A DNA stretch of 44,145 nt from NCBI GenBank assembly GCA_030681265.1, contig JAUXXD010000078.1:1-44145 (forward strand). The letters run 5' to 3'. This document shows, piece by piece, positions 1 through 44,145 of this stretch. Position numbers and translations under genes: made by a program. Source of the stretch: Candidatus Didemnitutus sp. GTDB taxonomy: Bacteria > Verrucomicrobiota > Verrucomicrobiia > Opitutales > Opitutaceae. Position 1 is the first letter of the stretch. The number at the start of each line of letters is the position of its first letter. The notes beneath the pieces were generated by a model that had not been told where the DNA came from, made no database searches, and was given only the letters and a program-made list of their open reading frames with translations.

Positions 1-437
1 TTATTCACGCGGTCGATAACCGGACCCATGATGAAAAATGTCAGGAAGAGCGCCAAGCCGATGATGATCTGATTCGACGGCGCACTCGGCACGCCCAACG
101 CGGTGCGCACAAAACCAAGCACGATCACGATTCGCGCAAAACTGGTCATCAATAACACCAAGGACGGCGCCACCGACAGCAATGTCATCAACAACACGAT
201 TTGCACACCCACGCTCAACTGCGCAGGCTGATCGGCTCCTTCGAAATTGATCGAGAGGCGCAACGGATCGCGATTCACCGCCGTATCGGCTCCCGGCGGC
301 GACGGTGTCAACAAACCTGTTTGCGCCGTCAGCGAGGTCGGCGCGGCCGGCGGTGGTGCCGTCTGCGCATCCGCCGCCACCACGGGCAACAGCCCGAGGC
401 ATAACCACACACCCAAACGCAAAATTACGGTGCGCAC
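1..437 (-). CDS. fliP: FliP, flagellar type III export gate protein (partial, C-terminus outside window)
   Basis: FliP forms the pentameric core of the export gate in the basal body membrane. The visible 145 residues include an N-terminal hydrophobic signal-like segment (about residues 5-20), a Pro/Ala/Thr-rich linker, and the first core helices ending in the family-typical stretch LTFFIMGPVIDRVN. The reading frame runs off the left edge, so about 100 C-terminal residues are missing. The chosen GTG start at 437 sits a few bases after GAGGAG, which lies inside the end of fliO; a second in-frame GTG at 443 is possible. It is the last visible gene of the flagellar operon, and fliQ-fliR would be expected next outside the window. 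Family assignment is firm; the exact start is uncertain. Confidence 0.93.
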   Translation of the reverse strand, partial: MRTVILRLGVWLCLGLLPVVAADAQTAPPPAAPTSLTAQTGLLTPSPPGADTAVNRDPLRLSINFEGADQPAQLSVGVQIVLLMTLLSVAPSLVLLMTSFARIVIVLGFVRTALGVPSAPSNQIIIGLALFLTFFIMGPVIDRVN

Positions 438-439
438 GT

Positions 440-892
440 TCACTCCTCGGTTGGCTCTGATCGACGCCCGTCGAGTGAAGTTAGCATTTCGATTCGCCCG
501 GGGCAGACCCCGAGCAGAAATTTTTGTCCGTTGTAATCGGCCACCACGAGGTATTGGCGATTCCCCAACGGGCGGCTTTCCGCGATCGACAGTTTGCGCT
601 GTTGCGCGGTCAATCCGCCGGCCGTCTGGCGCTGCCGCCAAAGCCACCAGCCACCGAGACCTGCGGCTGCCGCGGTCAACAACAGCAACGTGCCCTGCAT
701 GCTGTCAGACTTGGCGGGCGGCGCGGGTGGACTCGTCATCGTGCCCGCGCGCGGGTAAATGACATTGCCCTCCGCCGGTTTTTCTTCGGCGGCAAGGGTG
801 GCGGCCATCGCCAACGCAATGAGGAGACCGATCACCACGCGCAAGCGCAGCGTCCTAGGCGCACTACGGAAAGGGGTGTCTGAATCATGCAT
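440..892 (-). CDS. fliO: FliO, flagellar export apparatus assembly protein
   Basis: A 150-aa protein with a signal-like N-terminal hydrophobic segment (about residues 16-33), a short Pro-rich periplasmic spacer, a second membrane helix (about residues 68-85), and a cytoplasmic C-terminal domain. That layout and the motif KLSIAESRPLGNRQYLVVA fit FliO/FliZ, a scaffold for FliP pore assembly. It lies between fliN and fliP as in many flagellar operons, and its stop lies just before the fliP start. The ATG at 892 has no clear ribosome binding site; the frame stays open to 991, so the start is moderately sure. FliO is poorly conserved, so the call rests on topology, the C-terminal motif and position. 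Confidence 0.8.
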   Translation of the reverse strand: MHDSDTPFRSAPRTLRLRVVIGLLIALAMAATLAAEEKPAEGNVIYPRAGTMTSPPAPPAKSDSMQGTLLLLTAAAAGLGGWWLWRQRQTAGGLTAQQRKLSIAESRPLGNRQYLVVADYNGQKFLLGVCPGRIEMLTSLDGRRSEPTEE

Positions 893-917
893 CCGTGCAG
901 GCGACCGAATGGTCGCG

Positions 918-1181
918 TTAGGGTTTTGGACTCCCGACCAACTCGGTAATCTTAATACCAAAGTTGTCCTCGACCACGACGACCTCGCCATAGGCGATGA
1001 GTTTGTCGTTAACGTAGAGGCCGACGGGGTCGCTGGCGTTTTGCATCAGCTGCACCACCGAGCCGGGTGAAAGTTCGAGGACGTCGCGCATGGGGAGCAT
1101 GCAGGAACCGAGTTGCACGGTCACCTTCACTTTGACGTCCATCACCAGATCAAGAGCTTTTTCGTCCATCAGATTTGACAT
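918..1181 (-). CDS. fliN: FliN, flagellar motor switch C-ring protein (minimal form)
   Basis: FliN forms the base of the cytoplasmic C-ring with FliM and is a docking site for FliH. The 87 residues consist almost only of the SpoA core domain, with the family pattern VTVQLGSCMLPMRDVLELSPGS and the terminal IAYGEVVVVEDNFGIKITE. Typical FliN proteins are about 110-140 aa and have an extra N-terminal region that is missing here. The ATG start at 1181 is well supported by GGAGG about 9 bases upstream. The gene overlaps the end of fliM by 32 bp, so translation is probably coupled. Confident family call. Confidence 0.93.
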   Translation of the reverse strand: MSNLMDEKALDLVMDVKVKVTVQLGSCMLPMRDVLELSPGSVVQLMQNASDPVGLYVNDKLIAYGEVVVVEDNFGIKITELVGSPKP

Positions 1182-2214
1182 GAAATTTTTCCTCCGTTGC
1201 GAGGGGGATTTTGCGGTTGAGTTGCACGGCGACGCGGTCGCTATCGAGACCGACGGTCCCGACAAATTTGGGCACACCATTCAAGAGCACGCGGGTCTGT
1301 TGCAGAAACTCGGCGGGCATCTCGATCACGTCACCGACGCGCAGGCTGCAGATTTCGCGCAAAGAAATTTCAAACGCCTCCCACTCAGCGCGCACGGGCA
1401 TCGTGATGTGATCGTAAGTTTTTTGCCACACGGCGCGTTTTTCGACTGGTGTGACGGCCGCTTCTTTTTGGCGGCGCGACTGCATCTTTTTCACCATCGG
1501 TTCGATCGTGTAGTAAGGCATGCCCAATTGCATCGCCTCCGTGCAGTCGCCGAAATTCACTTCCAGACCGAGCACAAGCATGACAGCATCCTTGGGCGAA
1601 GTTTGCAGATAACGCCCGCTGCTCTCATGGCCGATGATGACCGGGTGCAACTCCGTGTCGCACTTCCACTGGGCACACCACTCTTCGAGCATGATGACCA
1701 CCACGTCCTCCATCAGCGCGACTTCGATTTCGGTCAACGGGCGCTCGCTTTTCACGGAGTGTCCCCTGCCACCGAGCAAGCGATCCGCAATCGTCAACGC
1801 CAGGCGTGGGCTGAAGTCGAGTAAACCGACCCCGAGCATCGGCTCCGCTTTGAAAAGGCAAACGTGGGTCGGTGTGGGGAGCGCTTCGGTAAAATTCGCG
1901 TAGGTAACTGTCGCCAGTTTCGCCATCTTGATGCCGAACTCCATGCGGAGAAACAGTGAGAGCCGCGCACTGAGGTAGCGGATGAAATCTTCGTGGATGA
2001 CCCGCAACCGTCGTAATTCCTGTTCCGGCAGGATGACTGGGTTGAGGAAGTCAAACCGCTCGATCTTGCCCGCAAACTGCGCATCGCCGCGCCGGCCATC
2101 CGCCCGGATGAACAATTGCTTTTGCCCGCTCTCGGCCGGAGCCCCCGCAAGTAGCCGATCAATTTCTGATTGATCGAGAAAGTCGGTGGTCGCAGGTGTG
2201 TTCGGGTCAGCCAT
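1150..2214 (-). CDS. fliM: FliM, flagellar motor switch protein
   Basis: FliM (354 aa) is the middle C-ring component that binds phosphorylated CheY and FliG. The N-terminal segment FLDQSEIDRLL matches the conserved CheY-P binding motif (LSQDEIDALL type). A CheC-like middle domain follows, then a C-terminal SpoA domain (about residues 260-345) that pairs with FliN. The ATG at 2214 was chosen because it places the CheY-binding motif close to the N-terminus; a TTG at 2238 would add eight residues. No strong ribosome binding site is seen. The 3' end overlaps fliN. The CheY-binding motif fits with the cheR-cheB genes immediately beyond flgB. Confidence 0.94.
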   Translation of the reverse strand: MADPNTPATTDFLDQSEIDRLLAGAPAESGQKQLFIRADGRRGDAQFAGKIERFDFLNPVILPEQELRRLRVIHEDFIRYLSARLSLFLRMEFGIKMAKLATVTYANFTEALPTPTHVCLFKAEPMLGVGLLDFSPRLALTIADRLLGGRGHSVKSERPLTEIEVALMEDVVVIMLEEWCAQWKCDTELHPVIIGHESSGRYLQTSPKDAVMLVLGLEVNFGDCTEAMQLGMPYYTIEPMVKKMQSRRQKEAAVTPVEKRAVWQKTYDHITMPVRAEWEAFEISLREICSLRVGDVIEMPAEFLQQTRVLLNGVPKFVGTVGLDSDRVAVQLNRKIPLATEEKFHVKSDGRKSS

Positions 2215-2241
2215 GGCATCAGGCGAAATTTTCCGCAAAAT

Positions 2242-2811
2242 TTACTGAATCACGAAGTCGGCAAAATATACCTGCTCGACGAGGCGTTTGCCGAGCGTCT
2301 GGTTGTAGGCCGCGACGAGTTTTTCGCGCAGCACGTTTTTGGAACCCGGTTCTTCCAGATCGGCGAGCGTGAGCGAGGAGAGCACACTGAGCGTCACATC
2401 GGTGAGCTTCGCCTTCTGTGCGTCAAAGATGGGTTTGACACCCTTGCCGCCAATGCCCGTGACGATGAAACTCACCTTGAGGTAACGCGTGCCCATCGTG
2501 CCCGCGAGGTTCACCACGACATTGTTGAACTCAAAATTCTCGCCGGGGGTGGTCGGCTTGCCGCTGTTGCTGCTGGCGGGGGCCGCGGCGGCCTCGGCAC
2601 CGTCCGTGCCGTGCGCAACGGTCGGCGGGCCGAGCTTCGCCTGCAAACGCGGGAGCAACACATACTCCGCCACCGCGAAGCTCGCCGCGGGCGCGAGCAA
2701 CATGGCGATGATTGCAGGCATCCACGCCTTCATCCCGCCGCCCTTGGCCTCGCCGCCCGCATTGGCGGCAGAGACCATTTCCTTGGGTTCTTTGGCTTCC
2801 GGCTTGGACAT
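2242..2811 (-). CDS. fliL: FliL, flagellar basal body-associated stator protein
   Basis: FliL (189 aa) is an inner-membrane protein associated with the MotA-MotB stator. It has a short cytoplasmic tail, one transmembrane helix (about residues 29-50), an Ala/Ser/Pro-rich linker, and a periplasmic domain with the typical VVVNLAGTMGTRYLKVSFIV segment and the C-terminal end RLVEQVYFADFVIQ. This matches FliL in length and order. It sits between flgE and fliM, the classic fliL-fliM-fliN order. No strong ribosome binding site precedes the ATG, as is common for this operon. Confidence 0.92.
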   Translation of the reverse strand: MSKPEAKEPKEMVSAANAGGEAKGGGMKAWMPAIIAMLLAPAASFAVAEYVLLPRLQAKLGPPTVAHGTDGAEAAAAPASSNSGKPTTPGENFEFNNVVVNLAGTMGTRYLKVSFIVTGIGGKGVKPIFDAQKAKLTDVTLSVLSSLTLADLEEPGSKNVLREKLVAAYNQTLGKRLVEQVYFADFVIQ

Positions 2812-2835
2812 GACAGTAAAAAGGTTCAGCCTAGC

Positions 2836-3705
2836 TTAGTTGCGCTTCAGATTAACGATGTCTTCGAGGATCGAATCCGACACCGTAATGAGTCGCGAAC
2901 CGGCCTGGAAACTGCGCTGCGTCGTAATCAGGTCGGAGAATTGTGTCGTCAGATCGACGTTGGAGGATTCGAGCGAACCGGACTGCAAGGTGCCGAGACC
3001 ACCCTCACCGGGATTGTTATTGCCGGTGAGCAGACCGCCGATCGGACCGGCCGCTTCGAGACCCGAAAACAAATTGTTGCCTTCGCGCATGAGCACCGAC
3101 GTGTCGTTGAAATTCTGCAGTTGGATGCGATTCGTCGTCGCTGAAGTGCCATCGGAGTAGAACTCGATGAGGTTGCCATGGCGGTCGATGCTGAGGGACT
3201 GCAATTCCGTGCCCGCGGGAGGATTCTGTCCAACGCGCATATCGCCCAAGGCCAACGGAGCCACCCCAACAGAACCGCCTGTCATGCCTTGCACGCGCAT
3301 GCCGCCCTGCGTCACGAGAAAGCCTTGGTTATCGAGACGGAACGAGCCGTCACGAGTCGCAAATTTCGCGCCGCTTGTCGCATCTTGCACCATGAAGAAA
3401 CCGCGGCCAGCAATGCCGACATCCGTGGTCGTGCCGGTGGCCGCGAGTGAACCCTGGGAGAAATTGGTCGTGACGCCCGACAACTGCACGCCGCTGCCGA
3501 TCTGCACGCCAGGCATACTGGAAGCCGCCCCACTGGAGGGTGCCGAGCCGCGCACGGTGTTGCTGAAGCTGTCGGTGAAATTCGCCTGCGAAGTTTTGTA
3601 GCCGGTCGTGTTGATGTTCGCGATGTTGTTGCCGATGATTTCAAGCCCCTTGCTGAAGGTGCGGAGCGCGCTGACGCCTGAGGTAAGTGTGCCGATGAGT
3701 GCCAT
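2836..3705 (-). CDS. flgE: FlgE, flagellar hook protein (short form)
   Basis: The 289-aa product starts with the rod/hook N-terminal heptad region (MALIGTLTSGVSALRTFSKG, then NNIANINTTGYK) and ends with the matching C-terminal helix (SSNVDLTTQFSDLITTQRSF to DSILEDIVNLKRN). The segment GIAGRGFFMVQD is the family's conserved DGNGFF-type motif. Together with flgD directly upstream this supports hook protein FlgE. FlgE is usually about 400 aa or longer, and the shortening falls in the surface domains, leaving a size near FlgF/FlgG. FlgG-like function cannot be fully excluded. The frame is open to 3903, but the Met at 3705 gives the canonical N-terminus. Confidence 0.85.
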   Translation of the reverse strand: MALIGTLTSGVSALRTFSKGLEIIGNNIANINTTGYKTSQANFTDSFSNTVRGSAPSSGAASSMPGVQIGSGVQLSGVTTNFSQGSLAATGTTTDVGIAGRGFFMVQDATSGAKFATRDGSFRLDNQGFLVTQGGMRVQGMTGGSVGVAPLALGDMRVGQNPPAGTELQSLSIDRHGNLIEFYSDGTSATTNRIQLQNFNDTSVLMREGNNLFSGLEAAGPIGGLLTGNNNPGEGGLGTLQSGSLESSNVDLTTQFSDLITTQRSFQAGSRLITVSDSILEDIVNLKRN

Positions 3706-3733
3706 GGTAGTAGTGCTGAGTTGAGGTTTCGAA

Positions 3734-4219
3734 TTATGCCGCGGGCGGGAAAAGACCCGATGCCGTGACGTTGCTGTTGGGAATAACGGTGGGTTCGATC
3801 CGCCGAACCGCGGAAAGTGGATAGGCCTTATCGCCGAGCATGAGGAAAATCCCCTCGCGGGTATTCTCGAGCGCCGTGACCAAGCCCGCGACGGGCAAAC
3901 CATCCGTGCCCTCTACGGTCACCGTGCGGCCGAGGTAACTGTTGCCCATGAGTAATTGTTGATCCGCACGCAGGCGGGCCATCTCGAGTGTCATCGCGCC
4001 GCTCTGTTCGAGCGAAGTAAACTGCGCCATCTGCGCGATGAATGCCGTGTCTTCCATCGGCTTCAGCGGATCCTGTTGCTGAAACTGCACCGCCAGCAGC
4101 TTCATAAAATCGTTCGCATCGAGCGATTTTTTGGCGACGCGCGCCTGCGCCGTGCCTGACGAATTATAAAGATCCGACATCCCGATGGTCTGCGTGGGGG
4201 CGATGAGGTTGACAGGCAT
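3734..4219 (-). CDS. flgD: FlgD, flagellar hook assembly cap protein
   Basis: FlgD (161 aa) caps the growing hook and is needed for FlgE polymerisation. The conserved N-terminal domain is clear: DANDFMKLLAVQFQQQDPLK followed by TAFIAQMAQFTSLEQ. The C-terminal half is short (YLGRTVTVEG onward) and appears to keep only a reduced version of the FlgD tudor/Ig-like region, compared with about 230 aa in enterics. The ATG at 4219 is 2 bases past the fliK stop, so expression is probably coupled to fliK. The order fliK-flgD-flgE is the usual hook gene block. Confidence 0.92.
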   Translation of the reverse strand: MPVNLIAPTQTIGMSDLYNSSGTAQARVAKKSLDANDFMKLLAVQFQQQDPLKPMEDTAFIAQMAQFTSLEQSGAMTLEMARLRADQQLLMGNSYLGRTVTVEGTDGLPVAGLVTALENTREGIFLMLGDKAYPLSAVRRIEPTVIPNSNVTASGLFPPAA

Positions 4220-4221
4220 GA

Positions 4222-6081
4222 TCAAGCGAGGGCGGAAAGCCGATGAGGGTGAGAGAACGCGGGCGGCGGCGCTAACTCGGTGAGCGGAGCCGAACCGGAA
4301 GAAGTCCAATCGCCATCACCGAGAAAATCGGGTTGCGCCCGAAAACGATGATGCTGCGACGAAGATTGACCTTGGGAAAATGAGTGCCCGTTGCCGGCGT
4401 TGTTCCCGGAGGAATTCGCCGTTGCCACAAACGGCTCGGCAAACCGCAGCGTCGAGTCGGGGCGCCCTGCTACCGCGCGCATTTCATGCGTCAGCGCAGC
4501 GCGCAACTCCGGCGAATCTGTGCGAAATTCCGTGCGCACTTCCCCGTCGCGGAGCGTGACGCGCACGTGGAGATCTTCTTCGCCAAACTTGAATTGCAAC
4601 TGCACACTCGGCACCGGCTGCATGCGTGACGCCGCTTGCGCTTCGACGACTGTCGTCACCGTTTGCACCGCGCGTTGCGCGACGAGGCGCGCCGCCTCAG
4701 CAGTCGCGGTCGTGCCGCCAATCGGCTCGACCAATGCGGCCACCGGCTGACCCGTAAACGGGAAGTCGAGGAGAGCATGCGCTGGGGCAAACATAGTCGG
4801 AACCGAAAAAGCACTGGCGGTGCCAACCAACAGCTTCCCCTTTCCAACCCTCGTAGTGTCAGTGTTTAGAAAATGTTTTTCTGACGTCGATTTAGCGACA
4901 ACACTCGTTTGGCCGGCGAGCAACGCAGCAGCGGCAATTTTTTCCGGTGCCGCGCTGGCCGTTGCGAGCCTGTCCGCCGACGCATTCGGCTCAACGCTTG
5001 TCATCGGCTTGGGGCCATTCGCCCGGATCGTCACACCGTTGGGCAACTCCACCGCTGCTGACTGGAGCGCGAGTGTCGGCATCTCGGTTGCGCGCGGCAA
5101 CGACGCAGCGACCGCGGGAGACCGAGGAATCTGCCCGGACGGCGCCTCGAAAAATTTGTTTGCTGCGGCCGACGTCTCTGCCGGCACCGTTGCCGCACGA
5201 ATCGGCGATGAAGCCACCATAGAAGCAGTGGGAAGTTGCCCGGATTGCGCCAAATGCACGGTTGCCCCTGAGTCACTGATCGCTGGCGCATTGGCCCGCA
5301 CTGCAGTGGCAATCTTCATGATTACCGGAGAGCGCAAAGTATTCTCGGCGATAGCCAGTTCCGTGGTGAGTGCGGTTGTCGCGGCGCGGAGTTGGGCCTC
5401 GACTCGTTGCGTGAGCGGCGTGCCCTGCGGCCGTTGCACCAACACCGCGTCGGTCGCAGTGGTGGGTGTTTCGGCGAGTGAATCCGCGGGCGCGATAATC
5501 GGCGACTCAACGCCGGGCCACCGCAGTGAACGGGCCATGCCATTCGGCAGCTCTAGTGACAATTGCAACGAATCCGCCATCACCTTGCCGGTCGGTGCCG
5601 ACCCTGTCGCCGCAACCGGCAACACTGTGGGCATCCACAGCGGCAGCATGAGCGCGAGCACCGCTTCGACGACTTGGCGCGTGGGTTCCTCCGTGGGCAA
5701 CGCCGGTTCGTCTGTCGCAAACTCTGCCTCCAGCAGCGGCATGGCGGGAGCGGAAACACTCGCGTGGCACGTCCGAACAGATCTCGTGATCGTGGTCTGC
5801 GCTAACTCGCCCACGTCGGGCGATGTCGGTTGGCTGCTGTTTTCGATGCGTGCCGCGGGGAGTGCAAAGGGTGGGGAAATGCCCGGAGCCACTGGTGCTT
5901 CGGCACCGCTCGAGTGCGGTCGCAACAGAGCGGCAAAAACCATCGGGCGCGGCATAGCACCCATCGCTGCTCCGGCCATTTGGCCGCTAATGCCCAGCCC
6001 GCCCAGCGCGTCACGTTCAGTGGCAAGGCCTCCGGTGGGCGGGGCGGTGTCGGAGCATTGCGGAGCAGGGAAGGTCGTCAT
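4222..6081 (-). CDS. fliK: FliK, flagellar hook-length control protein
   Basis: FliK (619 aa) measures hook length and switches export specificity. Most of the protein is low-complexity Ala/Pro/Ser/Thr-rich sequence, as expected of the secreted ruler region. A folded C-terminal Flg_hook domain lies near residues 500-570 (QLQFKFGEEDLHVRVTLRDG). A His/Ser/Asn-rich tail follows. The ATG at 6081 is preferred over 6117 because GGAGGG lies about 10 bases upstream. It is longer than the E. coli protein (about 405 aa). Its position immediately before flgD supports the call. A long open frame on the opposite strand here reflects GC-rich composition and is not a gene. Confidence 0.88.
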   Translation of the reverse strand: MTTFPAPQCSDTAPPTGGLATERDALGGLGISGQMAGAAMGAMPRPMVFAALLRPHSSGAEAPVAPGISPPFALPAARIENSSQPTSPDVGELAQTTITRSVRTCHASVSAPAMPLLEAEFATDEPALPTEEPTRQVVEAVLALMLPLWMPTVLPVAATGSAPTGKVMADSLQLSLELPNGMARSLRWPGVESPIIAPADSLAETPTTATDAVLVQRPQGTPLTQRVEAQLRAATTALTTELAIAENTLRSPVIMKIATAVRANAPAISDSGATVHLAQSGQLPTASMVASSPIRAATVPAETSAAANKFFEAPSGQIPRSPAVAASLPRATEMPTLALQSAAVELPNGVTIRANGPKPMTSVEPNASADRLATASAAPEKIAAAALLAGQTSVVAKSTSEKHFLNTDTTRVGKGKLLVGTASAFSVPTMFAPAHALLDFPFTGQPVAALVEPIGGTTATAEAARLVAQRAVQTVTTVVEAQAASRMQPVPSVQLQFKFGEEDLHVRVTLRDGEVRTEFRTDSPELRAALTHEMRAVAGRPDSTLRFAEPFVATANSSGNNAGNGHSFSQGQSSSQHHRFRAQPDFLGDGDWTSSGSAPLTELAPPPAFSHPHRLSALA

Positions 6082-6141
6082 GGATTGACTTCCCTCCGTG
6101 GAAAACAGCGACGCCATCCATGGCGTGCGGGTGAAAGAGAA

Positions 6142-6753
6142 TTAAGATGAGCCGGGTTTGGCGGCTTTCATCACGCGAAGTTTTTCCGACAAGATCGCGA
6201 CGCGTTTGGCGAGGGTCGCATCGAAGGTGGCCGTGCGGCTCATTTCCTCAAAAATCGGACTGACCACATCGGGCTTCATCTGCACGAGGATTTTCACCGC
6301 GAGCGAGTCGTCGAGTTCGCGGATAATCGCCACCGCCGCGCGCGGCGTCAGGTTGGCGTAAGTCGCGGCAAGCATTTTGAGATTTTTGCTCTCGTCGGCT
6401 CTGATTTCGATAATCTGGCTACTGATCTCCTTGCGAATACGCTCCAGGTCGGTGCGCATCTTGTGGAGTTCCAATTGTTCCGCTGCGAGCCGTGCGGCGC
6501 GCAGGTCGAGACTCTCGGAATATTTGGTGAGGCGGTCTTTCTCCCCTTTCAACTCGGAGGTAAGATTTTCGACTTCGATCGTCCAGAAATCCCACCCCGG
6601 TGGCGCGGCTTTCTTCACATCGACGACCAGCGTCGCGGCGTGGTGTTGGGCGATGACTTCGCCGGAGCGCCAGAACCAGAACAGACCGGCAGACATGCCG
6701 GCCGCGAGGCCGAGGCCGATGACGATAACAGGATGGGGGGAGCTTTTGCTCAT
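6142..6753 (-). CDS. MotE-like flagellar protein (MgtE-N-type domain)
   Basis: A 203-aa protein with one N-terminal membrane helix (about residues 8-27), a predicted coiled coil (about residues 60-125), and a C-terminal helical domain with the repeated pattern ATYANLTPRAAVAIIRELDD then ILVQMKPDVVSPIFEEMSRT. This domain is shared with the N-domain of MgtE and with MotE/FlbB, the periplasmic stator chaperone in alphaproteobacteria and spirochaetes. The start overlaps the fliJ stop by 4 bp (ATGA), so it is translationally coupled. Position between fliJ and fliK is typical of motE/ylxF-type genes. MotE is the likely identity; whether it acts in stator assembly here is inference. Confidence 0.78.
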   Translation of the reverse strand: MSKSSPHPVIVIGLGLAAGMSAGLFWFWRSGEVIAQHHAATLVVDVKKAAPPGWDFWTIEVENLTSELKGEKDRLTKYSESLDLRAARLAAEQLELHKMRTDLERIRKEISSQIIEIRADESKNLKMLAATYANLTPRAAVAIIRELDDSLAVKILVQMKPDVVSPIFEEMSRTATFDATLAKRVAILSEKLRVMKAAKPGSS

Positions 6754-7202
6754 GTGAGTTGGGCGCGGCGCGCGGCGCGATAACTGGCGAAGTCATCGAG
6801 GGCGTTTTGCTCGACGCGATTGAATTCCAGACGGTAAGCGGAACGGGCTTTCTCCTCGAGGCGCTGGACCACCTTGAGTTTCCGATTGGCTTCGAAGTAT
6901 TCCTCGCGGCGTTGCTGCATCAACTCGCGCGCGGTGATCATGGCGCGTTCACACTGCATCTCCTGCTCACATTCCGCGCGGTAAGCGCGGAAGAGCGACG
7001 CCGCCTCGGCCGCTTGGTAGGTGCCGGAACGACCGTCGAACAATGATCCGCCCAACTCCGCCACCCGTTGCCGCGTGGCGGCGAGCACTTCCTCACATTG
7101 CACATAGCCATGCACGGCGGCGGCGAAAATTTCACGGGCGCGCATCTCGTGATGGGCGCGTAACACGGCCACAGGCCGCAGGGGAAAGCGGAAACGTTTC
7201 AT
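6750..7202 (-). CDS. fliJ: FliJ, flagellar export chaperone / ATPase stalk protein
   Basis: FliJ (150 aa) is an all-helical coiled-coil protein that sits in the centre of the FliI hexamer and links it to the FlhA gate. The N-terminus KRFRFPLRPVAVLRAH matches the family, and the rest is charged amphipathic helix with Glu/Arg/Gln-rich heptads, including the QRLEEKARSAYRLEF region. The ATG at 7202 overlaps the fliI stop by 4 bp (ATGA), which decides the start over an in-frame upstream codon at 7235. Length equals the usual FliJ (about 147 aa). Context between fliI and motE supports it. Confidence 0.9.
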   Translation of the reverse strand: MKRFRFPLRPVAVLRAHHEMRAREIFAAAVHGYVQCEEVLAATRQRVAELGGSLFDGRSGTYQAAEAASLFRAYRAECEQEMQCERAMITARELMQQRREEYFEANRKLKVVQRLEEKARSAYRLEFNRVEQNALDDFASYRAARRAQLT

Positions 7203-8518
7203 GGCGCGACGATTTTTTTGAGCAGTTTGAAACACTCCGCCCGCGCCGTGTGCTCATGCACGCCTTGCCGGAGAAATTGGCGCAACGGCTCATGCAGCGC
7301 GATCGCCTGATCCAAGGCCGCGCTGCCTCCTTTTTGGTAAGCACCGATGGAAATCAAATCTTCATTTTTGCGGTAAAGGGCGAGTTGCTCACGGGCGAGT
7401 GCGGCCAGTTCAACTTCCTCGGGCGTGCACACATCGCGCGTCAAACGGCTCACGCTCTCCAACACATCAACGGCAGGGTAATGGTTGAAATGCGCCAATT
7501 GCCGCGAGAGCACCAAGTGCCCGTCGAGAATACCGCGCACCGCGTCGGCCACGGGTTCATTCATGTCGTCGCCTTCGACCAACACGGTGTAGAGTGCCGT
7601 GATAGCGCCGTTTTCGCCCGCGCCCGTGCGTTCGAGCAAGCGCGGCAGCATGGCGAAGACTGACGGCGTATACCCGCGCGTCGCCGGTGGCTCCCCGATC
7701 GCGAGACCGATCTCGCGTTGCGCCATCGCAAAACGCGTCACGGAATCCATCAGCAGCATCACGCTCTTACCTTGATCACGGTAGGCTTCTGCAATCGAAG
7801 TCGCGGTGAACGCTGCGCGCAACCGCAACGGCGCCGGTGTGTCGGAGGTCGCGACAACCACGACCGAGCGACGCAATCCTTCCGGGCCCAAGTCCTTCTC
7901 CAAAAACTCCCGCACTTCGCGACCGCGTTCACCGACGAGTGCGACGACCACGACATCCGCCGCGCAACCGCGCGCGATCATGCCGAGCAAAGTTGACTTA
8001 CCGACACCAGAGCCAGCGAACAAACCGAGCCGTTGACCGCGGCCGATCGGCGTAAAGGCATCGAGCACGCGCACGCCCGTGTTGAGTGCCTCCTTGATCC
8101 GTTGCCGACGCAACGGATGCGGTGGTTTGTTGCTCTGCTCCGTGCGATCAACGGGCAACATACCGAGTCCATCAAAGGGACGACCGAGCGCATCGAGCAC
8201 GCGACCAAGCAGCTCGGGGCCGGGGCGCGGCAGCGGCGGACGGTCCGTGGCGGCAACTTCGCAGCCGACATGCAAGCCTGCTGTATCGCCGAGCGGCATC
8301 AGCAGGACGCGGTGTTCGCGAAAACCCACGACTTCCGCACGCACCGAAAAATCGGTGCGCGGTGACCGCACAATGCACAACTCACCGAGGCCGACGTTCG
8401 GGCCTTCGGATTCGATAATCAATCCGGCCACGCCGAGCACCGCGCCCACGCGTTGCACAGACGGCAGATGCCGCACTTGGGTGCGCATCACATCGATGAG
8501 GGGAGCGACGTTGTTCAT
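7199..8518 (-). CDS. fliI: FliI, flagellum-specific export ATPase
   Basis: FliI (439 aa) is the hexameric ATPase that energises type III flagellar export. Walker A GSGVGKST lies at residues 169-176 and Walker B VMLLMDS at about 253-259. The catalytic-glutamate segment ALVGERGREV and the TRGYTPSVFAMLPRLLERTG region are also present, all as in FliI/YscN. The ATG at 8518 has GGAGA about 7 bases upstream; the frame remains open to 8578. It overlaps fliJ by 4 bp. The 91-bp gap before it holds an imperfect hairpin at 8558-8576 that could modulate translation or mRNA processing (inference). Confidence 0.96.
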   Translation of the reverse strand: MNNVAPLIDVMRTQVRHLPSVQRVGAVLGVAGLIIESEGPNVGLGELCIVRSPRTDFSVRAEVVGFREHRVLLMPLGDTAGLHVGCEVAATDRPPLPRPGPELLGRVLDALGRPFDGLGMLPVDRTEQSNKPPHPLRRQRIKEALNTGVRVLDAFTPIGRGQRLGLFAGSGVGKSTLLGMIARGCAADVVVVALVGERGREVREFLEKDLGPEGLRRSVVVVATSDTPAPLRLRAAFTATSIAEAYRDQGKSVMLLMDSVTRFAMAQREIGLAIGEPPATRGYTPSVFAMLPRLLERTGAGENGAITALYTVLVEGDDMNEPVADAVRGILDGHLVLSRQLAHFNHYPAVDVLESVSRLTRDVCTPEEVELAALAREQLALYRKNEDLISIGAYQKGGSAALDQAIALHEPLRQFLRQGVHEHTARAECFKLLKKIVAP

Positions 8519-8557
8519 TGGCTGTTCTCCGTTCGCCAAACGCGCTGATTCCACCGC

Positions 8558-8576
8558 GCCACACGGACCGTGCGGC
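8558..8576. other. Imperfect hairpin in the fliH-fliI gap
   Basis: The sequence GCCACACGGACCGTGCGGC forms two near-complementary arms around the centre (one G-U type mismatch on the transcript). It lies in the only sizeable spacer (8519-8609) inside the fliG-to-motE block. No T-run follows on the transcribed strand, so it does not look like a full terminator. A role in mRNA stability or processing is only a guess. Confidence 0.3.
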
Positions 8577-8609
8577 AAAGTGTGAATATTGCGAAATGGG
8601 GGAGCTTGC

Positions 8610-9188
8610 TCATACGCCAGCGAGACTGTGGGTCAGATTGGTGAGTTTAGTTGTCTTGCGCGCGTCCGAGAGTCCGAAGCGCGAGCGGACGAGACAGTCG
8701 CCGGGCATCAGGGTCGCGTCGGGCGAGATGCGCAGTGCCGGGTAGCGCATGATCCACTCGGGATTCAGCGACTGCAGGAGTTCGGCATCGCGCGGACAGA
8801 GGGAAAGCTCGAGCCCTTCCCGCTCAGGGAAAAGCTGCTCCAGCGCATCCTGGCAAATTTGTGCCACAACCTCGGCCGCTGGCTCGAAACCAACCAGCAG
8901 GCGATGGGCGATTTCCACGGCCAGCGACGGCAAGGCGTCACGCATCTGCGCCAGTAACTCCGGCTCCATCACCGCCAATTTTTGGAGGACGCCTTCACTG
9001 AGTTGGGCCATGTCGTGCCGGAATTCCACCATCTGTTGGTCGGCAGCGGCGCGCGCGGAATCGATACCCTGACGGTAGGCTTCCTGCACTTTCGCAGCTA
9101 CTTCCGCTTCGGTAAATAAATGTGCCTGACCGGGCAGCACCGCACTGGCCAGCGGTCGGTCAAAGGCGATGAGTTTCGTGAAGGCCAT
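8610..9188 (-). CDS. fliH: FliH, flagellar export ATPase regulator
   Basis: FliH (192 aa) is a stator-like peripheral stalk that binds FliI and docks it to FliN. The N-terminal half is helical and charged (EAEVAAKVQEAYRQGIDSAR). The C-terminal half holds the conserved FliH/YscL domain (LAVEIAHRLLVGFEP, then LCPRDAELLQ and RFGLSDAR), matching the HrpE/YscL family. Its ATG overlaps the stop of the preceding 55-aa ORF (TAATG), which fixes the start and suggests coupled translation. Order fliG-fliH-fliI is canonical. FliH is divergent across phyla, but the context makes the call secure. Confidence 0.88.
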   Translation of the reverse strand: MAFTKLIAFDRPLASAVLPGQAHLFTEAEVAAKVQEAYRQGIDSARAAADQQMVEFRHDMAQLSEGVLQKLAVMEPELLAQMRDALPSLAVEIAHRLLVGFEPAAEVVAQICQDALEQLFPEREGLELSLCPRDAELLQSLNPEWIMRYPALRISPDATLMPGDCLVRSRFGLSDARKTTKLTNLTHSLAGV

Positions 9189-9355
9189 TAGCGTGACAAG
9201 AGCTGACGGGATTGGGCTCGCCGGCGGACGCGGCGCGGCGGTTTCAACATTCGTGGAGCAGACACCGGCGGATCGAAGCTGCGCATAATCGCATGCCAGA
9301 CTGCGCGGGCGGCCGGCGTGGCGGCGGAGGTGTTCGTAGAAGTTGGGGTAAACAT
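9188..9355 (-). CDS. Small basic ORF between fliG and fliH (55 aa, unknown)
   Basis: This 55-codon frame starts 4 bases after the fliG stop (TAA CGCC ATG) and ends with TAATG, sharing bases with the fliH start. It fills the fliG-fliH spacer exactly. The product is Thr/Ala-rich at the N-terminus (MFTPTSTNTSAATPAARAVW) and Arg-rich at the C-terminus (RRVRRRAQSRQLLSR). No domain or signal peptide is recognised. The tight stop/start tiling on both sides argues for a translated gene, perhaps only for coupling. The Arg-rich composition could also reflect out-of-frame GC-rich DNA. Unsure. Confidence 0.45.
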   Translation of the reverse strand: MFTPTSTNTSAATPAARAVWHAIMRSFDPPVSAPRMLKPPRRVRRRAQSRQLLSR

Positions 9356-9359
9356 GGCG

Positions 9360-10376
9360 TTAGGCGACGAGTGCTTGCGAATCGGAATCGAGCGAGATCT
9401 GGCCTTCTTCTTCGAGTCGGCGGACCGCTTGGATGATGACGTCTTGCGCGGCCTCGACATCCTTGAGGCGCACCGGGCCGAGCAATTCGATTTCTTCCTT
9501 GAGACTTTCTGCGGCGCGTTTCGAGAGGCCGGCGTAAATCTTGTCGCGCAATAGTTCGCTCGCCGACTTCATCGAAATCGCCAGATTGCCCGAATCGACT
9601 TCGCGCAACACGCGCTGCAAATCGGACGATTGCAGGCGGAGAAGATCCTCGAAGCTGAAAAGTTTCTTGCGCACGGCGGCACCGAGGGTGGCATTGCGCT
9701 CTTCGATGCGGGCCAAAAGCGTCTTCGACATTTCTTTTTCCAACGTGTTGAGCAATCCGGCGACAGCGCGCACGCCGCCGCTGTTGTGCAAAACCGGCCG
9801 GGCCTTCGTGTCGAAATGTTTGCCGAGCGAGCGGACGATTTTGCCCACGAGTTCCACCGGCGTGGACTCAATCGTGCCCAGGCGCTCGATGACATCCTCG
9901 CGCAATTCCGGGCTGAGTAAGGCGAAGATTTCGCCCGCCTTGGCCGGTTCCAGATAGGAAAGGACAAAGGAAATTGTCTGCGGCTGCTCTTGCTTGATCA
10001 GATTGAAAATCTGGCGGCCTTCCATTTCCGCGATTTCATTCATCACGACGTTGGAATTGGCCACCGGGCCGACGCGATTGATGATGGCGGAGGCTTTGTA
10101 ATTACCTTTGCAAATCTCCAGCGCACGTTGGGCGTAATTGATGCCGCCGAGGGCCATGCCGGCACTAGTCGCAACGAGGGATCCAAATTCTTCCAACGCC
10201 TGCTTTTGCGTCGACTCAGGAATCATCGGGTAATTCGTCATCTCGCGACAAAGACTTTCGATTTCGGTATCGTCGAAATGCTTGAACATTTCCGCAGCCG
10301 ATTCTGGGCCGATGCAGATCAAGAAAACGGCGAGCTTTTGCTGGCGGGTAAGTCGGGTAAAATCGATGTCGGGCAT
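9360..10376 (-). CDS. fliG: FliG, flagellar motor switch protein
   Basis: FliG (338 aa) bridges the MS ring to the C-ring and receives torque from the stator. The N-terminal FliF-binding domain begins LTRQQKLAVFLICIGPESAAE. The middle domain carries EQPQ at about residues 130-133 where many FliG proteins have EHPQ. The C-terminal domain includes FSFEDLLRLQSSDLQRVLRE and SKRAAESLKEEIELLGPVRL, with the charged torque helix. Length is standard (about 331 aa). It lies between two small ORFs, downstream of fliF. Confidence 0.96.
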   Translation of the reverse strand: MPDIDFTRLTRQQKLAVFLICIGPESAAEMFKHFDDTEIESLCREMTNYPMIPESTQKQALEEFGSLVATSAGMALGGINYAQRALEICKGNYKASAIINRVGPVANSNVVMNEIAEMEGRQIFNLIKQEQPQTISFVLSYLEPAKAGEIFALLSPELREDVIERLGTIESTPVELVGKIVRSLGKHFDTKARPVLHNSGGVRAVAGLLNTLEKEMSKTLLARIEERNATLGAAVRKKLFSFEDLLRLQSSDLQRVLREVDSGNLAISMKSASELLRDKIYAGLSKRAAESLKEEIELLGPVRLKDVEAAQDVIIQAVRRLEEEGQISLDSDSQALVA

Positions 10377-10388
10377 AACGAGCAGCGG

Positions 10389-10547
10389 TTATGGAGTGGT
10401 CGGATGCAGCCGGAGGGTTCGGGTTGCTCCAACGCGCGGTGCCGGCTGGCGAACGGCCGGAGACCGCGCGAGCACGGCGCCTCCGGCCTGGATGCGGCGG
10501 TTCATCCGGTGCGCGGTTGCGAAAGTGGGAGCGCGACGCGTTTTCAT
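10389..10547 (-). CDS. Small basic ORF between fliF and fliG (52 aa, unknown)
   Basis: A 52-codon frame starts 4 bases after the fliF stop (TGA TCTC ATG) and ends 12 bases before the fliG ATG. The product is Arg/Ala/Pro-rich (MKTRRAPTFATAHRMNRRIQ at the N-terminus), strongly basic, and has no recognised domain. The 4-base gap copies the spacing of the other small ORF after fliG. That supports a translated spacer gene, but its composition is also what GC-rich non-coding DNA would give. Function unknown. Confidence 0.38.
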   Translation of the reverse strand: MKTRRAPTFATAHRMNRRIQAGGAVLARSPAVRQPAPRVGATRTLRLHPTTP

Positions 10548-10551
10548 GAGA

Positions 10552-12144
10552 TCAGTTTTTCGTAGCGGGGTTGGCGGCCCAATCCCGCAACGCCGCCCCG
10601 ATGTTGGCCGGGCGCTGGCGAATGAGTTGGTTGAGCATATCGGGCGTGATGGCTCCACCACTCTGGATCGACCGCGCGGCGACATCCGGTGGCATATTAA
10701 AAACCTCCATCGGCACCGGCTCGGGCTTTTGTTTGGAGAGTAAGCGGAGAAAAATCAGGAGCACCATGCCGGCCCCGAGAACAGCAGCCCAACGCGCAGC
10801 GACTTCGACCCAACCCTGGATGCGCGTCTCGCTCTGGATATCTTCGACCGTCTGCGAAATCGGCGTGATCGAGAACGGCATCTCCTGCAACGTGACGATG
10901 GAATCGAGTTCCTGGCCGGGAGCGACTTTGAGACCGAGCGCGTTGACCACCACTTGGCGGAGGCTGGTGAGTTCTTCCGGAGTGCGGCGCTGCTCCGTGG
11001 GCTGGGTGCCCGGAGGCGAACCAGCTGGCACGGCAATGCTGCGCGGCGCGATCAAGACCGACGCGCTGACATGTTTAATCGTGCCGGGGTTGCGCGTGAT
11101 GTTGGTCGTCGTGCGATTGATTTCGTAGGAAGTGGTGCGGTTTTTACGATTTTGCTCGTTCGAAGTCGTGGGCCGCACTCCGGCTTCGCCCGTGGCTTTT
11201 TCGGGCACGTTGGCACTGACGCCGGTGGCACCGCCGCCACGTAGTTCAGTCGCGTTGGAGCTGTCTTCGGTGACGACTTGGGAGCGGACGACTTGGCCGT
11301 CGGGATCGTAGCGTTCCTGGGATTGCGTCATCGCTTCCGTGTCGATCTCGGCGGAGACGCGCACGACGGCGTTGCTCGGGCCGATGACGAGCGCGAGCAT
11401 GCTTTCGACTTTGCGCGCGAGGTAATCCTCGACCTGTTGCTTGTAGCGCATCTGCGAGGACGCGTTGCCGAGTGTGGGGTCTTGCTTGAGTTCTTCAGAG
11501 AGGACGCGGCCGCGATTATCGACGACGGCGACTTGATCGGGTGCGAGGCCTTGGACGGCGTTGGCGACGAGGTGGCGGATGGCGTTGACGCCTTCGCTAT
11601 CGAGCCGGGCTCCGCCCATATCGACAAAGACAGAAGCCGTGGAGCGCACCCCTTGCTCGGTGAGGAGGAGGCGGTTCTCCGGTTGCACGATCATCACGCG
11701 AGCGGCGCGCACGCCTTGTAGTTGCGTAATGGTGCGAGCGAGTTCGCCTTGGAGGGCGCGGAGGTAATTGGTGCGTTGCACGAAGTCGGACAGGCCGAAC
11801 TGGCCCTTGTCGAAAATTTCAAATCCGACGCCGTCGCCGCTGGGCAGACCTTTGCTGGCGAGATCCATGCGGAGCTTGTGCACGCGATCGGTGGGCACTT
11901 GCACGGCGCTGCCGCCGGCCATGACTTGGTAAGGAATGTTCTGCGTTTGCAGGTGGCTGATGATCGCCGAGGAATCTTTGTCGCCAAGGCGCGCGTAGAG
12001 CAGTTGGTAATCGGGACGACGGGCCCAGAAGACGACCGCCACCATACCGGCAATCACCACCACGGTGGCGATGACGAGCGTGACCCGTTGGTTGAGGCCA
12101 AGCTGTTGCCAGAGGGCGAGCAGGGAATCGGCGAAGTTTTTCAT
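10552..12144 (-). CDS. fliF: FliF, flagellar MS-ring protein
   Basis: FliF (530 aa) forms the membrane-embedded MS ring. There is a first membrane helix at about residues 21-40, then the YscJ/FliF ring-building domain (DYQLLYARLGDKDSSAIISH; LARTITQLQGVRAARVMIVQ). A variable Thr/Asn/Arg-rich periplasmic insert (about 300-350) follows, then a second membrane helix (about 451-469). The short cytoplasmic tail ends with the FliG-binding region (IGAALRDWAANPATKN). Length agrees with the family (about 550 aa). It follows fliE and precedes fliG apart from the small ORF. Confidence 0.96.
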   Translation of the reverse strand: MKNFADSLLALWQQLGLNQRVTLVIATVVVIAGMVAVVFWARRPDYQLLYARLGDKDSSAIISHLQTQNIPYQVMAGGSAVQVPTDRVHKLRMDLASKGLPSGDGVGFEIFDKGQFGLSDFVQRTNYLRALQGELARTITQLQGVRAARVMIVQPENRLLLTEQGVRSTASVFVDMGGARLDSEGVNAIRHLVANAVQGLAPDQVAVVDNRGRVLSEELKQDPTLGNASSQMRYKQQVEDYLARKVESMLALVIGPSNAVVRVSAEIDTEAMTQSQERYDPDGQVVRSQVVTEDSSNATELRGGGATGVSANVPEKATGEAGVRPTTSNEQNRKNRTTSYEINRTTTNITRNPGTIKHVSASVLIAPRSIAVPAGSPPGTQPTEQRRTPEELTSLRQVVVNALGLKVAPGQELDSIVTLQEMPFSITPISQTVEDIQSETRIQGWVEVAARWAAVLGAGMVLLIFLRLLSKQKPEPVPMEVFNMPPDVAARSIQSGGAITPDMLNQLIRQRPANIGAALRDWAANPATKN

Positions 12145-12208
12145 GCGGCAAAAAGCGCGGGGGATAAAGTGGGTTGCTTAAAGAAAGGCGGCGGAAGAGC
12201 GCGGGAAC

Positions 12209-12571
12209 TTACACCTGCATGCGCATCAATTCCTGGTAGGATTCGACAAGTTTGTTGCGCACTTCGACCATGAGCGTGAAAGCGACCGACGCCTCCTGCA
12301 TGGCGATGACGGATTGGTGCAATTGGTCGGACTCGCCGAGCAACACCCGTTTGGTGAGATCACTGGCTGCAGCCTGCTTGGAGCTGACGGTGTCAACGAG
12401 CCCATCGAGCATCGTGCCAAAGCCGCCGCCAGCCGACAGCGAGTTCGGCGCCGGGCGCATGCCGTCGGGCAATATCGAACCGGGACCGAGCGGCGATTTC
12501 TCGCGCAGGCCTTCAGCGCGGGCGAGGGCTTGGGGAATCGCGGAGGTGTAAACTGAGCCGATGGGTGACAT
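12209..12571 (-). CDS. fliE: FliE, flagellar MS-ring/rod junction protein
   Basis: FliE (120 aa) links the MS ring to the rod. The C-terminal half has the conserved pattern LLGESDQLHQSVIAMQEASVAFTLM followed by EVRNKLVESYQELMRMQV, diagnostic of FliE. The N-terminal part (about residues 1-50) is a flexible Pro/Gly/Ser-rich leader, slightly longer than usual. It lies between flgC and fliF, the standard flgB-flgC-fliE-fliF order. A 64-bp gap separates it from fliF. Confidence 0.93.
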   Translation of the reverse strand: MSPIGSVYTSAIPQALARAEGLREKSPLGPGSILPDGMRPAPNSLSAGGGFGTMLDGLVDTVSSKQAAASDLTKRVLLGESDQLHQSVIAMQEASVAFTLMVEVRNKLVESYQELMRMQV

Positions 12572-12597
12572 GGGGAAAGCGAGGAGCGGTGGGGCGA

Positions 12598-13011
12598 TCA
12601 GCGGCCGATTTCGAAGGTCTTTTGCGCGAGGGTGCGCGAGGTTTTCACGACCGAAAGATTCGCCTCATAGGCGCGGGACGCCGTGATAAGATCCACCATT
12701 TCGTAGGCGAGATTGACGTTGGGCATTTCGACCAGGCCGTCCTCATTGGCGTCGGGATGCTGCGGGTTGTGGACCTGCTGGCCGGGCGTGCGGTCGTTGG
12801 AGACGCCGGCGATGCGCACGGTTTGCAACGAGGCCCCCCCGGTGCGTTTGATCAGCTCGGATTCGAAAGAAACCACTTGGCGTTTATACGGGCCGCCCCC
12901 GGCGGTGCGCGTGGTCTGCGCGTTGGCGATGTTTTGCGCGACGATGTCGAGGCGCATCTTTTGCGCGGAGAGCGCGCCCGAAGTGATGTCGATACCGGCA
13001 ACGAGGTTCAT
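12598..13011 (-). CDS. flgC: FlgC, flagellar proximal rod protein
   Basis: FlgC (137 aa) forms part of the proximal rod. The N-terminus GIDITSGALSAQKMRLDIVA with QNIANAQTT is the flg_bb_rod motif. The C-terminus (NVNLAYEMVDLITASRAYEANLSV) is the typical rod/hook C-terminal helix, including EMP before it. Length equals the E. coli protein (134 aa). The ATG follows the flgB stop after 16 bases. Confidence 0.95.
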   Translation of the reverse strand: MNLVAGIDITSGALSAQKMRLDIVAQNIANAQTTRTAGGGPYKRQVVSFESELIKRTGGASLQTVRIAGVSNDRTPGQQVHNPQHPDANEDGLVEMPNVNLAYEMVDLITASRAYEANLSVVKTSRTLAQKTFEIGR

Positions 13012-13027
13012 GGGGTAAAATCAGGGC

Positions 13028-13414
13028 TCAACCAAAGGAACGGCCAGTGATGGCCAGTTTCAGTTGTTTGATGTTTCTCGAGACAACTTCGGTGAGAAAT
13101 TCGTATTCGACCGAGTTGCGATTCATCGCGAGCAACTCGTGGTCGATTTCGACACTGTTGCCGTCCGGCCGCACCGTGCGGGCGCGGGAGTCTTCGACGA
13201 GTTTGGGCTGCAAACCGACTGTTTGCGCCAGATTGCCAGTGCCCGCACTGGCTTTGAGTTGGTCGGCGAAGTCAGGATTGATATCCAACCGGCGGTAACC
13301 GGGCGTCTCTGCATTCGCGATATTGGCAGCCAGCGCCTCCTGTCGCAGCGCGGCTGCATCGAGGAGTTTCCGGGCAATGTGGTAATTGGCGGATTGAAAG
13401 ATCGGGTCGACCAT
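13028..13414 (-). CDS. flgB: FlgB, flagellar proximal rod protein
   Basis: FlgB (128 aa) is the first gene of the operon and a proximal rod protein. The family motif LRQEALAANIANAETPGYRR is near residues 24-43, and the C-terminal part (NSVEYEFLTEVVSRNIKQLK) matches. The start at 13414 is preferred because GGAG lies about 6 bases upstream; an in-frame ATG at 13432 and an alternative start codon at 13444 lack this. Upstream lies a 210-bp region shared with the divergent cheR, where the operon promoter should be. Confidence 0.94.
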   Translation of the reverse strand: MVDPIFQSANYHIARKLLDAAALRQEALAANIANAETPGYRRLDINPDFADQLKASAGTGNLAQTVGLQPKLVEDSRARTVRPDGNSVEIDHELLAMNRNSVEYEFLTEVVSRNIKQLKLAITGRSFG

Positions 13415-13624
13415 ACGCGTCTCCGTAAACATGACCCGTGCCACTCCGCGTGTGGCTCGCGCAAGTCGCTTTAAGCCTGTGATTAGAAAAATTCTATCTC
13501 AGGCAAATCCCATGCGACGCCTTACCCGCCAAATCACTCGGCAAATTCTGCCGCCGAAATTCGAAATGCTTTACCGCGTCTCTCCTTTATCCGAGGCAAA
13601 ACGGGCCGATGGGTAGATTGCCTC
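13415..13624. promoter_or_regulatory. Divergent promoter region between flgB operon and cheR
   Basis: This 210-bp spacer separates the leftward flagellar operon from rightward cheR-cheB. It is more AT-rich than its surroundings around 13470-13500. The dyad TAGAAAAATTCTA lies at 13484-13496; its two halves read TAGAAA on the plus strand and TAGAAT on the minus strand, both resembling a -10 box. No convincing sigma-54 (GG-N10-GC) or sigma-28 site was found by eye. Promoter function follows from position; the specific elements are tentative. Confidence 0.5.
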
Positions 13625-14455
13625 ATGAGAGACAGTGAGTTCGAGTTTATCCGCACGCTCGTCTACGAGAACAGTCGCATCAGCCTCAGCCCCGAAAAAC
13701 GGGAGCTGGTCGTGACGCGTCTCGGCAAACGCATGCGCGCCACGCAGTCGCCCACCATCGGCGCCTACTGCGCGTTGCTGCGCGACCCGCAATCCGGCGA
13801 TGAACTCGCGCACCTGATCGACGCCATCTCGACCAACCACACGTTCTTCTTTCGCGAGAGTCCGCACTTCGACTTCGTGCGCTCGACGATCGTGCCGGAA
13901 ATGCTCTCGCGTCGCGTCGCCGAACGCTGGCCCCGCCTCTACGCGTGGAGCGCGGCTTGTTCCTCGGGTGAAGAGCCCTACTCGCTCGCGATGGTGTTGC
14001 AGGAGACGATCCCCGAAGCCACCAATTGGCGCTGGCACATTGAGTGCACCGACATCTCCCACCGCATCCTCGCCACCGCGCGCAACGCAATCTACCATCG
14101 CGACGTCGTAACCAAGTTGTCGCCGGCCACTATCAAGGCCCACTTCCAGCGCGGCATCGGCCCCGAAGACGGCAACTACCGCATCAAGCCCGCCCTGCGC
14201 GCCGGACTCAGTTTTCAACAGAAAAACCTCCTCGAAGGCGAACCACCCTTCCGCGAGCCGTTTCATCTCATCTTCTGTCGCAACGTCATGATTTACTTCG
14301 ACCGGGCGACCCAAGCGGAGTTGGTGCAAAAACTTTCCGAGCGCCTCATCCCCGGCGGCTACCTGTTAGTCGGTCACTCGGAAAGCCTCACCGGCATCAA
14401 ACATTCCCTGCAACAAGTGCGCCCGGCGATCTATCGCCGCCCACCGAATTCGTGA
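13625..14455 (+). CDS. cheR: CheR, chemotaxis protein glutamate methyltransferase
   Basis: CheR (276 aa) uses S-adenosylmethionine to methylate glutamates on chemoreceptors, setting adaptation. Visible are the N-terminal helical domain, the NHTFFFRES motif (residues 71-79), the SAM-binding motif I WSAACSSGEEPYSLAM (108-123), the acidic loop IECTDISHRIL, and FHLIFCRNVMIYFDRATQ plus LLVGHSESLTGI. All fit the family, as does the length. It stands first in a three-gene plus-strand set; cheB follows after 1 base. No strong ribosome binding site is seen before the ATG. Confidence 0.96.
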   Translation: MRDSEFEFIRTLVYENSRISLSPEKRELVVTRLGKRMRATQSPTIGAYCALLRDPQSGDELAHLIDAISTNHTFFFRESPHFDFVRSTIVPEMLSRRVAERWPRLYAWSAACSSGEEPYSLAMVLQETIPEATNWRWHIECTDISHRILATARNAIYHRDVVTKLSPATIKAHFQRGIGPEDGNYRIKPALRAGLSFQQKNLLEGEPPFREPFHLIFCRNVMIYFDRATQAELVQKLSERLIPGGYLLVGHSESLTGIKHSLQQVRPAIYRRPPNS

Positions 14456-14456
14456 C

Positions 14457-15563
14457 ATGCAACCGCGCCGCAAAATCCGCGTGCTGATTGTCGACGACTC
14501 CGCCGTCGTGCGGAAGCTCGCGAGCGAGGCGCTTTCGGTCGATCCGGATATCGAAGTCGTCGGCACGGCGGTCGATGCGTTCATGGCGCGTGACAAATTG
14601 CGGGAGTTGAATCCCGACGTGTTGACGCTGGATCTGGAAATGCCGCGCATGGATGGCCTCACCTTTCTTCGACTGTTGATGGAGCGGCGACCCATACCGG
14701 TCGTGGTCATGAGTTCGCTCACGGCGCGCGGTTCCGAGCACGCGCTCGAAGCACTGCGCCTCGGCGCAGTCGAAGTGATCGGTAAACCCAGCGGGGCCAA
14801 CTCCTTCGGCCAACTCGGTTCCGAGCTCATTGCCAAGGTGCGCATCGCGGCCACAGCGCGGATGCCTGCCCCCACCGTGCCCGGCACGCCCCCAACGGTT
14901 GCTCCGCGTCAAGCGACGAAACCCCCATTCGCTGCTCCCAGCACCAACTTCCATCCTCGCTCACTAATCCTGTTGGGCGCGTCCACCGGCGGCACGGAAG
15001 CACTGCGCGCGATGCTCACGCAATTGCCTGCGACCTTGCCACCCATCGCGATCGTGCAGCACATCCCCGCGACGTTCTCCAAGACCTTTGCCGCCCGCTT
15101 GGACTCACTTTGCCAACTCCACGTGCGCGAAGCCGTCGATGGCGAACGCCTGCAGCCCGGCCTCGCGCTCATCGCACCCGGCAATTTCCATCTCCTCGTG
15201 CAGTGGCGCAACGACCACTATCGCGTGCGCGTCGTCACTGGTCCACCCGTCTGGCACCAACGTCCCGCCGTCGATCTCCTGTTCCGCTCCGCTTCCGAAT
15301 GCGGCGCGGCTCCCTATACCACCGCCGGCGTGCTCACCGGCATGGGCAAAGACGGCGCCGAAGGTTTGCTCAAGCTCCGCGACCACGGCGCCACCACGTT
15401 TGCCCAAGACGAGGAATCTTGCGTTGTCTACGGCATGCCCCGAGCAGCGTGGGAGAACGGTGGCGCGCAAATACAAGTTCCCCTTCCGCGCATCGCGCCT
15501 TACCTTATCGCCCGTAGCGAAGTTCATCTTTCCTCAAACATCGAATCCGCCCTCCGCGGTTGA
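14457..15563 (+). CDS. cheB: CheB, chemotaxis response regulator / receptor methylesterase-deamidase
   Basis: CheB (368 aa) removes methyl groups from chemoreceptors when phosphorylated by CheA. The receiver domain shows Asp13-Asp14, phospho-acceptor Asp59 (LTLDLEMPRMDG) and Lys110. An Ala/Pro-rich linker (about 130-165) leads to the methylesterase domain with the catalytic triad Ser176 (LILLGASTGG), His202 (VQHIPATFS) and Asp299 (LTGMGKDGAEG). All key residues are intact. It is one base downstream of cheR and three upstream of the next regulator, indicating one transcript. Confidence 0.96.
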   Translation: MQPRRKIRVLIVDDSAVVRKLASEALSVDPDIEVVGTAVDAFMARDKLRELNPDVLTLDLEMPRMDGLTFLRLLMERRPIPVVVMSSLTARGSEHALEALRLGAVEVIGKPSGANSFGQLGSELIAKVRIAATARMPAPTVPGTPPTVAPRQATKPPFAAPSTNFHPRSLILLGASTGGTEALRAMLTQLPATLPPIAIVQHIPATFSKTFAARLDSLCQLHVREAVDGERLQPGLALIAPGNFHLLVQWRNDHYRVRVVTGPPVWHQRPAVDLLFRSASECGAAPYTTAGVLTGMGKDGAEGLLKLRDHGATTFAQDEESCVVYGMPRAAWENGGAQIQVPLPRIAPYLIARSEVHLSSNIESALRG

Positions 15564-15566
15564 CCC

Positions 15567-16835
15567 ATGACTGCCATCATCAATCTCTCCCCGTCGATCC
15601 TGCTCGTTGATGACGAACCCATCGTCCTCGGCGCACTCAAGGAAACCCTCGAGCGCGAGAAATACCAAGTCGTCGCCTGCACCAGTCCGCTCAAGGCGCT
15701 CTCCATGCTCGAAGAGCGCGACTTCGCTGTCATCATCTCCGATCAGAAAATGCCCGAGATGATGGGGCTGGATTTCCTCATCGAAAGCCGTCGCCTCCGC
15801 CCGCACGCCTCTCGCGTCCTCATCACCGCGGTGCTCTCTTTGCCGACCATCGTCGATGCGATCAACAAGGGTGAAATTTTCCGCTTCGTCGCCAAACCTT
15901 GGTTGCGCGAAGAACTCCTCGCGACCGTCCGCAACGCTATTCAGCGTCACGAACTCGTCACGCACAACGAAGTGCTGATGGCCCAAACCCAGCAGCTCAA
16001 CGCTCAACTCCTCGTCGCTAACAGCGAACTCGAAAAACAACTCGCCGCTGTCGAACAGAAGCGCCAACGCCTCGACTGCGTCAATCGCGAGCTCACCACG
16101 CGTTACGATAGTTCGCTCGAGCTCTGCCGCCGCATTCTCACCGCCTACGACCCGACGCTCGGCGGTCAAGCGAAGGCTCTCGTCGAATTCGCCAGCAAGA
16201 TGGCGGAGCACGGCTCGTTCAGCGAATCCGAGGCCCACGCGCTTCGTTCTGCCGCTTGGCTTTGCGACCTCGGCCTCATCGGCGTCTCCCGCGAATTGTT
16301 GCGCACCTTCCGCACCAACCCCGGCCAACTGACCGAGCGCGAACGCGCCACGCTCAACAACCATTCGATCTACAGCCAGACGCTAGCCGCCCTCGTCGAC
16401 CCACGCCCCGAAGTTGGCGAAGTCATTCGCGCGCACCACGAATGTTTCGACGGCACCGGTTACCCCGATGGCATCGCAACCAAAAAAATCCCGTGGGCCG
16501 CTCGCTGCCTCGCCGTCGCCGTCGGCTATGTCGAATCGAGCGCACCCAAGCAAACGACGATCGACACCATCCTCGCCAAGTCGGGCAGCAAATACGATCC
16601 CGAGGCCGTCCGGCTGTTTCTCAAGGTCACGCAACTCGTCCATCTGCCACGCCAGGTGCGCGAAATCCTCCTCGACGAACTCGAGCCGGGCATGGTGCTC
16701 GCCACGGGCATCTACAGCCCGCACGGCCTCCTGCTTATCGGCGAAGGTCAGGCGCTCGGCCCGGCGACAATCGCCAAGATCCGCGATCACAACCAGATCG
16801 CCCCGATCGCGCAGCGTCTCCTCGTTTACAGCTAA
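15567..16835 (+). CDS. Response regulator with degenerate HD-GYP domain
   Basis: A 422-aa protein. The receiver domain (about 9-125) has DDE at 15-17, acceptor Asp59, Thr87-type position and Lys110. A coiled linker (about 130-180) follows, then an HD-GYP-like domain (about 190-360) with HHECFDGTGYPDG at 290-302, and a C-terminal tail domain often attached to HD-GYP regulators. The metal-binding HD pair is replaced by Cys233-Asp234, and the later conserved Asp is Val319. The first conserved His is also not found. Active HD-GYP proteins degrade cyclic-di-GMP; this one is probably inactive and may act as a sensor or adaptor (inference). Cotranscribed with cheR-cheB. Confidence 0.82.
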   Translation: MTAIINLSPSILLVDDEPIVLGALKETLEREKYQVVACTSPLKALSMLEERDFAVIISDQKMPEMMGLDFLIESRRLRPHASRVLITAVLSLPTIVDAINKGEIFRFVAKPWLREELLATVRNAIQRHELVTHNEVLMAQTQQLNAQLLVANSELEKQLAAVEQKRQRLDCVNRELTTRYDSSLELCRRILTAYDPTLGGQAKALVEFASKMAEHGSFSESEAHALRSAAWLCDLGLIGVSRELLRTFRTNPGQLTERERATLNNHSIYSQTLAALVDPRPEVGEVIRAHHECFDGTGYPDGIATKKIPWAARCLAVAVGYVESSAPKQTTIDTILAKSGSKYDPEAVRLFLKVTQLVHLPRQVREILLDELEPGMVLATGIYSPHGLLLIGEGQALGPATIAKIRDHNQIAPIAQRLLVYS

Positions 16836-16885
16836 CACGCCGCGCACGGGACTTTCCACGCCGATTAGCCGTGCTGCAATTGCCG

Positions 16886-16904
16886 CGAGAACTTTGACTT
16901 CTCG
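16886..16904. terminator. Possible hairpin between the chemotaxis and ABC operons
   Basis: CGAGAA and TTCTCG form a 6-bp perfect stem with a 7-base loop, extendable with mismatches to GCC/GGC. It lies 51 bases after the stop of the response regulator and before the ABC transporter genes. No clear run of T follows, so intrinsic termination is weakly supported. Confidence 0.25.
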
Positions 16905-16930
16905 TCGGCCCAACGCAGGCTGGACCACGC

Positions 16931-17673
16931 ATGTCGTCCGCCGCGCCCTCTCCTTTGCCCTCACCTCGCGCCCCCGCGCTTTTTCAGGTGCGCGGTCTCA
17001 CCAAGACCTACGGCGAAGGTGCCACGCAGGTGCGCGCCCTCGCCTCCGTCGACCTCGACCTCGCGCCCGGCGAACTCGTCGTGCTCCTCGGCCCTTCCGG
17101 CAGCGGTAAGACCACCCTGCTCAACCAACTCGGCGGACTCGACCATCCCACTTCCGGCGAACTGCGTTACCGCGACCTCGACCTCACGCACGCCAACGAA
17201 GACCAGTTGACGCTTTATCGCCGCGAGTCCGTGGGCTTCGTTTTCCAGTTTACAATCTCATCCCCAGCCTCACGGCGCGCGAAAACGTTTCGCTCATCAC
17301 CGAGATCGCGCACGACCCGATGTCGCCCGAAGCGGCGTTGAAACTCGTCGGACTCGGTGCGCGCCTCGACCATTTTCCCGCGCAACTTTCCGGCGGCGAA
17401 CAGCAACGCGTCGCCATCGCCCGCGCGATCGCGAAGCGCCCTGAAGTGCTCCTGTGCGACGAACCCACCGGCGCACTCGACGTGCGCACCGGCATCGTCG
17501 TGCTCGAAGCCATCGCGCGCGTGAATCGCGACCTCGGCGCACTCACCGTCATCATCACCCACAACGCCGTCATGGCGGAAATGGCCGACCGCGTGATTCA
17601 TTTCATGGATGGCCGCGTGCAACACGAGCGCCGCAACGCGACGCGCGCCGCGCCCTCCACGCTGCGCTGGTGA
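16931..17673 (+). pseudogene. ABC transporter ATP-binding protein (LolD/MacB type), broken by a one-base frameshift
   Basis: The first part has Walker [10 protein letters not shown] (about residues 54-62) and reads in frame to GFVFQ at the Q-loop. The frame then goes wrong at about 17249-17251, where CAGTTTAC is found and CAGTTTTAC is expected. Restoring one T gives the family sequence [14 protein letters not shown] and joins the second part, which has the signature [13 protein letters not shown], Walker [12 protein letters not shown] and the H-loop ITHN. The corrected gene is 247 aa, normal for LolD-like ATPases. The deletion lies in a T-run, so a sequencing error or a real inactivating mutation are both possible. 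The partner permease and adaptor downstream are intact. Confidence 0.85.
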
Positions 17674-17701
17674 CGCGCCGCACGGTGCACGCGGCGCGAA
17701 G

Positions 17702-17824
17702 CCCCAAGCCCCAACATCCAAACTTCATGAAACACCAATCCAGCAGGTCACTTGACGGATCGCCGGTGGATCGAGAATTGGAGCTTCTCTGGGGCTTGGA
17801 TTTTGGTGCTTGGAGTTTTCCCCA
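17702..17824. repeat. Imperfect inverted repeat of CCAA-rich sequence
   Basis: The 169-bp gap between the ATPase and the permease holds a left arm rich in CCAA-type words (CCCCAAGCCCCAACATCCAA, then ACACCAATCCAG) and a right arm carrying the complementary style (GGGGCTTGGATTTTGGTG, CTTGGAGTTTTCC). The two arms could pair imperfectly into a long stem. It may be a member of a dispersed intergenic repeat family, but only one copy is seen in this window. Confidence 0.4.
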
Positions 17825-17842
17825 CCGCCTCGCTTCCGCCCC

Positions 17843-20209
17843 ATGATCAGCCCCCTCGACCGCAAGTTGCTCCGCGACCTGCGCCGCCTCAAAGGCCAGG
17901 CGCTCGCCGTGACACTCGTGATGGGGTGCGGACTCGCGATGCTCATCATGGCGCGCAGCCTCATCGCGTCGCTCGAAAGCACGCGGAGCGACTACTACCA
18001 AACCAATCGCTTCGCCGAAGTTTTCGTGCCGCTCAAACGCGCGCCCAACCACGTCCATGCACTCCTCGCGGAAATCCCCGGCGTCGCCGCCGTGCAAACC
18101 GGCATCTCCGTGCAAGTCACGCTCGACCTGCCCGACCTCGATGAACCAGCCAGTGGACACGTGCGATCGCTACCCGACTTCGGCGAACCGGAACTGAACC
18201 GACTCTTTCTCCGCCGCGGTCGTTGGCTCACGCCCGGTGTGCGCGGCGAAGTGCTAGTCGGCGAAGCCTTCGCTGAAGCCAACCAACTTCAGCCCGGCGA
18301 CGCGTTGACGATGCTGCTCAACGGTCGTCGCCAGGAATTCCGCATCGCGGGCATCGTGCTGTCACCGGAATATATTTTCGAATCTCGCCCCGGCGCGGCA
18401 TTGCCCGACAACCGCACCTACGGCATCTTCTGGATGCCATACAAGGAAGTCGCCACCGCGTGGAATCTCTACGGTGCGTTTAACTCCGTCTCGCTGTCAC
18501 TCGCTCCGGGCGCGTCCCGAGAAGCCGTCATTTCCGCAGTGGACGAAGTGCTGCGACCATACGGCGGTTTCGGCGCCTACGGTCGCGCGGATCATCCGTC
18601 GCACATTCGCGTCACCGACGAAATCCGCGTGCTCTCGATTCTCTCGATCGGGTTTCCCATCGTGTTCCTGAGTGTGGCGGCGTTCATGACCAACTCGGTG
18701 CTCACGCGTCTGCTCGCACTGCAACGTGAGCAGATCGCAATTCTCAAAGCCTTCGGCTACACCAACCGGCAGATCGTCACGCATTACCTGAAATTCGCCG
18801 CCGTGATTGTCGTGGGCGGCACCGGCCTCGGCACGCTCGGCGGCATTCTGCTCGGACAGGCGCTCGTGCAAATGTATACGCTGTTCTTTCGTTTTCCCGA
18901 TCTGGTCTTTCGACTCGATCACGCGGCCGTTGCCCTCGCCCTACTCGTCGGACTGGTGGCAGTGACGGCCGGCGTTTTTAGCGCCGTGCGCCGCGCTGCT
19001 CGTCTGCCGCCCGCTGAAGCGATGCGACCCGAGCCACCGACCGACTACCGGCCGTCGTGGCTCGAACGCCACGGCCTCAAACGTTGGTTCAGCACCTCTT
19101 TTCGGATTGCCGTGCGCAATCTCGAGCGCCGTCCCGTGCAGGCACTCTTCACTGTCGCCGGTCTCGCGTTGGCGACCGCGCTCCTGATTTTGCCCAACAC
19201 GTTCAAGGCCGGCATCAGCGACGTGCTCGATTTCAAATGGGACGTCGTGCAACGTCAGGACCTCAACCTCGGCCTCGCCGAACCATCGAGCGCAAGCATC
19301 GAGCATGAATTAAAAAAACTACCCGGCGTGCTGCACATTGAGCCGTCGCGTCAGGCTGCGGTGCGCATTCATTTTCAAGGGCGCAGTCGACAAATCGCCC
19401 TACGCAGTCTCGAGCCCGACGGCCGCCACAGTCGCGCGATCGATGCGCACGGGCGGGAAATCACCGCGCCGCCGCACGGCGTCATCGTTTCGGCCAAGCT
19501 CGCCGAAGTGCTCGGCGCGCGCGTCGGCGACCAATTGGTGATCGAAGCGCTCGAAGGTCGCCGCCCGACGCGTGCGTTGCCGATTGTGGCGCTGGCCGAT
19601 GATTTCACCGGCATCGCCGCATACATGGAGCGGCGCGCCATCAATCGCTTTCTGGGCGAAGGCGACCTCATCACCGGCGCGAGCGTGACGCTCAATATCG
19701 CGCAACGACCGGAATTTCTGCGCGCGCTCAAAGGCATCCCGCGCGTGAGTTGGATCGCGATCAAGGACACCATCCGCCGCAGCTTCCGCGAGACCACCGC
19801 GCAAAGCATGGGGCTCATCCAGACGATTTACCTGACGTTCGCCGTGATCGTCGCCTTTGGCGTCATCTACAACAACGCCCGCATTTCTCTCGCCGAACGC
19901 GCGCGCGAACTCGCCACGTTGCGCGTCATCGGTCTGACGCAGCGCGAAGTCGGCGCCATTCTGGTCATCGAACTCGCCGTGCTCTCCCTCATCGCGCTGC
20001 CGATCGGTTTGTTGATGGGCACATTTTTATCCGCCGGCATCATCCAGTCGGTGAATACCGAAACCGTGCGCATCCCACTCGTGTTCACCGCGCACACCTA
20101 CACGTTTGCCGTCATCGTGGTGCTCGTCGCTTCCGCCTTGTCGGCGTTGGTGGTGTTGCGCCAGTTGCGGCAACTCGACTTAATCAGCACGCTGAAGGCT
20201 CCTGAATAA
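17843..20209 (+). CDS. FtsX-like ABC transporter permease
   Basis: A 788-aa permease with two FtsX/MacB-type units. Each has a membrane helix, an extracytoplasmic domain and a three-helix bundle. The first bundle is near residues 260-390 (LQREQIAILKAFGYTNRQIV). The second follows a new N-terminal segment (FRIAVRNLERRPVQALFTVA) and ends in RARELATLRVIGLTQREVGA and a final helix. This architecture is that of DevC/LolE-like and macrolide-type exporters. The ATG at 17843 is preferred to an in-frame start at 17810. The adaptor gene follows after 6 bases. With the upstream ATPase it forms an export system of unknown substrate. Confidence 0.9.
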   Translation: MISPLDRKLLRDLRRLKGQALAVTLVMGCGLAMLIMARSLIASLESTRSDYYQTNRFAEVFVPLKRAPNHVHALLAEIPGVAAVQTGISVQVTLDLPDLDEPASGHVRSLPDFGEPELNRLFLRRGRWLTPGVRGEVLVGEAFAEANQLQPGDALTMLLNGRRQEFRIAGIVLSPEYIFESRPGAALPDNRTYGIFWMPYKEVATAWNLYGAFNSVSLSLAPGASREAVISAVDEVLRPYGGFGAYGRADHPSHIRVTDEIRVLSILSIGFPIVFLSVAAFMTNSVLTRLLALQREQIAILKAFGYTNRQIVTHYLKFAAVIVVGGTGLGTLGGILLGQALVQMYTLFFRFPDLVFRLDHAAVALALLVGLVAVTAGVFSAVRRAARLPPAEAMRPEPPTDYRPSWLERHGLKRWFSTSFRIAVRNLERRPVQALFTVAGLALATALLILPNTFKAGISDVLDFKWDVVQRQDLNLGLAEPSSASIEHELKKLPGVLHIEPSRQAAVRIHFQGRSRQIALRSLEPDGRHSRAIDAHGREITAPPHGVIVSAKLAEVLGARVGDQLVIEALEGRRPTRALPIVALADDFTGIAAYMERRAINRFLGEGDLITGASVTLNIAQRPEFLRALKGIPRVSWIAIKDTIRRSFRETTAQSMGLIQTIYLTFAVIVAFGVIYNNARISLAERARELATLRVIGLTQREVGAILVIELAVLSLIALPIGLLMGTFLSAGIIQSVNTETVRIPLVFTAHTYTFAVIVVLVASALSALVVLRQLRQLDLISTLKAPE

Positions 20210-20215
20210 TTTCCC

Positions 20216-21409
20216 ATGAATCCCGTTCGCTCGTCATCTCCGTCGAAAAGTTTCCTGCGCCGCGCCCTGCCGTATGCGCTCGGTGTGCTCGTGCTCGCGC
20301 TGATTGGACTCGGTCTACGACCGAAGGCTGCCGTGGTCGAAACCGCCCGCGCCGCCGTCGGACCGCTCCGCGCCACCGTCAGCGAGGAAGGCAAAACGCG
20401 TATCCGCCAACGCTACGTCGTCTCCTCGCCGGTCAACGGCCAGTTGCAACGCCTCGCCTTCAAGCCGGGCGCAGTGATCACCGCCGACGAAACCATCGTC
20501 GCCCACGTCGCACCATCGTCGGCTTCCCCGCTCGATCCCCGTCTCCGCGCACTCGCCGAAATCCGCCGCGACTCCGCCCGCGCGTTGCTGGTCAAGAGCC
20601 GCCTCGCCCATGAGCTCGCACGCAACGAACTCCAGCGCATCGCGCAAATGTTCGCGGCGCGCACCGTATCACCACAGGATCTTGAAACTGCGCAACTGCG
20701 TGAAACGGCCGCCGCCCGCGATGTCATCGCCGCCGAAGGCGGCCTGCGTCAAGTCGAGGCCGAGCTCGCGGAATTCCCGCCGGGCGCGCGCGACGAAACG
20801 GCAACCGTCGCCGTGCGCTCACCCGTGAGCGGAACGGTGTTGCGCGTCTTTCAGGAAAGCGCGCGCAGCGTCACGACGGGCACGCCGTTGCTCGAGATCG
20901 GCGATCCGCACGATTTGGAAGTCGTCGTCGAGATGCTCTCCCGCGACGGCGCCGCGATGGCACCGGGTGCGCGAGTGGAGTTCGACCAATGGGGCGGGGC
21001 CGGCCTGCTCGAAGGGCGCGTGCGTTTGGTGGAGCCGGCGGCTTTCACCAAGATCTCGGCGCTCGGTGTCGAAGAACAGCGCGTCAACGTCGTCGTCGAT
21101 CTCGTCACGCCGCTCGAACAACGCCGCGGGCTCGGCGATAATTTCCGGGTCGAAGCGCGCGCGGTGATTTGGGAAAGCGCCGCGGCGTTGCAAGTGCCGA
21201 CCTCCGGCGTGTTTCGCCGCGGCAGTGCCTGGGCCGCATTCGTGGTGCGGGAAGGCCGCGCGCAACTCGTGTCGGTCACCGTGGGTCGCAGCAGTGGCGC
21301 TGAGATTCAGGTGCTGCGAGGACTCAGCGAAGGCGACGAAGTGATTCTTTATCCCGGCGACCGCATCACGGACGGACAACGCGTGCAGCCGCGGCAAGTG
21401 GCTTGGTAA
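20216..21409 (+). CDS. Periplasmic adaptor (HlyD/MacA-type membrane fusion protein)
   Basis: A 397-aa protein with one N-terminal membrane helix (about residues 17-36), then a barrel-sandwich lipoyl-like half motif (RQRYVVSSPVNGQLQRLAFK), an alpha-helical hairpin (about 105-190), and the second lipoyl half (VAVRSPVSGTVLRVFQES). A beta-barrel domain with DPHDLEVVVEMLSRD and a C-terminal domain ending near DGQRV follow. These are the standard parts of periplasmic adaptors. It directly follows the permease, so the three genes form an ATPase-permease-adaptor set. No outer-membrane channel gene is nearby. Substrate is unknown. Confidence 0.9.
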   Translation: MNPVRSSSPSKSFLRRALPYALGVLVLALIGLGLRPKAAVVETARAAVGPLRATVSEEGKTRIRQRYVVSSPVNGQLQRLAFKPGAVITADETIVAHVAPSSASPLDPRLRALAEIRRDSARALLVKSRLAHELARNELQRIAQMFAARTVSPQDLETAQLRETAAARDVIAAEGGLRQVEAELAEFPPGARDETATVAVRSPVSGTVLRVFQESARSVTTGTPLLEIGDPHDLEVVVEMLSRDGAAMAPGARVEFDQWGGAGLLEGRVRLVEPAAFTKISALGVEEQRVNVVVDLVTPLEQRRGLGDNFRVEARAVIWESAAALQVPTSGVFRRGSAWAAFVVREGRAQLVSVTVGRSSGAEIQVLRGLSEGDEVILYPGDRITDGQRVQPRQVAW

Positions 21410-21497
21410 CTAAGGCGTGGCTTCGATTCACCGACACCGGGTTGCGTTCGTGAAAATTGTCTGGCTCGGGGGGGCGCGCTGCGGTTGATAGAACACC

Positions 21498-21914
21498 ATG
21501 ACTCTCGCTGATGCCCGTGTCGCCATCCTCTCCTCGCTTGCGCGGGTCAACGCCGCCTACGGCCAGCCGTTGTTCAACGAGTGGGTGCTGGTCGCGCTCC
21601 GCGCCGACCGCGGCTCCATCCTCGCCTACGACGGTCCGCGCGCGGAAAGTTACCAGAAGCAGTTTCGGCTCGATATGGCGTCAATGATGAAGGAACTGGC
21701 GAGCCAAAAGCTCGGCATCGGCGACTTCGTTTTTGCGGCTGAAGCGCACGGCAGCCACTATGACAGCTGCATGCGCATCGGGGCGACGAGTTACCTTTTC
21801 TGCAATCACACGCAGCGCACCATGACAGAGCTTCGGCAGAGTCCGCTCTGGCTCAACGCGCAAAAACACTGGGTCAAACTCAGTCAGGTTGTGTCTGCGG
21901 ATCCGCTGGAGTGA
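21498..21914 (+). CDS. Conserved-looking hypothetical protein (138 aa)
   Basis: Not recognised. The 138-aa product has no signal peptide or membrane helix. It shows an alternating pattern of helices and strands: an N-terminal helix, strands around WVLVALRADRGSILAYDGPR, a helix with DMASMMKELASQKL, then strands around GDFVFAAEAHGSHYDSCMRI and a C-terminal helix. This resembles a small single-domain alpha/beta fold, possibly roadblock/profilin-like, but that is a guess. Two Cys (SCMRIG, LFCNHT) are notable. It sits alone between the adaptor gene and a convergent membrane gene whose stop lies 12 bp away. Confidence 0.75.
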   Translation: MTLADARVAILSSLARVNAAYGQPLFNEWVLVALRADRGSILAYDGPRAESYQKQFRLDMASMMKELASQKLGIGDFVFAAEAHGSHYDSCMRIGATSYLFCNHTQRTMTELRQSPLWLNAQKHWVKLSQVVSADPLE

Positions 21915-21926
21915 GTCGCCGCGCGG

Positions 21927-22931
21927 CTACCCGCTCCAGCCCGCCCAGACGAACCACGCGTAGCTGACGAGCAACACCCCGCCTGCCCAACGCGGCAGTC
22001 CGCCGTAGAGCAATAAGAACCCGGCGTGCGCCACCACCGCACCGAGGATGAGCCACAAGCCCGTCATGAAGAACGGCGGCACCGCGACTGGGGTCAGCAC
22101 AGCGAGAATTCCCAAACACAGTGGAATGCAGATGTGTCCGTCGCCGACTTGCGAACTGTAGACAATGTCTGCCCGCCGCTTCCGGCCCCAATAGAGCGCG
22201 AGTAACGCATTCGGCAGCACCATCAGCCAACCACTGAGCCAACCCAAGTTGTCCACGCTGAGGAAGCCCGTCTTCTGCGCCGAAATCCACGCGACGAGCC
22301 AGTCGATGCTTTCGTAGAGCAACCACGCCGACAGTAGCACCAGCGCGATATCGACGTAGAACATCAGTCGATAGGAAATCTTTTGACGGACGTTGTGCTT
22401 GAGCACGTCAAACACTTGGAATGTTTGCCAAAAGAGAAATAGTCCGATCAGCAACAGTCCGTCGGTGCGTGTCAGTTGACCGTCCTCAGCCAGCAACCAA
22501 GTCGCGCCGGTGAAAAACAACACCGCCGTAATCGTCAGCATGAGGGAGAGCCGATCGATTTGCGCACCGACGTTGGCCGACGCAGTTTTGCCGCGCGCCT
22601 TGCCGCCGCCCGCGCCGCCGCCGGTGACTTGCAGCCCCCACAACACCGCGGGCAAACCAAGCAGCAAAGTGAGAGTGGTGACGTTGTTGACCAGACTGTT
22701 GGTCAACGCCTCGACCGGCGCGCCGCCCTGTCGCGTCAGAATAAAAACGAACAGCACGTTCCCGAGTCCCGAGCAGTAAGGCATCAGAATCGTGCCAAGT
22801 GCCGTGCCTTCCAGTCCGTGATCCAGCATCGCCTCCAGTCGCCACAGCATGAGCAGGGAGGCGACGAGGAAGAGGCACAGATAGACTCCCGGATCGGTCA
22901 GACCCAGGGATTCAATGAGCGGCGGCAACAC
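21927..22931 (-). CDS. Na+/Ca2+ exchanger-like membrane protein (CaCA superfamily)
   Basis: A 334-aa polytopic protein with about ten hydrophobic helices. The first half has a segment resembling the CaCA alpha-repeat (LTNSLVNNVTTLTLLLGLPA, preceded by GTALGTILMPYCSGLGN); the second half has MVLPNALLALYWGRKRRADI with SSQVGDG, resembling the second alpha-repeat. A Gly-rich linker (GGGAGGGKARGK) lies near residue 105. CaCA proteins exchange Ca2+ or other cations for Na+ or H+. The acidic and Asn residues are partly conserved, so ion specificity is open. The start is GTG; no strong ribosome binding site. The gene converges with the 138-aa gene. Confidence 0.7.
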   Translation of the reverse strand: MLPPLIESLGLTDPGVYLCLFLVASLLMLWRLEAMLDHGLEGTALGTILMPYCSGLGNVLFVFILTRQGGAPVEALTNSLVNNVTTLTLLLGLPAVLWGLQVTGGGAGGGKARGKTASANVGAQIDRLSLMLTITAVLFFTGATWLLAEDGQLTRTDGLLLIGLFLFWQTFQVFDVLKHNVRQKISYRLMFYVDIALVLLSAWLLYESIDWLVAWISAQKTGFLSVDNLGWLSGWLMVLPNALLALYWGRKRRADIVYSSQVGDGHICIPLCLGILAVLTPVAVPPFFMTGLWLILGAVVAHAGFLLLYGGLPRWAGGVLLVSYAWFVWAGWSG

Positions 22932-23167
22932 GCAGCGGATTCAGGCGGGGCGACGGTCCGCCTTCAATCCCGAAGGCGGCACTCACGCCAACCTCTCGCA
23001 CCACCTTCCGTCCGGCTTTCGGCTTGCCCGCCGGTGACGACACGCGAATCGGCGGCGAACGCGCAACCGCCGGTGCCGCTCTCCATCCCTCACTCCCAGT
23101 AGCCGCCGACCATGATGAACTGGCGGAGTGAGCGCGCTACGGCACCGACCGCAGGCCAGCGACCTCG
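22932..23167. other. 236-bp non-coding region with a perfect hairpin
   Basis: No supported gene lies here. A perfect 8-bp stem with a 6-base loop is at 22958-22979 (CCGCCTTC aatccc GAAGGCGG), between the stop of the coiled-coil gene and the start of the exchanger gene, both on the minus strand. Further short inverted words occur near 23095-23145 (CACTCC/GGAGTG, GTAGC/GCTAC). There is no T-run after the hairpin. It could be a terminator, a leader structure or a copy of a dispersed repeat. Confidence 0.4.
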
Positions 23168-24568
23168 TTACTGCAAGCGCGCCGGGAGCCGTTGCAAACG
23201 CGCCGTGAGATCGCGGAACACTGCTTCCGTGTTCTGCTGCACAACACTTTCGCCGACGGTCAGCGTCTGACTGGGGGTGAAATCTCCAAGCACAGCGCAA
23301 TATTCGTTGCTCACCATAATGCCGATAAGTTCGCCCGTTTTCGCAAACATGAGGTCGCCCCGCTTCGGCGGGATTTCGCCAAAGAGGCGCGTGAGCAGTC
23401 GATTGTCCACGCGCACGTAGCTGGCATATTCCGCGTCGAGTCGCACCGGCGTCTCGCCATATTTTCCGTCGTCCGCGCGAATCAACACGACATCGGGAAA
23501 CTTAAACGGCTCCGCCGCGAGTCGATAAATCTTGGCCCCTAGTTGCGCTGCAAAGGCATCGTCAACCGGCACCACGAGCACGCGTGGATCGAGTTTGAGG
23601 AAACGAATCTCCTTCATCGGTGCGCTCACGGCACCAAAGGCGAGTCGTCCGGTGATTCTCTGGTAATTGAGTGGATTTTCCCGCGTGAGACTGAACGGCG
23701 TATCGCTCACGTGCATCAACGCGTAGGTCTGGCGCCCGTCCGAAACTAGGATCGTCTGCGCATCGCGCTCGCGAAACGTCGGGCTGAAGAGACCGGGGCG
23801 TTGCGTGGAAACTTGCATTTGCACGCGGTTGGCGAGGAATTCGCCGAAGATGAGATTCGCGTTAACCGGACGGTGGTCACGCAACTCTTTCGTTAATTCC
23901 GTCGACCGTTCCGCGAGCTGGCCGACGCCTTGCGCCAGTTGCGTGGTTTGCTCCTGCACCTTGTAACGTTCCTGCCGCTCCACTTCGATTTGCGTGCGCG
24001 CCTGATCGAGATTCTGCCCGAGAAATTGTTTCTCCTGTTCGGCCACGCGCACCGCGACCGAAAGGTTTTCGATCTTCTGCCGCGCTTCGGTATTCTGGCG
24101 CTCCATGCGCGCGAGTTCGGCTTGCTGGCGCTCGGCTTCGGCGCGGCGTTCATCGAGCTCGCGTTGCATCTTCGCCAAGCGCTCCTTCGAGAGGAACGCC
24201 TCGTCACTCACCGCGGAATATTTCTTCTCCAGCTCCTTCACGTTCGAAGTCGTGGTCGCGAGTGCACCCTGTAATTGCGTGCGCTGTTGCTCGGCTTGGG
24301 AGAGCGCCTTTTCGCGCTCGGTGAGTGTGCTCTGCGTGTTGCCCAGTTGCGCGGCGAGTTGTTCGCGCGTGGTGCGTTCATCTTCGAGGGAAACGCGCAT
24401 CAACTCGACCATGTCGGCGTTGATCGCCGGCGACGCGGTGGATGAGGCCGTGGGCGGCGCCGCGGATTCGATGCCGGCGCGACTCGGCTCCGCCTTCTCC
24501 CAGCTCGTAAGCGCGAGAAGGTTGAGCAACAGAAAGTCGCACAGGATAAGGAGGAGCGTCTTGTTCAT
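23168..24568 (-). CDS. Membrane-anchored coiled-coil protein with degenerate trypsin-like C-terminal domain
   Basis: A 466-aa protein of unknown function. It has one N-terminal membrane helix (about residues 4-20, LLLILCDFLLLNLLAL) with Asp11 inside it, a Pro/Ala/Ser/Thr linker (30-50), a long charged coiled coil (about 52-230), and a C-terminal globular domain (235-466). The last contains GDLMFAKTGELIGIMVSNEY at 404-423, which looks like the Ser-region and following strand of trypsin-like proteases without GDSGG. Asp in a single N-terminal helix is a feature of MotB/ExbD-type proteins. It is 9 bp downstream of a polytopic partner and surely cotranscribed. A role as an energised membrane complex is inference. 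Confidence 0.7.
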   Translation of the reverse strand: MNKTLLLILCDFLLLNLLALTSWEKAEPSRAGIESAAPPTASSTASPAINADMVELMRVSLEDERTTREQLAAQLGNTQSTLTEREKALSQAEQQRTQLQGALATTTSNVKELEKKYSAVSDEAFLSKERLAKMQRELDERRAEAERQQAELARMERQNTEARQKIENLSVAVRVAEQEKQFLGQNLDQARTQIEVERQERYKVQEQTTQLAQGVGQLAERSTELTKELRDHRPVNANLIFGEFLANRVQMQVSTQRPGLFSPTFRERDAQTILVSDGRQTYALMHVSDTPFSLTRENPLNYQRITGRLAFGAVSAPMKEIRFLKLDPRVLVVPVDDAFAAQLGAKIYRLAAEPFKFPDVVLIRADDGKYGETPVRLDAEYASYVRVDNRLLTRLFGEIPPKRGDLMFAKTGELIGIMVSNEYCAVLGDFTPSQTLTVGESVVQQNTEAVFRDLTARLQRLPARLQ

Positions 24569-24577
24569 GACGGCGGA

Positions 24578-26233
24578 TCAGCCAGCGGTGTTTGTGCCGT
24601 GCGATTCGAGGATGAGCTGCCGTTTATACGGACGCACGTGACGGATTTTCACCAACGCCACGCAGACGATACCGAAGAGATTCGACGAATACGCTGCGAG
24701 CAGGTTCGCCTCGATCACACCGAGCACCTGCAACACGAGCGCCGTCGCCGTGCCGGCGATGCCGATGTAGAGGCCGCCGTCGAAGAGATTCTCTTCGTTT
24801 TCCATCAGCTTGAGCTTGGTGAGGGTGGGCACCGGCTGACGGGAGACTTCGGCGATTTTCAGCAGACAGATGACATACATGCCGACCTGAATCAGCGCGA
24901 AGATGACGATGGAAAAGAGAGTGGAGTTGTCCATAGAGGGAGCCGTAGTTGAAGCGACAGGAGCAGAAGCGGCAGTCGTGCCGAGAATGGGAATGATCAA
25001 CCGAACCTGATACTCGGTCGCCGCCGCAGCTTTGAGCAGAAAGGGTTCGGAGAACACGAAGAAAATGAAAGTGAGAATGCCCGCCAACACCCCGCTGCCC
25101 ATCTTCGGGAATGCGCCGCGCAACGCGCGCTCGGCGGGTTGAAACAAACGGAGGTCAACTGAACGGAAGAGCAGAAACGCCCCGACGAGAAACGCCGCGT
25201 ATTTCAACCCGAGCGCGAGCGACGGATTCCGCAGCACGAAGCCGGCACCGAATTCAAACTCCGGGCCGACCGCCTGCGTGACCGGGGCTTGGCGCGCGAC
25301 GAGTTGCCGCACGGAGCCTTCGCCGAACGAGAGCGCCAGCTTGAGGTTTTCCGCGCCGGGTTTGCCGAAAGCGATCAGGTAGCGCGCAACCGCATCGGCC
25401 GACTTCGTCATCAGCGCCGCCGTGTAAATGACCGGCAAATGCTCGGGCGCGACGCGCGTGAGATGCGCGAATTGCGCGACAGTGGCGGGGTTGCTCGCCG
25501 TGCGCAACAGTTCGGACAATTGAATCCAGTTGAGTCGCTTTCCGAGCGACAGGATATCGAGATAGAAATCCTCCAGCGGCCCCATTTGACCTGTCACCAC
25601 TGCCGTTTCGGCGAGCGCGCGAATATCGCGTTGCAGCGACGCAGGAATGTTTTCGCGCTGCCACAGGTAAGCCGTAAGCAAAATCACCGCCTCCAACGGC
25701 TGGCCCCCGGGCTTATTCGCCGGCACGAAACGCTGCGTGGTCGTGAGCTCGGCGGTTTTGAGCAGGGCTTGCACGCCGGGGAGCCGCGAGACCTGCAAGT
25801 AGCGCTTGAGGTTGTCGCGCGAGCGCTGCGTCACGAGGAAGGTCAAGACCGGCGTCGATTCCGTCGGCAACGGCGTGCGCCGGTCCGCGAGCAGCGGTTC
25901 CAGTGCCACGTCCCACCCACCCCATGGAATCATTTCCGGATGCCGCCGCGCATAATCGCTAAAATCGCCCGTCAGCGCTGGGGCGTTGGGGTCTTCGATT
26001 GCCCGCGCCGCTTCCAACACGAGGGTCGCCGGACCGGGCTTGTCCAACGCGAGCATTTCGCGGGCGAGCACCGCCACCGTCGGTGTGCCGCGACCCGCTT
26101 CGCGCAACAGCGCGGGATTGAGCGACTTTACGTTGACCGGCAGCGTCCACGCCAGCGCGAGGAACAACCCGCCCACCAGCAAGCCACCGAGCCACAGGGC
26201 CGGCGGAACACTGGATTGGACTGGTTTCGACAT
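24578..26233 (-). CDS. Polytopic membrane protein, possible MotA/ExbB-like subunit
   Basis: A 551-aa protein of unknown function. It has an N-terminal membrane helix (about residues 12-30), a large helical extracytoplasmic domain (about 35-340), then about five membrane helices (near 346-360, 380-396, 435-457, 488-506, 512-530). The last two, GLYIGIAGTATALVLQVLGV and NLLAAYSSNLFGIVCVALVK, recall the GTV and Thr/Ser-rich helices of MotA/TolQ/ExbB proton channels; similarity is weak and judged by eye. The ATG at 26233 is chosen over an in-frame start at 26296. The coiled-coil partner follows 9 bp after the stop. It is divergent from peptide deformylase. Confidence 0.7.
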   Translation of the reverse strand: MSKPVQSSVPPALWLGGLLVGGLFLALAWTLPVNVKSLNPALLREAGRGTPTVAVLAREMLALDKPGPATLVLEAARAIEDPNAPALTGDFSDYARRHPEMIPWGGWDVALEPLLADRRTPLPTESTPVLTFLVTQRSRDNLKRYLQVSRLPGVQALLKTAELTTTQRFVPANKPGGQPLEAVILLTAYLWQRENIPASLQRDIRALAETAVVTGQMGPLEDFYLDILSLGKRLNWIQLSELLRTASNPATVAQFAHLTRVAPEHLPVIYTAALMTKSADAVARYLIAFGKPGAENLKLALSFGEGSVRQLVARQAPVTQAVGPEFEFGAGFVLRNPSLALGLKYAAFLVGAFLLFRSVDLRLFQPAERALRGAFPKMGSGVLAGILTFIFFVFSEPFLLKAAAATEYQVRLIIPILGTTAASAPVASTTAPSMDNSTLFSIVIFALIQVGMYVICLLKIAEVSRQPVPTLTKLKLMENEENLFDGGLYIGIAGTATALVLQVLGVIEANLLAAYSSNLFGIVCVALVKIRHVRPYKRQLILESHGTNTAG

Positions 26234-26321
26234 AGAAGAGAGCCTATCGCAGCCACGCCGAGCCGGAAACAATTTATTTGCCGGAATCTCGCGCACCCAA
26301 ATACGCTGCTCCCTACGACCT

Positions 26322-26888
26322 ATGCCGCCGCGAATTGTTCACTACAACGATCCTGTCCTCCGTAAAAAGGGCGCCAAGGTCACGAAGTTCGGCGCCGAGC
26401 TGCACGAACTCGCCAACCAGATGATCGACGCCATGTATGCCGCGCACGGCATCGGCCTCGCCGCACACCAGATCGGGCAGGCATTGCAGGTTTGCGTGGT
26501 GGATTTGCGCGAAACCGAAAGCGAGTTCGATTGGGAACTCGACGGAGCGCGCCCACCGCTCGATATCATCATGCCGCTGGTTGTCGCCAATCCCGTCGTC
26601 CTGGCTCATCCCGGCCCCGAACTTCCCTACGAGGAAGGGTGCCTGTCTTTTCCGAAAATCAACGGCGATGTCCTGCGCCCGGACGAGATTACGGTAAAGT
26701 TCCAAGACGAACACGGCACGCCGCACGTGATGCGCTGCAACGGCTTGTTATCGCGCTGCATCCAACACGAGGCCGATCACCTCAACGGCGTGCTCTTCAT
26801 CGACCGTATGGATGCCGCCACCCTCAAACGACTCGATCCGGACATAAAGGCGCTGAAAAAACGCACGCGCGAAGCCGCCAAACGCTGA
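26322..26888 (+). CDS. def: Peptide deformylase
   Basis: Def (188 aa) removes the N-formyl group from nascent proteins using a bound metal. All three motifs are intact: GIGLAAHQ (43-50), EGCLSFP (105-111, Cys107 a metal ligand) and HEADH (149-153, the two His ligands and catalytic Glu150). A short insert between motifs 1 and 2 (WELDGARPPL) is mildly unusual. The ATG at 26322 gives the canonical N-terminus (PRIVHYNDPVLRKKGAKV); the frame is open further upstream without meaning. The next gene follows after 2 bases, so they are cotranscribed. Confidence 0.96.
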   Translation: MPPRIVHYNDPVLRKKGAKVTKFGAELHELANQMIDAMYAAHGIGLAAHQIGQALQVCVVDLRETESEFDWELDGARPPLDIIMPLVVANPVVLAHPGPELPYEEGCLSFPKINGDVLRPDEITVKFQDEHGTPHVMRCNGLLSRCIQHEADHLNGVLFIDRMDAATLKRLDPDIKALKKRTREAAKR

Positions 26889-26890
26889 CC

Positions 26891-27457
26891 ATGGCCGATT
26901 CACCGCAACGTTCTATTCGTTCCATCGCCACCCGCACCGGCGACGATGGTTCGACCTCCCTGCTCTACGGGCAACGCGTGCCGAAGGACCACCCGCAAGT
27001 CGAAGCCGTCGGCGCGCTCGACGAACTCAACGCCGCCCTCGGCTTCGCCAAAGCCACGTTGCCCGCTGGTGCCGACACGAGAGACCTTGCGCGCATCCAA
27101 CAGGATTTGGTCGCACTCATGGGCGAAGTCTCCTGCGCCGAGACCGACGCCACGCGTTACGCCGACTCGAAGTTTTCCAAAATCGACGAGGCCGCCCTCG
27201 CCCGTCTCGACGCCGCCGTGGCCGCTATCGAGGCGCGCCAACCGAAATTCGACGGCTGGGCCACACCCGGTGCCAACTTGCACGCCGCCGCCCTTGATCT
27301 CGCCCGCACCACCGCCCGCCGCGCCGAACGTCGCCTCGTCGGACTCGCCGCCCACGGCCGCACCTTGCGTCCCCTGCTCATCCACTACGTGAACCGCTTG
27401 TCCGATTTGCTCTGGCTGCACGCGCGCGAAGCGGAGAACGCCGGCCCGTCGTCTTAA
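26891..27457 (+). CDS. Cob(I)yrinic acid a,c-diamide adenosyltransferase (PduO type)
   Basis: A 188-aa ATP:cob(I)alamin adenosyltransferase that makes adenosylcobalamin. Typical features are ATRTGDDGSTSLLYGQRV at the N-terminus (ATP-binding TGDDG), the HPQVEAVGALDELNAALG region, and a C-terminal TTARRAERRLVGL followed by YVNRLSDLLWLHAR. These fit PduO/CobO-type trimers. The ATG is 2 bases past def. The next gene is a DUF6580 membrane protein, suggesting a link with cobalamin supply. Confidence 0.94.
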   Translation: MADSPQRSIRSIATRTGDDGSTSLLYGQRVPKDHPQVEAVGALDELNAALGFAKATLPAGADTRDLARIQQDLVALMGEVSCAETDATRYADSKFSKIDEAALARLDAAVAAIEARQPKFDGWATPGANLHAAALDLARTTARRAERRLVGLAAHGRTLRPLLIHYVNRLSDLLWLHAREAENAGPSS

Positions 27458-27499
27458 CCCTTGGCACCGCCCACTGCCGTCCGTTAACTCTGCCTTCGC

Positions 27500-28120
27500 A
27501 TGCGCGTCGCCCTTGCCCTCATCTTGCTCGCCACCGGTTATCGGCTGTTGCCGACGATGGATTTGTCGCTGGCGAATTTCTCGCCGCTGATGGCGATTGC
27601 CTTTTGCGGCGCGGTTTATTTCCGCGAGCGCTGGATGTGGCTCGTGCCTTTCATCGCGCTGATTCTGTCGGACATTTACATCAACAATTTCTACGCGCGC
27701 GAATTCGGCATGCACTGGCCCACGGCGGGCTTCATCGCGCGCACCGTCTGTTTCGCCGCCGCCATCGGTATCGGCGCATGGGTGGCCAAGCGGAAATCGT
27801 GGCTTTGGTTGCTCAACGGCAGTCTGCTTGGCGCGGTCTTTTTCTACTTCATCACCAACACACAGTCGTGGTTCTCGGATCCTTTCTACGCCAAGTCGCT
27901 CGCGGGTTGGTGGCAGGCGATGACCATCGGCCACCCGGAATTTCCGCCGACGATTTATTTTTTCCGCAACACGCTGTTCGGTGATTTGCTGTTCACCGGC
28001 TTCTTCGCCAGCGTGATGGAATTGATCGCCCGGCGCAAAGGTGAACCGAGTCTGCTCGACGACGACGCCGAGGAAACCGAAGGCGAGACCGAGCCGGTGC
28101 CAGCGGACAAACAAGACTGA
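27500..28120 (+). CDS. DUF6580 family membrane protein, possible transport component
   Basis: A 206-aa integral membrane protein with five or six helices and an acidic C-terminal tail (about 180-206). The segment LANFSPLMAIAFCGAVYF and the later GSLLGAVFFYFITNTQSWFS with FFRNTLFGDLLFTGFF match the DUF6580 family, which resembles substrate-binding subunits of ECF transporters. Its neighbour is the cobalamin adenosyltransferase, so import of cobalamin or cobalt is a reasonable inference. No ECF ATPase or T component is adjacent. Starts with ATG 42 bases after the previous stop. Confidence 0.75.
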   Translation: MRVALALILLATGYRLLPTMDLSLANFSPLMAIAFCGAVYFRERWMWLVPFIALILSDIYINNFYAREFGMHWPTAGFIARTVCFAAAIGIGAWVAKRKSWLWLLNGSLLGAVFFYFITNTQSWFSDPFYAKSLAGWWQAMTIGHPEFPPTIYFFRNTLFGDLLFTGFFASVMELIARRKGEPSLLDDDAEETEGETEPVPADKQD

Positions 28121-28153
28121 GTCGGACGCCATCATCTCAACTCGTGATTTACC

Positions 28154-28218
28154 TCTGGTGTAGGGGCGTGGCTCGACCACGCCCGCGCGGGCGGACACAA
28201 GGTCCGCCCCTACCAGAC
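28154..28218. repeat. Multi-hairpin palindromic repeat (REP-like)
   Basis: A 65-bp element in the gap between the DUF6580 gene and plsC. Outer arms TAGGGGCG (28161-28168) and CGCCCCTA (28205-28212) are perfectly complementary, extended by TCTGG and CCAGA at the edges. Inside are three smaller hairpins: CGTGG-ctcga-CCACG, CCCGCGCGGG and GGCGGAC-acaag-GTCCGCC. Such compact three-hairpin sequences behave like dispersed REP-type repeats. It lies between convergent genes and might also stop transcription. Only one copy is in the window. Confidence 0.6.
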
Positions 28219-28261
28219 AAGCAAGACTTGAACGCGGTTTGGCGCAGTCGCCCCGCTGAGC

Positions 28262-29677
28262 TTAGTCGGCCTCTCCCACTGGACGCGAACCATCGGGCAA
28301 CAGCGTCGCCCGATAACGCGCCCGCATGGCCTCGATGCGCTTGAGGAGCGCCGCGCGCATCCACAACACGCGATGTTTCGCCAGCGGTGCGCGCAGCAAC
28401 ACCACCGCCGTGCGCACCCCGCGGTAGAGTCGCCCCGCTTGCGCAAAGTAGTAGTGTCCGACCAAGCCCGTTACCGGTAACGCAAGCCCGTAGAACAAGG
28501 TGTGCAGCGGATTCAACCACGTCCACGCCACCGTCATGAATATGCCATAGGCCAGAACGTAGATCAGCAAACCACCGATCATCCGCGCGTGCGCCGCTTG
28601 CGCTTTGCGTTTGCCCACGTGGAGGAATCGTCCCGACAGCGCATCGATCAATTTCGTCACCGGCCGCCAATGCATCCACCCGACCAGCGCCACGGGAAAC
28701 AGCCCCAGCCCCGCCAAGCCGACGCCGTAAATCCGCGCGCGCGCATGCCGGTGCGCGGCGAGTTCCTCGACAGCGGAATCGGTCAACCGCAGTTGCGCGA
28801 GCAAGCGTTCGTAACGATTGAGGTGAACCAGAAACGCCGCCAATTCGTCCGGCATCTCGCGTTCCGCAAACGCCAGCGCGTCCACCATCGCTTGTGTGAG
28901 AACCGTCTCTTCCACCAACGCGCTCACCGGTTCGCGGATGAGCAGGTTGCCGAGGCGCAGGCGCGCGAAGTAGAGTCGCTTCACCGCCGCGACGATGTGT
29001 TCGCGCTCCATTTCTGGGAGATTCACGAGCAACGCCTGGAGACGTCGCGTGATTTTCGCCGTGAGGCCACTGATGCATTCCTTGCGACGCTCAGCGAATT
29101 GCGGGAGGAAATTCGCGACCAGAATCGGGTTGCCCAAATAGACGAGCACTTCACTGCGGAAGCGTTCCTTTGCAGAATACGTCAGGCCGAGCGGCACGAT
29201 TTGCAGGCCGAGTTGGCCGCCGTGGCGTTGCTCCAGTTCCAACGCCAGCCGCGCTGCGCCAGACTTGAGCGTGCGCAACCGCGAATCGTCGTAGGTCAAG
29301 CCCTCCGGAAAAATCACCACCATGCCGCCTGCTTCGAGCGCGCGAAACGCCGCCGCGAAACTCCCCGTCACCGACCGCATCGCCGTCGGATCGTCTTCGA
29401 GTCGGTTGAGCGGAATAATCCCGCAGCGATGCAGCAGCCAGCCGATCGGCGCGAAGCGAAACAGTTTGGCGGCGGCGAGAAATTGCCCGCGGCGCGGCAA
29501 GCACGTGCCAAGGATGAACGCATCCGTAAACGAGCCCGGATGATTCGCCACCACCAACACCGGACCGGGCGGCAGGCGCTCGCGATGGAACACTTCGATG
29601 CGGCGGAAATAGACGCCGAGCAGCACGCGCACCAAGCCGCTGAGCGGGACTTGGATGAACTTGGAAAGCAGGCTCAC
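28262..29677 (-). CDS. PlsC-type 1-acyl-glycerol-3-phosphate acyltransferase
   Basis: A 471-aa membrane acyltransferase. The PlsC domain (about 30-220) shows NHPGSFTDAF (His-Asp catalytic motif with one extra residue), a GIIPLNR substrate-binding segment and the VVIFPEGLTYDD motif. A C-terminal extension of about 240 aa is helical and holds two or three membrane segments (near 320-345 and 375-420); it is absent from plain PlsC proteins (about 240 aa). Acyl transfer to lysophosphatidic acid is the likely role, but the substrate may differ. The start is GTG at 29677 (TTG at 29683 possible). It follows phoH by 25 bases. Confidence 0.85.
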   Translation of the reverse strand: MSLLSKFIQVPLSGLVRVLLGVYFRRIEVFHRERLPPGPVLVVANHPGSFTDAFILGTCLPRRGQFLAAAKLFRFAPIGWLLHRCGIIPLNRLEDDPTAMRSVTGSFAAAFRALEAGGMVVIFPEGLTYDDSRLRTLKSGAARLALELEQRHGGQLGLQIVPLGLTYSAKERFRSEVLVYLGNPILVANFLPQFAERRKECISGLTAKITRRLQALLVNLPEMEREHIVAAVKRLYFARLRLGNLLIREPVSALVEETVLTQAMVDALAFAEREMPDELAAFLVHLNRYERLLAQLRLTDSAVEELAAHRHARARIYGVGLAGLGLFPVALVGWMHWRPVTKLIDALSGRFLHVGKRKAQAAHARMIGGLLIYVLAYGIFMTVAWTWLNPLHTLFYGLALPVTGLVGHYYFAQAGRLYRGVRTAVVLLRAPLAKHRVLWMRAALLKRIEAMRARYRATLLPDGSRPVGEAD

Positions 29678-29702
29678 AGACAAGCGCGAGCCGTGCGACC
29701 GG

Positions 29703-31235
29703 TCAGAGCAAATCCGCCGCGAGTTCGGCGAGGCGTGAGCGTTCGCCCTTCGAGAGCTTCACGTGCGCGTGGAGCGACTGGCCTTTCATGCGATTGTGGC
29801 AATAGACGAGGCCGTTGCTGCGCGCGTCGACGTAGGGATTGTCAATCTGCGCCGGGTCGCCGATCAGCACGATTTTCGAACTCTCCGAAATGCGCGTGAT
29901 GACGGTCTTTACTTCGTGCGGCGTGAGTTGTTGCGCTTCGTCCAGAATGAAAAACCGGCGCGCAATCGAACGTCCGCGGATGAAGCAGAGCGCCTCGATC
30001 TCGACGAGACCGTTGCGAATGAGCCGCTCATAAGGTTTCATCGGCGGCATACCGCCAGACCCGCCACCACCGCCGTGAAACGGCTGCGGCGCGGTCATGC
30101 TCGCGTGCAGATCGTCGTGCTTCTTGTTTTTCTTGCCGACTTTCTTCGCTGCGAATTGCGGATCTTTTTGCGACTTCGACGGCATCAGCACCTCGAGGGC
30201 GTCGTGATAAGGCTGGAGCCACGGCTTCATCTTTTCTTCGAGTGAGCCGGGGAGAAAGCCGATGTCCTTGCCCAGTGCGATGACCGGACGGGAAATCGAC
30301 AGGCCGTCATAGCGCGAGGCATCGTCGGTCGTTTGGTGGAGCGCGCACGCCGTGGAAAGGAGCGTCTTGCCCGTGCCGGCTTTGCCGAAGCAGGTGATGA
30401 GCGAAATCGAATCGTCCATCAGCGCGTCCATGAAGAACTGCTGCTCGAGATTGCGCGGACGAATCGGAATGCCGCCGGGCGCTTTGACGAATTCCGGGAA
30501 ACGCAGGCGCTTCACGAGGCCGTGGCCAAAATAGCGGCCCGGCATCGTTTTGCCTTCGGGCGTCATCAGCAAAACGTATTCGTTGAGGTAGAGTCGTCCG
30601 GCGATGTTATCGTCAAACTCGATCGCGCCTTCCGAGCAGAAGCGCTGCATCTCATACACGTCGAGTTCGAGCGTCGGGTAGGAATCGGTGTCGGGCGCCT
30701 CGGGGACTTTGTCGTTGAGATAATCCTCCGCCTCGAGGCCGACGGCGCGGGCCTTGAGCTGCACGTTGACGTCCTTCGTCACCAAAATCGTCGGCGGCTG
30801 ATAGGTTTCCTGCACGAAGAGCGCGCTCGCGATGATGCGGTTGTCCTTCTTCGTGAAATCGGAAACCACCGCGCGTAACCGCTGCATGGCGGGCGTGGAC
30901 CAGTTGTTTTCGACGAGGTAGCGGTTGATGATGACGGAAAGCGTGCCGCCGTTGGGCAGTTTCACGCCTTCGTGCATCGAATGCGAGTCGGGCAACAGTT
31001 CCTGCAACACGCGGTGCACGCGGCGGGCGTTGCGACCACGCTCGGTCGACTGCTCACCTTTGATCGCATCGAGTTCCTCCAACACCTCGACCGGTATGGC
31101 GAGATTGTTGTCCTCGAACTTGTAGATCGATTGGGGGTCGTGCAGCAGGACGTTCGTATCGAGAACGTAAGTCTTAACCTGGGTGCCAACGTGACGCTGC
31201 GAGGGGGTGTAAACCGCGCTTTGGGTGCTTTCCAT
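29703..31235 (-). CDS. PIN-PhoH fusion (PhoH2-type RNA helicase/nuclease)
   Basis: A 510-aa protein joining an N-terminal PIN RNase domain (about 20-155: TYVLDTNVLLHDP, VEVLEELDAIK, TKDVNVQLKA) to a PhoH ATPase domain (about 250-510). Walker A is GKAGTGKT and Walker B is RFFILDEAQQ, followed by TRISESSKIVLIGDPAQID. PhoH2 proteins unwind and cut RNA. A Lys-rich and Gly-rich insert (KKVGKKNKKH to GGGGGSGGMPP) lies between the Walker motifs. The ATG at 31235 is preferred over an alternative start codon at 31271. Cotranscribed with plsC. Upstream is a 206-bp divergent promoter region. Confidence 0.93.
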   Translation of the reverse strand: MESTQSAVYTPSQRHVGTQVKTYVLDTNVLLHDPQSIYKFEDNNLAIPVEVLEELDAIKGEQSTERGRNARRVHRVLQELLPDSHSMHEGVKLPNGGTLSVIINRYLVENNWSTPAMQRLRAVVSDFTKKDNRIIASALFVQETYQPPTILVTKDVNVQLKARAVGLEAEDYLNDKVPEAPDTDSYPTLELDVYEMQRFCSEGAIEFDDNIAGRLYLNEYVLLMTPEGKTMPGRYFGHGLVKRLRFPEFVKAPGGIPIRPRNLEQQFFMDALMDDSISLITCFGKAGTGKTLLSTACALHQTTDDASRYDGLSISRPVIALGKDIGFLPGSLEEKMKPWLQPYHDALEVLMPSKSQKDPQFAAKKVGKKNKKHDDLHASMTAPQPFHGGGGGSGGMPPMKPYERLIRNGLVEIEALCFIRGRSIARRFFILDEAQQLTPHEVKTVITRISESSKIVLIGDPAQIDNPYVDARSNGLVYCHNRMKGQSLHAHVKLSKGERSRLAELAADLL

Positions 31236-31441
31236 CGTGGTGGATAACTTCTGAATAACCGATGTATCCAATTGGTGGCTTTGTAAATGCGATAATCGTA
31301 AGTTGTTTAACTATTTCCCTAAAGTTTTCCTGATACTGGTAACGCTCCGCGCACCGACGACCCGAGCGGCCAAGGGAAATCACGGGGAAAAATTCACGCA
31401 GCGTGGTTGCAACTTTTCTGCGCTAGGTGGGTGCTCCTCTT
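31236..31441. promoter_or_regulatory. Divergent intergenic region between phoH and the AIM24 gene
   Basis: This 206-bp spacer is clearly more AT-rich than its surroundings between about 31260 and 31345 and must hold promoters for both directions. Candidate -10-like words occur (for example TAACTAT and GATAAT near 31290-31315) but no pair with good spacing was convincing. No terminator or repeat is seen. Confidence 0.4.
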
Positions 31442-32242
31442 ATGAATCCAATGCACGTGATTGATTATCGCATCAGTGGTGACGACATGCAGTTCGTCGA
31501 AATCGAGCTCGATCCCAACGAGGCCGTCGTCGCCGAGGCGGGGGCGATGATGTTCATGGATGACGGCATCGAGTTGCAGACGATTTTCGGCGACGGCTCG
31601 GAGCAAAATCGCGGCGTGCTCGGCTCGTTGCTCGGTGCGGGCACGCGCATCCTCACGGGCGAATCGCTGTTCATGACCGTGTTTCACAACCGCAGCGCGC
31701 AGAAGCGTCGCGTGGCGTTCGGCGGTCCCTACCCCGGCAAGATCATGCCGATCGATTTGCGGCAAATGGGCGGCGAGTTGATCACGCAGAAAAATTCGTT
31801 CCTGTGCGCCGCCAAAGGCGTGAACATCAGCATCGCGTTTCAAAAACGCCTCGGCGCCGGACTTTTCGGTGGCGAAGGTTTCATCATGCAACGCCTGTGT
31901 GGTGACGGCCTCGCTTTCGTCCACGCCTGCGGCACGCTCTACGAACGCACGCTCGCCCCCGGCGAAGGTCTGCGCGTGGACACCGGCTGTCTCGTCGCGC
32001 TGCAACCAAGCGTCGATTACGACATCGAGTTTGTCGGCGGCATCAAAACCGCACTCTTCGGTGGCGAAGGTTTGTTTTTCGCGAAACTGCGTGGACCCGG
32101 GAAAATCTGGCTGCAATCGCTGCCATTCTCCCGCCTCGCCGGACGCATCGTTGCCGCCGCACCACAAACGGACCGCGGCGGTAAAGAAGAAGGCTCCCTC
32201 CTCGGCGGTCTCGGTCGCGTGCTCGACGGCGACAATCGCTAG
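31442..32242 (+). CDS. AIM24/TIGR00266 family protein
   Basis: A 266-aa protein of the AIM24 (TIGR00266) family, a beta-rich fold with no established bacterial function. Visible family marks are the N-terminal [16 protein letters not shown], repeated Gly motifs ([39 protein letters not shown]), and the C-terminal [15 protein letters not shown]. Length is typical. It is probably cytoplasmic; no signal peptide is seen. The ATG at 31442 is chosen over an in-frame GTG at 31427. It stands alone, divergent from phoH. Confidence 0.88.
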
Positions 32243-32356
32243 AATTTTCACGGGGCTGGTCACGTGGCGGGTCATGGCGGAGCATGACCATGACCCTGAC
32301 TTCCGTGCGATGCGCGGAGGGACGGCGCTGTGTTACGGTAGGGCAGCATCACCACC

Positions 32357-34768
32357 ATGCCCGCGCTCCTCACCGAACTCTCCTCCGCCTTTCACTCACT
32401 CCGTCGTGCGCCGGGTTTCACTTTCCTCGCCATCGCGATGCTGGCCGCAGGTATCGGTGCGAACGTCGCGATCTATTCGATCTTCCAGTCGGTCGTGCTC
32501 AATCCGTTGCCCTACCCCGAGGCGCAACGCCTTGTCGGTCTTTCCAGCGTCAACGCCGCCAAGGCCCTCGCGATGCCTGCCCTATCCGTCTCCGATTTTC
32601 GCGATCATCAGTCGCGCGCCACGTCGTTCAGTTCACTCGGCGCGTATCGTCCGGCGTTCGTTTCCTATGTCGCCAACGGCAATGATCCACGCCAACTCGT
32701 CGCCGCGCTGACGACCGAGCAATTCTTCGCCGTCTTCGCGCTGAAACCGATCCGGGGGCGCACGTTTGCGCCGGCCGAGTTTTCCATTGGCGCACCGCGC
32801 ACCGCGTTGCTTTCGCACGCGGCGTGGCGCCGCCACTTCGCCGCACGGGAAACCGTCATCGGCGAAACCGTGCTGCTCGACGACGAGCCGACGCAGATCA
32901 TCGGCGTGATGCCGGAGCAGTTCCGCGAACCGGAGTTCGTGGAAGTATGGTTGCCGTTTCCGGTCGAAGCGCCCGAAAACATGGCGCGCGACTCGCGCTT
33001 CTGGTCCACCGTCGGCCGTCTGCATGACGGCGTCACCGTGCAACAGGCCCAAGCCGAAGCGGTCGCGACCGCCGCCATGCTCGCCCGCGAATTCGCCGCG
33101 ACCAACAAAGGCTGGACCGTCACGGTGCAACCGTTGCACGAACAACGCGTCGGCGGCATGCGGAGTTCGCTCGTGTTGCTCGTCGGCGCAGTCGGCCTCG
33201 TGTTACTCGTAGCCTGCGTCAATCTGGCGAATCTCATGCTCGCGCGCGGCGTGCGGCGCTCGCAAGAACTCGCCGTGCGACTCGCCCTCGGTGCCACGCC
33301 CGCGTCGCTCGCGCGCTCTGTTATCTACGAAAGCCTGCTGCTCGCCCTCATCGGTGGCGCGCTCGGGGCCGTGGTCGCTGCGGTGAGCCTGCCGTTGTTG
33401 ACCGCGCAATTGCCCGCCGGACTCGTGCCGCGCTCGCACGCGATCAGCGTCGACGGTGCCGCGCTCGTATTCGCGTTCGGCGCGTCGTTGCTCACCGGTC
33501 TCATCTTCGGCTCACTGCCGGCGCGGCAGGTTTTACGCGCCGACGTTAACGAAGCACTCAAAGCCGACGGCGCGCGCGGCAGCACCAGTGTGCGCACCGG
33601 ACGTCTTCAATCCATTCTCGTCGCCGGACAAGTGGCGCTGACGCTCGTCGTGCTCTCGGGCGCGGCATTGCTGATGAAAAGTCTGTTGAATCTGCAGCAC
33701 GCCGATCCCGGCTTCAATCCGCGCGACGTGCTCGCCGTGCGCCTCTCGCCGCCGCAAAGTCGTTGGAACGATTTCGACGACCTGGCGCGTTACTACGAGC
33801 GCATGATCGACGCCGCGCGCCGTGTGCCCGGGGTGGAATCCGCCGGCATCAACAGCAGCACGCCGCTTACCGGCATCACACTGCGTTATCCGTTTTGGGT
33901 GCACGGACGGCCGCGCGAAGAAGGCAATGCCGACGACGCCGTGTTCAACTCCGTCAGTCCCGACTACTTTCGCACGCTGCACATTCCGTTGCGCGAAGGT
34001 CGCCTGCTCAGCGAGCGCGACGAGGGCAAATCGCTCAAGGTATGCGTGATCAACCACGCGCTCGCGCAAAAACTTTTTCCCGGCGAAAGCGCGCTCGGCA
34101 AACGGCTGCTGTTCCTCCCGTGGTTGACGCGTGAGTATCGTGAAATCGTCGGCGTCGTCGGCGACGTAAAACAGGACAATCTCGCCGACGCCGCGACCGC
34201 GCAAATCTACGTGCCGCAAGCGCAGTCGGCGTGGTTTTTCACTACGCTCGTGGTGCGTGTGCGCGGCGGTGCCGCGGCGACGGGCGCAGTGCAATCCGCG
34301 CTACGCGCCGTCGATCCAACATCGACGATGACGATTCGCTCGATGGAGGAAAACCTCAGCGTGACCAACACCGTGCCGCGCTTGCGCACGCAATTATTCG
34401 CACTCTTCGGCGTGCTCGCGCTCGGGCTGTCGACGTTCGGCATCTACGCCAGCGTCGCGTTCACCGTGAACCAGCAAGTGCGCGCCTTCGGCGTGCGTAT
34501 GGCACTCGGCGCCACGCCGGGCCGCATCGTGCGCGAAGTGCTGCTCAAATCCGGCCAGCTTGCTCTCCTCGGCGTCGCGGCCGGACTCGGTGGCGCGCTC
34601 GTCCTCGCGCACTTGTTACGCGGCGCGCTTTACGGCGTGGAGCCGACCGACCCGTGGGTGCTCATCGGCCTCGCTGTTTTCCTTCCCGTCGTCGCGCTCC
34701 TCGCGAGCGTGCATCCCGCTCTGCAAGCCGCGCGCCTCAACCCTGCCGAAGCCCTGCAACACGACTAG
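32357..34768 (+). CDS. MacB-like ABC permease without ATPase (ADOP type)
   Basis: An 803-aa permease with duplicated MacB/FtsX units. It begins SSAFHSLRRAPGFTFLAIAM with GANVAIYSIFQSVVLNPLPY, the hallmark start of duplicated orphan permeases. The first extracytoplasmic domain (about 50-270), a three-helix bundle (QELAVRLALGATPASLARSV), a second extracytoplasmic domain and a final bundle (QVRAFGVRMALGATPGRIVR) follow, ending LNPAEALQHD. Length fits the family (about 800 aa). No ATPase gene adjoins it, so it would need an ATPase encoded elsewhere. A TPR gene follows after 18 bases. Substrate unknown. Confidence 0.9.
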   Translation: MPALLTELSSAFHSLRRAPGFTFLAIAMLAAGIGANVAIYSIFQSVVLNPLPYPEAQRLVGLSSVNAAKALAMPALSVSDFRDHQSRATSFSSLGAYRPAFVSYVANGNDPRQLVAALTTEQFFAVFALKPIRGRTFAPAEFSIGAPRTALLSHAAWRRHFAARETVIGETVLLDDEPTQIIGVMPEQFREPEFVEVWLPFPVEAPENMARDSRFWSTVGRLHDGVTVQQAQAEAVATAAMLAREFAATNKGWTVTVQPLHEQRVGGMRSSLVLLVGAVGLVLLVACVNLANLMLARGVRRSQELAVRLALGATPASLARSVIYESLLLALIGGALGAVVAAVSLPLLTAQLPAGLVPRSHAISVDGAALVFAFGASLLTGLIFGSLPARQVLRADVNEALKADGARGSTSVRTGRLQSILVAGQVALTLVVLSGAALLMKSLLNLQHADPGFNPRDVLAVRLSPPQSRWNDFDDLARYYERMIDAARRVPGVESAGINSSTPLTGITLRYPFWVHGRPREEGNADDAVFNSVSPDYFRTLHIPLREGRLLSERDEGKSLKVCVINHALAQKLFPGESALGKRLLFLPWLTREYREIVGVVGDVKQDNLADAATAQIYVPQAQSAWFFTTLVVRVRGGAAATGAVQSALRAVDPTSTMTIRSMEENLSVTNTVPRLRTQLFALFGVLALGLSTFGIYASVAFTVNQQVRAFGVRMALGATPGRIVREVLLKSGQLALLGVAAGLGGALVLAHLLRGALYGVEPTDPWVLIGLAVFLPVVALLASVHPALQAARLNPAEALQHD

Positions 34769-34786
34769 GCTGCTCACTTTCCCTCT

Positions 34787-35473
34787 ATGAAAACCAAATA
34801 CCTCCCCCTCCTCGCGCTCTGCGCACTCCTCGTTCCGTCACTTGCCGTCGCGCAAGACGCCGCCACTGACGCTGCCGCCGCCCACACGGCCAGTCGCACA
34901 TTGTTGCAGGAAAACAAAGTCAAGGAAGCCATCGCCGAACTCGACCGCGCCATCGCGCTCGATGCGAATAATCCCGATTACCACGCCGATCTCGGGTCCG
35001 CGATCAGCCGCTTGATGCCCGAACTCAACTTCATGCAGCGCGCGATGGGGGCCGGCAAAATGAAGAAGGCTTTCGAGCGCGCCGTGGAACTCAACCCGCA
35101 GCACCTCGGCGGCTTGATTGGCTTGACGCGCTACTATGCGAACGCGCCGGAGATCGCCGGTGGCAGCATGGAAAAAGCGAAATCAACCGCCGAGCGCGTG
35201 CGCGCGATTCATCCGTTTCTCGGCGAACTCGAACTCGGGCAAATCGCCGAGCGCAACGAAGACTTCACCACCGCGCTCACTCACTTCGACGCCGCCGGGC
35301 AGCTCAATCCGAGTCACGCTGGGGCGCTGACCGCGGCAGGTCGCGTGCTGGTGCGGTTGGGGCAAACAGACGAAGCGCGCGCACGTTTTTCAGCCGCACT
35401 CGCCGCGCAACCCAACCACGCTGGTGCTCGCGCGGCGCTTGCGGCCCTCGACGCCGCTGCGGCGAAAAACTAA
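34787..35473 (+). CDS. Secreted TPR-repeat protein
   Basis: A 228-aa protein with a clear signal peptide (KTKYLPLLALCALLVPSLAV then AQD, cleavage near residue 22). At least four TPR-like units follow: KEAIAELDRAIALDANNPDY near 45-65, a variant with KKAFERAVELNPQHLGGL near 92-110, FTTALTHFDAAGQLNPSHAG near 163-182 and a last one with DEARARFSAALAAQPNHAG. It probably acts in the periplasm as a protein-binding scaffold. It may be cotranscribed with the upstream permease. No specific partner is evident. Confidence 0.85.
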   Translation: MKTKYLPLLALCALLVPSLAVAQDAATDAAAAHTASRTLLQENKVKEAIAELDRAIALDANNPDYHADLGSAISRLMPELNFMQRAMGAGKMKKAFERAVELNPQHLGGLIGLTRYYANAPEIAGGSMEKAKSTAERVRAIHPFLGELELGQIAERNEDFTTALTHFDAAGQLNPSHAGALTAAGRVLVRLGQTDEARARFSAALAAQPNHAGARAALAALDAAAAKN

Positions 35474-35534
35474 AACGCGGCGACGATTGGCTTGAGTCAA
35501 ACACCAGTCCACCAAACGCTGGGCCGACTTTTTT

Positions 35535-36812
35535 ATGAGCATCGACTACACTGCCCGCCGCGAGCGCATGGGCCGCGCTCTAAATCTGACGAATGAAATT
35601 CTGTTGGTCGGCGCCGGCCACCCGCTGCCGAAACCGGAGGTGAGCGAACAGCACCTGCCTTTCATCGCGCAGCAGGAATATTTTTATCTCACCGGCCACG
35701 CCGATGCGCCGGGCGGCATCGTCGCCTACGACGCGCAAACGCGCGAGTGGACCTCGTTCGTGCCGGAAGTCACCGAAATGGAACGCGTGTGGGACGGCGC
35801 CGAGCAACTGCCCGGTGAATTGCTCGGTCGCTTTCCCGCGTGGCTGGCCGCCCGTCGTGGACGCCGCATCGCCGCGCTCGGCGCGCAGATCGACGGTGTG
35901 ACAGCGGACGAATCGCTAGGCACGCGCGTGCGCGAGGCGTTGAAACACGCCCGTCGCGCGAAGGAGCCCGGCGAAATCGCCCTGATGAAACGCGCCGCCA
36001 TCGCGACCGCCGAAGGTTACGCGGCCGTCCAACCGTTTCTCGTCCCCGGTGTGAGCGAGCGTCGCATGCAAATCGAACTCGAAGCCGGCTTCTTCCGCGG
36101 CGGCGGCACCGCGACGGGCTACGGCACCATCGTCGGCGTCGGCGCGCAAGCGGCGGTATTTCACGGTTCGCCCTCGACGGAACGCGTCGCGCGGGAAGGC
36201 GACTTCATCCTCATCGACGCTGGCGCGGAAGTGGACCGATACGTCATCGACGTCACGCGCACCTACGTGGCGGGCGGCCAGCCGAATGCGTTTCAACGCG
36301 ATCTTTACGCCGCCGTCAAAAATGCGCATGCGCGCGGCTGCGCAAAATGCGTCAACGGCACCGAATGGAAGGACATTCATTTCGGCGCGGCGATCGACAT
36401 GGTCGGCAGCTTGGTCGACATGGGCGTGATGAAAGGCAACGCCACGTCGCTGGTCGAACAGGAGGCGCACATGCTATTTTTTCCGCACGGCGTCGGCCAC
36501 ATGGTCGGCCTCGGCGTGCGCGATGCCAGCGGTCTTGAGCCCGGCCGCGACAAGGATCCGCGCCCCTGCCTGCGCAGCTTGCGCATGGATTTGATTTTGC
36601 GCCCCGGCTACACCGTGACGATCGAGCCCGGACTCTATTTTATTCCCGCGTTGCTCAATGATCCCGCGCGCCGCGAAAAATACCGCGACTGCGTGAATTG
36701 GGAACTCGCCGAGCAACACCAGCACCTCGGCGGCGTGCGGCTGGAGGATAATCTCCTCGTGACCGACGGCGCTCCAGTGAATCTCACCGCGGCGATTCCG
36801 CAGGCGTTTTGA
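35535..36812 (+). CDS. Xaa-Pro aminopeptidase (M24B family)
   Basis: A 425-aa metallopeptidase that removes residues before proline. An N-terminal creatinase-like domain (1-150) precedes the pita-bread catalytic domain. All five metal ligands are seen: Asp in FILIDAGAEV, Asp in VIDVTRTY, His in FPHGVGHMVG, Glu in VTIEPGLYF and Glu in GVRLEDNLLV. Length is close to PepP (about 440 aa). No signal peptide, so cytoplasmic. It stands 61 bp after the TPR gene and converges with the cbb3 operon. Confidence 0.94.
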   Translation: MSIDYTARRERMGRALNLTNEILLVGAGHPLPKPEVSEQHLPFIAQQEYFYLTGHADAPGGIVAYDAQTREWTSFVPEVTEMERVWDGAEQLPGELLGRFPAWLAARRGRRIAALGAQIDGVTADESLGTRVREALKHARRAKEPGEIALMKRAAIATAEGYAAVQPFLVPGVSERRMQIELEAGFFRGGGTATGYGTIVGVGAQAAVFHGSPSTERVAREGDFILIDAGAEVDRYVIDVTRTYVAGGQPNAFQRDLYAAVKNAHARGCAKCVNGTEWKDIHFGAAIDMVGSLVDMGVMKGNATSLVEQEAHMLFFPHGVGHMVGLGVRDASGLEPGRDKDPRPCLRSLRMDLILRPGYTVTIEPGLYFIPALLNDPARREKYRDCVNWELAEQHQHLGGVRLEDNLLVTDGAPVNLTAAIPQAF

Positions 36813-36860
36813 GGGGCGGCGACCGCGCACGACGCCAATGCGCGCTCAGTTGACGCGCAA

Positions 36861-39308
36861 CTAGCGCCGCATTCCGAAGCCGACAATCGCGAGACTCAGC
36901 AATGAACTCGCGGGCATGATAATCGCCGCGATCAATGGACTCATCCACCCCAACGCGGCGAACGTCACCGTGACGGCGTTGTAGGTGACGGAAAACGCAA
37001 TCAGCCATCCCTGCGTGAGACGACGCGTGCGATTGACGGCGAACATCCGGCGCAAACCGTCGAGGCCGCGCCCGAGGTAATAGAAATCCGCTTTCCCTTC
37101 GAGCACGCCGCGATGCACGACGGGCGTGCCGCGCGCAAAGGCCGCATCGAAGGCGAAGCTGTCGTTCGCGCCGTCACCGAGCATGAGCGTGTCGCGCGCG
37201 TCGATGCGTTGCAGCCATTCCGCTTTTTCGCGCGGACTCGCACCGGCAAATGCGTGTTCGTCGGCGATGCCCAACTCACGCGCCATTTGCTGCACTTTTT
37301 CGGCACGGTCGCCGCTGAGAATAAATGTTTCAAAACCGGCCGCGCGCAGCGCAGCGATTTCCTCACGCGCACCGGGCCGCGCCGAGTCGGTAAAGTGGAA
37401 CTGCGCCAGCACTACCCCATCGCAGGCAAATTCCGCATCGTGCATGCCGTCCGATTTGCAACCTGTGAGGTTACCCTTTTCGCCGCCCCGCCAGTTGGGC
37501 CGGCCGAGGGTCCAGCGGCCGGAATCGGACCGGAGACTGACGCCATAGCCGGGTTCCTCATGCACCGCGCCGACGGTAATTCCCAATCCCACCGTGAGCC
37601 CGTCGGCCAACAGACTTTCGTTCAAACACTGGCTGATCGGGTGAGGGTTATCGCGCACGAGCGCGAGCAACGCGGCCCGCGCCGGTGCGGCGAGTCCGCG
37701 CAACGCTTCTGGGTTCGCGAGCAGGGGAGTTTCCAAGGTCAACGTGCCGGTCTTGTCGAACACGAGTTTGCGAATCCGACTGAGCCGCGGCAGCAAATCG
37801 CCTTCGCGCACAAACACGCCGAAGCGCCGCATCGCCACCGTCGCCATTTCATCGGCCAGCGGATACGCCAGTCCGATCGCACACGGGCACGAGACCACCA
37901 GCACCGCCGTCACCGCCGCCCACGTTAGCGCGAGGTCATGCGTCGTCGTCCACCAACCGATTGCCGTCAACGTCGCGACGCCGAAGATGCCGATGAGGTA
38001 GCCGCCCACGACGCGTTCCATCAATTGGTGGCGGAACTGGTCGCGGGAGGACGGCCGCAGCAATTGCGCCAACAGTGATTCCGGCCAGCGTTGGGTGGCG
38101 CGCAGGCGAATCACGCCGCGTCCGAGATTGACCGCGCCCGACGGCACGCGCGCACCTTGGCGAACTTCGCGCGGGTCCGCTTCACCGCTGATCCACGCCG
38201 TGCCCAAAGTCGCGGCAGTGGATTCCAACTGCGACTCCACCGGCACGACTTGGCCGGAGCGAATGGTGTAACAATCACCCGTTGCCAATTCTTCGACGGG
38301 GCGATCCACCGCGCCGCGCGGCGTATCCACGCTGACCTTGTGCGGACGGGACTGCGCGGAGAGTAAGCGGCGGCGGTTGCGCTCGACGGCAGCGACCTGC
38401 GCCCAGCGCCCCACGAGCATGAGCAAAATGAACGTCGCGACGAAATCGAAGTAGATGAACGAGTGCTCGTTGGTCAGCCAGCCATAGAGCGAACCGAGGT
38501 AGGAGCCGAGGATGCCCACCGCAATCGGCAGATCGATGTGCAGCACACGACTGCGCAACGCGCTGATGGCGCGACTGAAAAAATACGTGCCACCCGTCAG
38601 CAAACTCAGCGTGGCAAATACCAGCGCCAGCGTGCTGAACAAATTCGCGTAGGCGAAATCCGCCTCCATCCCGAAATAGGACGGCAGTGCGAATAACATG
38701 ACATTCATCATGAACGCCGCGCACAGACCGATGCGGCGCACCAGGCGCCGACTCTCCGGCACGGCCGGTTCTTCCCCTGGTGGACCGAGGAGATAATTGA
38801 GCGATTGCAACTTGCGCGCCCACGCTGACGCATCGAACTCTCCCCGCGCCCACCGGCAGCGCAGGCGGCCTTGTTGCGGATCGGTTTCGATGAAGAGTGC
38901 GCCGCGTTGCTGGTGAAAAACTTTCTCGATCAACCAAACACAGCCCGCGCACGAAATGCCCTGCACTTCCAGCGTCAGCTCCGGCGTGGCCGAGTGTTGC
39001 TCCGCCTGCTGCTGCAGTTCGGCTAGCCACAAGTAGTCGCGCGGCTGAAAGACCACTTGATCAACTGGGGCGATGACGACGTCCTTGATCTTGTAGTAAC
39101 CTTCGAGGCCATGCTCGTGCACGAGGCGGTGCACGTAAGCGCAGCCCGAGCAACAAAAACCCGTTGCTTGCACCGCGGCGGTTACCAGCGGCACCCCGCA
39201 ATGACGGCAAAGGTGGACAGGGGCAGCGCCGCGCGCGGCAGGTCCACGCACCTGCGTGCCCGCGCGCTTCCTCCCATCCACCAAGTTTGTCCGTTGCGGG
39301 AAAGTCAT
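36861..39308 (-). CDS. ccoI: CcoI-type copper-translocating P-type ATPase
   Basis: An 815-aa P1B-type ATPase, probably delivering copper for cbb3 oxidase assembly. An N-terminal Cys-rich metal-binding zinc-ribbon-like region (C34/C37, C52/C53/C56) is followed by a heavy-metal domain with GISCAGC (C120/C123). Membrane helices follow, then SGE at 374-376 in the actuator domain, CPC at 474-476 in the ion-binding helix, DKTGTLT with phosphorylated Asp518, NPHPIS (HP motif) and GDGANDS at 711-717. SGE replaces the usual TGE. The ATG is one base past the SafE gene stop. Last gene of the oxidase operon. Confidence 0.93.
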   Translation of the reverse strand: MTFPQRTNLVDGRKRAGTQVRGPAARGAAPVHLCRHCGVPLVTAAVQATGFCCSGCAYVHRLVHEHGLEGYYKIKDVVIAPVDQVVFQPRDYLWLAELQQQAEQHSATPELTLEVQGISCAGCVWLIEKVFHQQRGALFIETDPQQGRLRCRWARGEFDASAWARKLQSLNYLLGPPGEEPAVPESRRLVRRIGLCAAFMMNVMLFALPSYFGMEADFAYANLFSTLALVFATLSLLTGGTYFFSRAISALRSRVLHIDLPIAVGILGSYLGSLYGWLTNEHSFIYFDFVATFILLMLVGRWAQVAAVERNRRRLLSAQSRPHKVSVDTPRGAVDRPVEELATGDCYTIRSGQVVPVESQLESTAATLGTAWISGEADPREVRQGARVPSGAVNLGRGVIRLRATQRWPESLLAQLLRPSSRDQFRHQLMERVVGGYLIGIFGVATLTAIGWWTTTHDLALTWAAVTAVLVVSCPCAIGLAYPLADEMATVAMRRFGVFVREGDLLPRLSRIRKLVFDKTGTLTLETPLLANPEALRGLAAPARAALLALVRDNPHPISQCLNESLLADGLTVGLGITVGAVHEEPGYGVSLRSDSGRWTLGRPNWRGGEKGNLTGCKSDGMHDAEFACDGVVLAQFHFTDSARPGAREEIAALRAAGFETFILSGDRAEKVQQMARELGIADEHAFAGASPREKAEWLQRIDARDTLMLGDGANDSFAFDAAFARGTPVVHRGVLEGKADFYYLGRGLDGLRRMFAVNRTRRLTQGWLIAFSVTYNAVTVTFAALGWMSPLIAAIIMPASSLLSLAIVGFGMRR

Positions 39309-39309
39309 C

Positions 39310-40005
39310 TTAGAAACACACGAAGTTATCCGGCGTCGGTGCGTCGAAACCGAGCGTGCCGCGCAAGCGCCACCCGAGCACCGCGGCGACGGCGAGCGCG
39401 AGAATGGTCTGCGCCCGCGCCAGCCACACGGGGCCGAGCTTCACGCGAAGCCAGTGAAAATTCGTCTGCGCCAACCAGAGCAGCGGCACCGTGCCGAGCC
39501 CAAAGGCGAGCAAGGTTTCCGCGCCGCGCAACGCCGAGCCCGAGAGCAGCGCGAGCGAGAGCAAAAAATACAACGGCCCGCACGGCAGCAGCGGTGTAGC
39601 GATACCAAGTGTCGCCGCCGCCGACAAACGCGAGCGTCCCCGCAAGCGTGCCGACACCCACGCGTAGGCGCGACCCAACAGGGCGAGGCGCGGCAACCGC
39701 TGATCGAACCGCACGGCCACCGCGATGAAGAACAACACCAGCAACCACGGCGCGTAGCGCGCGACATCGTCGCTCAGCCACGTGAGCGGCAAGCGCCCCA
39801 TGCCGCCCGCAAGCGCGCCGAGCAACGTGTAGCCGGTCAAGCGCGAGAGATGATAGACCGTGCTGATCGTCTGCGGATCGTAGCGGTCGCGCGCCGCGGG
39901 CATGATGGCGCACGCGAGTGGTCCGCACATGCCGGCGCAATGCAAACTCGTGACGAGTCCGGCGACGAGGGCGGTGCCCGGTCCGCTGATGCCTGCGAGT
40001 TCCAT
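39310..40005 (-). CDS. Sulfite exporter TauE/SafE-like membrane protein, oxidase assembly
   Basis: A 231-aa protein with about six membrane helices. The conserved LVTSLHCAGMCGPLACAIMP motif with Cys-x3-Cys near the N-terminus and the later TPLLPCGPLYFLLSLALLSG are typical of the SafE/TauE group often encoded beside ccoG, ccoI and ccoS. A role in copper handling during cbb3 assembly is inferred from location. The ATG at 40005 is 2 bases after the stop of the preceding small gene; the long upstream frame is not used. Confidence 0.85.
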   Translation of the reverse strand: MELAGISGPGTALVAGLVTSLHCAGMCGPLACAIMPAARDRYDPQTISTVYHLSRLTGYTLLGALAGGMGRLPLTWLSDDVARYAPWLLVLFFIAVAVRFDQRLPRLALLGRAYAWVSARLRGRSRLSAAATLGIATPLLPCGPLYFLLSLALLSGSALRGAETLLAFGLGTVPLLWLAQTNFHWLRVKLGPVWLARAQTILALAVAAVLGWRLRGTLGFDAPTPDNFVCF

Positions 40006-40007
40006 CT

Positions 40008-40190
40008 TCAGGTTTTCGCCGGTTGGGCCGACGGGCGCGGGACGGTTTCGATTTTGGCTTGGCCGGCGACGTAGAATAATGTCGCCCAGAGCACGGCGAG
40101 AAAGAGAAACGCCGCGGCGACCCACGCCCAGAGGGAGCGACCTGATTTCGAGGACGCATTGACGTCGTTAGCGCGTGATACCTTTGGCAT
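40008..40190 (-). CDS. Small membrane protein, possibly a reduced FixH/CcoH
   Basis: A 60-aa protein with one membrane helix (about residues 20-44, RSLWAWVAAAFLFLAVLWAT). Its start overlaps the ccoG 3' end by 23 bases and its stop is 2 bases before the SafE ATG, so it is embedded in the operon. FixH/CcoH is the usual gene at this position (about 150 aa), and its N-terminal helix looks similar (tryptophan-rich start then a hydrophobic helix), but the periplasmic domain is absent. Whether it is a true FixH remnant is uncertain. Confidence 0.6.
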   Translation of the reverse strand: MPKVSRANDVNASSKSGRSLWAWVAAAFLFLAVLWATLFYVAGQAKIETVPRPSAQPAKT

Positions 40191-41664
40191 GGTCTTCCTC
40201 GTGGAGCAGTCGCGCGTCGGGGCCGAGAAACTCGACTTCGCGCGACAAGGTGAACGATTGCGCGGCGTCCTGGACGACCAGCGTGAATTTGAACGGTCCC
40301 GTGTAATACTTGCGGTCAACTACCAGGACGAGCGGTGAGACTTCCTCGGCTTGTGGCCCGATGGTCATCGGCACGTTAAAGCCGTTTTGCGTCACGCCCT
40401 TCGGCAAACCCACGAGTGAAACGTGAAACACGGCGGCGTCGTTGTGCTTGTTGAGCAAGCGCACCATGAATTGATTGCGCACCACATCGGCACCGACGAA
40501 ATACGCCGCGCCACTCATGCGCATGACCATGAAGTTCGCCGGTTTCACGGAGGAAAACGCAAACGCCGCCACCGTGATGCCGATGCAGAGCATCACGAGA
40601 TAAACCATGGTGCGCGGACGCACCCAGCGACGCGCCCCGCCGCCGAATCCGACGTGCGAGTCGTAGCGGATCAGTCCTTTCGGGCGGTTCACCTTCGCCA
40701 TGATTTCATCACACGCATCGATGCACGCGGCGCAGCCGATACACTCGAGTTGCAAGCCGTGGCGAATATCAATGCCCGTCGGACAAACTTGCACGCAGCG
40801 GTTGCAACCGATGCACGCGCCCGCGTCGGGCGTGCCGACTTTGCCACGCGGTTCACCGCGCTGGGTGTCGTAACCGATGTTCATCGTGTGGTCGTCGGTC
40901 AGCGCCGATTGCAAGCGACCGTAAGGACAGATCACGATGCAGAGCTGTTCGCGGAACCACGCGAAGTTAAAATACAAAATGCCCGACGCCATCACCACGA
41001 AGACAAATGCCGCCCAATGTTCGCCCGGCGCCGCGCTCACCATGTGCCACACTTCCGGAATGCTGACGAAGTAGGCGAGGAACAGATGCGTGATGACGAG
41101 TGAAACGGCGACGTAGAGCGCGTGTTTCACGAGACGCCGCACGAGGAGCGCGCCGCTGAGCGATGCTTCGTCGAGCTTGCGCCGTGTCGGCGCGTCGCCG
41201 TCGATCATGCGTTCGATGCGCCGATAGATGTGTTCTAGGAACACCGTTTGCGGACACGCCCAGCCGCACCAAACGCGACCGAACAGCGCGGTGACAAAGA
41301 AGAGCGCGAAACCGAGTCCGGTGACGCCGAAGAAAAGCAGCCACACGTCTTGCGCGGCGAGTGTGTAGCCGAAAAAATGAAAACGTCCGGCACCGATATC
41401 GAGAAACACCGCCGGGTGTCCGCCGACGGGAATCCACGGCAGCAACAGATAGATCGCAATCAGGATGAGGCCCGAGTGGCGCCGCCAGCGCGTGAACCAG
41501 CCGTGCACATCGGCGGGATGCAAAAAGTAGCGCGAGCCGTCTTCGTTGACCGTCGTGAGCACATCACGACTGGGCACATGCCGCTGCGCCGCCGGTTTGG
41601 GCGGTGTGGGACGGGTGACCGGACCCGAGGGCGGAACTGGGTTGGTGTTTTTCTCGACGCTCAT
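40168..41664 (-). CDS. ccoG: CcoG/RdxA, cbb3 oxidase assembly iron-sulfur protein
   Basis: CcoG (498 aa) is a membrane cupric reductase-type factor for cbb3 oxidase assembly. The FixG domain has CGWACPQ (133-139), several membrane helices, and two 4Fe-4S sites: Cys284/287/290/294 and Cys308/311/314/318 (CIGCNRCVQVCP, CIGCAACIDACD). A C-terminal Ig-like FixG domain ends the protein. Length and motifs are standard. It follows ccoP by 57 bases and starts at ATG 41664. Confidence 0.95.
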   Translation of the reverse strand: MSVEKNTNPVPPSGPVTRPTPPKPAAQRHVPSRDVLTTVNEDGSRYFLHPADVHGWFTRWRRHSGLILIAIYLLLPWIPVGGHPAVFLDIGAGRFHFFGYTLAAQDVWLLFFGVTGLGFALFFVTALFGRVWCGWACPQTVFLEHIYRRIERMIDGDAPTRRKLDEASLSGALLVRRLVKHALYVAVSLVITHLFLAYFVSIPEVWHMVSAAPGEHWAAFVFVVMASGILYFNFAWFREQLCIVICPYGRLQSALTDDHTMNIGYDTQRGEPRGKVGTPDAGACIGCNRCVQVCPTGIDIRHGLQLECIGCAACIDACDEIMAKVNRPKGLIRYDSHVGFGGGARRWVRPRTMVYLVMLCIGITVAAFAFSSVKPANFMVMRMSGAAYFVGADVVRNQFMVRLLNKHNDAAVFHVSLVGLPKGVTQNGFNVPMTIGPQAEEVSPLVLVVDRKYYTGPFKFTLVVQDAAQSFTLSREVEFLGPDARLLHEEDHAKGITR

Positions 41665-41721
41665 GTCGTGGTTTGAGCGAGGTGGGCGGCGGCGCCCATG
41701 GCAGGTCGCCGCGGGTGACTG

Positions 41722-42309
41722 TTATTTGGAGACTTCGACCGTAATAGGGGCGTCTTTTTGGTGACGGCTGAGGAGGTAGGCGACGACTTCGGCGGTTTTC
41801 TTTTGTCCGAGGACGGGTTCCCAACCGGGCATGCCTTTGACGGGCACGCCTTGCGCGACGCTTACGTAAACTTCCTTCGGCGTGCCGCCGTGAATCCACG
41901 CGTTGTCGGTGAGGTCGGGGCCGACCGCAGAGGGATTTTCGCTTTTGCCGCGCATGCTGCCAAGGTGGCATTGCACGCAGAGGGAATTGTAGGTTTGGCG
42001 ACCGGCGTCGGTGAAGACGGTGTTCTGGCTCATCTCCCAGAAAATCGCGTCGTTCGAAACATCGATTGAAGACGACATTTTCGCGGCTGCGATTTGCGCC
42101 ATGGCGGCGTCAACCTGTTCGCCGTCACTCGGTGTGATGCGGGCGATTTGAATCGTGAACCAATAGATGAGGCTGAACGCGATGACGCCGTAAAGCAGGT
42201 AGAGCCACCAGTTGGGCAACGGATTGTTAAACTCCTGGATGCCGTCGTAAACGTGCGGCCGGAGTTCTTCGTTTCCGTCCTCACCGGGCGGTTGCGGATG
42301 CTGATTCAT
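41722..42309 (-). CDS. ccoP: CcoP, cbb3 oxidase cytochrome c subunit (one-heme form)
   Basis: A 195-aa subunit with the CcoP N-terminal motif NNPLPNWWLYLLYGVIAFSL (membrane helix about 33-54) and one cytochrome c domain with heme site CVQCH at 111-115 and probable axial Met160 (GVPVKGMPGW). Usual CcoP proteins carry two heme c groups and are about 290-310 aa; here only one CxxCH is present. It passes electrons to CcoO/CcoN from the periplasmic side. It lies between ccoQ and ccoG. Confidence 0.93.
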   Translation of the reverse strand: MNQHPQPPGEDGNEELRPHVYDGIQEFNNPLPNWWLYLLYGVIAFSLIYWFTIQIARITPSDGEQVDAAMAQIAAAKMSSSIDVSNDAIFWEMSQNTVFTDAGRQTYNSLCVQCHLGSMRGKSENPSAVGPDLTDNAWIHGGTPKEVYVSVAQGVPVKGMPGWEPVLGQKKTAEVVAYLLSRHQKDAPITVEVSK

Positions 42310-42382
42310 GGGAAAAGGCGAATGGGCGTGAAGGAAAGGGCGACGCCGCGCGATGCGCAGGCACGCGGGCGACGAGGACGGA

Positions 42383-42541
42383 TTACTCGGTCTCGAACGG
42401 GAGCCGCGCGAGGCGTTCGGCTTGCGCGGGCTTCATGCGACTAGCGCGCCACGCGGCGGCAATGTAGATGAGCGACGCCACGGCGAGCGCGACGACCGGG
42501 AAGATGAGGTGCCAGTCTTCGTAGATGATGCGGGTGAGCAT
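42383..42541 (-). CDS. ccoQ: CcoQ, small cbb3 oxidase subunit
   Basis: A 52-aa protein with a single membrane helix (about residues 11-30, HLIFPVVALAVASLIYIAAA) and a basic C-terminal tail, as expected for CcoQ. It lies between ccoNO and ccoP, the standard place, with a ribosome binding site AAGGAA about 8 bases before the ATG. CcoQ sequences diverge, so the call is from size, topology and position. Confidence 0.8.
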   Translation of the reverse strand: MLTRIIYEDWHLIFPVVALAVASLIYIAAAWRASRMKPAQAERLARLPFETE

Positions 42542-42589
42542 GGGAGTGGTTCCTTGTGGTGGTGGGTGGTTGAGTAAACGGCGCGGGAG

Positions 42590-44145
42590 TTACTGGGCGG
42601 GAACAGTCGGCACGGATTTTTTGCCGAGCGACTGGAGATAAGCGATGAGGGCGATGATTTCCTTATCGGCGGCGACGTAGCGGCCCTGCGCTTGGAGATC
42701 GCGCGCGATTTCCTTGGCCTGCTCGCGGGCGAGCGTGGCAATCATGTTGTCGGACCACGACGGGTAAGGGACCCCGAGCGTGCGCTGCACGCTGATCTTG
42801 CGCGGCAGGCTGGCGTAATCGGTTTCGTTTTTTGCGAGGTCCGGGTAATTCGGCATATTGGAACCGGTGGAAATCGAACGCGGATCCATCATGTGGTCGT
42901 AGTGCCACGCGTGGTTGTATTTGCCGCCGACGCGGGCGAGGTCGGGACCGGTGCGCTTGGAACCCCATTGATACGGGTGATCCCAAATCGATTCGCCGAG
43001 GCGCGAGTAATCGCCGTAGCGCATGACGTCCGGCACGAGGGTGCGGATCATCTGCGAGTGGCAGTTGTAGCAACCGTCGCGCACGTAGAGGTCGCGACCG
43101 GCCAGTTCGAGTGGCGTATAAATCTCGGCGACGCGATCTTCCGTTTGCAGGTGGCGGCTGATCGTCATCATCGGGATGATTTGAATCATGCCGCCCGCCG
43201 CGACGGCGACGAAGGTGAGCACAGTGAACGGCAGCGCGTTCAACAAAAGGCGATCATACCACTCACCCCACTTTGTGCCGCGTGTCTGGTAATGGCCGAA
43301 CGCCATCAATGCCACCGCAACCGTGCCGAAGAGGCCGAGGATGTTGAGCCAGCCGCTGGTGAACATCCAAAGGAGTGCCCCGACGGCGGTGATCGTGGTG
43401 TAAACGATGGGCGCATTGAAGATCGTGCCGCGGACGGAAAGTTTTTCAGCGGCGGTGTGTGGTTCCGGATAGACTTCGATCGTGCCGTTGACAGTTTGCG
43501 CGCCGCGGATCGATTGCCAGATGTTCCACGCCATGATGACGAAGCCGGCGAGGTAGAGGCCGCCACCGACGACGCGCAGCAGCATGAGCGGACGGATCGC
43601 GTTGAGCGTCTCGATGAAATTTGGATACTTGAGAATGGTGCCGCCTTCGCTGGTGGCGTTGAGCATCAAGCCTTGGGAAATACCCGAGGCCCACATCGCG
43701 CCGACGTAGAGCAGAATGCCGAACGTCCCGAGCCAGAAGTGGAGATTCGCGAGCGACTGGGAGTGCAGCGGACGATTCCACAGACGCGGCACGAGCCAGT
43801 AGAACATGCCGGCCGCCATGAAGCCGTTCCAGCCGAGCGCGCCGGCGTGCACATGGCCGATGATCCAGTCGGTGTAGTGCGCGAGGGCGTTGACGGATTT
43901 GATCGAAAGGAGCGGACCTTCGAACGTGGCCATGCCGTAGAACGTCACGGCCGCCGCAAAGAATTTGATGATCGGATCGGTGCGGAGTTTGTCCCACGAA
44001 CCGCGCAGCGTGAGCAGGCCGTTGAGCATACCGGCCCACGACGGCGCCCAGAGCATGAGCGAGAACGTGACGCCGAGCATCTGCAGCCAGTTGGGCAGGG
44101 CGGTGTTTAGCAAATGGTGTGGACCGGCCCAGATGTAGAGGAAGA
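42590..44145 (-). CDS. ccoNO: CcoN-CcoO fusion, cbb3 cytochrome oxidase subunits I-II (partial, 5' part outside window)
   Basis: The visible part of a fused cbb3 subunit I-II gene; the reading frame runs off the right edge. At the edge is WAGPHHLLNTALP, the CuB His-His pair of CcoN, followed by more membrane helices with GHVHAGALGWNGF and NLHFWLGTFG. In the same frame a CcoO domain follows, starting near TRGTKWGEWYDRLLLNALPF, with heme c site CYNCHSQMIR and the RTGPDLARVGGKY motif. Fusion of CcoN and CcoO in one chain is known from Verrucomicrobia, Planctomycetes and Bacteroidetes. It reduces oxygen with high affinity. It heads the operon seen here. Confidence 0.95.
   Translation of the reverse strand, partial: FLYIWAGPHHLLNTALPNWLQMLGVTFSLMLWAPSWAGMLNGLLTLRGSWDKLRTDPIIKFFAAAVTFYGMATFEGPLLSIKSVNALAHYTDWIIGHVHAGALGWNGFMAAGMFYWLVPRLWNRPLHSQSLANLHFWLGTFGILLYVGAMWASGISQGLMLNATSEGGTILKYPNFIETLNAIRPLMLLRVVGGGLYLAGFVIMAWNIWQSIRGAQTVNGTIEVYPEPHTAAEKLSVRGTIFNAPIVYTTITAVGALLWMFTSGWLNILGLFGTVAVALMAFGHYQTRGTKWGEWYDRLLLNALPFTVLTFVAVAAGGMIQIIPMMTISRHLQTEDRVAEIYTPLELAGRDLYVRDGCYNCHSQMIRTLVPDVMRYGDYSRLGESIWDHPYQWGSKRTGPDLARVGGKYNHAWHYDHMMDPRSISTGSNMPNYPDLAKNETDYASLPRKISVQRTLGVPYPSWSDNMIATLAREQAKEIARDLQAQGRYVAADKEIIALIAYLQSLGKKSVPTVPAQ

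What the first reader, a model, noticed from the sequence alone, without database searches (positions are those of the whole stretch)
23168..26233. Two-gene membrane module: possible MotA/ExbB-like plus coiled-coil MotB/ExbD-like partner
A polytopic protein (24578-26233) ends in two helices that resemble the MotA/TolQ/ExbB channel helices (GIAGT; AAYSSNLFGIVCVAL). 9 bp later, a single-helix protein (23168-24568) has Asp11 in its N-terminal helix, as MotB/ExbD proteins do. A long coiled coil and a C-terminal domain like trypsin without GDSGG follow. Channel plus anchored-coil architecture is also used by Zorya-type ZorA/ZorB and by motors. This pair has no recognisable named function and could be a new energised envelope complex.
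Basis: partly seen in the sequence, partly recalled or inferred. Interest (0 to 1): 0.72.

Follow-up and report, generated by a model that had tools for sequence, protein, structure and literature searches.

The report
Conserved motor-like membrane pair, function unknown
Two neighbouring genes, kept together in many bacteria of one phylum but missing from the protein-family catalogues searched, make a membrane protein and a partner with a never-changing acidic residue in its membrane anchor and a dead-protease head, which together look like an unrecognised ion-powered machine of the cell envelope.

Summary
A (24578-26233, minus strand, 551 aa, six predicted TM helices) and B (23168-24568, 466 aa: N-terminal helix, coiled coil, beta domain) lie 9 bp apart. 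Each occurs in 108 of 141 relatives, with further relatives in the class and phylum, where A can be only ~171-210 aa. Where the genes have separated, both are still present in 7 of 8 genomes seen. B's Asp is residue 11 in 152 of 152 homologues with a readable start. A's last two helices are its most conserved part. B's head is HtrA/Deg-like by fold without the GxSGG serine. The MotA/TolQ/ExbB link is weaker: no family-library match, no fold match; profile-profile alignments usually pick one register at E 4e-4 to 5e-3, prob 7-36%, with 0-1 of 200-250 shuffles as good, but one run gave E 0.05 and the first failed. In one family a Ser/Thr kinase gene follows B (9 of 9, 16 of 17 loci). Best reading: a divergent ion-driven transducer that works like ExbBD/MotAB; membership unproven.

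The parts
24578..26233 (-). Gene A: 551-aa polytopic membrane protein, six TM helices
   Evidence: homologue in 108 of 141 relatives
26144..26203 (-). A TM1 (res 11-30)
   Evidence: AF2 helix
25292..26116 (-). A all-helical domain (res 40-314), inferred periplasmic; absent from the ~171-210 aa forms
   Evidence: AF2, 10-residue blocks mostly at pLDDT 90+, down to 62 around 111-120; short forms
25145..25225 (-). A TM2 (res 337-363)
25049..25111 (-). A TM3 (res 375-395)
24839..24928 (-). A TM4 (res 436-465) with Q449 (Q 98, H 5 of 103)
24725..24778 (-). A TM5 (res 486-503): G491 103/103, T495 (T 97, S 6 of 103); preceded by D485 103/103; candidate pore helix
24587..24703 (-). A TM6 and its extension (res 511-549): Y515, G521, I522 103/103; S517 (S 100, A 2, T 1); position 518 T 55 / N 48; candidate pore helix
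24569..24577 (.). 9-bp gap between A stop and B start
23168..24568 (-). Gene B: 466-aa single-helix protein with coil and beta head
   Evidence: homologue in 108 of 141 relatives
24497..24562 (-). B N-terminal TM helix (res 3-24)
   Evidence: AF2
24536..24538 (-). B Asp11 codon; 152 of 152 homologues have Asp at this position
   Evidence: also 4 of 4 unlinked B genes; 20 and 7 further loci, where Asp11 was part of the filter
23876..24430 (-). B coiled coil (res 47-231)
   Evidence: AF2; coil-type hits only
23171..23869 (-). B HtrA/Deg-like (S1C) pseudoprotease head (res 234-466)
   Evidence: Foldseek, VIA; no catalytic-Ser motif

Best explanation
A and B form an ion-driven membrane transducer built on the 5:2 plan of ExbBD, TolQR, MotAB and ZorAB, in a branch not covered by the family libraries searched. 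Several copies of A (five by analogy; inferred) ring two B helices (inferred). B's invariant Asp11 (conservation shown) is loaded and unloaded with a proton or sodium ion against a ring of hydroxyl or amide side chains on A's last two helices (conservation at 495, 517 and 518 shown; ring and ion inferred). The resulting motion (inferred) passes through B's coil, about 28 nm if straight at 1.5 A per residue, to a head with the HtrA protease fold and no catalytic-serine motif (shown), which binds rather than cuts something in the envelope (inferred). In one family a Ser/Thr kinase encoded directly after B probably reads the state of the complex (gene order shown, coupling inferred).
For: B Asp is residue 11 in 152 of 152 homologues, 119 from the order, 13 class and 20 phylum, while 32 B proteins of the order average 29% column identity. 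A's C-terminal hairpin is its most conserved part: D485, G491, Y515, G521, I522 in 103 of 103, T/S at 495 and T/N at 518 in 103 of 103. Published structures put the partner's Asp against Thr145/Thr178 of TolQ and show Thr148/Thr181 of ExbB (passages of PMC12215075) and put it against a Ser/Thr ring in ZorAB and MotAB (passages of PMC11890865). hhalign aligns GL.GTV to GLLGTV and AYSSTLIGI to ALITTAAGL: cropped E 3.8e-4 (0 of 250 shuffles as good) and 2.1e-3 (1 of 250); uncropped E 0.0012 and 0.002-0.005 (1 of 200 shuffles). Own-genome MotA-like L005 against the ExbB hairpin gives E 2e-5, prob 77; four other regions of A give prob 0.03-1.7. A and B persist together where unlinked: G104, G123, G137 and G560-G563, four of the five genomes reached from loci without an adjacent B. 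Kinase directly after B on the same strand in family f70: 9 of 9 loci and 16 of 17.
Against: No Pfam or NCBIfam MotA/ExbB or MotB/ExbD match at E<=10. hhalign probabilities are low (7-36%); 103 cores against the cleaned MotA/ExbB set gave only E 0.05, prob 1, and the first uncropped runs failed, aligning another helix (prob 0.8-0.9). Single MotA/ExbB-type proteins against the A hairpin are mixed (prob 46 and 31 at best, 0.6-2.6 for two of four). The reverse rank test is weak (AUC 0.67-0.69, against 0.88-0.92 forwards), all scores are under 9 bits and a background ORF tops three of four lists. No solved ExbB/MotA chain was listed for the A model. A lacks the large cytoplasmic domain and the second conserved Pro at the equivalent place. 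B has almost no cytoplasmic tail. One genome (L225) has an interrupted A frame and no B. There is no evidence yet for ion flow, oligomer or motion.
Confidence: 0.57

Rival explanations
1. A static membrane signalling or scaffolding complex. Asp11 makes a structural polar contact between helices, no ion flows, and the HtrA-like head senses periplasmic ligands and signals across the membrane, in one family to the kinase.
For: B's closest structures include the S1C domain of RsgI9 (7sjy, VIA Z 12.1), part of a sensor protein (recalled). A kinase with an FGE-like domain follows B in family f70. The ExbB relation is only weakly supported.
Against: It leaves unexplained why Asp11 and A's GT / AY.S(T/N)..GI helix pair are near-invariant across the phylum, and why they mostly align in register with ion-conducting pore helices.
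Confidence: 0.25
2. A is a transporter or channel of another family, and B is its periplasmic adaptor or regulator.
For: A is polytopic; the best VIA row is the magnesium channel CtMrs2, Z 7.9.
Against: That Z is in the range the tool calls unspecific for helical models; no Pfam or NCBIfam match for the window A at E<=10; the ~171-210 aa minimal A has mostly four hydrophobic segments (15 of 17; one shows three, one five).
Confidence: 0.1
3. B is an active membrane-anchored HtrA/DegS-type protease and A is its membrane cofactor.
For: HtrA fold at Foldseek E 6.9e-6; DegS is also anchored by one helix (recalled).
Against: No GxSGG at the active-site loop; G.SG occurs in the last 160 residues of only 3 of 153 B sequences, at another place. 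Here the loop reads RGDLMF and in many relatives RGDLVFS.
Confidence: 0.03
4. B's N-terminus is a cleaved signal peptide or a lipoprotein signal (Cys10-Asp11 with Asp as a retention signal), so B is not held in the membrane by A.
For: Cys10 is frequent: 128 of 152 (109 of 119, 6 of 13, 13 of 20).
Against: Cys10 is lost in 24 of 152 while Asp11 never is; only nine residues precede it, and the residue before it is usually I, L, V or M rather than A, G or S; an Asp inside the hydrophobic stretch does not suit a signal peptide.
Confidence: 0.03

Closest known systems
ExbB-ExbD / TolQ-TolR
   Same: Two-gene unit; A-type protein ending in a G..GT helix and an A..(T/S)(T/N)..G helix; partner with one N-terminal helix bearing an essential-type Asp
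   Different: No Pfam relation; no large cytoplasmic domain between helices; no Pro at the TolQ/ExbB place in the last helix; partner has coil plus HtrA-like head instead of the ExbD/TolR domain; Asp only ten residues from the start
MotA-MotB
   Same: The minimal A has four TM segments with short loops in most copies; Asp in B's helix
   Different: No torque-generating cytoplasmic domain, no OmpA-like domain found; the genome has five PF01618 proteins elsewhere, one MotA-like by my reading (L005)
ZorA-ZorB (Zorya)
   Same: Motor-like pair carrying a long rod-like part
   Different: In Zorya the tail is cytoplasmic and made by ZorA (abstract passage of PMC11890865); here the coil is on B and predicted periplasmic; no PADLOC match for A and only a coil match of B to ZorA at E 1.1
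GldL-GldM
   Same: A 5:2 pair (passages of PMC9389320) with a long periplasmic partner (recalled)
   Different: Head fold differs: HtrA-like. No direct comparison made
HtrA/Deg (S1C) proteases; RsgI9 S1C domain
   Same: Fold of B's head
   Different: No catalytic-serine motif, no PDZ match, 185-residue coil between membrane helix and head

Membership tests
MotA/TolQ/ExbB (PF01618) | Match to the Pfam or NCBIfam model | tested here: not met
   Window A and ten homologues, short and long: no such match at E<=10
MotA/TolQ/ExbB (PF01618) | Two last pore helices related to TolQ/ExbB TM2-TM3 | tested here: inconclusive
   hhalign E 3.8e-4 to 5e-3 mostly in one register, 0-1 of 200-250 shuffles as good; but E 0.05 for 103 cores against the cleaned set and failed first runs; forward AUC 0.88-0.92, reverse 0.67-0.69
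MotA/TolQ/ExbB (PF01618) | Thr polar ring (TolQ T145/T178, ExbB T148/T181) | tested here: met
   Aligned positions 495 (T 97, S 6 of 103) and 518 (T 55, N 48 of 103); equivalence rests on the weak alignment; residue roles from PMC12215075 passages
MotA/TolQ/ExbB (PF01618) | Conserved Pro kinking both pore helices | tested here: not met
   First: P at 487 in 26 of 103, G in 77. Second: none nine residues after 518, where ExbB T181/P190 would put it; another Pro (window P535) lies 17 residues after 518 and is nearly invariant in alignment A6
MotA/TolQ/ExbB (PF01618) | Helical cytoplasmic domain before the last two helices | tested here: not met
   About 20 residues (466-485) with two short helices in the AF2 model
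MotA/TolQ/ExbB (PF01618) | Fold match to a solved ExbB/MotA/TolQ | tested here: inconclusive
   Whole-chain search only
5:2 ion-driven motors | Five A around two B, ion flow, rotation | not testable with these tools
   No multimer prediction offered
MotB/ExbD/TolR/ZorB partner | Single N-terminal helix with invariant Asp | tested here: met
   152 of 152
MotB/ExbD/TolR/ZorB partner | OmpA-like or ExbD/TolR-like periplasmic domain, or Pfam match | tested here: not met
   HtrA-like head; no such family listed
HtrA/Deg protease (S1C) | Chymotrypsin-like double-barrel fold | tested here: met
   Foldseek E 6.9e-6, prob 1.00; 50 VIA rows, some of them viral proteases, Z 10.9-12.7 over 151-186 residues, rmsd 3.3-5.1
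HtrA/Deg protease (S1C) | Catalytic Ser in GxSGG | tested here: not met
   G.SG in 3 of 153 within the last 160 residues, all at another place
Zorya | PADLOC ZorA/ZorB match | tested here: not met
   none for A; B only a coil match to ZorA, E 1.1, among the 25 of 38 rows shown
Zorya | ZorC/ZorD/ZorE companion genes | not tested
   Neighbours were clustered but not searched for these

The most novel reading that the evidence does not exclude
A deep, unnamed lineage of ion-driven 5:2 motors across much of the Verrucomicrobiota whose shaft ends in an HtrA-derived pseudoprotease, and which in one family is wired to a Ser/Thr kinase with a membrane helix: a motor used to power or read envelope signalling rather than transport, swimming or defence.
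Probability: 0.33. Interest if true: 0.82.

Novelty: new variant of a known kind. Interest (0 to 1): 0.62.

Why it matters
The known ion-driven envelope motors form a short list (flagellar stators, Ton, Tol, gliding/type 9, Agl, Zorya; from PMC9389320 passages and recall). If true, a pair that keeps the motor signature but has lost easy sequence relation, carries a pseudoprotease head and in one family sits next to a kinase gene would widen that list and suggest a new use, signalling. It would give a function to two uncharacterised proteins present in over a hundred genomes, and the ~171-210 aa form of A, smaller than TolQ or ExbB (sizes recalled), would be handy for structural work.

Tried and rejected
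Pfam, NCBIfam and PADLOC on the window A gave nothing and on B only weak coiled-coil-type matches. PDB sequence searches gave nothing below E 0.2. First uncropped hhalign runs failed; the MotA/ExbB set then held three doubtful ORFs, left out later of the profiles, though the 38 proteins ranked may still include such ORFs (one is L285). Even with the cleaned set one run gave E 0.05. Conserved third genes in Opitutales: a divergent peptide deformylase gene just upstream in 38 of 133 loci (loci of one genome can count twice), judged incidental. Lipobox/signal-peptide reading of Cys10-Asp11 rejected. Active protease rejected. Literature: the listings showed no paper on this pair; preprints and most subscription papers are not held.

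Rows dropped: in the Asp count G097_L091 (N-terminus not in the ORF) was left out, two first letters were set to M for numbering (G011, G109) and L254 was counted from an internal Met. 101 of 103 A cores and 32 of 35 MotA/ExbB proteins passed the cropping pattern. The script needed an ATG and so missed seven B genes that start with GTG (found). Structure alignments used 76 of 77 named A and 60 of 65 named B homologues, length-filtered.
Full report
What is there. Gene A (24578-26233, minus) codes for 551 aa and gene B (23168-24568, minus) for 466 aa, nine bases apart. The window A has no Pfam or NCBIfam match even at E<=10; B shows only weak coiled-coil-type matches. PDB sequence searches are empty below E 0.2.

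Conservation. Among 141 relatives (those listed are of the same genus, family or order), B is found in 108 and A in 108. Reading the two lists together, only G087 has A without B and only G097 B without A; the B hit in G073 is a weak coil match (E 6e-4) while its A has internal stops, and in G011 both genes are full of stops, so both decay together there. Of 80 named loci, 69 have B next to A: 62 (gaps -32 to +427 bases, 17 of them a 4-base overlap) and seven more starting with GTG. Three contigs end within 235 bases of A, three loci gave B but no full A, and five have about 8 kb after A and no B there.

Unlinked pairs. Four of those five genomes, three of them Cerasicoccus, have a full B elsewhere (E about 1e-147 or better), with Asp at residue 11 in 4 of 4. 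The fifth (L225) has an interrupted A frame and no B. In genus g64 (G104, G123, G137) the genes are also apart, on one contig or on two, and both kept. Retention without linkage supports a shared function.

Reach. A profile of A's last 122 columns hits 31 of 141 genomes of the class, 13 of them outside the order, and 76 of 194 of the phylum, 51 of them outside the class; a deeper profile hits 125 of 387, 79 outside the class. Named records are Opitutales, Puniceicoccaceae, Cerasicoccus, Coraliomargarita and similar Verrucomicrobiota; 362 stretches in GTDB r220 encode a relative, 80 of which were kept. One record titled Rhodospirillaceae (L164) is probably a mis-binned MAG. Other phyla were not searched.

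Minimal form. In several families of another class of the phylum A is only about 171-210 aa, with four hydrophobic segments in 15 of 17, and keeps the core '..LENADIFFDLPLY.GL.GTV.SFI......SRL.AYSSTL.GIIFSV.LR..' (consensus). In all 33 class- and phylum-level loci a B homologue follows at once, and in 20 of 20 further phylum loci too, 16 of them overlapping A by 4 bases (Asp11 was part of that filter). The window's form has in addition a helical domain (residues 40-314) and more TM helices.

B's helix. Asp is residue 11 in 152 of 152 homologues with a readable start: 119 of the order, 13 of the class, 20 of the phylum; position 12 is F in 148 and V in 4; Cys10 is common (128 of 152) but not invariant; K or R at position 3 in 118 of 119, 8 of 13 and 17 of 20, the class and phylum exceptions having it at position 2. 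With the mostly non-basic far flank this suggests N-in, head-out (inference; Opitutales often have Arg22).

B's head. The AF2 model (mean pLDDT 83; head blocks mostly 89-98 with dips to 83 and 62) matches HtrA/Deg proteases: Foldseek E 6.9e-6, prob 1.00, the top 19 all of that kind; VIA Z 12.7 (astrovirus protease 2w5e, 151 residues, rmsd 3.3), 12.1 (RsgI9 S1C, 7sjy, 173, 3.7), 11.5 (DegP, 1ky9, 175, 3.7). The serine motif is absent, so it is a pseudoprotease.

A's core. In 103 aligned cores D485, G491, Y515, G521 and I522 are invariant, position 495 is T or S in all, 518 is T or N in all, 517 is S in 100. Published work places the partner's Asp by Thr145/Thr178 of TolQ and shows Thr148/Thr181 of ExbB (PMC12215075, passages read), and describes the Asp against a Ser/Thr ring in ZorAB and MotAB (PMC11890865, passages read).

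Is A a MotA/ExbB relative? Tests were mixed. For: the profiles align in one register, cropped (E 3.8e-4 and 2.1e-3; 0 and 1 of 250 shuffles as good) and uncropped (E 0.0012; 0.002-0.005 with 1 of 200 shuffles). Calibration: own-genome MotA-like L005 against the ExbB hairpin E 2e-5, prob 77; other parts of A prob 0.03-1.7. Ranking: with the two A-core profiles, 38 MotA/ExbB hits outrank 224 and 249 multi-helix background ORFs with AUC 0.88 and 0.92. Against: no family-library match; probabilities of only 7-36%; E 0.05 for 103 cores against the cleaned set; failed first runs; reverse AUC only 0.67-0.69 and background ORFs on top of three of four lists; no structural match for the whole chain; missing cytoplasmic domain; no Pro at the TolQ/ExbB place. 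I therefore say it works like such a pair and do not file it in PF01618.

Kinase link. In family f70 a Ser/Thr kinase gene follows B on the same strand: 9 of 9 loci in the first set and 16 of 17 in the second. Elsewhere it is rare: 0 of 11 non-f70 phylum loci and 1 of 13 class loci (L260) in the first set, 0 of 3 in the second, with about 1.6-3.6 kb downstream to look in for the first set. Four f70 kinases scanned have a Pkinase and an FGE-sulfatase-like domain; six of nine f70 kinases, and L260, show one TM segment at the threshold used.

Mechanism proposed. Shown: gene pairing, invariant Asp, near-invariant hydroxyl/amide positions, fold of the head, loss of the catalytic motif, kinase gene order in f70. 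Inferred: ring of A around two B helices, ion binding at Asp11, motion through the coil, ligand binding by the head, signalling to the kinase.

Literature. Listings and abstract starts were seen (no paper listed), and passages of PMC9389320, PMC12215075, PMC12505986 and PMC11890865. PMC12505986 describes non-flagellar relatives with varied extra domains, including very large periplasmic ones, so added domains alone would not be surprising; an HtrA-like head was not mentioned in the passages seen.

Noticed in passing
L228-L234, L237, L245 and 16 of the 17 f70 loci in L291-L310: Three-gene order A - B - Ser/Thr kinase with an FGE-sulfatase-like domain (domain scanned in four), in one family (f70); also once in a class-level genome (L260)
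   Followed up: partly
L177, L182, L194, L196 (B at L341-L344): A and B unlinked but both kept in Cerasicoccus and a relative
   Followed up: yes
L225: Record with an interrupted A frame and no B found in its genome
   Followed up: partly
window 9360-12144: Flagellar genes FliG and FliF, with CheB at 14457-15563; A-B lies about 9 kb or more away
   Followed up: no
window 4222-6117: 631-aa minus-strand ORF near the flagellar genes with no Pfam match at E<=0.001
   Followed up: no
window 21927-22931: Na/Ca-exchanger-like gene (PF01699, E 1.3e-8) downstream of B on the same strand; not among the recurrent neighbours printed
   Followed up: partly
L105 (G011): A same-genus genome (74% complete) with both A and B decayed by many stops
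   Followed up: no
L164: Record titled Rhodospirillaceae carries an Opitutales-like A-B pair; probably a mis-binned or mislabelled MAG
   Followed up: no
38 of 133 loci, e.g. L067; in the window an ORF within 25986-26888 plus strand looks the same: Peptide deformylase-like gene divergent from A in many loci
   Followed up: partly
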